Shown piece after piece: positions 1-48,696 of a DNA stretch of 48,696 bases. Position numbers and translations under genes: made by a program. Under the pieces are notes generated by a model that saw only the letters and a program-made list of their open reading frames with translations, was not told the origin of the DNA and did no database searches. The stretch covers positions 1-48,696 of the forward strand of contig JAQUBA010000008.1 of assembly GCA_028686985.1 (NCBI GenBank), given 5' to 3'. Source of the stretch: Candidatus Iainarchaeum sp. Lineage in GTDB: Archaea > Micrarchaeota > Micrarchaeia > Anstonellales > Bilamarchaeaceae. Positions within the stretch are counted from its first letter, which is position 1, and every line of letters begins with the position of its first letter.

Positions 1-1190
1 GGGTCAAGCAGTTTCCTGTTTTCCGCGAGGAGCTTCTCCCATGTGGGCTCGCTCTCCACCTTTGAGAAGCCGAATGAAAGGACAAATGTGCGGATTGCGG
101 CGGGAAGGATTCCCCTCCTGCGCAGCGCCATCAGGGTGGGCAGGCGCGGGTCGTCCCACCCGCTCACCTTTCCTTCCTTCACCAGGGGCGTAATCAATCT
201 CTTGCTTATGGGCGCGTTCCTTATGGAGAGCCGCGAGAACTCCATGAGCACCGGCTCACGCATGTTGAATTCCCTGAGTATCGCGTAATACAATTCGTTC
301 CTCAGTTCGTACTCCTTTGTGCGGAATGCGTGCGTCACGCCTTCTATGGAATCAAGTATGGGCGCCCCGAAGTCGTATGAGGGCCACACCCGGTATTTTG
401 TCCCCTGCCTGTAATGCGGGGATTCAATTATCCTCATGAGAGTCGGGTCCCTCATCACGGTGTTGAGGGATGAGAGGTCCCCGGTGTACCTCACTATCGC
501 CTCCCCTTCCCCATACCCGCCCTTCAGCATGGAGTTGAAGCGGGAGAGGTTTTCCTCCGGGGAAAGCCTCCTGCACGGGCAGGGCCTCGCCTGTTCCCTC
601 CCCCTGCTTATGTCCTCGGCCTTGCATGTGCATACGTACGCCCTCCCCTTCTCCATGAGCGTTTTCGCATACTCGTAGAAAGTGGGCATGTAGTCGGAAG
701 TATAGGTCTCCTTGGGGAGCGGGATGCCGAGCCAGGACAATCCTTCCTTTATCGCATTCACGTATTCCGCGGATTCCTTCCCCGGATTGGTGTCGTCAAA
801 GCGCAGGAGCATCTTTCCCCCGTATTGCTTCGCGACCTCGTAATCCAGGAATGCGGCCTTTGCGTGCCCTATGTGGGGATAACCGGAGGGCTCCGGAGGG
901 AACCGGGTGACTACTGCCCCCTGCACCGCGTTCGGCATTTCAAAACCGGACTTCCCTTCCTTCTTTTCCTCCTTTGGGAGCTTCGCGAACTCATTTTCCA
1001 ATTTTTCCTTAGGCAGGGCGTTTATCTCATTGCACACTTCAGTGATTTTTTTCATCAGGGACTTCATGTCCTTTTTTGCGTCCGGGAATTCGTTGATTAC
1101 CTTCCCGGCTATGTTCCCCGGATTTGCCTTCCCATATCCGTGCGCATTGCGGACTGCGTGCCTTCTAACGGATGAGCTTAAGGGATTCAT
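1..1190 (-). CDS. gltX: Glutamyl-tRNA synthetase, archaeal type (3' end beyond window)
   Basis: Reverse-strand translation from ATG at 1190: MNPLSSSVRRHAVRNAHGYGKANPGNIAGKV...VVTRFPPEPSGYPHIGHAKAAFLDYEVAKQYGGKMLLRFDDTNP...; class I HIGH motif. No stop before the window edge, so it is missing from the ORF track. Confidence 0.93.
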   Translation of the reverse strand, partial: MNPLSSSVRRHAVRNAHGYGKANPGNIAGKVINEFPDAKKDMKSLMKKITEVCNEINALPKEKLENEFAKLPKEEKKEGKSGFEMPNAVQGAVVTRFPPEPSGYPHIGHAKAAFLDYEVAKQYGGKMLLRFDDTNPGKESAEYVNAIKEGLSWLGIPLPKETYTSDYMPTFYEYAKTLMEKGRAYVCTCKAEDISRGREQARPCPCRRLSPEENLSRFNSMLKGGYGEGEAIVRYTGDLSSLNTVMRDPTLMRIIESPHYRQGTKYRVWPSYDFGAPILDSIEGVTHAFRTKEYELRNELYYAILREFNMREPVLMEFSRLSIRNAPISKRLITPLVKEGKVSGWDDPRLPTLMALRRRGILPAAIRTFVLSFGFSKVESEPTWEKLLAENRKLLD

Positions 1191-1240
1191 GCTGGGATTA
1201 GGGTGGGTAATAATTAAGAAACTAGGGGAGATAGGATATT

Positions 1241-2380
1241 ATGCTGCTTCTGGTTGCCGGCATGCTCCTGGGGATGCTGGCTGGCCTCATCCCCGGATTG
1301 CATTCCAATACAATAGCTTCCGCGCTGGTTGGAATGGGCATCTCCGGGCAGGATGCGGCGGTGCTGATAATATCCATGTTCGGGGCGCACATAATGTTCT
1401 CGTTCGTGCCTTCCATATTCCTCGGAATTCCTGATGAGGCGGTCGCGGTGTCCGCGCTCCCCGGGCAACGGATGGCAAAGGAGGGGAAAGGGATAGACGC
1501 GCTGAGGATAATGTGCGGCTCGGCGCTCATTGCGGTGATTCTGGCGGTCGCGCTGCTCCCGCTTTCGCAGGCGCTTTATCCCGTGGTTTTCTCCTTCGTA
1601 AGCCCGTATGTCCCGCATATGCTCATATTGCTGTCGTTGGTGCTGGTATTGCGCAGCAAGAACCCGTTTATGTTTGCAGCCATCTTCCTGCTTTCCGGGC
1701 TGCTGGGAGGAGTTGCGCTTGGCTTTGGGATGGAGGACCCCTTCCTCCCGCTCTTCAGCGGGATGTTCGCGGTCGCGGCGATGCTCTTCTGGGGGAAGGG
1801 GGCGCTCCCTCTGCAGAAGGAGGGCGTGCTTGATTTGGGATTCCTGAAATTCGCCGGGCTGGGGGTGCTGCTGGGGTGGTTCGCGGACCTGCTCCCGGGG
1901 ATAGGTTCCCCGGCACAAGTTGCCTCCTTCGCGTCCATCGCGGTCCCTTTTGCAACCCCGGCTTACCTTGCGCTCGTTTCCTCCATAGGGATGAGCGAAG
2001 CGGTGTTCGCGTTCGCGACAGCGAGCACTTTGGGGAAGGCGAGGGTGGGGGCGCTCGCGCAGGCGGCGGCGCAGGTGGACGTGCAGGCAAACCTCGTGAT
2101 GCTGCTTTCCGCATTCGTGGTTGCGGTGGCGGTTTCCGCAGTGATTATTTATTTGGCGAGGAGATGGATTGGGCGGATTGCGGAGCTGGACTTTTCCATT
2201 TTGAACAAGATGCTGATTGCTTACATAATATTGCTTACACTTTTGGTGGACGGGGTTCCTGGGCTGGTTGTGCTCGCGCCATCCATCGCGGTTGGGGTGG
2301 GATGCATAAGGCTGGATGCGGAGAGGACAGCGGTGATGGGGGCGATAATAGTCCCTACAATAATTTTGCTCTTATCATAA
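1241..2380 (+). CDS. Multi-TM permease resembling tripartite tricarboxylate transporter TctA / DUF112 family
   Basis: 379 aa, about 10 hydrophobic segments; N-terminal GMLAGLIPGLHSNTIA and internal LLPGIGSPAQVASFASI, resembling the two PG-containing repeats of TctA-like proteins. Confidence 0.7.
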   Translation: MLLLVAGMLLGMLAGLIPGLHSNTIASALVGMGISGQDAAVLIISMFGAHIMFSFVPSIFLGIPDEAVAVSALPGQRMAKEGKGIDALRIMCGSALIAVILAVALLPLSQALYPVVFSFVSPYVPHMLILLSLVLVLRSKNPFMFAAIFLLSGLLGGVALGFGMEDPFLPLFSGMFAVAAMLFWGKGALPLQKEGVLDLGFLKFAGLGVLLGWFADLLPGIGSPAQVASFASIAVPFATPAYLALVSSIGMSEAVFAFATASTLGKARVGALAQAAAQVDVQANLVMLLSAFVVAVAVSAVIIYLARRWIGRIAELDFSILNKMLIAYIILLTLLVDGVPGLVVLAPSIAVGVGCIRLDAERTAVMGAIIVPTIILLLS

Positions 2381-2432
2381 ATAGAATAATAGAATAGAAA
2401 AATAAGAAAAAATAAAGAAAAAAGGAAAGGGA

Positions 2433-2750
2433 TTAGCCGAAGAGGGACGCGAGGCCTTCCGCCGCCTGCTCTTCCTTCTTCTCTGCGCTTTCCTCTTCCT
2501 TCTTCTCCTCCTTCTTTGCCGCACCGGCTGCCGGGGCTGCTGCCGCGGGTGCCGCAGCCGCAAAGGACACGTTTTTGAGGAGGTCCTCAAAGTTCACGCC
2601 CTTCACCGCGTCCGCCAGCACCTTGCACTTGGCCTCGTCGGCCTCGGCGCCCACGGACTTCAGGACCGAGGCGATGTGCGCCGCGGTCACTTCCTTCCCA
2701 GAGCCATGCAGGAGAAGCACGGCATGCAAATACGGGTCTATTTTTGTCAT
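2433..2750 (-). CDS. rpl12: Ribosomal protein P1 (archaeal L12)
   Basis: 105 aa; Ala-rich hinge, acidic Lys/Glu tail and terminal ASLFG typical of archaeal P1; next to L10 and L1. Confidence 0.95.
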   Translation of the reverse strand: MTKIDPYLHAVLLLHGSGKEVTAAHIASVLKSVGAEADEAKCKVLADAVKGVNFEDLLKNVSFAAAAPAAAAPAAGAAKKEEKKEEESAEKKEEQAAEGLASLFG

Positions 2751-2762
2751 ATCATTTCACCT

Positions 2763-3620
2763 TCATTCCTTCCCCAAGCCTTCAAGAGCCAACCCCTGCC
2801 TCGTGGCAAGGGTGAGAAGCTGCTCCATTGACTCGGTTGAGTATAAACCGCCGTTTATCCCGGCGCTCCTCCCCTGCGTATACGCATCCACCAGGAGCAT
2901 CTCTATGCTTTGCGGGGACGGGTACTTCGCATTCACTGAGAGGTTCATCGCATCCACAAGCGAGGAAACGAATTCCGGCGCGAGCGAAGAAGCGGAGATG
3001 TCCAGCAGGTCCGGGGCATATATGAACTCCCCGTCGTATGCGAGAAGGAGGTTCATCCCGACCTCAAAGGGCTTTATTCCCAGGGTCTGGAGCGCCTTCG
3101 CCTTCTGCACGGTTATCTCCTCGCCTTTCTTCACCACCGTGGAATCCCTGTTGACCGCTATTTTTCCGGCCTTAATCTGCACATTTACGCCAGCAGTCTT
3201 AAGCTCGGAAAGCGCGGGGCCTGCGGGCAAATCCGTCTCTCCCGCCGGGACTATTATGTCCGCGGGGGAAATCTGCCCCGGCTTTGCCGCGACCTGCAGC
3301 TTGTTGCCCTTCACTATCTGGTTCAGGTCGTAAGGCGAAAGGCTGGTGAGCACGAGCGCCGCGGGAACGTTCATCCTCTCGGAGAGCGCCGCGGGCTTGC
3401 CTGCGCCGTCCAGCGCGCGCTTCAGCACCGTGGATTTCGCCACCCTCACGTGGCCGTGGTTCCCTTCCCTCAGCCGCTTCCTCACGGACTGGAGGAGCTT
3501 GTCCGGCAGGTTCCTCAGGTCTATGATTACTAGGTTCGGGTAGGATTTCATTTCCTTCTGGATTTCGGCGGCCTGCGCCTTTTTCCTCGTTATCGCCGCC
3601 CTTTCTTTCTTTTCAGCCAT
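2763..3620 (-). CDS. rpl10: Ribosomal protein L10 (P0)
   Basis: VIIDLRNLPDKLLQSVRKRLR...KSTVLKRAL; L1-L10-P1 order. Likely start MAEKKERAA at 3620. Confidence 0.95.
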   Translation of the reverse strand: MAEKKERAAITRKKAQAAEIQKEMKSYPNLVIIDLRNLPDKLLQSVRKRLREGNHGHVRVAKSTVLKRALDGAGKPAALSERMNVPAALVLTSLSPYDLNQIVKGNKLQVAAKPGQISPADIIVPAGETDLPAGPALSELKTAGVNVQIKAGKIAVNRDSTVVKKGEEITVQKAKALQTLGIKPFEVGMNLLLAYDGEFIYAPDLLDISASSLAPEFVSSLVDAMNLSVNAKYPSPQSIEMLLVDAYTQGRSAGINGGLYSTESMEQLLTLATRQGLALEGLGKE

Positions 3621-3630
3621 GATGAACACC

Positions 3631-4269
3631 TTACAGGGACACCTTCACGGGCTTGCCCATCGTGAGCTTTACGTAAACATCCTTCACGCTCGGCTGCCCC
3701 ACCTTCTTGGTGACCGCTTCAAACACCGCATCTATGTTCTCAAGGAGCTTCGCCGGCTCCATCTGCTCGCTCCCGACGAGCACGTGCGCGACCGGGAGGT
3801 ACTTCCCCCTGGAGACTATCCTCACCGACCTCTTGGACCTTTCTATGGAATCCTTCATGTTGCCGATGAGCGGCTTCGGGATTTTACCCCTGGGGCCGAG
3901 GTACTGACCGATTGATTTCGCCACGTTACCCATCTGGTTGGGCTGCGCGAGGAAAATGGACTTGTTGCACAACGCCTTGAGCTTTGCGAGGTCTGCGCCA
4001 AGGGCAGGAAGCTCCGCGGGCAGGATTGTGCCGTCCGCCCCGGACCTCTTCGCCTCTGCGCAGAAGTTGTCGTCCCCTATGACGACCACGGACGGCTCCT
4101 TGCCCCCCTTCCCGTTGGGGAGCGGAATGTCCAGGTTAAGCCTCTGCTCGGGCTTGGTGAAGTCCACGCCGCGGAAGTTCATCACGAATTCCACGGACTG
4201 GACGAACTTCTTCTTTCCCTTGTCTTCCAGCGCCCTGTTTATGGCGTCCAGGATTTTCTTCTTGTCCAT
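3631..4269 (-). CDS. rpl1: Ribosomal protein L1
   Basis: 212 aa; RGVDFTKPEQRLNLDIPLP, LGPRGKIPKP; AGGAGGGTG Shine-Dalgarno just upstream. Confidence 0.95.
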   Translation of the reverse strand: MDKKKILDAINRALEDKGKKKFVQSVEFVMNFRGVDFTKPEQRLNLDIPLPNGKGGKEPSVVVIGDDNFCAEAKRSGADGTILPAELPALGADLAKLKALCNKSIFLAQPNQMGNVAKSIGQYLGPRGKIPKPLIGNMKDSIERSKRSVRIVSRGKYLPVAHVLVGSEQMEPAKLLENIDAVFEAVTKKVGQPSVKDVYVKLTMGKPVKVSL

Positions 4270-4354
4270 ATATACACACCCTCCTGCTCAAAGCAGTACG
4301 TGCGGGTAGAAATCGTATTGCGACTCTACGGAATAATGTTGGGGGGAAATGTTT

Positions 4355-4837
4355 TTAAAATCGCTGCTGGGGGCTGGCTTCCGTGACCAAGCGGGCTGGT
4401 GCCAAAACCGCTTCGGCGTCCTTGAAAAAGCCGCGATAAGTATGGCGTATGTAGCTCTCGCCCTGCTGCCAGACATCCGGGCGGGTTGCCTTCAGCGTCG
4501 CATCCGCACGCCATGTCCTAGCCGCCATCATGAATGCCCAGACCGCCTCGTCCGAATCCCTGGCGATTCTGCCAATTGCAACGAGTGCCTGCAGGCTCTT
4601 TTCCGGGTCTGCTGGAGAATGGAGGTTCCTGAGCACAGCCACCTTCACAGGGGCTGAAAAACGGCCTTCTGCCGGTGATTCCTGGATATTCCTCCGTATA
4701 AGCCTCTGCTGTGCCCCCCCATCTACGCGCATTCTGCCGGGCTTCCCGTTTTGCAGGAGATGCCTCTCAAATGCCCTTATCTTCGCAGGGGTTGCCTGCC
4801 CGTTTGATTTCGCCTTATGAACAGTTTCATGTGTCAT
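4355..4837 (-). CDS. Hypothetical alpha-helical protein (HEAT-like)
   Basis: 160 aa; LRNLHSPADPEKSLQALVAIGRIARDSDEAVWAFMMAA helical pattern; TATA-like tract about 28 nt upstream of ATG. Confidence 0.6.
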   Translation of the reverse strand: MTHETVHKAKSNGQATPAKIRAFERHLLQNGKPGRMRVDGGAQQRLIRRNIQESPAEGRFSAPVKVAVLRNLHSPADPEKSLQALVAIGRIARDSDEAVWAFMMAARTWRADATLKATRPDVWQQGESYIRHTYRGFFKDAEAVLAPARLVTEASPQQRF

Positions 4838-4894
4838 GGGAGGATTATTCGTGTAAGTTATTAAAAATGTGTTCTAGTTGAGAAAAGGAAAATA

Positions 4895-4926
4895 AGAAAA
4901 GGGAGAGGGGCGGGTTCTCCGCCCCC
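4895..4926 (-). terminator. Hairpin terminator for the 4939-6330 gene
   Basis: GGGGCGG (4907-4913)/CCGCCCC (4919-4925) perfect stem followed on the minus strand by a T-rich tract. Confidence 0.6.
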
Positions 4927-4938
4927 ATTTAATCTAAT

Positions 4939-6330
4939 CTACTTCCTGAAGAAAAGGAAGTAAACCACTGCACCCGCAAGCACGACGGTCGTCCCCACAA
5001 AGACTATGCCGAGGTCGCCGAGCCCGCCCGTACTCGTTGGCTGGGTGGGCTGCACCGGCTGCTCCGCCTTGCAGTATGCGGTCCCCGCGGATTCAACGCA
5101 GTCGTTGTCGGTCGGGCACTGGAGCAGCAGGTGCCACTGGCTCCCTGTGCAGCTATACACATTGTTGGAGACGCAGTTGCGCTGGCCGTCCGTGCATACT
5201 GGAGTGGCAATGCAGGCGCCGTTGTCGCAGGTGTATCCCGCCGCGCACTCTATCGGGTCGGAGAGGTGCCCGTTGGAGCATTCGCGGTAAGAGGTCGCGC
5301 CTGCGCAGGCGGTTGTCCCCGCCTCGCATTCCGCGCACTGGCTGTTCAGGCATCCCTGGGCGCACTGCAGGTAATCCACATACGCGTTGTTGTCGCCGCA
5401 CTGCTGAATCATGTTCGCATCGGTGGGCGAGCACCTCTTCGCGCCGGGGGTTGCGCATTCGTCCCCGCTCGGTGCGTGGCACGAACCGCCCGTGCATACC
5501 TGCCCGCTCGGGCAGGAAGTAAAGCTGCCCCACTGGCCCTGGCTGTTGCAGGTCTGGTAGTGGGAGGAATCCACGCACTGCTTGTTCCCGGTGCCGCACT
5601 GCACGCACATCCCGTAGGCGCAGCCGTCGGAGCAGTAAGTATAGTCCTTCCAATAGCCTACCGAGCAGCGCTGGAGCTCATAAACGCTGGCCGGAGAGCA
5701 GCGCGTCTGGCCGCTAGTGGAACAGGAGGTGTGCGCGCTCTGCACGCAATCCCCGCTCTCGCACACGTAGCCGCTGCCGCAGCTCTTCTTCCGGCCCCAT
5801 TCGCCGTCCGAATCGCACACCTGGTAATGGGTGTCGTCGTAGCACTGGGTGTCCCCGCGGCGGCAGTCCTTGCACGCCCCGTTGCTGCACCCATAGCTGC
5901 AGTGGCGCCAGTTGGCCCACTGCCCCTGCGAGTTGCATTGCTGTATCTCATTCCCGTCCGTGGGGGAGCAGCGCTTGTCCTTGTATGAGCACTGCGGAAC
6001 CGGCTGGCACGTGCCTCCGGAGCATGTCTGCCCCGAACTGCAGTATTGCGTCGGGTTCCAGATTGCGTGCTCGCCGCACACGCGGTAGCTGTTGCTGCTC
6101 AGGCACTCGGAGGTTCCGGGCTGGCACCCGAGCCGCTCCATGCACTGCCCGTCGGAGCACTCCTCGTCCTGGCCGCAGTGCTGGGCATCGCCCCAGACCG
6201 CATAGTCCGTGCATACGTGGTAGCTCGTGCTGTCTATGCATTCCGAGGTCCCCGGGTTGCATCCCAGCTGCGCGAAGGCAGGGGAGAGCAACATCCCAAA
6301 TATTACTAATAAGCCGATCAGGTATTTCAT
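4939..6330 (-). CDS. Secreted Cys-rich repeat protein with C-terminal membrane anchor
   Basis: 463 aa; signal peptide MKYLIGLLVIFGMLLSPAFAQ, about 9 repeats of C..G...C.....Y..C...G.W....C..G..C..G.C, C-terminal hydrophobic helix ending FLFFRK. Confidence 0.85.
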   Translation of the reverse strand: MKYLIGLLVIFGMLLSPAFAQLGCNPGTSECIDSTSYHVCTDYAVWGDAQHCGQDEECSDGQCMERLGCQPGTSECLSSNSYRVCGEHAIWNPTQYCSSGQTCSGGTCQPVPQCSYKDKRCSPTDGNEIQQCNSQGQWANWRHCSYGCSNGACKDCRRGDTQCYDDTHYQVCDSDGEWGRKKSCGSGYVCESGDCVQSAHTSCSTSGQTRCSPASVYELQRCSVGYWKDYTYCSDGCAYGMCVQCGTGNKQCVDSSHYQTCNSQGQWGSFTSCPSGQVCTGGSCHAPSGDECATPGAKRCSPTDANMIQQCGDNNAYVDYLQCAQGCLNSQCAECEAGTTACAGATSYRECSNGHLSDPIECAAGYTCDNGACIATPVCTDGQRNCVSNNVYSCTGSQWHLLLQCPTDNDCVESAGTAYCKAEQPVQPTQPTSTGGLGDLGIVFVGTTVVLAGAVVYFLFFRK

Positions 6331-6491
6331 ATGTTTTCCCCGGGAAGGGAATAGAAGATAAGATATATAAGGATTAGGAATGGCGGGATGGAAGCGGAAG
6401 CATTTAATTATCGTCCGGAACGTATTCTTTACGCAAGCCGTGGTTTACATGGTTTGTGGTTTTTGGGCTTGTTTGGCTGGCGGCGTCGTGG

Positions 6492-6653
6492 AGCTTGAGG
6501 TTTTTGGGCTCCTTTTTGCGCCGAGCGAACGCTGGGGCGTGAGTGAGGCAACCCAAAGGCAGAGTGAAGCGATGGCGGAATTCCGCAGAATTCTGCCAGA
6601 CATCGCCGCAGCGATGCAGAGCTATGGCGAGCTTCACGATGACAAAAAGGAGA
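6492..6653 (+). repeat. Structured dispersed repeat, copy A, abutting tRNA-Leu
   Basis: Shares agcttgaggtttttgggctcctttttgc, acccaaa.gcagag..gaagcga and aaaaaggagag, in the same order, with 19918-20022; internal inverted repeats. Confidence 0.65.
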
Positions 6654-6738
6654 GCAGGGGTGGCAGAGCCTGGAAAATGCGCGGGGCTTAGGACCCCGTG
6701 GCCTAGCGCCTACGCAGGTTCAAATCCTGCCCCCTGCA
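6654..6738 (+). tRNA. tRNA-Leu (anticodon TAG)
   Basis: Acceptor gcagggg/cccctgc + A; anticodon arm CGGGG-CTTAGGA-CCCCG; long variable arm; T arm gcaggTTCAAATcctgc. Confidence 0.95.
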
Positions 6739-6772
6739 ACTTTTTATATATCCATTAGTTGCAATTGGAAGC

Positions 6773-7426
6773 GTGCTCGAGCTTCTCGCAAGGATAATCC
6801 CGCTCTCAATCGCCTCTGCGATGTCGCCGGTCATACTCGGATTGGCAATCTCCCTTCTCGCCGGCAAGAACCACCCCGAAGCGCGGGCCATCTCGTTTCT
6901 TTTGGGCGGGGCGGTGGTTGCGCTCATCCTTGCGGGGATTGCGTTTGCCGTGGTCGCGGGCGCCGCTTCTGGAAACGTGCCGCACATACCCGCATACGTG
7001 GACGTGGTGCTGGGGGCGCTGTTCGTGGCCTTCGCAGCGAAGGAAGCCCTGGAGAAGGAAGGGAAACGGCCTGGGCTGAAGAAGGCGGGTAAGGGGCCCG
7101 CGTTGTTGAAGTGGTTTGCCATCAGCTTCGTCGCGAACATGACCAATTTTGACGCGGTGCTGCTGAACATCACCGCGGTGAAGGAGATATTGCAGGCGGG
7201 CGTGGGAACGTTCCATGAGGCGCTGCTGGTGCTCGTCGCGGACCTCTTCTTCATCCTTCCGGTGCTGCTGCCGCTGGCGATATATGCGGTGGCTCCGGAG
7301 AGGACGGAGAAGACGCTCGCGCCTGTCGGCGCATGGATGCAGAAATACGGGAGATACATAGTTGCAGCGATATTCCTTGTCTTCGGGATTTATCTCCTTT
7401 GGAAAGGATTTTCGGCGGTTGCATGA
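6773..7426 (+). CDS. GAP/LysE-superfamily-like membrane protein
   Basis: 217 aa, 6 hydrophobic segments; IPLSIASAMSPVILGLAISLLAGK N-terminus typical of GAP/SfLAP-like proteins; GTG start. Confidence 0.65.
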   Translation: MLELLARIIPLSIASAMSPVILGLAISLLAGKNHPEARAISFLLGGAVVALILAGIAFAVVAGAASGNVPHIPAYVDVVLGALFVAFAAKEALEKEGKRPGLKKAGKGPALLKWFAISFVANMTNFDAVLLNITAVKEILQAGVGTFHEALLVLVADLFFILPVLLPLAIYAVAPERTEKTLAPVGAWMQKYGRYIVAAIFLVFGIYLLWKGFSAVA

Positions 7427-7503
7427 GTAGCGGGCTGGGAGAGTGCATTAATCTTACCATTCATGAATAATGGTTTTAAACACTTTTCCACAAATATACA
7501 CTT

Positions 7504-8793
7504 ATGAAAGCCAGAAAAATATTCTTTGAGCAGCAGCTGGAGGCAATCGGCCAGTGCGGCATGAAAGACGGAAAAAGGTCCCGCCTCGCTTATACAAAAG
7601 AAGAGAACATGGCGTTCGTACGCGCCTGGAACCTGATGCACGGCGCAGGTATGCGCATTAGTCAGGACGCTTTCGGAAACCTTTACGGCATCCTTGGGCC
7701 CCGTGGAAGGAAGGTCATGAGCGGCTCGCATCTTGATTCGGTTGAGGATGCCGGCAGATTTGACGGCGTCGCCGGGGTTCTCGCGGCAATTGAAGCGGTA
7801 AGGATGGTTTCAGAATCCGGCGCAAAGCTAAGGAGGCCGCTTATGGCGGTTGCCTGGAGGGGTGAGGAATCCGTGAGGTTCGGAAAGACCTATCTGGGCT
7901 CGGGCGCAGCATTCGGAAAATGCACCGAGGAGACACTTGAGCGGATGGAAGTCAAGGATTTTGAAGACGAGGGAAGGAAGACGCTGCGGCAGGCGATGCG
8001 GCTCTGCGGGGCGGACCCCTCATGCCTGAAGGCGCACCTGAAGCCGGAGTGGATACATTCGTACATAGAGCTGCACGTGGAACAGGGCAGGGTCCTGGAG
8101 AGCGAAGGGAAGAGGATAGGCATAGTCACAAGCATAGCCGGAAACAGGAGGTTCCAGCTCATGCTCGCCGGATTGGGCCTGCACACGGGAGCGACGAGGA
8201 TGATGGACCGCATGGGCAACGAAGGTGCGGAGGGCGCGGACGCCAGCTTTGCGATGGCGAAGATAATACTATGGCTTAGGGAAATGGCAAACGGGCTCAA
8301 TACCCGCCACAGGGTGGATGCGCTGAGCGATGTGCGCATGGCATGCCCGATGATAATCCAGAACGGGGGCGGGATGACCACCACGATGCAGGACATTGCG
8401 ATGAGATTTGATTTCAGGTCCGTGGACAGGAGACTGCTGGAGCTCGCGAAGGCTGATTTTGTAAGGGATGCGAAAGAGATATGTCGGAGCGAAGGGATAT
8501 CGTGCGAGTGCCAGGACCTTGCGGCTGAAGACCCGTTTGAGCTGTCCGGGGAGATGGTGGACAGGATAGGCGATGCATGCACGGGCATGGGCGTGGAGGC
8601 GAGGATAATGCCTAGCGGCGCAGGGCATGATGCGAAGGTTCCTGCCCGCTTCGGAGTGAAGACCGGCATGATATTCGTCCCCTCCAAGGGGGGCATAAGC
8701 CACAATCCGCTTGAGGACACGGACATGGACGACCTCGTCCTTGGAACGGAAGTGCTGGCGGAAACGATGCGCAGGCTGGCTGAGGAGAAGTAA
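7504..8793 (+). CDS. M20-family amidohydrolase (N-carbamoyl-L-amino-acid hydrolase / allantoate amidohydrolase type)
   Basis: 429 aa; SGSHLDSVEDAGRFDGVAGVLAAIEA, WRGEESVRFGKTYLGSGA, ELHVEQGRVLE, MPSGAGHDA, FVPSKGGISHNPLE. Confidence 0.88.
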   Translation: MKARKIFFEQQLEAIGQCGMKDGKRSRLAYTKEENMAFVRAWNLMHGAGMRISQDAFGNLYGILGPRGRKVMSGSHLDSVEDAGRFDGVAGVLAAIEAVRMVSESGAKLRRPLMAVAWRGEESVRFGKTYLGSGAAFGKCTEETLERMEVKDFEDEGRKTLRQAMRLCGADPSCLKAHLKPEWIHSYIELHVEQGRVLESEGKRIGIVTSIAGNRRFQLMLAGLGLHTGATRMMDRMGNEGAEGADASFAMAKIILWLREMANGLNTRHRVDALSDVRMACPMIIQNGGGMTTTMQDIAMRFDFRSVDRRLLELAKADFVRDAKEICRSEGISCECQDLAAEDPFELSGEMVDRIGDACTGMGVEARIMPSGAGHDAKVPARFGVKTGMIFVPSKGGISHNPLEDTDMDDLVLGTEVLAETMRRLAEEK

Positions 8794-8844
8794 GCGGCAA
8801 AGCACTCGGCAAACCCTTATAAATCTCATAAATGAAACGGGCGC

Positions 8845-9603
8845 ATGCGCGAGGCACATCTGATTTCCTTCTTTTCCGGAACGGCGCCCACGCTGCATTT
8901 CTGGGAAGGGGGGCAGCTCTGCACGGAAGAAATGAGGGGCTTCTGGAGCGTCTCCCGCACCGGGGACAAGGCGTGCGTAGGGTATGCGGACATGGAGGGG
9001 CGGAAATGCTGCCCGCACGGGGAAAGGGGGGTGATGCAGTGCCCGCTGTGCAGGTTCAAGGACATCGCAAAAGTGCATACGCGGCTGGATTTCACCGGAT
9101 ACGAGGAGGTGGCTGAGCAGTTCCTGAACCGCCCTTATTCCATTTATCTCGTTTCATTCGGGGATTTGGTGAAATGCGGGGTGACGAAAATGGAGCGTGT
9201 GCGCGAGAGGGTGCGTGAGCAGGGCGCGGACTTCTTTGTGGAACTGATGCGGCTGGAGAACGGGAAGGATGCGTATGAGATGGAGGCGCTGCTCCAGCAG
9301 GAGTACGGGTTCAGGAACGCGGTAAGGAACGACACGAAACTGAAACTCTTGGGGAAGGAGAACAGGGAGCCGATTGGGAAGGCGCTTGCGCTCCTGAAGG
9401 AGAGCGTGGCGTTCGGGGAATTCGTCCTGGACGGGGCGAATGTGGAAGAATTGGGGTATAATGTCCCGCCATCATTTGAGGTTGCGGATGAGATAGAGGG
9501 GAAGATAACCGGCGCCAAGGGGCAGCTGCTTTTCTTTGAGAACGGAAGCGCTAAAGTCGTGAATATGAAAAAAATGGGCGGGGAAATAGCCAGGATAGAT
9601 TAG
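8845..9603 (+). CDS. DUF2797-like protein
   Basis: 252 aa; CCPHGERGVMQCPLC zinc-ligand cluster, YLVSFGDLVKCGVTKMERVRERVREQGA. Confidence 0.7.
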   Translation: MREAHLISFFSGTAPTLHFWEGGQLCTEEMRGFWSVSRTGDKACVGYADMEGRKCCPHGERGVMQCPLCRFKDIAKVHTRLDFTGYEEVAEQFLNRPYSIYLVSFGDLVKCGVTKMERVRERVREQGADFFVELMRLENGKDAYEMEALLQQEYGFRNAVRNDTKLKLLGKENREPIGKALALLKESVAFGEFVLDGANVEELGYNVPPSFEVADEIEGKITGAKGQLLFFENGSAKVVNMKKMGGEIARID

Positions 9604-9672
9604 AAAACCGGTCTGGCGCCATTTGCAAAGAAATTTAAAATTAAACCCTTATTCCTGTGCAGGGTAATTTGA

Positions 9673-11205
9673 ATGAAAATGACATCCTCGCGCATACTGG
9701 CTGTTTTTGGATTTGCCATGCTCCTGCTTTTTGCGGGCTGTGCACAGCAGGGGGGGGCTGGAACCCAGGGTGGTACGGCGGCAGCCTGCACTGATTCGGA
9801 CGGGGGCAGGGACACTTATTCCGCTGGCACGGTCTCCCTGGGCGGCGTCAACCGCTCCGACTCCTGCGTTGATGCATACACGATACGGGAATACTACTGC
9901 GAAGACGGGGCGATTCTGGGCGCTTCTGAACTCTCCTGCGGAACCGGCTACATCTGCACGGACGGCGCATGCACCGCGGTCCCATGCACGGACAGCGACG
10001 GCGGGGAGGTGGGCGAGACCAGGGGAACGGCGGCCGCGGGGGCCACGTCCAACGAGGACACCTGCGCGGGGGAGGCCTCTGTGACGGAATATTATTGTTC
10101 GGAGGGCGCAATACTCTCAAGCACGATAAGCTGCGGCGAGGGGAAACACTGCGTTGAAGGGGCATGCATCGCCTACACATGCACGGATTCGGACGGCGGG
10201 CAGGAAGCCGGGGAAGCCGGCACAGCCTCCATAGGGGACAACAGGAAAACAGACACGTGCAGCAGCGATAGGAGGAGTGTGACCGAATACTACTGCGACG
10301 AATCCGGGAGCATACGCAATGCCAGCATCGCCTGCGGGTCTGAAGAGGTGTGCAGGGAGGGGGCGTGCGTTGCGGCGACATGCACCGATTCCGACGGGGG
10401 CCAGACAAAAGGGACGGCCGGCACCACCACCCTTGGGGCGATTTCCCGCTCGGACAGCTGCCACAGCGACACCTCGGTCACGGAATATTATTGCGGCGGA
10501 GGCGACATATTATACACAACGATTTCGTGCGGCAGCGGGTATGTCTGCGACGAAGGGGCCTGCGTGGAAATCAACTGCATTGACGACGATGAATCCCTGG
10601 ATGGGGACGACCTGAACTGGTTCCAGTTCAAGACCGCCAGCTCGCTCACCATATATGTGGGGGAGAATGCCATGGTGGACGACGACTATTATGTCAGGCT
10701 GGATGACGTTGGTGGGACAGAGGGCGCGGAAACCGCGACCTTCACCATTTATGACCGGGATGGGGATGATGTAGATACCTGCGACCTGGACAATGGGGAT
10801 GAGACGAACGACCTCTGCGGCGAGGGGATTTCGCTGGAAGTCAGCGACGCAAGCATAGATGATGAATATGCAAGGATACGGGGCGACGTCGCCTACCTGC
10901 AGGTTTACACGCAGGACGGGACGATAACCACCTATACGGGCCTGGGATGCACCAAGGGGGACGAATACGACATAGATGTTGAAACTTCGGAATTCTACCC
11001 GAAGCTTGTTGCCTCAACAGTCAAAATGCTGGGGGGCTCCTACAAGGTAACCGCAATAAGCAACGAAACCGTGACGATAGAAATAGACGGGGATGATGAG
11101 GTAATCGAGGACGGCGACGAGGTGGAAATAAACGACCAGGACTACACGTTCTCGCTGGAGTTCTCGGATTACGGCCTGGTCGGATGGATAATTGAGCAGT
11201 CCTGA
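9673..11205 (+). CDS. Lipoprotein with CTDSDGG-type Cys-rich repeats and C-terminal beta-rich region
   Basis: 510 aa; lipobox LLFAGCAQQ; four copies of CTDSDGG...(S/T)D(S/T)C...EYYC...C..G..C..GAC, then an acidic beta-rich domain. Confidence 0.85.
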   Translation: MKMTSSRILAVFGFAMLLLFAGCAQQGGAGTQGGTAAACTDSDGGRDTYSAGTVSLGGVNRSDSCVDAYTIREYYCEDGAILGASELSCGTGYICTDGACTAVPCTDSDGGEVGETRGTAAAGATSNEDTCAGEASVTEYYCSEGAILSSTISCGEGKHCVEGACIAYTCTDSDGGQEAGEAGTASIGDNRKTDTCSSDRRSVTEYYCDESGSIRNASIACGSEEVCREGACVAATCTDSDGGQTKGTAGTTTLGAISRSDSCHSDTSVTEYYCGGGDILYTTISCGSGYVCDEGACVEINCIDDDESLDGDDLNWFQFKTASSLTIYVGENAMVDDDYYVRLDDVGGTEGAETATFTIYDRDGDDVDTCDLDNGDETNDLCGEGISLEVSDASIDDEYARIRGDVAYLQVYTQDGTITTYTGLGCTKGDEYDIDVETSEFYPKLVASTVKMLGGSYKVTAISNETVTIEIDGDDEVIEDGDEVEINDQDYTFSLEFSDYGLVGWIIEQS

Positions 11206-11219
11206 ACCATCTTTTGATT

Positions 11220-11250
11220 GCCCCTCCCGGGGAGGGGCGTTTTCCTTCTT
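11220..11250. terminator. Terminator hairpin between convergent genes
   Basis: GCCCCTCCC/GGGGAGGGGC followed by gttttccttctttcctt. Confidence 0.65.
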
Positions 11251-11267
11251 TCCTTCCAATCAGATAA

Positions 11268-12134
11268 TCAGATGAACTCGTCCATCGCCTCTTCAAGCCC
11301 CACCGGCTTCGTCTCGTGCTTCACAAGGGGGGTTTTGAGCTGCGGAAGCTCGGACTCGTACGTGGGCTTGTTCTCCTTGTAGAAGAGCCCTATGGGTATC
11401 TTCTCGTAATTCGTCTTCCAGTCCTCGTTCGCCTTTTCCAGGGCCTTCTCGTGGCTGGAGGTGTCGTGGCCCTGCTCCTCAAGCTTGTAGCACCTCTGCT
11501 GCCAATACTGGTAGGTGTTCAGCTTGTTGAAGGTCACGCAGGGCTGGAGGACGTCTATCAATGCGAACCCCTTGTGCTTTACGGCGCCGGCTATGAGCCC
11601 GGTGAGATGCTTCATGTCCCCTGCGAACCCCCTCGCGACATATGTTGCGCCCATGGTGAGCGCAATCGGAAGCGGATGAACGGGGTCCTCAATGTTCCCG
11701 TAGGGCGTGCTCTTGGTCTTCATGCCCCTCTGGCTCGTGGGCGCGGTCTGCCCGGTTGTGAGCCCATAAACCTGGTTGTCGTGCACTATGTATGTGAGGT
11801 CGTAGTTTCTCCTCATTATGTGGATGAAATGGCCCATCCCTATGCCATAGCCGTCCCCGTCCCCGCCCACGCCTATGACGTTCAGCTCGTGGTTTGCCAG
11901 CTTTATGCCGGACGCCGGGGGGATAACCCTTCCGTGCAGGCTTTCAAAGCCATATGAGCGTAGGTAATGGGGCATCTTGCCCGAGCATCCGACTCCGGAT
12001 ACTATCACGGTGTCATGCGGCTCCGCGCCCACTTCCGCGAGCGCGTTCTTTATCGCCATATTTATCGCGTAATCGCCGCATCCCGGGCACCACTGGGGCT
12101 TCTCCTTCACCGTGAAATCTTCTAGCGTAGCCAT
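11268..12134 (-). CDS. korB: 2-oxoacid:ferredoxin oxidoreductase, beta subunit
   Basis: 288 aa; WCPGCGDYAI, VSGVGCSGKMPHYL, HGRVIPPASGIKLANHELNVIGVGGDGDGYGIGMGHF (TPP site). Confidence 0.92.
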   Translation of the reverse strand: MATLEDFTVKEKPQWCPGCGDYAINMAIKNALAEVGAEPHDTVIVSGVGCSGKMPHYLRSYGFESLHGRVIPPASGIKLANHELNVIGVGGDGDGYGIGMGHFIHIMRRNYDLTYIVHDNQVYGLTTGQTAPTSQRGMKTKSTPYGNIEDPVHPLPIALTMGATYVARGFAGDMKHLTGLIAGAVKHKGFALIDVLQPCVTFNKLNTYQYWQQRCYKLEEQGHDTSSHEKALEKANEDWKTNYEKIPIGLFYKENKPTYESELPQLKTPLVKHETKPVGLEEAMDEFI

Positions 12135-13949
12135 TCATTTCACCTCGGCATAAAGGGCGGGGTTGTAATATTCGTATTCGCCCCTGTCAACGACGCGCAT
12201 TACCTTTCTCCTGAACTTGTTCTTGGACGCTTCCTCCACCGCATCCGCGACCTCGTCGGGGAAGAACTGCCTGCCGTCGTATTTTAGCGCAAGCACGTTC
12301 GGCCGGAAGGAAAGGAATTCCTTCAGCATCCCGGCGAACTGGGCGGTGGAGTTGTTCTCAATCATGATGGTGTTCTTCGCGGATTTGAGAAGCGCGCGTA
12401 TCTTCTTCGGCAACGGGTATAGGTAAGAGAAATGGATTACGTTCGCATGGATGCCCTTCGCCTCCAGGATGGGCAGCGCGTCCAGCGCGGGAAGCATCTG
12501 CGAGCCCCAGCATATTATGGAAATATGCGCGTCCTTCTTCCCATACACCTTCGGAAGGGGAATCTCCTTCTCCAGCAATTTCTGCTTCCTCGCGCGCTTG
12601 TCCACCATGTCCACCCGCATCTCGAAATTCTCGCAGGAGAAGGAATCCTCCCTGTGCTCGTATGAGGTGGCGACGTGCATCCCATTGGGGGTGCCCGGGA
12701 ATGTGCGCGGTGAGATTCCGCTCCTCGTGAGCTTGTACCTCCCAAACCTCTCCATGGGCTTTAGCGCCTTGGGCTTCGCCTCAATCCCGCCCCTTTCAAT
12801 CTTCACCTTCCCCGGCTCAAACTCCCGCGTGGAGAAATGGGATTCGGAAAGGAACTTGTCCGAAAGCACTATGACGGGTATCTGGTATTTCTCTGCGAAA
12901 TTGAATGCCTCGGCGCCAAGGTAGAACTCCTCGTCCACGGTTCCAGGCGCCAGCAGGACGCGGAGGAACTCGCCCTGCGATGCATGCAGCGCGAACCTCA
13001 AATCCCCCTGCTCGGTCCATGTGGGCATGCAGGTGGACGGGCCGGGCCTTTGCGCCAGGAAAACGACCACTGGCGTCTCGGAGAGGGCGGAGAGCCCCAG
13101 GGATTCCGCCATGAGTGAGAAGCCGCCGCCTGAGGTCGCAGTTGCCGCGCGCACTCCTGCGTAGGATGCGCCTATCGCGTATTCCACGGCCGCAAGCTCG
13201 TCCTCAGTCTGCTTGACCACTATGTTGAAGTCGCGCTCCTTTTCCGCGAGATAATGGAGGACCGAGGATGCGGGCGTCATGGGGTAGGCTGAGAAAAACT
13301 TTGCCCCGCCCGCGACCGCGCCCAGCGCGAACGCCTCGTTCCCGCCTATGACTATCTTCTTGCCGTCGCTCTTCATTGGCTTGAATTTGATTGCGAAGTG
13401 CCCCTTGAAGTTGTTCTTCACATAATCGAAGCCCGCCTTTGCGGCCCTGATGTTCAAATCCACTATCTCCTTGGATTTGCGGGAGAACTCCTTGTCAAGG
13501 AGCTTGAAAAAATCTTCCATCGGGTACCCAAGCAATCCGAGGGACATGCCCACCGTGACTGTGTTCGCCATCCTCGGGTCAAGCCCGTTCTGCTCTATTA
13601 TCTGCTTCAGGGGGACAGGGAATACGGAAACGCCTTCGGGCATCTTTATGCCCGCAGCGTCTATCTCGGAATCATAGATCAGTACGCCGCCCTTGTTCAT
13701 GAAGTCCCTGTGGAAGATGATGCCGTCCCGGTTAAGGGCGACCACCACGTCGTTTTTCTTCACGGGGGAATGTATCTCCCTGTCGCTGACCCTTATCTGG
13801 TAGGTGTTGTGCCCGCCCCTTATGAGGGATGGGTATTCCGGATAGCCGATTACGTGGTAGCCGCCCCTGGCGAAAACCTTTGCCAGCGTCCTTCCGGTGA
13901 CCATTGAGCCTGCCCCTGCCTCTGCGCCTATAATCCAGGTGAATTCCAT
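12135..13949 (-). CDS. korA: 2-oxoacid:ferredoxin oxidoreductase, fused gamma-alpha subunit
   Basis: 604 aa; N-terminal gamma domain (GAEAGAGSMVTGRTLAKVFARGGYHV), alpha domain (AYPMTPASSVLHYLAE, EDELAAVEYAIGASYAGVRAATATSGGGFSLMAE). Confidence 0.92.
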   Translation of the reverse strand: MEFTWIIGAEAGAGSMVTGRTLAKVFARGGYHVIGYPEYPSLIRGGHNTYQIRVSDREIHSPVKKNDVVVALNRDGIIFHRDFMNKGGVLIYDSEIDAAGIKMPEGVSVFPVPLKQIIEQNGLDPRMANTVTVGMSLGLLGYPMEDFFKLLDKEFSRKSKEIVDLNIRAAKAGFDYVKNNFKGHFAIKFKPMKSDGKKIVIGGNEAFALGAVAGGAKFFSAYPMTPASSVLHYLAEKERDFNIVVKQTEDELAAVEYAIGASYAGVRAATATSGGGFSLMAESLGLSALSETPVVVFLAQRPGPSTCMPTWTEQGDLRFALHASQGEFLRVLLAPGTVDEEFYLGAEAFNFAEKYQIPVIVLSDKFLSESHFSTREFEPGKVKIERGGIEAKPKALKPMERFGRYKLTRSGISPRTFPGTPNGMHVATSYEHREDSFSCENFEMRVDMVDKRARKQKLLEKEIPLPKVYGKKDAHISIICWGSQMLPALDALPILEAKGIHANVIHFSYLYPLPKKIRALLKSAKNTIMIENNSTAQFAGMLKEFLSFRPNVLALKYDGRQFFPDEVADAVEEASKNKFRRKVMRVVDRGEYEYYNPALYAEVK

Positions 13950-14035
13950 ACTATCGCCTATTCGGGGGAAGTAGTATTAGAAGGAATATAAATTTATCTA
14001 ACAGAACTCCGGCATTTGCCGTATTTGACGAACCG

Positions 14036-14752
14036 TCAGCGTATGGGTTCGTATTTGGAATGGCTTTTGCCGGTGAAATGGTACTTGAAGAAATTGCTCC
14101 CGTGGTAAAGGAGGTATTTGGAATAGCCCCACTCCCTCACCCTGCGCATGGAAATGTAGACGGGGGCGTCCTTCACGAACCTGAATTTCCCGTATTTCCT
14201 TGCCTTCTTTATGAGATAGGTGTCTTCGGCCGTGACCATGTCGGTGTCAAAGCCGCCTATCTTCCTGAAGACGTCCGCCCGTATCGCCATGTTGTCCGCG
14301 ACCACATATGGCATCCCAATCCTGGACAGCCCTGTCGCGGCCGGGGTGAGAAGCCCCTTTGCGAACGCCTGCTCAAGGAGGTTTCCGTCCTTCGGGATTA
14401 CCGGCCCCCCGGATGCGATGCACCGCCTCTTCCGTATCGGCTCCACGAGCTTCGCGAGCCAATCCGGCTTCACATAGACGTCCGCGGATGAGCTCACTAT
14501 GATTTTTCCGCGCGCCTCCATGAAGCCCTTCTGCCTCCCCGCGGCTATGGTGCGCTTGGGCTCAAAGACCACCCTCGCGCCCATCCCCCTTGCGATTTTT
14601 GCCGTGGAATCCGTGGAATTGCCGTCCGACACTATGATTTCGTAGCTGAAATCCGCCTTCTGGGCGAACAAGCCCTCCAGCGCCCTGCGTATGTATTTCT
14701 GCTCGTTGTAGGTGGGGACGACTATGGAAACCTCGGGCTTCGCAACCATCAA
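14036..14752 (-). CDS. Glycosyltransferase family 2
   Basis: VSIVVPTYNEQKYIRRALEGLFAQ...EIIVSDGNSTDSTAKIA; C-terminal R.W.YS.Y. Confidence 0.9.
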   Translation of the reverse strand: MMVAKPEVSIVVPTYNEQKYIRRALEGLFAQKADFSYEIIVSDGNSTDSTAKIARGMGARVVFEPKRTIAAGRQKGFMEARGKIIVSSSADVYVKPDWLAKLVEPIRKRRCIASGGPVIPKDGNLLEQAFAKGLLTPAATGLSRIGMPYVVADNMAIRADVFRKIGGFDTDMVTAEDTYLIKKARKYGKFRFVKDAPVYISMRRVREWGYSKYLLYHGSNFFKYHFTGKSHSKYEPIR

Positions 14753-14784
14753 ATCACAATCAGTTGCGCACTTTAAATAGGTTA

Positions 14785-15888
14785 TTATGCGGGCTTCATC
14801 CTGCCCTGGAGGTATGCCATGCCCTCCTCCGCGCCGCTTGCGAGCGCCTCAAACAGCTCCAGCGGCTCAAAAAGCGTCGCCTTCCCATCCATTTTTTTCC
14901 GCATCCTCGCCTCGCCCATCTCGCGCATGGACAGTTTCTTTTCCCGCATCTCCCTTATCGCCTTTATGTCGGCGCGGAAGGCGTGCTCATTCAGCTTGTT
15001 GTCCATGAACAGGGAGCCGCCGTCCCCGAACGCGAGGTCGGAGGCGCGTATGCCCCTCTCCAGCGTCCCCTTCAGGATTATGCGTATTATGGCTTCGGGA
15101 TTTTCCCCGCGCAGCCGCGCGGAGAGTTCGCCGGCCTTTTCCTGCACCTCGTTCAATTTCGCATCCTTGAAATCCAGCTCCTCAAGGATGAATTTCCTGC
15201 AGGGGATTGGGATGAACTCGTGCTTCTTCGCATTTGTATCGTACATGCAATAGCCGCGGGGCTGCGTTTCCTCCTTCGTGAGCTGCGTGATTACGGTGGA
15301 GCCGGGGATGAGGAATTTTCCGTCCAGCGCCTCCTTCCTCGCGTGGATGTGGCCATTTAGCACCAAATCGTAGCCGAGCTTCTCCAGGGCGTCCAGCTCA
15401 AGGAGCTCCTCCCCGAACACGAACTCTTTCACGGACTGGTGGAGCATGAGGATGGAGAAAACGCCCTCCGGGATTTGCACGGATTCGCGCATCCTTTCCA
15501 GCGCCTTTTTGCCCAGGTCGTCCGGAACGTTGCCCATCCCGGCTATGAATATTTTTTCCCCGTTTTTTTCAAAGGTTTCGGCGGAAAAGTTCAGATGGTT
15601 TATTACGCCCGCCTTCTCCAATAATCCTACGGGATTCAGGGAGCCCTTGTTCCTGCGCTCGTGGTTGCCGTGGATTGCATAGACGGGCTTCTTTACGGAG
15701 CGGAAGAAAGAGATGGTTCGCCCCAGGATTTGGAGGGACGGGACGCGCGTGTCGTACAAATCGCCGAGGAACAGGATTACGTCTGCCTTGGAATCCGCAT
15801 CGCGGAAAGCCGCCTCGGCCTGCGTGAAGCTGTCCTCGTAGAACCTTGGATAACCCACGTGGGTGTCCGCGATTACCGCTATTTTCAC
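14785..15888 (-). CDS. Metallophosphoesterase, Mre11/SbcD-like
   Basis: AVIADTHVGYPR, LFLGDLYDTR, YAIHGNHE, LMLHQSV, LVLNGHIHARKE. Confidence 0.85.
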   Translation of the reverse strand: MKIAVIADTHVGYPRFYEDSFTQAEAAFRDADSKADVILFLGDLYDTRVPSLQILGRTISFFRSVKKPVYAIHGNHERRNKGSLNPVGLLEKAGVINHLNFSAETFEKNGEKIFIAGMGNVPDDLGKKALERMRESVQIPEGVFSILMLHQSVKEFVFGEELLELDALEKLGYDLVLNGHIHARKEALDGKFLIPGSTVITQLTKEETQPRGYCMYDTNAKKHEFIPIPCRKFILEELDFKDAKLNEVQEKAGELSARLRGENPEAIIRIILKGTLERGIRASDLAFGDGGSLFMDNKLNEHAFRADIKAIREMREKKLSMREMGEARMRKKMDGKATLFEPLELFEALASGAEEGMAYLQGRMKPA

Positions 15889-15929
15889 GCATTAGATTAG
15901 GCGGGAAAGGAATTAGAGGGTTTCGTAAA

Positions 15930-16547
15930 TCAGAGCAGCGCGGCTACCCGGTCTATTGCCCCATGCACGGAATCCATGGATTTCTGCATAATCCTTCCGC
16001 CCAGGATTCCTTCCAGCACCACGCTCAGCATGCCCTCCTGGGTTACCCTTGTGGACAAGCCCTGGTCGCTCATGAATTTCTGGAACTCATACTTAGGGTT
16101 TATGCCGGGCAGGTAGTGCACCACCGGCCTGCCGCATATCTTCGCGGTTATGAGCGGGTTGTTGAAGGTTCCAACGACCAAATCGGCCGCATAGAGAAGC
16201 TGCTCCATCGTATAATTATTTTCAGGATCGCTTCCCCTTGCGCTCACCGGGTTGTGCAAAACCTTGCGCAGATTCAGCGTCTCGTAGTTGAACGCTTCCG
16301 CGGCATCCCCTCCCCTGAACGGGTGCGGCCTCACAATCACGTTTATCTTTATGCCGGCATTTTTCGCAAGGTCGTCCATCGCTTTCAGGAAGGATTGCAG
16401 CACGCTCTTTTCCGTGAAGCCGATGTCCGGGTACGAGTCCATGCTGTCGCTCATGAAAACTACCAGCTTTCCATCGGGATGGAAGCCGGAGAAGGCGGGC
16501 TTCCTGAGAAGCTCCGACCTGGTCGCCGGAACTACGAGTGGGCTTTT
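15930..16547 (-). pseudogene. 5'-truncated GT-B-like glycosyltransferase fragment
   Basis: 174-aa ORF from ATG 16454 (VIVRPHPFRG...LLYAADLVVGTFNNPLITAKICGRPVVHYLPG). The frame stays open and coding-like upstream of that ATG (PLVVPATRSELLRKPAFSGFHPDGKLVVFMSD) up to a TAA at 16548-16550, with no ATG. Confidence 0.6.
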
Positions 16548-16574
16548 TTAACCATTTCCCATAAAAATACATAT

Positions 16575-17399
16575 ATGGATAATGACCGCCAAAAACTTAC
16601 CACCAGCCAGAGCATCGCAATCACGATTGCCGCCATTGCGGCCGGCGCCGGGATTACGGCTGCTGTTTCATCCAATTGGGAAAGGATATGGGAAAGGATA
16701 AGCTCATTTTTCTACAGGGAGGAGGCTGCCAGCGTGGAAGCGCAGGAGCCGGATGAAAGCGCACGGGAGGAACGGCCGGCCCCGCCGGCACAGCCAGAAG
16801 AGCAGGCAGCGGACGCCGCAAGCGAGGCGCAGGGGGAAACTGCGGGAACTCCTGCCCTGCCCACTGCGGATGATGGCGGGCACCGAGGGCCGCGCGTGGT
16901 TCCGGACCTGAGGGAACAGCCTTCGCCGCACCCGGTCGGGATTGCCATCGTTGGCGACGATGGGGAGATACGCAGGATGAGCATGTCCGATTTGCAATCC
17001 TCTTCGCGGGAAACCTCCCCACGGACGGGAACATCCCGTGAAACTCCTCCCGCAACGCAGGCCCGCAGGGAAGAGCAGGGCAGCCGGAATTCCACCAGAT
17101 TAGATGATGATGCGGAGACGGGCAGCGGCCTTTATTACAATGGAATAGCTTATTGCGTATACGACCCATTCCGCCCCACGGTATCCTGCGGCCTGTACAG
17201 GGATTACCGATACCTTGAAACGGCGCACTGCACCATGCGAACCCCGGAAGACTGGATTTGCGGCCCGATGGGCCCGAACCATGGGTACGACGACATAAAA
17301 TGGGTAGACCGGCGCGGAGTCAGGGGGTTCATACAAACTCCCAGCAGGACCGCGCGGGAGGATGCTCGCAAGCGAATCAGGCAGAGGGGCGGGTACTGA
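16575..17399 (+). CDS. Membrane-anchored hypothetical protein with low-complexity linker
   Basis: ATG 16575 in frame with ORF 15846-17399; MDNDRQKLTTSQSIAITIAAIAAGAGITAAV TM segment, Pro/Glu-rich linker, C-terminal Cys-containing domain. Confidence 0.65.
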   Translation: MDNDRQKLTTSQSIAITIAAIAAGAGITAAVSSNWERIWERISSFFYREEAASVEAQEPDESAREERPAPPAQPEEQAADAASEAQGETAGTPALPTADDGGHRGPRVVPDLREQPSPHPVGIAIVGDDGEIRRMSMSDLQSSSRETSPRTGTSRETPPATQARREEQGSRNSTRLDDDAETGSGLYYNGIAYCVYDPFRPTVSCGLYRDYRYLETAHCTMRTPEDWICGPMGPNHGYDDIKWVDRRGVRGFIQTPSRTAREDARKRIRQRGGY

Positions 17400-17464
17400 A
17401 CGCCGCACCTTTGCTCAAGAACGTACCCGTGCATTTATAAGCATAATTAGACACATATTGGTGC

Positions 17465-18775
17465 ATGAAACGCCAGCTGGCCCATGCAACCGCTACTCCT
17501 GCGAAACGAAGGGTGAAGAAAAACCGGGTATTTATAGTGGCAGAGAGCCTGATGGAGCAGCGCAGAACCAGGAAGCATGCAAGAAAGACGCTCAAGCCGT
17601 ACTCCAGCGACGGAGAGGCGTGCATCGCCGCTGAGCGGCTTTCCGCGCAAAAGGCGCACCTGGATGCCGCAAAAATCTGGATTGCGGTCGGGCTGAGGAA
17701 CAAGGCTGCCCAGGAAGTGAGGGACAGCGGGTGGGACCTGCAGATTGCGCAGTTCTGCCTGAGGCACGGCATGAAATGGGAGATACGGGAACTGATGGAA
17801 GAATTGGCGAAGGGAGACGATGCGCTGCGCGCCTCAAATTTCGCTTATGCGATAGGGGAAGGGGCGAGGGCGATTGACCTGGGGCTGGTGCACCTGGCCA
17901 CCGAATCTTCTTCCATGCCCGACGTATTCAGGGAGAATAAGGAACTGATGATGGACATTGCAAGGAAAATGGAGGAAGGTGAGAACTACGGGACCGCAGG
18001 CAGGATTTACGAAAGGATGGGGGAGGCCATAAAGGCCGCGCGGTGCTACGCGCGCGGCGGCCATCTTGACGAACTTGAACGGATGGAAAAGGAAGATGGC
18101 GAAACACTGCGGGGGGATGGGCGCGCTTCCCTGAACGTATATATCGAGGCCTGCACCCAGGCGACCCAGATACGGCAGGATGAGGCGGGGTGGAAAACGA
18201 AGGCGAAAGACGCCCTGGCAAGGTACGATTCGCGCCACCTGCGGGCATCATGGATAAGCTTTTCAGGAACAGCATCCGGCGTGCTGGGGGCCGGCGGAGC
18301 GGCACTTCTGGTTTTCAACCAGCTCCTGGCCGGCGTTGTCCTCCTGATCGGGGCCGGTGTGATGCTTTCCACAATCCTAGTGCCGCTCATCATAAGGGAG
18401 AATGCAGGGGAAAAGATTTCAAGGGCGGGCGAGAAGAGGGGCGCGAAGAGCAAGCCGCTTCCGCTTCCACCCCACCCGATAGTCTTCTCGGAAGGCGAGG
18501 AGGCGAAACTGATGAAGAGCCCGGAATCGCAAGCCAGTAAGCTGGTGAAAGAGGGAAAAATATACGAGGCCGGCCTCATGTATGCAAAAATGGGGAACGT
18601 CATCCTAGCGAGGGACTGTGGAAACCAGCTGGCAAAGGGAGGGAAGATGGGGCAGGCGAGGGAGCTCTGGATGCTCGTGTACGGGACAACCTATCTCTAT
18701 TTTGAAGAAATGGAAAAGACCGAGCCCGAAGCCGCCAAAGCCGCCTTCATATCAATTGGGATAGACAGGGACTAG
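17465..18775 (+). CDS. TPR/alpha-solenoid-like protein with central TM hairpin
   Basis: 436 aa; TPR-like GENYGTAGRIYERMGEAIKAARCYARGG and GKIYEAGLMYAKMGNVILARDCGNQLAKGG; two TM segments near aa 260-320. Confidence 0.75.
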   Translation: MKRQLAHATATPAKRRVKKNRVFIVAESLMEQRRTRKHARKTLKPYSSDGEACIAAERLSAQKAHLDAAKIWIAVGLRNKAAQEVRDSGWDLQIAQFCLRHGMKWEIRELMEELAKGDDALRASNFAYAIGEGARAIDLGLVHLATESSSMPDVFRENKELMMDIARKMEEGENYGTAGRIYERMGEAIKAARCYARGGHLDELERMEKEDGETLRGDGRASLNVYIEACTQATQIRQDEAGWKTKAKDALARYDSRHLRASWISFSGTASGVLGAGGAALLVFNQLLAGVVLLIGAGVMLSTILVPLIIRENAGEKISRAGEKRGAKSKPLPLPPHPIVFSEGEEAKLMKSPESQASKLVKEGKIYEAGLMYAKMGNVILARDCGNQLAKGGKMGQARELWMLVYGTTYLYFEEMEKTEPEAAKAAFISIGIDRD

Positions 18776-19791
18776 CGCCGGGGGGTTTTTTTGGGAACCG
18801 GTCCCGCCGGTTGTTCCGAACCTCGAGGCTCCGCGCTTCCGCGGGCCTTCAACGCGCCCCTGTATTTGGCATCCATATCGGCAGCCCCCGGCCCGGGAGC
18901 CCTCCTGGCCGCCCCGACCCTCGCATCCGCTTCTTCGCCTATTTTGTATTCAACGGTATGCGTCGGCCTGTGGCGGTTCCCGAAGGATATCCTTTCAAGC
19001 GACTGCCGGCCCCCGGTCCTCGCGTAATAATCCAACGCGGCCTTTGCGATGCGCATCCTCACCTCGTCCGGAAGCGTTGCATCGTTGAGTGCGATTTCCA
19101 TCAGTACGTCTGGCTTGCCTCCCCTTATGCACTTTTCCACAAGGCGGGAAGTGGTCAGCGCAGCGCCAATCAGCTTTTCCGCCTCCTCGCATATCCTGTG
19201 CTCAACAGAGGATTTGCGCGCCCCGCGGTTTTCAGCCGCCATTTTCGCGAGGCCCTGCCAGTCGCCCATCCTCACCAGGGTTCCCATTTTCGACTCGGCG
19301 CACCTAAGGGTAGAAGCGTCTATCGCCTGCATCAGCGTCAAGTTAAGCGATTCCGGAAATTCCACTTCCTTGCCGAGGGCGCGGAGCTTCTCCGTCACGG
19401 CCTCCCTGAAGTAAACGTGAATGAGAAAAGACCATGCATTGCTGCGCTGCGCAGGGGTGTGGACTCTGCCCCTCGCGATTGTAAGCAGGCATTCGCAATA
19501 GCTCTTCTTAGTTTCAGGATTCGCACCGGCGATTTCGGCGGCCAGCGCATACACTCGTGAAAAATCCTTAAGCTTGGCGATGCGCGCTTCAACATCCGCG
19601 TCGGAGAGGGGAGGGAATGGATTAGGAACCGGCACGAAGCCGGTTGAATCAAGGAAGCCGGTTCTCAGGAGCGCGTCGTATATTCTCATTGGTTCAGCGT
19701 AGGAAAGCACGGAATACGCCTCTGCTATCCCCTTATCCACGCCAGCCGCTTCACCGGCCAGAACATCGTAGTACGTAGCCATATCCATCAC
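18772..19791 (-). CDS. HEAT-like alpha-helical hypothetical protein
   Basis: 339 aa; LMEIALNDATLPDEVRMRIAKAALDYYARTGG helical repeats; stop shares CTAG with the convergent gene. Confidence 0.65.
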   Translation of the reverse strand: MMDMATYYDVLAGEAAGVDKGIAEAYSVLSYAEPMRIYDALLRTGFLDSTGFVPVPNPFPPLSDADVEARIAKLKDFSRVYALAAEIAGANPETKKSYCECLLTIARGRVHTPAQRSNAWSFLIHVYFREAVTEKLRALGKEVEFPESLNLTLMQAIDASTLRCAESKMGTLVRMGDWQGLAKMAAENRGARKSSVEHRICEEAEKLIGAALTTSRLVEKCIRGGKPDVLMEIALNDATLPDEVRMRIAKAALDYYARTGGRQSLERISFGNRHRPTHTVEYKIGEEADARVGAARRAPGPGAADMDAKYRGALKARGSAEPRGSEQPAGPVPKKTPRR

Positions 19792-19917
19792 GTCTTAGAA
19801 TGAATTTACTATTATGCTTCGGAGATTTTTAAATGTTCTGTTTAATGATTTAATGTGATAGAACACTTGGGAAAACCAATACGAGTCGCTCGTTCTCGCC
19901 TTCCGGCGCGCGTAAGG

Positions 19918-20022
19918 AAGCTTGAGGTTTTTGGGCTCCTTTTTGCTTGCCCCGCAGGGCATACCCAAATGCAGAGCCGAAGCGAGCCCTAGGTGGCGAG
20001 CTGAGGCGAGAAAAAAGGAGAG
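19918..20022 (+). repeat. Structured dispersed repeat, copy B, abutting tRNA-Ile 3' end
   Basis: agcttgaggtttttgggctcctttttgc ... atacccaaatgcagagccgaagcga ... aaaaaaggagag, as in copy A. Confidence 0.65.
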
Positions 20023-20097
20023 TGGGCCCACGGAGATTTGAACTCCGGACCTTTCGATTATCAGTCGAACGCTCCAACCTGGCTGAGCTATGGGCCC
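20023..20097 (-). tRNA. tRNA-Ile (anticodon GAT)
   Basis: Acceptor GGGCCCA/TGGGCCC + A; anticodon arm TTCGA-CTGATAA-TCGAA; T arm CGGAGTTCAAATCTCCG. Confidence 0.95.
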
Positions 20098-20202
20098 TCT
20101 AACCTCGGATAAGTAAGGAGTATGGATATGGAATGTTTTAAAAGGGATTTAGATGGCGGGCGGAAAAGTTTAAGAATTGAATGTGGTATTAAATAAGTTT
20201 AT

Positions 20203-20979
20203 ATGGATGAAGGATACCTTGCCATGGTGGAAAGGGAGCTGCCTGTGCTTAGGGCGCTCATTTCCGAAGCCATGGGGCATAGGGTGGATTGCCCGGAGTG
20301 GCATGCCGCGGTGCAGACGGTGCAGGACAGGATAGACCGCATCCCGCCGCCCATTCTCCGGGAAATCACAAACCATGAGAAGGATGCCATCGTGAGGGGG
20401 GAGGCCGCGCTTGGGCTCATCCGGCACGCGGGAAGGGAGAACGGGGCATCCCCGGAAGACAAGATGCTCACCATGAGGTGGCTCAAGCAGGACGCCAGCT
20501 TCCATCCGGACGTGAACAGGTATGCATCGGAGATGCTGGAGTATCTGGAGGGCAGATATGCGCCCTGGGGAAAGGTGCTTTATGACCTAACGAAGCCGCA
20601 CGCGGACAGGGTGCTTGCGGGAAAGAGGTGCATCCAGGACGCATTCGGCAAACGCAGGCTGGGCAGGCTGTATGGCATTGCAATGGACGGCGCCCTGCCC
20701 ATGGAAGTGAGGGTGGAGGCGAGGCTGAGGTTCAGGGAACTCGTGGTTGCCTGCCAGAAGGGGGAGGAGGACTGGGCCGAGGTCCAGGGGATGGCGGCCA
20801 ACCTTGACAGAGTGGAAGAATTGAATGGGCACGGCGGGCAGACGGCCGTGAAAATCAGGGTGGGCAGCATGCATGCCCCTGATTTGTGCGAATTCATCAA
20901 GCGGGTTGCAAGGGAAAGGATTGAGGCCGAAGGGGCATGCAGGACCAGCACGTTCCGGCTGCCGCCCCGGAAAAAATAG
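20203..20979 (+). CDS. HEAT-like alpha-helical hypothetical protein
   Basis: 258 aa; RLYGIAMDGALPMEVRVEARLRFRELV; TATA-like tract upstream. Confidence 0.65.
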   Translation: MDEGYLAMVERELPVLRALISEAMGHRVDCPEWHAAVQTVQDRIDRIPPPILREITNHEKDAIVRGEAALGLIRHAGRENGASPEDKMLTMRWLKQDASFHPDVNRYASEMLEYLEGRYAPWGKVLYDLTKPHADRVLAGKRCIQDAFGKRRLGRLYGIAMDGALPMEVRVEARLRFRELVVACQKGEEDWAEVQGMAANLDRVEELNGHGGQTAVKIRVGSMHAPDLCEFIKRVARERIEAEGACRTSTFRLPPRKK

Positions 20980-21042
20980 GGATGGCGGGAAACCGGGCGG
21001 GCTCACGGTTTAAAAGGCATATGTGTGTAATTATTAATTAAT

Positions 21043-21813
21043 ATGGAAACTAATGATGGTGCCCGCATAGGCCACCTGAGGTCCCTCTGCCGGAATGCCT
21101 GCAACGCCAGCCTGGACGAGGGATTCAGGCGGGAGGTGGAGGACCGCATAGCCCGGGAGCTACAGGGCATGGGGCTGGGCAGACTGGAGCAGCTTGCGAT
21201 GTGCGAGGAAGAGGAGAGCCTCAGGCGCGCCGCAGGCCTCATGTTCGCATGGAAGCTCGCGTGCGACGCGGGCGTGTTCCCTGCGGGAAAGGCGCAACGG
21301 CTGAACGCGCTGATTTCCAGGGAGGGGACTCCCGCGGAAGTGTCGGAATACGTGAGGGGCTCGCTTTCGCATTTGTTGGGATGGCCGATGGAAAAATGGC
21401 AAATCCTTGCGGACGCCGGGAAGCCAGAAGCCATGAGGATTTCCGCTTCGCAGGACGTGATATTGTACTGCCGCCAGAACGGGTACGCGAGCGTGCTGCA
21501 CAGGATTGCGGGGGATGCCGGCATGCCAATGGGTGCGCGGGAGATGGCGGTGTGCGCCCTGCTGGAGGTCAGGATGGACGGGCCGGACGCTTCGTGCGAT
21601 TTGGGGGAGCCGAACCCCCGCATGGTGGCGAGGCATGTTCTGGACAAGGGGTTTGCCCCGATCCCATGCGTGGACGCCAGCGACGCATGCCGCGAGCTCG
21701 TGAGGAGGGCGGGGATGCGTCAGAGGATTGAGCTCTCCTGGGGAAAGAAGCCGCCGGTTGCGCCCAATACGGAGAGGTTGAGGGCACAGCTCCTTAGACA
21801 GTATAAAAAATAG
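21043..21813 (+). CDS. HEAT-like alpha-helical hypothetical protein, paralogue-like to the preceding gene
   Basis: 256 aa; VLHRIAGDAGMPMGAREMAVCALLEV parallels LYGIAMDGALPMEVRVEARLRFREL in the preceding protein; similar length and orientation. Confidence 0.65.
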   Translation: METNDGARIGHLRSLCRNACNASLDEGFRREVEDRIARELQGMGLGRLEQLAMCEEEESLRRAAGLMFAWKLACDAGVFPAGKAQRLNALISREGTPAEVSEYVRGSLSHLLGWPMEKWQILADAGKPEAMRISASQDVILYCRQNGYASVLHRIAGDAGMPMGAREMAVCALLEVRMDGPDASCDLGEPNPRMVARHVLDKGFAPIPCVDASDACRELVRRAGMRQRIELSWGKKPPVAPNTERLRAQLLRQYKK

Positions 21814-21842
21814 TAAATTATGTTATGGTTAGACAAAAGCGC

Positions 21843-21917
21843 TCACTTCGTAAGGAGGTATGTGAGGATTAGCACGAGCGCGATTAAGCTTGTGAAGAAG
21901 ATTATCTCCTCTATCAT
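21843..21917 (-). CDS. 24-aa single-TM micropeptide
   Basis: Reverse strand ATG 21917: MIEEIIFFTSLIALVLILTYLLTK*; TATA-like agTATAAAAAt about 28 nt upstream. Confidence 0.5.
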   Translation of the reverse strand: MIEEIIFFTSLIALVLILTYLLTK

Positions 21918-21968
21918 GGATAATGGTTATCCTTGCTGATTTTTATACTTTTTGAGGGATAGGGGAAT

Positions 21969-22853
21969 ATGAAGATAGTCGTCGCACTCGGGGGGAACGC
22001 GCTTATTCTGCCCGGGCAGAAGGGGACCGCGGAAGAGCAGATGAAGAACGTCAGCAAGACGTGCAGGCAACTGCGCATTTTGGAAGAGGAACACGAAATC
22101 GTGATTACGCATGGCAACGGCCCGCAGGTCGGGAATTTGCTCATCCAGCAGAAGGAGGCGAACGGAAAGATTGCGGAGATGCCCATGGACGTGTGCGGCG
22201 CGATGACGCAGGGGCAGCTCGGGTACTGGATACAGCAGGAGATGAGGAATGAAGGGATCCATGCGACCACCATTGTGACGCAGACGCTGGTGGATGCGGA
22301 GGACCCCGCGTTCAAGAACCCGACGAAACCTGTGGGGCCCTTCTACACGGAAAAGCATGAGGGGATGGTGATGGATGCGGGGAGGGGTTACAGGAAGGTT
22401 GTGCCTTCCCCCATTCCGGTTGAGATTGTTGAGATTGATGCGATAAAGGCGATGATTGGGAAGGGGCTGGTGGTCATTGCATCCGGAGGGGGCGGGATTC
22501 CGGTCGTCAGGAAGGGCGGGAAACTGATGGGTGTGGAGGCGGTCATAGACAAGGACAGGGCGGCGCAGGTCCTTGCGAACGAGATATTTGCGGACGTGCT
22601 TATGATACCCACTGCGGTGGATTCGGTAAAGATTAATTTTGGAAAGAAGGATGAGAAGGAGATATGGGAAATGGGTGTGGAAGATGCGGAGAAACACCTT
22701 GCTGCGGGCGAGTTTGCGGAAGGGAGCATGAAGCCTAAAATAGAGGCGTGCGCCGCCTTTGTAAAAAACGGGGGGAAGAAAGCGGTAATCTGCTCAATAG
22801 AAAATATGGAGAAGGCGCTGGATGGAAGGGCAGGGACTACCATTCACTCCTGA
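21969..22853 (+). CDS. arcC: Carbamate kinase
   Basis: VVALGGNALILPGQKGTAEEQ, THGNGPQVGNLL, IASGGGGIPVV, EAVIDKDRAAQVLA, EGSMKPKIEACAAFV. Confidence 0.95.
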   Translation: MKIVVALGGNALILPGQKGTAEEQMKNVSKTCRQLRILEEEHEIVITHGNGPQVGNLLIQQKEANGKIAEMPMDVCGAMTQGQLGYWIQQEMRNEGIHATTIVTQTLVDAEDPAFKNPTKPVGPFYTEKHEGMVMDAGRGYRKVVPSPIPVEIVEIDAIKAMIGKGLVVIASGGGGIPVVRKGGKLMGVEAVIDKDRAAQVLANEIFADVLMIPTAVDSVKINFGKKDEKEIWEMGVEDAEKHLAAGEFAEGSMKPKIEACAAFVKNGGKKAVICSIENMEKALDGRAGTTIHS

Positions 22854-23428
22854 GTGCCCTCTATCATGCCCGTAAGCACATCAGAACTGAAATTTGCAGT
22901 TGCGGGGGATTCGTCTATGAATTCTATCCTCTTCCCATCCGCGGCCGGGCAGCTTCCCGATGGCCTGAACGGGGCGCTGTCCTGCAACTGCCATACTTTC
23001 AAGCCCAGTATTTTGTCCCCGTTTGACTTGCTTATGATTTCCCCCATCGTATCAACAAGCTTCCTTTCCCATGGTTCCGGAGGGCGGCCCGTTAACCCAT
23101 TAAGGAGCTTGAAGAGCCCCTTGCTGTCCTTCAGGAGCCGTTTCATGGCCCCTTCCCGCACATCGGAATATTCCGAAGTAACGGCGAGGTAGGCGAGCGC
23201 CCGCATGTTTCCTGCGAGCTGGTCAAGGGCGACACCCCTGAACATCGCATCCTCACTGTGAATATGCCTCACTATTTCCAGGACGTTCCGGGATTGCCCT
23301 CCTTTCGCCCTCTCTATCGCCTTATCCATATCCGGTTTCACAGCGGGAACCGGGCCATTGTTTTGTGTTAATGCCATAGCATTATTATGTGTGGAGAAAC
23401 ATTTAAGTATGTAAGCTACGGCGGGCAA
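22844..23428 (-). CDS. Hypothetical protein, HEAT-like
   Basis: ORF of up to 194 aa; likely start at MALTQNNGP; RALAYLAVTSEYSDVREGAMKRLLKD; convergent 10-nt overlap with arcC. Confidence 0.6.
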   Translation of the reverse strand: MPAVAYILKCFSTHNNAMALTQNNGPVPAVKPDMDKAIERAKGGQSRNVLEIVRHIHSEDAMFRGVALDQLAGNMRALAYLAVTSEYSDVREGAMKRLLKDSKGLFKLLNGLTGRPPEPWERKLVDTMGEIISKSNGDKILGLKVWQLQDSAPFRPSGSCPAADGKRIEFIDESPATANFSSDVLTGMIEGTQE

Positions 23429-23463
23429 AATAGTTTTAATCTCTCTTTACCAATTATTTGTAT

Positions 23464-23955
23464 ATGAGTGAAATAAGGCAACTGCAACAGAAATATGCCG
23501 CTCCCAGAATAAGATTCAGGGAATGGAGATACAGGACTTATGAGCGGATTGGGCTGCTGAGGGACATACGCACGGAGCAGGAAGCAATGAAAACGGGAAG
23601 GGCGAGCCTGACGCAACTGGACGATAAGGAACTGCTGCAGCGCGGAATACTCGTGCTTGAGAAATCGCAAAGTTTATGCGCACGGGAAACCCCATTGAAG
23701 GTTGGGCTGGCACTCGGCAGCGCGGGAATACTTTGGATGGCAATCGACATTTTCACGAATAGCGCAAACAAATGGCTGGGCGGCGTTTTTGCCGCGGTGA
23801 GCGTAGGGCTTGTGTTTGCAGCAGACATAATCAATAGGCGGGGCAGGGTAAGGGAGACCATGTTCTCAGAAGAGTTCTCAAACGTCTTGCGCGAGCAAAT
23901 CAGGAGGAAGCCGTTTGGGTGGGAACAGCAGGTGGACAAGCGCGTCGCGCATTGA
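23464..23955 (+). CDS. Hypothetical protein with TM hairpin
   Basis: MSEIRQLQQKYAAPR...; two hydrophobic segments in the centre. Confidence 0.6.
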   Translation: MSEIRQLQQKYAAPRIRFREWRYRTYERIGLLRDIRTEQEAMKTGRASLTQLDDKELLQRGILVLEKSQSLCARETPLKVGLALGSAGILWMAIDIFTNSANKWLGGVFAAVSVGLVFAADIINRRGRVRETMFSEEFSNVLREQIRRKPFGWEQQVDKRVAH

Positions 23956-24006
23956 TATATGCGGGCCGGCACAAAGGGTTTTAACTTCTTTTCGTGAATT
24001 CTGTCC

Positions 24007-25080
24007 GTGAACGTTTTCAGGGGGCTTGAGGGGATACGCGGAAAGGGCGTGTTCCGCAACGAGGACGCATTCAACCCGGAATTCCTCCCGGAGCAGGTCA
24101 TAGGCAGGGGGAAGGAAGTCCGCGAGCTTGCATTCAATTTGAAGCCCGTCTCGGAGAAGAGGAGGCCCACCTCCATGGTTTTGTACGGCCCCCCGGGAAC
24201 GGGAAAAACCTGCTGCACGAGGCACGTGCTGAAGGAGCTTACCGAATATACGCAGAGGGCCGAGCCGATTTACATAAACTGCTGGAGGCACTCCACCCGC
24301 ACCGCCATTCTTTCCGTCATTCTTGAAAAATTTGACATGATTAACCCTAGGAGGGGAATCAGCTCCGAGGAGGTCCTGCACAGGGCCGTGGAGCTCATAA
24401 GGAAAAGCGGGAAAACGCCGATAATCGTTTTGGACGAGGCGGACGCGCTCATAGACGGGGAGGAAAGCGGCGTGTTCTATGATTTGCTGCGCATGGGCGA
24501 GACGGAAAAATTGAACGTGGGTGTGGTTGCGATCACGAACAGGGAGGATATTCTTTCCCTATTGGACAGGAGGATCAGGAGCTCGTTGATGCAGGCGGAT
24601 GTTGAGTTTAAGCGCTATACCCCGGGGGAACTGAAGGAAATACTAAAGGACAGGGCAAAGGCGGGGCTTGTGCCCGGCTCGTGGGACGAGGAGGCGCTGG
24701 GGGTTTGCGCCGCCTTCGCGGGAAAGAACGGCGGGGACGCGAGAATTGCAATCACTCTATTGTGGCTGGCTGGAAGGAGGGCGGAAGCGGGAAGCGGAAG
24801 GATTACGGTGAAAGAAGTGGAGGAATCCAAGAATAGGGTATTGCAGGAGATAAAGGAGAAGAGGGAGGAGCTCCTTGACGAGGAAGACAAGGCGCTGATG
24901 GAATTCATAAAGAAGAAGGGCAGGGCGACGAGCGGGGAGATATATGCGGCTTTCCGGGGGAGCGAAAGGGCCTGGAGGGAGCACCTTGGGAAATTGGAGA
25001 GCATGGGGCTGCTTGAGAGCGAATACCTGCGTGAGGAAGGGAAGAAAGGGAGGACGAGGGTGTTCCGGGCGAAATTATAG
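24007..25080 (+). CDS. Orc1/Cdc6 replication initiator
   Basis: MVLYGPPGTGKT Walker A, IIVLDEADALI Walker B, NREDILSLLDRRIRSSL, C-terminal winged helix; GTG start. Confidence 0.93.
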   Translation: MNVFRGLEGIRGKGVFRNEDAFNPEFLPEQVIGRGKEVRELAFNLKPVSEKRRPTSMVLYGPPGTGKTCCTRHVLKELTEYTQRAEPIYINCWRHSTRTAILSVILEKFDMINPRRGISSEEVLHRAVELIRKSGKTPIIVLDEADALIDGEESGVFYDLLRMGETEKLNVGVVAITNREDILSLLDRRIRSSLMQADVEFKRYTPGELKEILKDRAKAGLVPGSWDEEALGVCAAFAGKNGGDARIAITLLWLAGRRAEAGSGRITVKEVEESKNRVLQEIKEKREELLDEEDKALMEFIKKKGRATSGEIYAAFRGSERAWREHLGKLESMGLLESEYLREEGKKGRTRVFRAKL

Positions 25081-25094
25081 AAAAGGAGGATGAT

Positions 25095-25604
25095 ATGAAA
25101 ATTAGCCAGAAAAGCGAAACGAGAATGGAGCTCGGGGACTACAATTGGACTTTTTTCCTTGGAGGGGCCTTACTTCTGCTCATATTCCTTGCGAATGTTT
25201 TCCTCTACATCGCAGGGTTCGGAGGCCAGTCATCTTTGCTTTACGTCGCATTGTCCGGGATAATCGGGCTTGTCGGCCTTTTCTTGTTGGCAGTGGCAAG
25301 CGTGGTGAAGGTCAACCTGGACAAGAAAACGAATGAGTTTTCATTTTCGCAAAAGAAATTTCTTCACTCATGGGCGGCAAAACATAGGCTGGATGAGATA
25401 ATCGGGCTGAAGCTGCATAAAACTCGCTCCGGCGCTACAATCTGGAGGGTACACACGCTCGCTTTTTCATTCAAAGGGGGGGCGGAATTGCCCGTTACGC
25501 TGGCTTTCATGCGGCAGAGCACAGCGATGGACGCGCAGGTGAAGGCGCAGGCGGAGAAAATTGCGGAATTTCTGGGGATTCGGCTTGAGATTACCGGATA
25601 TTAG
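25095..25604 (+). CDS. Two-TM hypothetical membrane protein
   Basis: 169 aa; two hydrophobic segments then a soluble beta-rich domain. Confidence 0.6.
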   Translation: MKISQKSETRMELGDYNWTFFLGGALLLLIFLANVFLYIAGFGGQSSLLYVALSGIIGLVGLFLLAVASVVKVNLDKKTNEFSFSQKKFLHSWAAKHRLDEIIGLKLHKTRSGATIWRVHTLAFSFKGGAELPVTLAFMRQSTAMDAQVKAQAEKIAEFLGIRLEITGY

Positions 25605-25716
25605 TGGTCTTTCGCGTCGGCCTGCGTATTTTTAAACAGTTCCGCACATATATGCCCAATAGAGAGAAATCTCGCGCGAAGGCATGCATTTAAACCTTTG
25701 CTGAAGAAATCAACAT

Positions 25717-26142
25717 ATGGGTTCGGAAATCAAAGTAGGAGACGTAATGTCCAAGAATGTCATATCCGTGACAAGGGACGCCAGCATTGTTGAAGTTGCG
25801 AAACTTATGGAAAAATACAATGTCGGCTCCATAGTGGTTGCGGACCAGAAAAAGGCCGAAGGGATAATCACCGAACGAGACATAGTGAGGAAGCTCATCG
25901 GAAAAGGAAAGGATGCGACCAAGGCGAAGGCCTCGGAAGCCATGAGCTCCCCATTGAAAGTGATAACGGCCGAGGCGAGCCTTGAAACCGCCGCGAAGGC
26001 GATGAGGGAATACAGGATAAAGAGGCTCCCCGTCATAAGCGAAAAGAACGAGCTCGTGGGGCTCGTGAGCGAGGGGGACATCATGAAGGTGTTCCCTGCC
26101 ATAGTGGACCTCATTGAAGAGAGGGCCGCTGCGGGGCAGTGA
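25717..26142 (+). CDS. Tandem CBS-domain protein
   Basis: VMSKNVISVTRDASIVEVAKLMEKYNVGSIVV...GIITERDIVRKL...MREYRIKRLPVISEKNELVGLVSEGDIM. Confidence 0.93.
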   Translation: MGSEIKVGDVMSKNVISVTRDASIVEVAKLMEKYNVGSIVVADQKKAEGIITERDIVRKLIGKGKDATKAKASEAMSSPLKVITAEASLETAAKAMREYRIKRLPVISEKNELVGLVSEGDIMKVFPAIVDLIEERAAAGQ

Positions 26143-26150
26143 CATTAAAT

Positions 26151-26258
26151 GGCTGCGCATAGGATGGCGGCAGGAGCACAGCAATGACTTGCCCGTCAAC
26201 AATGCGCAGCCTCCTACTCATTTTCGAACCTAGTAGCCCGATATATGGGCTACTGGGT
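26151..26258 (+). ncRNA. Structured intergenic element (H/ACA-like stem-loop plus 12-bp hairpin)
   Basis: GGCTGCGCAT (26151-26160)/ATGCGCAGCC (26202-26211) perfect 10-bp stem; internal GGCAG-GA...TGA-CTTGCC; ACCTAGTAGCCC (26228-26239)/GGGCTACTGGGT (26247-26258) hairpin with one T-G wobble. Confidence 0.4.
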
Positions 26259-26283
26259 GAGACCGGGCCCGTGGAGAGAAGAA

Positions 26284-26529
26284 ATGCTATTGCACGTGAA
26301 AGTGGTTCCCAATTCGCGGGAGTTCAGGGTCACGAGGGAGAAAACGGGTTGGAAGATATCCCTGACCGAACCCGCGGAGAGGAACAAGGCGAACATTGAG
26401 CTCGTGAAAAAGATGGAAAAGATTACGGGCAGGAGGGTGAGAATCCTGCGCGGAGGGACTGGAAAAAAGAAGGTGCTCGAAATTGAAGGCGAAGAAACGG
26501 AAATCCTTGGATTACTCGCAGATGCATAA
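26284..26529 (+). CDS. DUF167 (YggU-like) protein
   Basis: MLLHVKVVPNSREF..GWKISLTEPAERNKANIELVKKMEKITGRRVRILRGGTGKKKVLEI. Confidence 0.88.
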   Translation: MLLHVKVVPNSREFRVTREKTGWKISLTEPAERNKANIELVKKMEKITGRRVRILRGGTGKKKVLEIEGEETEILGLLADA

Positions 26530-26887
26530 GGACCGCAAGGAACTGCAGACCCTGCTGGAAGAGCTGGGAGGCTGCGTCGCGATGGTGGAAGGGAAGAAGG
26601 ACGCGGAGGCCCTCCAGAGGTACGTGGTAGGGGTGATAGAGGTATCCGGGAGGACCAGGTATGCGTGCGAAAAGGCAGCCAGGGAAGGGGCCACCGAGGT
26701 CGCCGTGCTCACGGACCTTGACGAGCGGGGCAATGAGCTTGCGGAAGAGCTCTCCGGGGAGCTGCGCTCCTGCGGAATAAAGCCGAACACCTTCCTGAGG
26801 AGGAAAATAGCGAGGGTGCTTGGGATTTCGCAGATGGAGAATTTCGAGCGGAAGTACAAGCAGAGGCTGTTGGAAACAAAACTATGA
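26522..26887 (+). CDS. Small Toprim-domain protein
   Basis: VAMVEGKKDAEAL...VAVLTDLDERGNELAEEL; the ORF opens at 26483 but the ATG at 26522 leaves only a short overlap with DUF167. Confidence 0.75.
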   Translation: MHKDRKELQTLLEELGGCVAMVEGKKDAEALQRYVVGVIEVSGRTRYACEKAAREGATEVAVLTDLDERGNELAEELSGELRSCGIKPNTFLRRKIARVLGISQMENFERKYKQRLLETKL

Positions 26888-26909
26888 AACGAAAATATAG
26901 GTGAGAAAC

Positions 26910-28373
26910 ATGGCAAAAACATACATAGATACCGTGAAATACCTGATTTATGCTGACGTGGAAGTGGACGGGATGGTGGACAAGCCCGACGTTGTCGGCG
27001 CGATATTCGGCCAGACCGAAGGGCTGCTCGGCGAGGAGTTGGACCTCAGGGACCTCCAGAAGAACGGGAGGATAGGCAGGATAGAGGTTGACATGCACAG
27101 CCGCAGCGGCAGGACGCAGGGCCAGATAAAGGTGCCCAGCTCCCTTGACATGGTGGAGACCTGCATCATAGCGGCCGCGGTGGAGACCGTGGAGCGCGTG
27201 GGCCCGTGCGAGGCGCGGATAAAGATAAGCAAGGTTGAGGACACCCGGAGCATAAAGAGGGAGAGGCTCGTGGAGAGGTCCAAGGCGATACTCAGGAACC
27301 TCGTGCACACCGAAATCCCGGAGAGCCAGGAGATAACCGAGATGGTGAGGGAGGAGGTGAAGGCGGGCGAGATACACGACTGGGGCCCGGACAAGCTCGC
27401 CGCAGGCCCGCACATAGAGAGGAACGAATCCATAATAGTGGTGGAAGGTAGGGCGGACGTCGTAAATCTGCTCAAGAAGGATCTGCCGAATGTGATTGCA
27501 ATCGGGGGGGCGAAGGTGCCCCAGAGCCTGCTGAAGCTTTCCCGCGAGAGGGAGGCGACCGCGTTCCTGGACGGGGACCGCGGAGGGGACATAATCCTTC
27601 GCGAGCTCGTGAACGGCGGCGTGGACCTGGACTTCGTGGCGAGGGCACCCACGGGGAAGGAGGTGGAGGAGCTCACGCGCAAGGAGGTCATGAAGTGCCT
27701 CAAGAACAAGGTTCCGTTTGAGCAGGAGAAGGAGGCGACGCGCGCGGTGGTGAGGGACAGGATTTCGCCCTACCAGTCGCAGGAGGACAGGCGCAAGATA
27801 GCGATGCGGAAGGCGGAGATGGATGCGCAGTACGCCCGCGAGAGGTCCTCGCCGACCATGAGGGGGGTGGTGAGGGAGGTCGCGGCAGAGAGGAGGGCGC
27901 CCCCGGGGCCGGCTGCATTTGAGAAGGGGCCCGAACCCGCGCCCGCGCTCAGCGAGATAAGGGGCATAGGGAGCGAGCAGGCGGAGGACGTTGTTGAAGG
28001 CGTGCAGAAGCCTGCGGCCCCGCGCCCGGCATCCGCCAGCCCACAAAAGGTACTGGAAACCGAACCTGCCGCACCCGCAGGCAAGCCCATCAACAGGGAA
28101 GACCTCATGGACGAGCTGAAGGGGCTGAAAGGAACGATGAAGGCGCGGCTCTACGGCGAGGACTATTCCCTGATGAAGGAGCTTCCGGTCCGCGAAGTGA
28201 TAAAGAGCATAGAGGAGGCGGCGCGCATCCACGCGATAGTCTTTGACGGCATAATCACGCAGCGGCTCGTGGACCTCGCGCAGAGCAAGGGCGCGAAGGT
28301 GCTCGTCGGGGACAGGCTCGGGAACGTGAACAAGAAGCCCGAGGGGATAGAGCTTATCACAAGGGGCAAGTGA
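26910..28373 (+). CDS. dnaG: Archaeal DnaG-type primase / exosome-associated DnaG
   Basis: MAKTYIDTVKYLIYADVEVDGMVDKPDVVGAIFGQTEGLLG; Toprim IIVVEGRADVVNLLK...AFLDGDRGGD. Confidence 0.95.
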   Translation: MAKTYIDTVKYLIYADVEVDGMVDKPDVVGAIFGQTEGLLGEELDLRDLQKNGRIGRIEVDMHSRSGRTQGQIKVPSSLDMVETCIIAAAVETVERVGPCEARIKISKVEDTRSIKRERLVERSKAILRNLVHTEIPESQEITEMVREEVKAGEIHDWGPDKLAAGPHIERNESIIVVEGRADVVNLLKKDLPNVIAIGGAKVPQSLLKLSREREATAFLDGDRGGDIILRELVNGGVDLDFVARAPTGKEVEELTRKEVMKCLKNKVPFEQEKEATRAVVRDRISPYQSQEDRRKIAMRKAEMDAQYARERSSPTMRGVVREVAAERRAPPGPAAFEKGPEPAPALSEIRGIGSEQAEDVVEGVQKPAAPRPASASPQKVLETEPAAPAGKPINREDLMDELKGLKGTMKARLYGEDYSLMKELPVREVIKSIEEAARIHAIVFDGIITQRLVDLAQSKGAKVLVGDRLGNVNKKPEGIELITRGK

Positions 28374-28380
28374 AGGGGCC

Positions 28381-29649
28381 ATGAAAGTTTACCTGGAAAC
28401 TTACGGATGCACCCTCAACCAGGCCGATTCCGACATAATGGGGGGCATCCTCCGCCATGCGGGCTTCAGGGTTGCCAGAAGGCCGGGCGGTGCGGATGTC
28501 GTCGTGCTTAATACCTGCACTGTGAAGGGCAGGACCGAGAATAAAATAATTTCCCGGATTGAGGCGCTGGGAAAGCAGGGGAAAAGGATTGTCGTCGCGG
28601 GATGCCTATCCATAAATAAGAAGAGGGTGAGGGATGCCTGCCCGGAAGCCGTGCTGGTGCATCCAGGAGCTGTTTCTTTCATCGCGGATGCGGTGAGGGA
28701 TGCGGCTGCGGGAAAGATTGCGGAATATCGGGAGAGGGCGGCGAAGGAAGGGCTGCCCCGGATTTTTACAAAACCTATTTTACGGATACCCATACAGGAA
28801 GGGTGCGTGGGCAACTGCCATTTCTGCCAGACCAAGCTTGCACGCCCATACCTGATGAGCTACAGCCCGGGATGGATAAGGAGCTGGGTGGAGGAGGGGG
28901 TGCGGAAAGGGGCGAAGGAAATCCAGCTCACGGGGATGGATTCGGGCGCCTATGGGCTGGACATCGGGACGGATTTGGCTGCGCTCCTGGGCGAGGTGCG
29001 CAAAGTGAAGGGGGACGTTAGGATAAGATTGGGGATGATCAATCCGGGGCATGCGAAGAAGATGCTCCCCAAGCTGCTGGACATCTTTGAAGACAGGAAA
29101 TTCTACAAATTCTTCCACCTGCCGGTGCAGACCGGCAGCGAGAAGGTGCGGAAGGAGATGAACCGCGCGCATTCGGTCGCGGATTTCAGGGCGGTCGTGC
29201 GGGCAATACGGAAAAGGTTCCCGGATGCGTGCATCTCAACGGACATAATAGTGGGGTATCCCACGGAAACGGAAAGTGACTTTTTGGAAACGGTCAGGCT
29301 GGTGAAGGAAGTGCGCCCGGACATCGTGAATCTTTCAAAATTCGCGTCAAGGCGGGGGACGAAGGCGGCGGAGCTTCGCGAGATAGCCACGGACATTGTC
29401 AAGAGGAGGAGCACCGAGCTGTCCGCAATTGTGCGCATGGTTGGGGCGGAGAAGAACAGGGAATATGAAGGAAGGAAGATGGAAATGCTGGTTCTGGAGA
29501 AAGGGAACGGAAAACAAGAATACGGATGGAAGGGGAGGGCAAGCAATTACAAGCAGGTATGCGTCCTGGGGAAAGCAAAAATCGGGGAAAGGGTGGATGC
29601 GAGGATAATCGGCTCAAACCACGGCTCATTGTTCGGAAAAAGGATATAA
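28381..29649 (+). CDS. tRNA (t6A37) methylthiotransferase, radical SAM
   Basis: ETYGCTLNQADSDIM, LNTCTVKGRTENKI, EGCVGNCHFCQTKLARP, STDIIVGYPTETESDF, C-terminal TRAM-like region. Confidence 0.93.
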   Translation: MKVYLETYGCTLNQADSDIMGGILRHAGFRVARRPGGADVVVLNTCTVKGRTENKIISRIEALGKQGKRIVVAGCLSINKKRVRDACPEAVLVHPGAVSFIADAVRDAAAGKIAEYRERAAKEGLPRIFTKPILRIPIQEGCVGNCHFCQTKLARPYLMSYSPGWIRSWVEEGVRKGAKEIQLTGMDSGAYGLDIGTDLAALLGEVRKVKGDVRIRLGMINPGHAKKMLPKLLDIFEDRKFYKFFHLPVQTGSEKVRKEMNRAHSVADFRAVVRAIRKRFPDACISTDIIVGYPTETESDFLETVRLVKEVRPDIVNLSKFASRRGTKAAELREIATDIVKRRSTELSAIVRMVGAEKNREYEGRKMEMLVLEKGNGKQEYGWKGRASNYKQVCVLGKAKIGERVDARIIGSNHGSLFGKRI

Positions 29650-29654
29650 GGGGA

Positions 29655-30149
29655 TTATTGGTTTCTCGGCTGCTCATACACGAGGACGTCAAAGTAGCCC
29701 AGCGCGGTGTCCCCGTCCTCCTTCATGTAGGATACGGGCCTGCGCATCCTGTATGCGCTCTGGGCGTTTAATTCATCCTCGCCGACCCCCCACGTGCATA
29801 TGCGGGTGACGTCGCCCCTGTCGCTTATCTCCACAAAATAGACGGACACGAGGTAGCCGGAGCCGAACGCCTCCTCGGCCGTGGGGCCCGAAAGCAGGGC
29901 ATCGCAGCCGTCCCCAACCATGGAATAGTTTATGTGCTGGTCCCTCCAGCCCACGGAGAAGCCGGGCGGAACCGGCGTGAGCATCGTTTCGGATATGCGG
30001 AACGCCTCCCTCGCGAGCATGTCGTGCGCCTGGTCAAAGGAGCTGTTTATGCCGTTCCAGTATGAGAACAATGCAATTGCGGTGAGTATGAAGATTGTGC
30101 CCCCTATTATCGCATCAAAGCTGAAATACTGCCCTTTGAGGAACCTCAT
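29655..30149 (-). CDS. Pilin-like membrane protein
   Basis: MRFLKGQYFSFDAIIGGTIFILTAIALFSYW N-terminal TM; last gene of a tight overlapping operon. Confidence 0.65.
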   Translation of the reverse strand: MRFLKGQYFSFDAIIGGTIFILTAIALFSYWNGINSSFDQAHDMLAREAFRISETMLTPVPPGFSVGWRDQHINYSMVGDGCDALLSGPTAEEAFGSGYLVSVYFVEISDRGDVTRICTWGVGEDELNAQSAYRMRRPVSYMKEDGDTALGYFDVLVYEQPRNQ

Positions 30150-30667
30150 TCTTCAACCACCCCGCAATCTATCCTTATCGTAGGCGTGCCTTGGTCCGCC
30201 AGGTTCGTGAAAAGCAGGCGGCCTCCCGCCTTGCCCACATCTATGCTCACCACCGAGCCGCCGCTTGGCGAGGCCTTGAAGCAGCCCCCGTCGCCCTCCT
30301 CATACGCCGCATATGGTATCGTATAAAGATATGCATATTCCGATGATGTGCCGTTCCATATTATCCCTGTGGTGGAAACGCCCGTGCCCCGGTTGGTCTG
30401 GAACATGAGCTCGTACGGCTTCCCGTCTATCTGCTGCGGGAAATAAAGGTCGTAGGTGAAGCCCTCGCCCCCCCTGTACGCAACGATGGCGGCGTACTGG
30501 AACTTGTAGCCGAACTCGCGGAACATCTGCGATTCGCGGAGCGCGACCTCGCTCCGCTGGGTGAAGTAGGTGAGCGTGTATGCCGAAACTGCGATGAGCA
30601 GGAATACGCCCGCGTACACGAGGAACTCAAGGGCGACCTGCCCCTTACTGCTTCCCTTCATAATCAA
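30146..30667 (-). CDS. Class III signal peptide pilin-like protein
   Basis: KGSSKGQVALEFLVYAGVFLLIAVSAYTLTYF. Confidence 0.75.
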   Translation of the reverse strand: MIMKGSSKGQVALEFLVYAGVFLLIAVSAYTLTYFTQRSEVALRESQMFREFGYKFQYAAIVAYRGGEGFTYDLYFPQQIDGKPYELMFQTNRGTGVSTTGIIWNGTSSEYAYLYTIPYAAYEEGDGGCFKASPSGGSVVSIDVGKAGGRLLFTNLADQGTPTIRIDCGVVEE

Positions 30668-31100
30668 ACCTCACTTCCCCCGCCTCGTTGTAAAAGCGGA
30701 TGGCTATAAGCCCCCTCTTCCCCTCTATCCTGGCGTCCCGGTCGCCCTCCGCGAGCTTGCCGAAATAGGGGTACGTGACCTGCGTCTGGGCCGAGCCGGA
30801 TAGCAGCGTTAGCACGACCTCGCTGCCGGTGAATGAAACATTCACGTTGTTGGACGGAAGGTTCACCACCGCGACCTTGGACGCGCCGGGGCCCTCTATG
30901 TATACCTCGTTTATGGAATCGGACATGACGCGCGCCGCGGCGCTCGCCTGTATGCTGGAGATGTCTTCAAAGCGGACCTGCGCGCCGACAAGCAGCAGGA
31001 GCAGTATGGGCACGAGCAGCAATAGCACTAGCCCAACGGTGGCAAGCATTTCCACCGACGCCTGGCCCCTGAGGCTATTCTTCACATGCTGCCCTTCCAT
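30645..31100 (-). CDS. Class III signal peptide pilin-like protein
   Basis: KNSLRGQASVEMLATVGLVLLLLVPILLLLLVG. Confidence 0.78.
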   Translation of the reverse strand: MEGQHVKNSLRGQASVEMLATVGLVLLLLVPILLLLLVGAQVRFEDISSIQASAAARVMSDSINEVYIEGPGASKVAVVNLPSNNVNVSFTGSEVVLTLLSGSAQTQVTYPYFGKLAEGDRDARIEGKRGLIAIRFYNEAGEVRFDYEGKQ

Positions 31101-32730
31101 CGTTGCACCCTATGTTGCCCTCGTCATCGCTGTCCGTGACGCCGAGATAATATTCCATCGCCCCGTCCGAGAGGGCGAAATGGCCCAGGTCGGAATTGGG
31201 GTTGACGCACATCTGCGGGTCCTTGCACCCCGGCATTCCCCTTATCCTCTCTCCGGATATGCCGGTGAAGAAATCCCCGTCCACGCGGCTGAGCCCGTCA
31301 AGCTCGGGGTTGTATATCCCGCCCGCGTATTTCCCTATGAGGAACGTCTCTATCCCGTTCGCGCTGCTGTATTTGTAGCCGTCCCTGAACATCCTCTGGA
31401 GGAAGGACGGGGCCGCGGGATTTACGATATAATAGGAGCACCTCGCGAAGTCGCGGAGATTCTCCATGTCAAAAACTGCAACGCTGTCAAGCTTGTCGTC
31501 CGGTTCGTTGAGCACATCCTCTGCGGAATATTGCGCTATGAAGAGTATGCGCACGCTCTGTGGGGGCTGGCCCGGCTCGTGGTACCTGTACCTTCCGAGC
31601 ATCTCATCGTAAACGTCGCCCTCAAAATCGGCATAGACCATGAACGGCTTGTTCGTGTAGTCCGAGTTGCTTTCATCTATGGACTCGTCGCAGCCGTGCG
31701 TGCCGGTTTCGCGCTGGATGGGGTTTAGCGTGTTGGACTGGTCGCTGCAGCCAGTGGGGTCGTCCGGCTCATCCAATAGGATATAAGCGCCGAAGTTTTC
31801 CCAGTTGTCCGCGAACTTTATGTCCGTATAATTGCCCGCAAGTATGGTGTGCGGCGCGGCGACGGATGAAACATCTTTCGCATCCTCCGCAAATACGACC
31901 GGGCCATAGAACCAGCCCTGCCCTTCTGAGCCGGAGCCGATGCCGCGCGGATACAGTTCCTCATGCGCGTCCGCGTATAATCCGTGCAGCTCGTCCGGGG
32001 ACATCTCCCCGTAGCCGCTAATTTCGGCCACGGGCGGATAAAGGTACACGCCCTTGTAGATTGTGAGGTTCTCCCTTGCGCCCTTGCCCTCCAGGTCCAG
32101 GCTCTCCCTCGCGACGAGCGGATCCACCATCCCCTCCGCGTCCACAATCCTGTTGAACTCATACGTCCTCTCTATCGCGGTGTCGGTCTGGAGGTCCTTC
32201 ACGGAAAGGTGCAGCGTTGCGTTGAATGCGAAGCGGAGCGGGTGCCCCGTCTCGTTGAATGAGAGGTTGTACAGCTCAAAGGACTGGACCTCAAAGCCCT
32301 GCGCAGCCATGGAATTGTTGAGCTGGTTCAGGAAGCCCCTGAAGCAGTAGGTGCGGGAATCCTCCCCGGCGTATGCGAATGGCACGCCGTCCTCGTAATC
32401 CTCAGGCAGGGAAGTGCAGTTCGCAATCAGGGAAAGGTATGCGGAGCGTATGTGCGAGAACTGGTCCGCGGATTCGCCCGCCCTCAGCTCGTGGCGGACG
32501 GAATGGTTGGAGAGCTGGTGGAGTGAATAATGGGATACGATGTCCGCGTACCTGTCCATCCTCTCCTGGCTGACCTGGTCGGTGAGCGTGTTCAGCGTGG
32601 AGGCGCGGAACGCATCCGAATAAGTGAGCTCGGAGGCCTCTATGGCGCGCACCCACATGGTCGTGGACACGAGTATGTATGAAAGCAGCACGAAGGAGAT
32701 GAGTACGAAGAAGAATCCCTTGCGGCTCAT
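31075..32730 (-). CDS. Large pilin-operon surface protein with N-terminal TM
   Basis: 551 aa; MSRKGFFFVLISFVLLSYILVSTTMWV; long extracellular region with an NST-rich central stretch. Confidence 0.7.
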   Translation of the reverse strand: MSRKGFFFVLISFVLLSYILVSTTMWVRAIEASELTYSDAFRASTLNTLTDQVSQERMDRYADIVSHYSLHQLSNHSVRHELRAGESADQFSHIRSAYLSLIANCTSLPEDYEDGVPFAYAGEDSRTYCFRGFLNQLNNSMAAQGFEVQSFELYNLSFNETGHPLRFAFNATLHLSVKDLQTDTAIERTYEFNRIVDAEGMVDPLVARESLDLEGKGARENLTIYKGVYLYPPVAEISGYGEMSPDELHGLYADAHEELYPRGIGSGSEGQGWFYGPVVFAEDAKDVSSVAAPHTILAGNYTDIKFADNWENFGAYILLDEPDDPTGCSDQSNTLNPIQRETGTHGCDESIDESNSDYTNKPFMVYADFEGDVYDEMLGRYRYHEPGQPPQSVRILFIAQYSAEDVLNEPDDKLDSVAVFDMENLRDFARCSYYIVNPAAPSFLQRMFRDGYKYSSANGIETFLIGKYAGGIYNPELDGLSRVDGDFFTGISGERIRGMPGCKDPQMCVNPNSDLGHFALSDGAMEYYLGVTDSDDEGNIGCNDGRAACEE

Positions 32731-33308
32731 GTGAACACCGTCAGCTTCACCAGCTTGAGCGCGACATCCCCCGCCTCATATTCGTATGGGAGCGGAAGGT
32801 CGCATACAGTGGAATCGCCGTAGCACGTTATGTATCCGTACGGGCTTTCCCCGATATCCCTTTCCTTAAGCACCACCAGGTAGAGCGCCTGTGCGGTCGC
32901 CTTCAGCTTGTGGTATTCCCTTTTATGGGTGTTGAGCAGCGGGTCGTCGTCGGTCGCGGTGCTGTATATTACAGTCCAGTCCTCCTCCCCGCCCTCAGCG
33001 TAGTCCGCAATCTCCAGTTTGTAGCCGAACTGGTCCGGAATCATCTCGCCCGCATAAAGGCGTGCGGGGCCCGCGCCCCTGCTCAAGATCAAGTCGAGGT
33101 AGGTTTGGCCCGAGGAATCCTCGCCGCCATATGTGGTGGTCGCCAGCGCGACAAGCGAATCCTTTGCGAGGTAATTCGCCTGCGTAAGGGCGGAATAGTA
33201 TGCGGACGGGACCGTGGAGAAGAAAACGAGCGTATAGAGGGCTGCGACTATCAGCGTGAACGCGACGAACGAGTCAAGCGAGAATACAAACGCCCTCCTG
33301 CATCTCAT
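32727..33308 (-). CDS. Pilin-like protein, first gene of the operon
   Basis: MRCRRAFVFSLDSFVAFTLIVAALYTLVFFSTV; TATA tttataaa about 27 nt upstream of ATG. Confidence 0.68.
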   Translation of the reverse strand: MRCRRAFVFSLDSFVAFTLIVAALYTLVFFSTVPSAYYSALTQANYLAKDSLVALATTTYGGEDSSGQTYLDLILSRGAGPARLYAGEMIPDQFGYKLEIADYAEGGEEDWTVIYSTATDDDPLLNTHKREYHKLKATAQALYLVVLKERDIGESPYGYITCYGDSTVCDLPLPYEYEAGDVALKLVKLTVFT

Positions 33309-33472
33309 TGGTCTAGACTAGAGATAATAGTCTTTATAAATATGATGACGGGCTGCGAGGGATGGCGGAAACCCGCGGGTTCCTGCCGGCCATCTCCGCA
33401 AAGATAGGTGGGGCGCGGGCATAAGGAAAGGAATAAAAAAATGAAGCGCGCAGATACCCATATCCCCCTGGT

Positions 33473-34657
33473 GTGGATATGCGCGAAGTTGAGCATTTTG
33501 AAGTGAGCGGAAAGCGTGTCGTGAAGCGGGTAGACATAAACTCGCCGATTGAAAACGGCGAGCCGGTCATGAACCCGCGCATAAGGAGGCACGCGGAGAG
33601 CATAAAGGAGCTCAGCGACCGCGGCGCAAAGGTCATAGTCACGGCGCACCAGGGAAGGAGGGGGGACGAGGACTTCACCAGCCTGGGGAAGCACGCGAAG
33701 CTGCTCTCGGGGCTCACCGGCAAGGACGTGAGGTTCGTGCCAGGCACGGACGAGGCGCGCGTGGAAAAAGAAATTGCCGCCATGAAGGCCGGGGACATAC
33801 TGGTGCTTGAGAACGCGCGCATGTGGGAGAACGAAGAGAAGGACATAGGCGAGAACCCCCTCACGAAAGTGCTGGCGAAGAACGCGGACATCTACCTGCT
33901 GGACGCGATGAGCGTGGCGCACAGGGAGCACGCATCCGTGGTCGGGCTGACGAAATACGTGAAGAGCGGCGTGGGCTTCGTGCTCAGGAACGAGATAAAC
34001 GCCCTGCAGAAGATGGAGGGCGGGCAGGTCCTTTTGATAATCGGCGGGGGGAAGGTGAAGGATTCCCTGCGCATAATGAAGGCGTGGCTGGGCAGCGGGA
34101 AGGCGAGCAGGGTGCTGGTCGGAGGGGCCGTGGCGGTCTTCTTCCTTTACGTGGACGGGTACAGGAACGCGGCGTCCAGGGAATACCTGGAGAAGGCAGG
34201 GCTGATGGAGCTGGCCCAGGATGGGAAGGAGCTCCTGGAGAAATACCGCGACAAGATTTTCGTGCCAGACGACGTCGCCGTGAACATAAAGGGGGAAAGG
34301 GTGGAGTGCGGGAAGGGCGAGCTGTGCGAGGGCCAGATAGCGGACATCGGCTCCGGCACCATGGAGGGCTTCGCCGAGGAGATTTCCGGAACGAAGAAGA
34401 TACTCATAAACGGCCCGATGGGGATGTACGAACTGCCCAACTTTGACACGGGCACCCGGAAGGTGCTGGAGGCGGTCGCGGGCAGCGAGGCCTTTTCGCT
34501 GGTGGGCGGCGGGCACACCATTTCCGCGATAGAGAAGTTCGGGATTCCCGAGGGCAAGTTCGGCTACGTGAGCCTTTCGGGCAAGGCGCTGATAGAATAC
34601 CTCAGCGGCAAGGAGCTGCCCGCCCTAAAAGCTATTAAAGAGAGCAGTTCCAAGTAA
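33473..34657 (+). CDS. pgk: Phosphoglycerate kinase (divergent archaeal)
   Basis: RVDINSPI, AHQGRRGDE, LENARMWENEE, LLDAMSVAHREHAS, IIGGGKVKDSL, INGPMGMYELPNFDTGTRKVLEAV, LVGGGHTISAIEKFG. Confidence 0.92.
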   Translation: MDMREVEHFEVSGKRVVKRVDINSPIENGEPVMNPRIRRHAESIKELSDRGAKVIVTAHQGRRGDEDFTSLGKHAKLLSGLTGKDVRFVPGTDEARVEKEIAAMKAGDILVLENARMWENEEKDIGENPLTKVLAKNADIYLLDAMSVAHREHASVVGLTKYVKSGVGFVLRNEINALQKMEGGQVLLIIGGGKVKDSLRIMKAWLGSGKASRVLVGGAVAVFFLYVDGYRNAASREYLEKAGLMELAQDGKELLEKYRDKIFVPDDVAVNIKGERVECGKGELCEGQIADIGSGTMEGFAEEISGTKKILINGPMGMYELPNFDTGTRKVLEAVAGSEAFSLVGGGHTISAIEKFGIPEGKFGYVSLSGKALIEYLSGKELPALKAIKESSSK

Positions 34658-34690
34658 GAGAGCAAACCGTCAGCGCGCGGAGGCGGGCCC

Positions 34691-35767
34691 ATGGAAAAGA
34701 AGGCGGAAAACGGGGAAACCATCACGAACGCAAAGGCGTTCTGCTCATCCCTGCTGCGTGACGGCACCACAATCAAGCAGGTGGGGCGCAGGCCCACTGA
34801 TTTTGCGAAGCTCATCGCGTGGTCGTCCGTATCGTGGGCAGACTTCGTGGTGGAGGACCTGGAGAAGGATGCCGGGGATATCGCACGCTCGCTGGAGTTC
34901 TCGCGCTCGCTTGTGGCAAACCTCCTCACCGGAGAGCGGGTGTCCTCGTATGAGGATTACGACGACGAGATGGGCATGCTCGTCCCCGCGGTGACCGTGG
35001 AGGGCTTTGACGTCACGCCCAATCCGCTGATCATACTCATAAAAAGCAACCTCGTGGTCACCATACACAGTGGGAAGGTGGTGAGGTTTGAGCGGCTGAG
35101 GAGGTACGCCGAGACCATGATGAGGAAGATTCCGGTGGACGCCTCCCAGCAGGACAAGGTCACGCACGCCCTCATAAGGATAATAGACGAGAACAACGGG
35201 AGGAACTTTGACCACCTGCGCGAGATAGAGGCGCAGGGGGACAAGCTGAGCAAGAGCCTGATAGACGTGAACGCCCCACGCGATGCTATCGGGCCCGAGA
35301 TTTACGACATGAAGCATGCGCTGCTTTCGTATCTCAACGCCCTGTGGGCGACGATAGACGTGATAAACGCGCTGCGGTACGGGGACGCGGAGCTGCTTAC
35401 GGACGACCCAAGGATACTTGGGAGGGTGGGTGCCCTGGCGGCGGACGTGAACAACCAGATTTCCCTCGCCGAGCACCTGAGCGAGGTGCTTGCCTCCGGA
35501 TTGGAGGTGCTGCAGAGCATCTACAACAATCAATTGCAGATTTTGAACAACAAGATGGCGATGGTCACCGCATACCTCGCGGTTATAGGCACCGCGGTCC
35601 TTGTCCCGAACACTCTCGCGACGATACTTTCCAACCCCGCATTCGCCATGGGTCCGCAGGATGCGCAATGGTACACCGCGCTCCTGGTGGGCTCCACGGT
35701 GGTCGCCACTGCAATCTCGTTCTGGTGGGTGAACAAGAAGGGGTGGCTCCCGAAGGACTCCAATTGA
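34691..35767 (+). CDS. CorA-like metal ion transporter lacking a canonical GMN motif
   Basis: 358 aa; long helical N-terminal domain, YNNQLQILNNKMAMVTAYLAVIGTAVLVPNTLATIL + second TM; GMN position reads NPAFAMGPQDAQ. Confidence 0.8.
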   Translation: MEKKAENGETITNAKAFCSSLLRDGTTIKQVGRRPTDFAKLIAWSSVSWADFVVEDLEKDAGDIARSLEFSRSLVANLLTGERVSSYEDYDDEMGMLVPAVTVEGFDVTPNPLIILIKSNLVVTIHSGKVVRFERLRRYAETMMRKIPVDASQQDKVTHALIRIIDENNGRNFDHLREIEAQGDKLSKSLIDVNAPRDAIGPEIYDMKHALLSYLNALWATIDVINALRYGDAELLTDDPRILGRVGALAADVNNQISLAEHLSEVLASGLEVLQSIYNNQLQILNNKMAMVTAYLAVIGTAVLVPNTLATILSNPAFAMGPQDAQWYTALLVGSTVVATAISFWWVNKKGWLPKDSN

Positions 35768-35789
35768 ACGGAGCTGGTGGGGGTTTATT

Positions 35790-35852
35790 CCGGCTCAGCA
35801 CTCAAGATTCTCATCATCATTTTCAGCCCATCCAAGTGCTCATCATCCATCC
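35790..35852 (-). ncRNA. C/D box sRNA (2'-O-methylation guide)
   Basis: Minus strand: ATGATGA (C)-gcacttggatggg-CTGA (D')-aa-ATGATGATGA (C')-gaatcttgagtg-CTGA (D); TATA-like ttttTATA about 24 nt upstream. Confidence 0.85.
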
Positions 35853-35876
35853 TCTTTCATGCGGACGGTATAAAAA

Positions 35877-36767
35877 TCAGTATATCTGGAAGACGAAATC
35901 AAACCGCTTGTAGTCCCACGCCGCCCAGTCCGTGAGGTCCATCGCCATCGTGTCGTATTCCTCGCCATAGGGGTTCCCTTCGGACCTCGCCCACTGCACC
36001 CCGTAGCTGTCCGTGGTGTCCAGCCTCGCGACAATCCAGTACCTGCCAGCCGGAAGGGTGAGGTTCTGGAACTGCGCATAATGCCATGCGGGATCGTGCC
36101 CGACTTCCGCGCCTTCTATGGAAGAGGAGGCGATTGCCTCCCCGGGCTGCCCCCTGTCGTCCCTGCATATCTCCACCACCACGGGCGCATTGTTGGGCGC
36201 GCTGGCCGCTGCGCGCAGGTAAAGCCCTACCCTGTGGACGGTGAACCCGCGCGTCATGTTGATTGACTGCGCCTGCCTCATCACGTAGCTCACCGCGTCG
36301 TAATAGAGGTGCATGCAGGAATAGCACGCGCCATAGTATCCGAGGGGCTGCGGATGCACGGTGCGCTGGAGGAAATTGTTTTCCAGCGAGAGGGGCGGCT
36401 CCGAATGGAGGATGTCCGCGCTCTCCACGTACACGCGTATGTTGTGGGGCTGGTCGTCCGCGTCCGTATAGTTGAAGGAGAAGGATTCCATGAGCCCCGG
36501 CTTGCTCACTATGCCGTCATATAACGTCTGGCCGGAATCAAACACGCGCAGGCGGTAGGCGCTGGGCGCGTACACCCCATACCTCTGCACGAACACCTCC
36601 ACGGTGTAATTGTCGCCGATATAAACGTTCTGCGGCAGCGTGGAGACGTCCTTCACAAGGAGGTCGTAGGAATAATCCGGGGCCGTGGGCTGCGTAGGCT
36701 GCGCCCCATCCTGCTGCATGCACCCCGCCAAAAGCAGCATTGCCATCAGTGCGACCGCTGCGCGCAT
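35877..36767 (-). CDS. Hypothetical lipoprotein
   Basis: 296 aa; MRAAVALMAMLLLAGCMQQ lipobox; beta-rich extracellular domains. Confidence 0.75.
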   Translation of the reverse strand: MRAAVALMAMLLLAGCMQQDGAQPTQPTAPDYSYDLLVKDVSTLPQNVYIGDNYTVEVFVQRYGVYAPSAYRLRVFDSGQTLYDGIVSKPGLMESFSFNYTDADDQPHNIRVYVESADILHSEPPLSLENNFLQRTVHPQPLGYYGACYSCMHLYYDAVSYVMRQAQSINMTRGFTVHRVGLYLRAAASAPNNAPVVVEICRDDRGQPGEAIASSSIEGAEVGHDPAWHYAQFQNLTLPAGRYWIVARLDTTDSYGVQWARSEGNPYGEEYDTMAMDLTDWAAWDYKRFDFVFQIY

Positions 36768-36798
36768 GGAGAAAGATAATAAAAGAGAATTAAAGAAG

Positions 36799-37710
36799 CT
36801 AGAGGTTTATCTTCAGCCCGAGCTCCTTCTTCAGTTCGCGGTAGCGGTTCCTTATCGTAACCTCGGTTACGCCGGCGACGTCCGCAACCTCCTTCTGCGT
36901 GCGCTTCTCGCCGGTCATCGCGGACGCGATGTAGAGGGCCGCGGCTGCAACCCCGGTCGGGCCCCTGCCCGAGATGAGGCCGCGCTTAACCGCCTTGCGG
37001 ATGAGCTGGACCGCCTTCTTCTGGGAGTCCCCGCTCAGCCTCAGCGCGGTCGCGAACTTCTGCACGTAGTAGGACGGGTCCGTGAGCGGGACGTCCAGGT
37101 CCAGCTCCGCCTTCAGGAACCTGTATGCCCTGCCTATCTCCTTCTTCTCTATCGCGGATGCCTTGGATATCTCGTCCAGCGTGCGCGGGATGCCGTGCAT
37201 CCTGCAAATGGCGTATATCACCGCGGCCACTATGCTCTCTATTATCCTGCCGCGGATGAGCTCCGCCTTAACTGCTTTCCTGTAAAGCAGGGCCGCCGCC
37301 TCCTTGATGTCGTCCGGGAGGCCGAGGTAGGATGCGACGCGGTCAAGCTCCGCTAGCGCGATGGTGAGGTTCCTCTCCATTGAAGTGGCGATTGAGACCC
37401 TCTTGTGCCACTTCCTCATCCTGTAGAACTGCGCCTGCTTGCGCGTTGATATCTTGACGCCGCGTATGTCGCGGTTGTACTGGTCTATTTCCGTGACGAG
37501 GCCCTTGTTCGGGCGCATGTACTTTATGGGCGCTCCGCCCCTGGCCCTCTTCTCCTTCTGCTCGGCGTCAAACGCCCTCCATTCCGGGCCCGCGTCCTGT
37601 ATGTTCTCGGTTATGACCAGGCCGCATGAGCCGCAGATTAGCTCCCCTTTCTCGTAGTCCTTTATCAGCTTCGCGGAGCCGCACTCCGGGCAAGTTCTTG
37701 TTTTTTGCAT
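36799..37710 (-). CDS. tfb: Transcription initiation factor IIB
   Basis: CPECGSAKLIKDYEKGELICGSCGLVI zinc ribbon, EWRAFDAEQ, cyclin repeats; likely start MQKTRTCPEC at 37710. Confidence 0.95.
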   Translation of the reverse strand: MQKTRTCPECGSAKLIKDYEKGELICGSCGLVITENIQDAGPEWRAFDAEQKEKRARGGAPIKYMRPNKGLVTEIDQYNRDIRGVKISTRKQAQFYRMRKWHKRVSIATSMERNLTIALAELDRVASYLGLPDDIKEAAALLYRKAVKAELIRGRIIESIVAAVIYAICRMHGIPRTLDEISKASAIEKKEIGRAYRFLKAELDLDVPLTDPSYYVQKFATALRLSGDSQKKAVQLIRKAVKRGLISGRGPTGVAAAALYIASAMTGEKRTQKEVADVAGVTEVTIRNRYRELKKELGLKINL

Positions 37711-37810
37711 GGAATTTCCCCCGTAAAATCCTGGAAGGAATGAAAAGGAGTTTTTATTCGTTTCCAAGAAGTATTTATATATTTATGCGTAGAAATATTT
37801 AAATACTTTT

Positions 37811-38617
37811 CTACACTTTCCTTGCCAGGCAGCCCTGCAGGAGCCGGTTCGCATTGATCACCTCCCAGCCGGATTTCGCGAGGCGCCTCCTTATCTCAAC
37901 GGAAACGCCCCTCCTGCCCATTCCTAGTGAGCCAAAGTAGTGGAAGAGGAGCGCCCCCTCCGCCGAAACGGAGGCGAGGCGGCGGTAGAACTCCGCGGAA
38001 TATAGGTTTCCTGCCCTTGAGAAGCGCGGGGGGTCGTGTATTATTTTGGTGAATTTCCCTTTCAGCCGGGGCACTTCCTCGTAGGAATCACCCCGTATCA
38101 TAGTAATATTATTGGAATGGAAAAGCTCCATGCTCCACGGGTTCCACTCCGCGAGGGTGAGGGCGGCGCGGCTCTTCTCAATAGTGGTGACCCTCTTCGC
38201 GAGGCGCGAGGCCGCGATTGCGGTGTAGCCCAGCCCGGTACAGGTGTCCAGCACGGTGTCGCCCTTCCCGATTTGCAGGAGGCGGCATACCTCCCTGGAA
38301 TAGTCAAAAACGTCCTTGAACTCATTAACGAGGTGCATCCGCAACCCGTCTATCTCCAGGATGGGCTTGCCCGCCAGCATCCTGAGCCGGTAGAGGTGCT
38401 CGTCAAACGCCGCCAGCTTGAACAGCTCCCTGCCGTCCCATGCATAGAGGAAATCTCCCTTTATCCCCTCCAGCGGGATTCCCTCCAAATCAGAAAGGGA
38501 CGCTTTCCTGAAGGTGCGGCCGAAATCAAATGAGATGGTGGAGGTGCCCTTGCGGAGGGTTTCCACCACTTCCTTGTCCAGATAGATGATTTTGCCGGGC
38601 GCCATCCGCTGCCTCAT
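37811..38617 (-). CDS. Predicted SAM-dependent methyltransferase
   Basis: GDTVLDTCTGLGYTAIAASRLAKRVTTIEKS, IIHDPPRFSRAG; ATGA overlap with serS stop. Confidence 0.82.
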   Translation of the reverse strand: MRQRMAPGKIIYLDKEVVETLRKGTSTISFDFGRTFRKASLSDLEGIPLEGIKGDFLYAWDGRELFKLAAFDEHLYRLRMLAGKPILEIDGLRMHLVNEFKDVFDYSREVCRLLQIGKGDTVLDTCTGLGYTAIAASRLAKRVTTIEKSRAALTLAEWNPWSMELFHSNNITMIRGDSYEEVPRLKGKFTKIIHDPPRFSRAGNLYSAEFYRRLASVSAEGALLFHYFGSLGMGRRGVSVEIRRRLAKSGWEVINANRLLQGCLARKV

Positions 38618-39879
38618 TTCGTGTCTATCCAGTCCGTGCCCATGTGGGGCTGGAGCGCCTTGGGGATTTTTATCCCGCCGCCCTCCTGGTGGTTCTCCAC
38701 CACGGCGATGAGCGCCCTCCCCACCGCGACTCCGCTCCCGTTCAGCGTGTGGGCGAACTCCATCGCCGCCTTCCTGCGCACGCGGATGTTCGCCCTGCGC
38801 GCCTGGAACGCCTCGCAGTTGGAGCATGAGCTTATTTCCCGATAGGTGTCCTGGGAGGGTATCCACACCTCCAGATCGTACGTTTTTGCGGAGGCGAAGC
38901 CCATGTCGCCGGTGCAGAGCTCCACCACCTTGTACGGGAGCTCCAATTGCTTCAGGACGGTTTCGGCATCCTGCACCATTCCCTCCAATTCCCTGTATGA
39001 GTCTTCCTGGAGTGCGAACTTCACCAGTTCCACCTTGTCAAACTGGTGCTGGCGGATGAGCCCCTTTATGTCCTTTCCGTATGCGCCGGCTTCCCGCCTG
39101 AAGCAGGGGGTGAATGCGCAATACCTGAAAGGGAGCTGGGACTCCTCCAGAATCTCCCCGCGGTGGAGGTTGGTGAGGGGGACTTCCGCGGTGGGGATGA
39201 GCCAGAGCCCGTCGCCCTCGGTGCGGTAAAGCTCCTCCGCGAACTTGGGGAGCTGCCCCGTCCCTTCCAGTATTTCGGTCCTTACCAGATACGGGACGTA
39301 GAACTCCCTGTAACCCCTTGAGGCATGCAATGCGAGCATGAAGGAGGTGAGGGCGCGCTCCAGCCTCGCCGCCCATCCGCTCATCACCGTGAAGCGGTGG
39401 CCTCCGAGCTTCACCCCGCGCTCAAAATCAATCACTCCGAGGCGAGTGCCCAGGTCGTGGTGGGATTCCACGTCCGAACTCTTCTTTTTGGGGGCGCCCC
39501 ATTTCCTTATCTCGGGGTTATCGCGGCTGTCCTTGCCCACGGGAACGGATGGATGGGGGATGTTCGGGATGCGCATCATCACCTGCGTGCGCTCCTCCTC
39601 AAACTTCTCTTCCTTCTCGCCCGCCTTTTCCAATTTCTTCGCAATCTCCTCCCCTTCCTTCTTCAGTTTGGAGATGTCCTTCTTCTCCTTTGCGGCTGCC
39701 GCTATCTCCAATCCGAGCTTGTTCCGGTCCGCGCGCAGGGCGTCCCCCTCCCCTTTCAGTTCGCGCCATTTGGCGTCCAGCTTCTCTATTTCCCCGAGTA
39801 TGGATGAATCCGCGCCGCGGTCATGCAGCGCCTTCTTGAGAAGTTCCGGATTGTTGCGTATAATCTCCTTGTCAAGCAT
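38614..39879 (-). CDS. serS: Seryl-tRNA synthetase
   Basis: Coiled-coil arm; LIPTAEVPLTNLHRGEILEESQLPFRYCAFTPCFRREAGAYGKDIKGLIRQHQFDKVE; REISSCSNCEAFQARR; LNGSGVAVGRALIAVVEN. Confidence 0.97.
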   Translation of the reverse strand: MLDKEIIRNNPELLKKALHDRGADSSILGEIEKLDAKWRELKGEGDALRADRNKLGLEIAAAAKEKKDISKLKKEGEEIAKKLEKAGEKEEKFEEERTQVMMRIPNIPHPSVPVGKDSRDNPEIRKWGAPKKKSSDVESHHDLGTRLGVIDFERGVKLGGHRFTVMSGWAARLERALTSFMLALHASRGYREFYVPYLVRTEILEGTGQLPKFAEELYRTEGDGLWLIPTAEVPLTNLHRGEILEESQLPFRYCAFTPCFRREAGAYGKDIKGLIRQHQFDKVELVKFALQEDSYRELEGMVQDAETVLKQLELPYKVVELCTGDMGFASAKTYDLEVWIPSQDTYREISSCSNCEAFQARRANIRVRRKAAMEFAHTLNGSGVAVGRALIAVVENHQEGGGIKIPKALQPHMGTDWIDTK

Positions 39880-39922
39880 GGAAATCGGTTGGATATGGAA
39901 GAAAATAGATTATAACTATTTG

Positions 39923-41779
39923 CTAACCCCTTCCTTTCGTGGCATACAGGGCGCCGGCCGCGAGCACGGCCAGAACAATGCCGTATGCCAGGAGCGTGGC
40001 GAAGATTGAGAAGTTGGGCGTCGCGTAGAGGATTGCGCTCTGCATCGCCGTGATTGCGGGCGTGAGGGGCGTCGCCTGCCCCAGAAGGACTATGGGCGCG
40101 GGCATGAACTCAAACGGGAAGAGTATCCCGCTGAGGAAGAGGAGGGGCAGCCCTATCACGAGCGAGGCGAGGAAGGCGGTTGCCTCCGATTCGGAGAACG
40201 CCGCTATCACGACCCCGAGGGCGTTGAATGCGAAGAGGAGGAGCATGAGCGCCGCTGCAAGGAAGACGAAAAGGCTGGCATCGGAAAGCGGGAAGGCCCC
40301 GTATGCGAGGGAGGCCGTCGCGAGAAGGAGGAGCACCTCTGGGAAAAGGACTACCGTATAACTTGTTATCTTGGTCAGCGCGTACTCCCAGAGCGGCACC
40401 TGCGCCACATAGACGCGCTCAAGCGTCATCGCGTTCTTCTCGCGCACCAGCGAGGTGGAGGCGAGGAACAATGAGACGAACATCAGTATGAGCGGGATGA
40501 GGCTCGGGAGCAGGAAATCAAAGAACGTGCGCGAGGCGAATGCGTTCTGCGAGGCGAAGACTATCGGGGCGACCACAGAAATCGCGTCCCTGGACGTTAT
40601 CTCGTTTATCTGCGCCTTGCTGTTGAGTATGAGCACCTCAAGCTCGTCGCTCTTGGCTACGAGCTGCGCCGCGGACCTGTTTATCTCCACCATGGTCCGG
40701 AGGGAATCCTCCCTGCTCTCCTCCAACGAGGAGGCGAAATCATACATCGTGGAGATGCGGGCGCGCACGTTCTCCGTCTCGGAAAGGGAGTTCGCGATGT
40801 TCTCCTTGAAATCCTGCATCGTGGAGTTTATCCCCCTCAAATCCTCGCGCGTCTCGTTTATCTTTGATATGCGCAAATCAATCTCCGAAAGCGCCGAGGC
40901 GACCGAACCGTTCATTGACGAGAGCGAGGCGCAGTATGCGAAGAAGACCGGGTCCGAGCAGTTCACCCCTGCGCCAGCGCTGGAAATGGAATCCGAGGCG
41001 TTCTGGAGCATCGCGCGCACGCGAAGCAGGTCTGCTTCAGTGGAGTTCAGCTCCTCGCCATACGTTGCGAGTTTTTCCTGCATGAGGGTGAGGTTGGATT
41101 CCGCTGAGCGCAGCTCCGATGCCGCGCCATCCAGCGTGGAGTTCGCGGCGTCCAGCTGCCTTGTGAGCGTGGAGAAATCCAGCGCGGAAAGGGAGGCGTG
41201 CGTCTCCCCTATCCTTTCCTGCATCTCCAGCGCCTTCTCGCGCGAGGCGTTCACGTCCACGAGCAGCCCGTCCAGCTGCGCGCTCGCGTTGTCCAGGCGC
41301 GCCCAGACGCTGAGGACGAAGCTGGAGCCGATTTCCTGCCCGGTGCCCTGCGCCGCCGCCTTCAGGAACGCCTCCACCGACGGGCTTATCTGCACGCGCG
41401 AGTTGTCCAGGAAAACGGTCACGTTCTGGGAGGCGCCGGCGGCTATGCCTGCCTGGAAGCCCTTGGGGATTATTATGGCTGCGGACAACTGCCCCTGCGA
41501 GACCTGCGAGCGCACGTAATCCGCGCACCCGCCATGCCCGGAATAGTCTATTATGTTGGAATGGCTGGAAATGGATTCCATGAAAAGGGACGACGCCTCG
41601 CTGCGGTCCAGGTCGCATAGCCCTATGGAAACAGGCAGCGCCTTTTCAGCGGTCGGCTTGCCGAAGACGCCCGCAAGCACCAGGAGCACAATGAGCGGCG
41701 CGGCGACGAGAAGGATTAGCGTCCTCCTCTCGCGCAGGAAGGTCTTCCCGTCCTTCTCAATTTCCGCCAGCAGCTTCAT
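39923..41779 (-). CDS. ABC-2 type transporter permease
   Basis: 618 aa; N-terminal TM, long coiled-coil extracellular region, C-terminal 5 TMs; overlaps the ATPase gene. Confidence 0.87.
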   Translation of the reverse strand: MKLLAEIEKDGKTFLRERRTLILLVAAPLIVLLVLAGVFGKPTAEKALPVSIGLCDLDRSEASSLFMESISSHSNIIDYSGHGGCADYVRSQVSQGQLSAAIIIPKGFQAGIAAGASQNVTVFLDNSRVQISPSVEAFLKAAAQGTGQEIGSSFVLSVWARLDNASAQLDGLLVDVNASREKALEMQERIGETHASLSALDFSTLTRQLDAANSTLDGAASELRSAESNLTLMQEKLATYGEELNSTEADLLRVRAMLQNASDSISSAGAGVNCSDPVFFAYCASLSSMNGSVASALSEIDLRISKINETREDLRGINSTMQDFKENIANSLSETENVRARISTMYDFASSLEESREDSLRTMVEINRSAAQLVAKSDELEVLILNSKAQINEITSRDAISVVAPIVFASQNAFASRTFFDFLLPSLIPLILMFVSLFLASTSLVREKNAMTLERVYVAQVPLWEYALTKITSYTVVLFPEVLLLLATASLAYGAFPLSDASLFVFLAAALMLLLFAFNALGVVIAAFSESEATAFLASLVIGLPLLFLSGILFPFEFMPAPIVLLGQATPLTPAITAMQSAILYATPNFSIFATLLAYGIVLAVLAAGALYATKGRG

Positions 41780-42857
41780 TCTTGGTCGCCTCCTTGAGTT
41801 GCGCGCCCGTGAGCTTGAGGAAAACGTCCTCCAGCGATGGGCGCGAGACAGACAGCTCCACTATCTTCTCCGAATTTTCCGCGAATATGCTTGTGATGGC
41901 CGAGACCAGGGATTCCGCGTCGTCCGCCTCCACCACTATGCCATGCTCGGTCACCGTGGTGCCCTCCGCGCCGGGCAGCTTCCTTATGAGCTGGTCCAGC
42001 TTGGCGTAATCGCCGGGCACGCTGCGCAGCTTTAGCACTTCCCTGCCCGCGAGGCGCTTCAGCTCCCTGGGGGAGCCGTACGCGGCTATCTGCCCCTTGT
42101 TCACGAACGCTATCTTTCCGCAGAGCGCCTCCGCCTCCTCCATGTAATGGGTGGTGAGCATCACGGTCGCCCCGGTCTCGGACGCGAGCCTGGTGACCGT
42201 CTCCCAGAGCTGCCGCCTTGTGAAGGGGTCCAGCCCGGTGGTCGGCTCGTCCAGGATTATGAGCTTCGGGCCGTGCATCAGGGCGCACGCGAGGTTGAGC
42301 CGCCTTTTCATCCCCCCGCTGAGGAACGATGCCTGCGTGTCCTTCTTTTCCGCCAGCCCCAGCTGGCTTATGAGCCCCTGCGCGCGCTCCCTCGCCTTCT
42401 TTCCGGTTATCCCGTAGAGGTCGCCGTAGTAAAGGAGGTTTTCCGTGCAGGTGAGCAGCGGGTGGAAGCTGTTCTCCTGGGGGGCGAGCCCTATCTGCCT
42501 CCTTGCCGCGGGGGAGGGCTTCTGCCCGAATATGAGCAGGGTGCCGCTGTCCGGCTTCTCCAGCCCGGTGAGGATGCGGATGAATGTGGATTTGCCCGCG
42601 CCGTTCGGGCCGAGCAGCCCGAATATGCCGCCCTCGGGTATTTCCACCGAGAAATTGAAGAGCGTGACCTTGCCCGGATAGATTTTGGAAATGTCCGAGG
42701 CCTGCACCGCATAGGAGAACGGCTTCGGCGCCGGGGGCTGCTGCCAGCCGGGCGTGGATGGGATGCCGGATGCGGGTTTCTGCCCGTTCGCTTCCGGCTG
42801 CGCAATCTGAAGATTTGCCCTCCCGGGAGCCGGGGCCTTCTTTTTCGGTTTTGCCAT
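41757..42857 (-). CDS. ABC transporter ATP-binding protein
   Basis: GLLGPNGAGKSTFIRILTGL, LSGGMKRRLNLACALMHGPKLIILDEPTTGLDP. Confidence 0.95.
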   Translation of the reverse strand: MAKPKKKAPAPGRANLQIAQPEANGQKPASGIPSTPGWQQPPAPKPFSYAVQASDISKIYPGKVTLFNFSVEIPEGGIFGLLGPNGAGKSTFIRILTGLEKPDSGTLLIFGQKPSPAARRQIGLAPQENSFHPLLTCTENLLYYGDLYGITGKKARERAQGLISQLGLAEKKDTQASFLSGGMKRRLNLACALMHGPKLIILDEPTTGLDPFTRRQLWETVTRLASETGATVMLTTHYMEEAEALCGKIAFVNKGQIAAYGSPRELKRLAGREVLKLRSVPGDYAKLDQLIRKLPGAEGTTVTEHGIVVEADDAESLVSAITSIFAENSEKIVELSVSRPSLEDVFLKLTGAQLKEATKNEAAGGN

Positions 42858-42897
42858 CGGGAGTACTAATTCGCCGCCATTTATATAAATTAGCCCA

Positions 42898-43998
42898 TCA
42901 GCAGAGAACGTTCCTTGTGTAATGCACGTATGCGGCCACCAGCACCGCGGAGATGAGGAACAGGGGTACGCTGCCGAACGCGGCGAACAGGAAGCCGCCC
43001 GCCGCGAGCATGGCGAACTCCCCCACCCCCGCGGGCATGTGCAGGATTGAGACGTCCGTGGAGGGGTACTCGCTGCCCTCCGACACCTTCACTACCATCT
43101 CCTCCTGCATCGCGAAAGAGACGCCGAACCCAAAACCCACCATCATTAGCACGGGCGCGAGGTAGCCGGGGACAAGGGGGATGAGCGCTATCATGAGTAC
43201 CATGATGTCCTGGAAGAAGATGAGCCGCTTCTCGTCCATGCCGAGCTCTATGGCGGCATAGCCGCCCACCGCCACGCATAGGTAGAACAGCATCATGAGC
43301 GCGCCGATCTCCTCGTAAGGCATCCCCAGCTCCTGGTCCAGGTAGACCGGGAGCAGGAACGCGAACAGGATTGAGAATGCGGAGAGCAGGAAGAGGAGTG
43401 AACAGGATGCCTCCCAGAACTTCTTCCCCTTTTTGGAGGTAATCATCTTCACCGGCTCAACCTTCTTCGCCCTCCCTTTCCCTTTCCAGAAGAAGATGGA
43501 TGCGATGAGGCTGACAACGCCCGCGAGCATGAGCAGCTGGAAGAACGCGTCAAAAGAGTAGGATATGAGGACGCCGGCGGCGCCTATGCCTACCGTGGCA
43601 GCGACCATCCTTACCGAAAGGAGCCGCGCGAGGCTGGTGTCCTTGGACTGCTCGTGCTCTATCACCTTGGTGCGGTTCACGGCCCAGAACAGGGAGTATG
43701 TGGCGCCCTCAAACAGCCTGCCCAGCCCGAACAGGGGGACCGAGGACGCGATGGAGAACGTGAATGCTGAGACTGATTCGGAGATGGAGGTGGCTATGAA
43801 GAATATCCTGGTCCCCAATACCTCCGCGAAAAGCGCGGCGACGATGCGGAGCAACGTGAATATGAGCGGCGATACCGAGAGGATGAGCCCCACAGCCTCC
43901 ACGTTTATGCCCCGGCTCAACAGGTACAGGGGCAATGCGACCGCGAGCGAGGCGGAGAAGAAGGACTCTATGAAATTGACAAGCGCAAGCTTCCGCAT
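42898..43998 (-). CDS. MFS-type transporter
   Basis: 366 aa, about 10-12 hydrophobic segments; N-terminal NFIESFFSASLAVALPLYLLSRG. Confidence 0.75.
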   Translation of the reverse strand: MRKLALVNFIESFFSASLAVALPLYLLSRGINVEAVGLILSVSPLIFTLLRIVAALFAEVLGTRIFFIATSISESVSAFTFSIASSVPLFGLGRLFEGATYSLFWAVNRTKVIEHEQSKDTSLARLLSVRMVAATVGIGAAGVLISYSFDAFFQLLMLAGVVSLIASIFFWKGKGRAKKVEPVKMITSKKGKKFWEASCSLLFLLSAFSILFAFLLPVYLDQELGMPYEEIGALMMLFYLCVAVGGYAAIELGMDEKRLIFFQDIMVLMIALIPLVPGYLAPVLMMVGFGFGVSFAMQEEMVVKVSEGSEYPSTDVSILHMPAGVGEFAMLAAGGFLFAAFGSVPLFLISAVLVAAYVHYTRNVLC

Positions 43999-44062
43999 AA
44001 GACGGAAATTGGCTGTGTTATGTTTTTATATTTATCAGTCAAAAGGGAAGCGGGTGAAATGA

Positions 44063-44851
44063 ATGGGAGTTGCAGAAACCGGGGTAGCTTTGATGATGGT
44101 CTTACTTCTTGCGAGCTGTTCCACGCTTGATACCGGGAGCGGCGCGCGCATTGACCAGCTCATGGGCAGGGACGGGACCACCACCTTGAACGGGGGGACC
44201 ACGGACCAGAGGGTGCAGACCGTGGGGGGGAGGGTGATGAACCCTTCCGGCGCGGACGCCAGCACGTTCGGGGGGAGGGTGTACGTTGTGCACAACGGGA
44301 ACAGGCAGCAGGTGACGCCTACCACGTGCTACGGGGAGGACTGCCAGCCCGGCGAATGGGAATTCAGCACCGACCTTGTGCTCAATTCGGGCAGCAACAC
44401 AATACAGACCGTTGTTGATGACGAGTCCGGAAACCAGGTGTATTCCAGCTCCACCTTCACAGTGAATGCGAACATACCGGCCCGTGACATAACCGCGACG
44501 CTGACATGGGAAACGGACGGGAACGACGTGGATTTGCATGTGTATGACCCGCAGGGCAACCATGCGTACTACGCGGCGCTCAGCGGAATACCCGGAGGCA
44601 GCCTGGACCTGGACGACACGGACGGCTTCGGGCCCGAGACATTCACGATGGAGCAGGCGGCGCCCGGAACCTATACGATAAAGGTGAGGTACTACTCCAC
44701 GCACGGGGTTACCTCCAACGTTCCGGTGACGGTCAGGGTTTCGCTCAACGAGGGGACGCCCATGGTGTATACGCACACCTTTACCCCCGAGCAGGCGAAC
44801 TACGACGACGCGGCGAACGATTGGACCGTGACGACCTTTACGGTGCAGTGA
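44063..44851 (+). CDS. Lipoprotein with DUF2135-like beta domain
   Basis: Lipobox LLLASCSTLD; ATLTWETDGNDVDLHVYDPQGNHAYY...GPETFTMEQAAPGTYTIKVRYYS. Confidence 0.75.
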   Translation: MGVAETGVALMMVLLLASCSTLDTGSGARIDQLMGRDGTTTLNGGTTDQRVQTVGGRVMNPSGADASTFGGRVYVVHNGNRQQVTPTTCYGEDCQPGEWEFSTDLVLNSGSNTIQTVVDDESGNQVYSSSTFTVNANIPARDITATLTWETDGNDVDLHVYDPQGNHAYYAALSGIPGGSLDLDDTDGFGPETFTMEQAAPGTYTIKVRYYSTHGVTSNVPVTVRVSLNEGTPMVYTHTFTPEQANYDDAANDWTVTTFTVQ

Positions 44852-45171
44852 GGGTTAGCTTGAAGCGCCTCCTCTTCTTTTTTATTCTTCTTTCCTTTTC
44901 CTTCGCGCAGATGGACTGCGCGCAATTCGGGGTTCTGTGCATGGAGAACGCGTGCTGGGATTCCGGCGGGAACTATACCGGGGTGGACTGCCCGCACGGG
45001 CCGGAATTTGACTCCATCTATTACGAGAATGCGACCGCGGAATGCGGCGTGATGGAGCAGAGGTGCATGGAAACTGGCGGGATGGTGGCGCGGGAAGGGT
45101 CCTGCTGCCTGCCCTCCTTTGCGCTGCTTCTCGTGCTTGGTTTCGCCGCGCGCTCAAGAAGCTTTAAATAG
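44848..45171 (+). CDS. Small secreted Cys-rich protein
   Basis: GTGA overlap with previous stop; VRVSLKRLLFFFILLSFSFAQMDCAQF signal sequence, about 8 Cys, C-terminal hydrophobic helix. Confidence 0.65.
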   Translation: MRVSLKRLLFFFILLSFSFAQMDCAQFGVLCMENACWDSGGNYTGVDCPHGPEFDSIYYENATAECGVMEQRCMETGGMVAREGSCCLPSFALLLVLGFAARSRSFK

Positions 45172-45213
45172 TGTTTAGGGAGAATAATTTCCACCGGCGC
45201 TTAGAATCCTTTA

Positions 45214-45288
45214 GCTCCCGTAGTCTAGCCCGGTTAAGGATAGCGGACTCTCACTCCGTTGACCCGGGTTCGAATCCCGGCGGGAGCA
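45214..45288 (+). tRNA. tRNA-Glu (anticodon CTC)
   Basis: Acceptor gctcccg/cgggagc + A; anticodon arm GCGGA-CTCTCAC-TCCGT; T arm ccgggTTCGAATcccgg. Confidence 0.95.
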
Positions 45289-45339
45289 TAGGTTCCACAG
45301 TTAATAGCTCTCCACATTACCGGCAGCCCGGCTGAGGCA

Positions 45340-45353
45340 GGCTTAAATAAGCC
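45340..45353 (+). promoter_or_regulatory. Palindromic TATA region of the integrase gene
   Basis: GGCTTA-AA-TAAGCC perfect palindrome centred about 24 nt upstream of the integrase ATG. Confidence 0.5.
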
Positions 45354-45370
45354 GAAACGGGGTTGTCTAT

Positions 45371-46594
45371 ATGGAGGAAGAAAAAAACAAGCCGTGGTAC
45401 GACGCATTTTACGGGAGGGACTCTAAAAAAGTTATTGTGACGCACCTGCGCGGCCTTGAGCCCGAGGACCGCAAGCTGGTGGAGCAGTACCTGGACTTCA
45501 AGCGGGCCAAGGACGGCATCTCCTGGATACGCTCCGAGAAGATTGCGTACAGCGTTGCCACGTGGAGGAAACGGGGCTTCCTCGCGAAGCCGTTCAGGGA
45601 GGCGACGAAGGAAGACATCATCGCCGCCATAAACCGCCTTGAGGAATCCGATTATGCGTGGAATACAAAAACGGATTTCAAGAAGCTCCTGAAGTACTTC
45701 TATACCTGGCTGGAGGGCGAGGACCAGATGATCGCGCCCAAGAAAGTCCGCTGGATCAGGATTACAAAGCAGCGGAGCAAGAAGGAGCCCTACCGCCCTC
45801 CGACTGACGAGGAAATGAAGCGGATGCTCAAAGCGGCCGCGTCTAATGAATTCCCGGAGGCGATGCTGCCCATCGTCGCCATACTCGGGGAGATGGGCGG
45901 CAGGATAGGCGAGGCCGCGAATGGGAGGAAACTCTGGGACATAATAGACACGCCCCAATCGGTGAAATTCGCCATCACCGGAAAGACGAACGACAGGAAG
46001 CCGCCGCTCGGCTGGTCCCTTCCATATCTCCGCGCCTACCTGAACCGGCACCCGCGCAAGGACGACCCCTCCGCCCCGCTCTGGATAGGCAAGCGCGGGA
46101 AGACTATGAAGTACCAGATGATATGGCGCTACTTCAAGAAAATCGTGAAGAAGGCCGGCATAGAGCGCAGGGTGTGGCATCATCTGCTGAGGCATTACTC
46201 CTGGACGGCCATGACCCGGGCAGGGATGCCATCAAGCATAAATGAGTCCTACCATGGCCTCGTGAAGGGCTCCAAGCAGAGCGCAGTGTACGACCATACT
46301 GATGAGGACGACGCGGAGAAATACGTCCACGCGATCGCTGGGATAAAAGCGATGCCCAGGAACGAGGTAAATATGGAGATTCAGCCCTGCCCCAGGTGCG
46401 GGATGCAGAACGGCTTTAGCATAACAGAATGCCAGCGGTGCGGCCTGGTGCTGAACCCGAAGGACCTGGAGGACTTCGAGAAGAAGCGCCTGGACGCCCA
46501 AAAAGAGGCGTTCAAGGGCCTCCTGGACGAGATACTGGAGGAGAAGGGCATCACTGGCGCCAAGGCAGGGAAAAATCTAAAAACCCGAGATTAG
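45371..46594 (+). CDS. Tyrosine recombinase/integrase with C-terminal zinc ribbon
   Basis: Catalytic-type motifs EMGGRIGEA (Arg), WHHLLRHYSWT (H-x-x-R), QSAVYDHT (Tyr); C-terminal CPRCGMQNGFSITECQRCG. Confidence 0.9.
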   Translation: MEEEKNKPWYDAFYGRDSKKVIVTHLRGLEPEDRKLVEQYLDFKRAKDGISWIRSEKIAYSVATWRKRGFLAKPFREATKEDIIAAINRLEESDYAWNTKTDFKKLLKYFYTWLEGEDQMIAPKKVRWIRITKQRSKKEPYRPPTDEEMKRMLKAAASNEFPEAMLPIVAILGEMGGRIGEAANGRKLWDIIDTPQSVKFAITGKTNDRKPPLGWSLPYLRAYLNRHPRKDDPSAPLWIGKRGKTMKYQMIWRYFKKIVKKAGIERRVWHHLLRHYSWTAMTRAGMPSSINESYHGLVKGSKQSAVYDHTDEDDAEKYVHAIAGIKAMPRNEVNMEIQPCPRCGMQNGFSITECQRCGLVLNPKDLEDFEKKRLDAQKEAFKGLLDEILEEKGITGAKAGKNLKTRD

Positions 46595-46601
46595 CTTAAC
46601 T

Positions 46602-46832
46602 ATGTTCATGGGGGACGGAATCCGCGAATTCTGTGCATGTTCAGAATCGGAGAGTGCCGCCGCTTTTTCCCGGTTCAAAAACGACGTAGGAAGGGAACCG
46701 CGGGACAGGTACGACTTCTTTGCGTGCGCGCAACTGGTGCTCTCAAAAAAAGAGGGAACCCCGCGCGAGGAACTGTACGCGGAGCTCATCTCAGCTTTCC
46801 AGGGGGTCACTTTTTCTGGGAGTCGCCCTTGA
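46602..46832 (+). CDS. Small hypothetical protein of the integrated element
   Basis: 76 aa MFMGDGIREFCACSESESAAAFSRFKNDVGREPRDRYDFFACAQLVLSKKEG; convergently overlaps the next gene by 26 nt. Confidence 0.5.
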   Translation: MFMGDGIREFCACSESESAAAFSRFKNDVGREPRDRYDFFACAQLVLSKKEGTPREELYAELISAFQGVTFSGSRP

Positions 46833-47001
46833 AGAAGTATGCCACGGCCATGCCAAGGAGCAGCCCTATCTTATCTATTATGTCTTCTATCCACTCGCTG
46901 TTGGGCACTTGCAGGATGGCGAGCGCCAACCTTACAGCTACAAAAATGACAAGGAGCACCGCCAGGACGATTGGGAGGTGCTCCCTCGGCTTGAATTCCA
47001 T
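46807..47001 (-). CDS. Small membrane protein (element gene)
   Basis: 64 aa; two hydrophobic segments; packed 2 nt after the upstream gene. Confidence 0.6.
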   Translation of the reverse strand: MEFKPREHLPIVLAVLLVIFVAVRLALAILQVPNSEWIEDIIDKIGLLLGMAVAYFFKGDSQKK

Positions 47002-47003
47002 AA

Positions 47004-47099
47004 CTAACCTGCCGTCACGAACCGGGCGGTCAATCCTATCATCATCCCTAGCACAGGGTGCCCAATCGCGCTTAGGAACGTGGCTGCGATGTCTTCCAT
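47004..47099 (-). CDS. 31-aa membrane micropeptide (element gene)
   Basis: MEDIAATFLSAIGHPVLGMMIGLTARFVTAG*; packed between two annotated small ORFs; below the ORF-track size limit. Confidence 0.55.
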   Translation of the reverse strand: MEDIAATFLSAIGHPVLGMMIGLTARFVTAG

Positions 47100-47108
47100 G
47101 GCATGCAC

Positions 47109-47345
47109 CTACACGTACCTGGCGAGCTTCAGGAGCTTATCCTTGAGGCTCGTAAGCCTGCCTGCGGGTTCTTTCTCGAGCGCATCCTGGACGTCCGTAA
47201 GGAACGCTATCACGGCTTGGGCTGCGGCTACGAGCAGCGAAGCCTTAGCGTCCGGGGCTCCGCTTGCAGTCCATGTGGTAAAAAAGACCAGCACGGCGCC
47301 GACCGATGCCTTGACGATGACTCTCTGCCAGTTCACCATGCTCAT
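47109..47345 (-). CDS. Small membrane protein (element gene)
   Basis: 78 aa; two hydrophobic segments (VIVKASVGAVLVFFTTWTASG / KASLLVAAAQAVIAFLTDV), overlaps the upstream gene start-stop. Confidence 0.6.
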   Translation of the reverse strand: MSMVNWQRVIVKASVGAVLVFFTTWTASGAPDAKASLLVAAAQAVIAFLTDVQDALEKEPAGRLTSLKDKLLKLARYV

Positions 47346-47680
47346 TCACCCTCTGCGGTCACCGCGTATGTGAGCGCGCCAGCGGACATGATGTATACCT
47401 CTAGGTCAAGTGTGTATTGCCCTTGGCGCCCCGGGACGGGCTTAAAGTCCTCGTCCATGAGCTCCTTGTCCACGTCCATATAAGCCTTCTTGGTCTTCTC
47501 GTCCAGGGTGATGTCGGGCTTGTCGTAGTGCGTCACCATCCCGATTTTCTTCGCGAACCTCTCGAAGCCGGCCTCATTCATCATCTGCGCGATTTGCCAG
47601 ACGCTCGCGTTGAAGGAGCATTTCTCGACCATCACTCCTTCTTCCTCCAATTTTGCTTCAAACGTTTTTTTCAAAGCCAT
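47342..47680 (-). CDS. Hypothetical element protein
   Basis: 112 aa; same tight operon. Confidence 0.6.
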   Translation of the reverse strand: MALKKTFEAKLEEEGVMVEKCSFNASVWQIAQMMNEAGFERFAKKIGMVTHYDKPDITLDEKTKKAYMDVDKELMDEDFKPVPGRQGQYTLDLEVYIMSAGALTYAVTAEGE

Positions 47681-47684
47681 GCCA

Positions 47685-48695
47685 TCACCGTATGCGCGTA
47701 AATTTCTTCCAGTACTCCTGGATGAGCACGTGCTTGCGCTCAGAGTTCTCTATCTCCACCGGCCCTGCGGGCGCCCGCGGCTGCCCGTTGAACATGGCCA
47801 GCGCCTCGGGTTTTATCTGCCCGGCGTGCTGCCAGTTCTGCAGGCCGTTATCTATACCGTAAACGGAGCCGGCCAGTGGGATTGGCTGGACCGGCTCCTC
47901 TTCGAGTGTGGCCTCGAAGACGTACCAGCCAGAGCTTTCCGGATTTCCGAACGCATCCTGCGCGTCTTTTGGGGAATAATAGACTATCGGGAATGCGTGG
48001 TATCCGAAAGAAGTGGGCCCGACTGCCAGGAAAACTTCGGATGGGGATATCCCAGCTGCACGTGCGAACGTGACGAATAGGATGCTTGAATCTTCGCAGT
48101 CCCCGCGCTTCCGGTAGTACGTGTCCAGGGCGAGCTGCCAGTTGTCGCCGCGGTCGTATTCGTATTTCCTGGTGTCCTGGCTGCAGACGAACTTCCAAAT
48201 GGCCATGAGCTTCTGGTGCCTGCTCAATTTCTTCCAGCCGCGCGAGCTCACAATCCCCTTGTGGAATTGGAAGAGCGCGTATATCTCTCTGGCATCGGAA
48301 AGCAACGCAGTATCCATTCCGTCCTTGGTTACAAATTGCCTCCTGGGAAGGTATGGATAGCTGCCTTCCTGCAGGAAGTCTGGAAACGCACTCTGCGGCT
48401 CCCCGGTCAGCGCGAGCTCAGCCTTGAGGGATTCGATTGCGATTTCCCCCTCCCGGACGCGCATCGTCCAGCCGCTCATCTGCCGGAGCAATTCCGACCT
48501 TTCGGCTGCGAGCTCCACAATCTTGGCCGCCTTTCCGTTCTCGTCCTTGGAGAGTTGATAAACCATGTCGTTGAGCTCCATGGTCTTCCGGATGAGCTGC
48601 TCTTTTTTCGCCCTTTCGTTTTCGATTAGATTAGTGAGCTCGAGCTCAGTGCTCCCGTTTATCCGATTCCACAATTTACGGAGGTCTTCGAGCAT
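47685..48695 (-). CDS. Coiled-coil protein with transglutaminase-like cysteine protease domain
   Basis: 336 aa; N-terminal coiled coil, then YYRKRGDCEDSSILFVTFARAAGI...GYHAFPIVYY (Cys, His of a transglutaminase-like fold). Confidence 0.7.
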   Translation of the reverse strand: MLEDLRKLWNRINGSTELELTNLIENERAKKEQLIRKTMELNDMVYQLSKDENGKAAKIVELAAERSELLRQMSGWTMRVREGEIAIESLKAELALTGEPQSAFPDFLQEGSYPYLPRRQFVTKDGMDTALLSDAREIYALFQFHKGIVSSRGWKKLSRHQKLMAIWKFVCSQDTRKYEYDRGDNWQLALDTYYRKRGDCEDSSILFVTFARAAGISPSEVFLAVGPTSFGYHAFPIVYYSPKDAQDAFGNPESSGWYVFEATLEEEPVQPIPLAGSVYGIDNGLQNWQHAGQIKPEALAMFNGQPRAPAGPVEIENSERKHVLIQEYWKKFTRIR

Positions 48696-48696
48696 A

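Follow-up and report, generated by a model that had tools for sequence, protein, structure and literature searches.

A predicted free-standing box C/D sRNA with two guides for the intron-containing precursor of tRNA-Leu(CAA) in an uncultured archaeon

Which RNA would be modified by a solitary box C/D guide whose gene is found in the genome of an uncultured archaeon? The question is raised by a short element on the minus strand of the window (that is, the whole stretch of 48,696 nucleotides that was analysed), for which a preliminary description had proposed a canonical C/D box sRNA without naming a target. The sites found here lie not in rRNA, and the target is very probably the intron-containing precursor of tRNA-Leu(CAA), with the D guide directed at wobble C34 and the D' guide at U39. 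Sequence comparison suggests further that the guide bases are tied to an intron that is absent from the mature tRNA.

The sRNA locus and its setting

A single canonical box C/D sRNA (35846..35795, minus strand) lies inside an intergenic gap. A CorA-like transporter gene (plus strand) and an unassigned ORF (minus strand) flank the gap, each with its 3' end towards it, and a TFIIB gene and phosphoglycerate kinase are found farther out. The gap (35768-35876) measures 109 bp rather than the 110 bp first given for it. The 16S rRNA of the genome is archaeal. The features of the locus are as follows.

35795..35846, minus strand: box C/D sRNA core, from box C to box D, 52 nt (boxes, Rfam, pattern scan and homologues)
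35840..35846, minus strand: box C, ATGATGA (read from the letters; kept in homologues)
35827..35839, minus strand: predicted D' guide GCACTTGGATGGG, 13 nt (pairing with pre-tRNA-Leu(CAA), for which the support is mainly comparative)
35823..35826, minus strand: box D', CTGA (read from the letters; CTTA in G002)
35818..35822, minus strand: D'-C' spacer AAATG, 5 nt (read from the letters)
35811..35817, minus strand: box C', ATGATGA (read from the letters; TGATGA or ATGACGA in relatives)
35799..35810, minus strand: D guide GAATCTTGAGTG, 12 nt (11 contiguous Watson-Crick pairs with pre-tRNA-Leu(CAA))
35795..35798, minus strand: box D, CTGA (read from the letters)
35867..35874, minus strand: TATA-like putative promoter element TTTTTATA (read from the letters; kept in G001-G004)

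The four boxes, C (RUGAUGA), D' (CUGA), C' (UGAUGA) and D (CUGA), are exact and in order. The guides stand directly upstream of D' and D, and their lengths are within the norm for archaeal C/D sRNAs (about 10-13 nt). Box C' is placed here in the second register of ATGATGATGA, which makes the D'-C' spacer 5 nt. The preliminary description had read the order of the boxes, the guide lengths and the N+5 nucleotides (a U for the D' guide and a C for the D guide) correctly. Its TATA-like element is also present, at 35874-35867, although the end of this element is ~20 nt from box C, and not about 24 nt; it abuts, just downstream, the end of the upstream gene. The four sister genomes G001-G004 have a comparable element at the equivalent place, as TTTTTAT(A) or TTTTATA.

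The layout is unique in the window. A C/D-D'/C' pattern was applied in a strict and a loose version; either version has a single match in the window, at this locus, and none in 60 windows simulated with a first-order Markov model. The best Rfam match is snoPyro_CD (RF00095; 37.1 bits, E 1.7e-6), followed by weaker matches to many sR families; the gathering score of RF00095 (45 bits) is not reached, nor does any other Rfam family match the locus at its gathering score. (The D' guide is complementary in its 5' part to the end of the D guide, GCACU/AGUGC. This was considered as an extended stem and dropped as not needed, because GCAC of the sRNA in family f8 pairs with tRNA bases 3' of U39.) Boxes, unique layout and homologues at the same position bear out the canonical C/D sRNA on the minus strand: judged by these features, the locus encodes a canonical free-standing dual-guide box C/D sRNA.

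Probable target in the precursor of tRNA-Leu(CAA)

The core of the D guide, CUUGAG, hinted at the anticodon CAA. The tRNA-Leu(CAA) gene of the same genome (G000:C13:84668-84774) has a 22-nt intron at 37/38, in the context CCAGACUCAAG / AUUCCCGAAUGUGGGAGGAGCC / AUCUGG, and is located on contig C13, with the sRNA on contig C7. Eleven of the 12 D guide bases form contiguous Watson-Crick pairs with A31-G37 and the first four nucleotides of the intron (AUUC), placing wobble C34 at N+5. This duplex is calculated at -14.0 kcal/mol, as compared with -9.4 for the runner-up site among the genome's own 16S, 23S and 36 tRNA matches, and comprises 11 bp on the precursor as against 9 bp on the spliced tRNA. 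The complementarity to rRNA or tRNA that the preliminary description had proposed to look for is thus found, in a tRNA precursor.

The D' guide pairs across the other end of the intron, with its last two bases and A38-G43, so that N+5 is U39. In the genome under study this second duplex is weak (5 Watson-Crick and 3 GU pairs, -7.2 kcal/mol), and support for it is mainly comparative. Since both duplexes include intron bases, a search of mature tRNAs alone would miss part of the match; the precursor supplies a definite predicted target for a guide that looks weak or orphan when only rRNAs and mature tRNAs are searched.

Distribution of the locus

Boxes and guides are kept in relatives, a comparison that the preliminary description had proposed. 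BLAST finds the locus in all four other genomes of the genus that were searched (81% identity in two, 78% in one, and over the D half only in the fourth), and also matches it in other families of the order. The full box layout is readable in G003, G004, G057, G052 and G055, and in G002 with CTTA as box D'. Twenty of the order's 84 genomes match a pattern made up of box C', guide core and box D; none of the 84 matches the same pattern read backwards, which served as control. (One of the 20, in G072, has its match in apparent coding sequence and is probably due to chance.)

The D'-C' spacer is enlarged in five genomes. It folds as a clear hairpin in G001 (L124/L006), G037 (L137) and G039 (L011), and weakly in G050 (L131) and G049 (L139); the largest hairpin, in G001, reaches up to ~85 nt and -36 kcal/mol. 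Close relatives differ in the spacer hairpin, which appears to be gained and lost. Two homologues in family f5, L121 (G054) and L122 (G071), retain the D half CUUGAGUG-CUGA and differ in the 5' half, where they have ATCGAGGTATTGCCGAG in common; their first guide may have been replaced by one with another target.

A second C/D-like candidate, GTGATGA...CTGA...CGATGAGGA...CTGA, is located at L205:15890 on the minus strand of G002 and is the sole match of a loose C/D pattern in ~850 kb of that genome. Canonical C/D sRNAs look scarce in the genus by this pattern, which overlooks degenerate examples, among them the copy in G002 of the sRNA described here.

Covariation of guides and intron

The test covered nine genomes with both the sRNA and the tRNA. 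In every one of them the D guide has its best site within pre-tRNA-Leu(CAA) at C34, and the D' guide at U39. No rRNA site is equally stable for the D guide in eight of the nine, or for the D' guide in six (with the rRNA of a relative substituted where a genome has none of its own). The D' duplex is also longer in relatives: 11 bp in G052, 10 bp in G057, G050 and G055, and 9 bp in G003 and G001.

The introns of tRNA-Leu(CAA) in the genomes compared are 13-22 nt long and have no C/D boxes inside, and where their ends differ in sequence the guides differ correspondingly. Intron 3' ends GCU, GAG and GAU are matched by guide ends AGU, CUC and AUU, respectively. At the 5' end, G057 has an intron that starts with GUU and a guide with AAC where other guides have AAU. 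A compensating change is seen even within the genus, with intron end GCC and guide GGG in the genome under study, and GCU and AGU in G003 and G001. In 11 genomes, D' positions 1-3 have an observed pairing score of 23.5, while permutation gives a mean of 13.1 (p <0.0001); in a reduced set of eight genomes the two values are 17.5 and 9.8 (p 0.0008). The corresponding p for D positions 9-12 is about 0.03. These permutation p-values ignore the shared ancestry of the genomes. The D guide has its exceptions: in G052 and G082 it pairs with the exon alone, in G050 precursor and spliced tRNA fit it equally well, and in G037 the spliced tRNA fits it better. As far as comparison of these sequences can tell, the guide bases change along with the intron of tRNA-Leu(CAA).

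Alternative targets

The weakness of the D'-U39 duplex in the genome under study leaves some room for a genuine C/D sRNA that acts on C34 of tRNA-Leu(CAA) only, its D' guide being orphan or directed at rRNA. Eighteen sites in the genome's own rRNA are at least as stable as the U39 duplex (an example is 23S CCCGUUCAAGGGG, at -13.2), two f5 homologues depart from it in the 5' half, and among the tRNA-targeting sRNAs of Pyrobaculum, in the part of a review that deals with them, one guide is without a target (PMC7994747). We nevertheless regard this as unlikely: U39 keeps its rank as the top D' site in the precursor from genome to genome, the D' bases opposite the intron end change with the intron, and the best rRNA site for this D' guide is not the best for the guides of sister genomes.

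That the sRNA is an rRNA methylation guide would be the ordinary expectation, rRNA being the target of most archaeal C/D sRNAs, and its D' guide does have a 10-bp match in 23S; we consider it highly improbable, as the D guide has no site in its own 16S or 23S rRNA better than -7.2 kcal/mol, compared with -14.0 at tRNA-Leu. Scanning of the same 16S and 23S for D' targets yielded only matches that are not conserved in relatives, and these were rejected.

C/D protein machinery

Domain searches for fibrillarin and Nop, which were positive in control archaea, found neither in this metagenome-assembled genome (85% complete). Taken at face value, this would make the sRNA a decayed or unexpressed remnant in a lineage that has lost its C/D proteins. 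Such decay is scarcely compatible with intact boxes and guides, and with guides that still track the intron in sister genomes. Moreover, G002, of the same genus, has both proteins on one contig: fibrillarin by tblastn with a Methanocaldococcus sequence as query (52% identity), confirmed by Pfam PF01269 (E 2.7e-81), and a Nop match by tblastn (60% identity). Synteny between contig C8 of the genome under study and this G002 contig holds as far as a gene that lies ~0.8 kb before fibrillarin; C8 continues for ~1.2 kb beyond this last shared gene and then stops. (The final 1.2 kb of C8 is other sequence, and gene order there is not identical to that of G002.) A gap in the assembly is the likely explanation for the missing proteins; because G002 has fibrillarin and Nop, and C8 ends nearby, loss of the machinery can be largely set aside.

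Proposed course of modification

The established C/D pathway suggests how an sRNA with these two tRNA-Leu(CAA) guides would work. Once transcribed, it would bind L7Ae at the C/D and C'/D' turns, and then Nop5/56 and fibrillarin, to form an RNP in which fibrillarin would 2'-O-methylate C34 of pre-tRNA-Leu(CAA) by way of the D guide and U39 by way of the D' guide. Both duplexes span exon-intron junctions, and methylation should therefore precede removal of the intron. There is precedent for such an order: modification before splicing has been argued for tRNA-Trp and tRNA-Met (PMC2584109), and RNA sequencing in Methanopyrus kandleri is reported to place modification generally before intron removal (PMC3695527). 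Guide bases that track a removed intron allow the order, first methylation and then splicing, to be predicted by sequence comparison alone, in archaea that are uncultured.

This also suggests one reason for retaining a short tRNA intron. Perhaps the free-standing dual guide and the intron have co-evolved as a unit, in which the intron docks both duplexes and is retained because modification of C34 and U39 needs it, with the guide enforcing methylation before splicing; the proposal is tentative, and we think it somewhat doubtful.

Other features of rRNA and tRNA genes

The rRNA genes of these genomes vary in length. Matches to 23S extend over ~3600 nt in G002 (L047) and G050 (L048), and a 16S match in G044 (L060) over 3766 nt, which suggest insertions or introns. 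In the genome under study, the 23S match (L013) is just 2630 nt long and stops at a contig edge, and further tRNA genes with long or oddly placed inserts, uncalled by ARAGORN, are found at G000:C5:16351-16521 (L068) and G000:C12:144392-145368 (L070, L071).

Relation to known guides

RF00095 snoPyro_CD, the nearest Rfam family, is like the sRNA in box layout and spacing, and different in its guides. By target, the nearest known counterpart is a C/D sRNA of Pyrococcus that is predicted to act on the same C34 of the same tRNA-Leu(CAA), according to passages in PMC7994747 and, for P. furiosus, PMC7668247. In P. furiosus, in contrast, the tRNA has no intron (introns being confined to tRNA-Met and tRNA-Trp in the account that PMC7668247 gives of them), and the relevant portions of these two sources mention no U39 guide for tRNA-Leu(CAA).

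By organization, it is like the stand-alone C/D guides that use intron bases for Cm34 of pre-tRNA-Met, Pyrococcus sR49 and the Haloferax candidates, as parts of PMC2584109 describe them. Those are described for C34 only, whereas here both guides are predicted to act on one pre-tRNA, the second at U39 across the other junction. The literature consulted, of which coverage is partial, holds no description of a stand-alone RNA that addresses C34 together with U39 in a single tRNA with an intron, and an earlier report is possible.

The closest parallel in mode of action is sR50, the box C/D guide encoded in the intron of euryarchaeal pre-tRNA-Trp and described for Cm34 and Um39 in the pertinent parts of PMC7994747 and PMC2584109. 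Both, the present sRNA by prediction, are dual C/D guides for C34 and U39 of a single tRNA with intron bases in the duplexes, and both have the D guide over the 5' exon-intron junction on C34 and the D' guide over the 3' junction on U39. They differ in that the present sRNA has a gene to itself, equipped with a TATA-like element, and is directed at tRNA-Leu(CAA), and in that the guide lies outside the intron of its target, which is short and without C/D boxes. The tRNA-Trp(CCA) gene of the same genome (G000:C13:97375-97463; L039) has only a short insert, ~15 nt, also without C/D boxes, and therefore does not contain the intron-encoded guide. The sRNA thus resembles the guide of the euryarchaeal tRNA-Trp intron, in a free-standing and tRNA-Leu-directed form: as predicted here, it would be a trans-acting counterpart, aimed at the same C34/U39 pair in another tRNA, from an independent gene.
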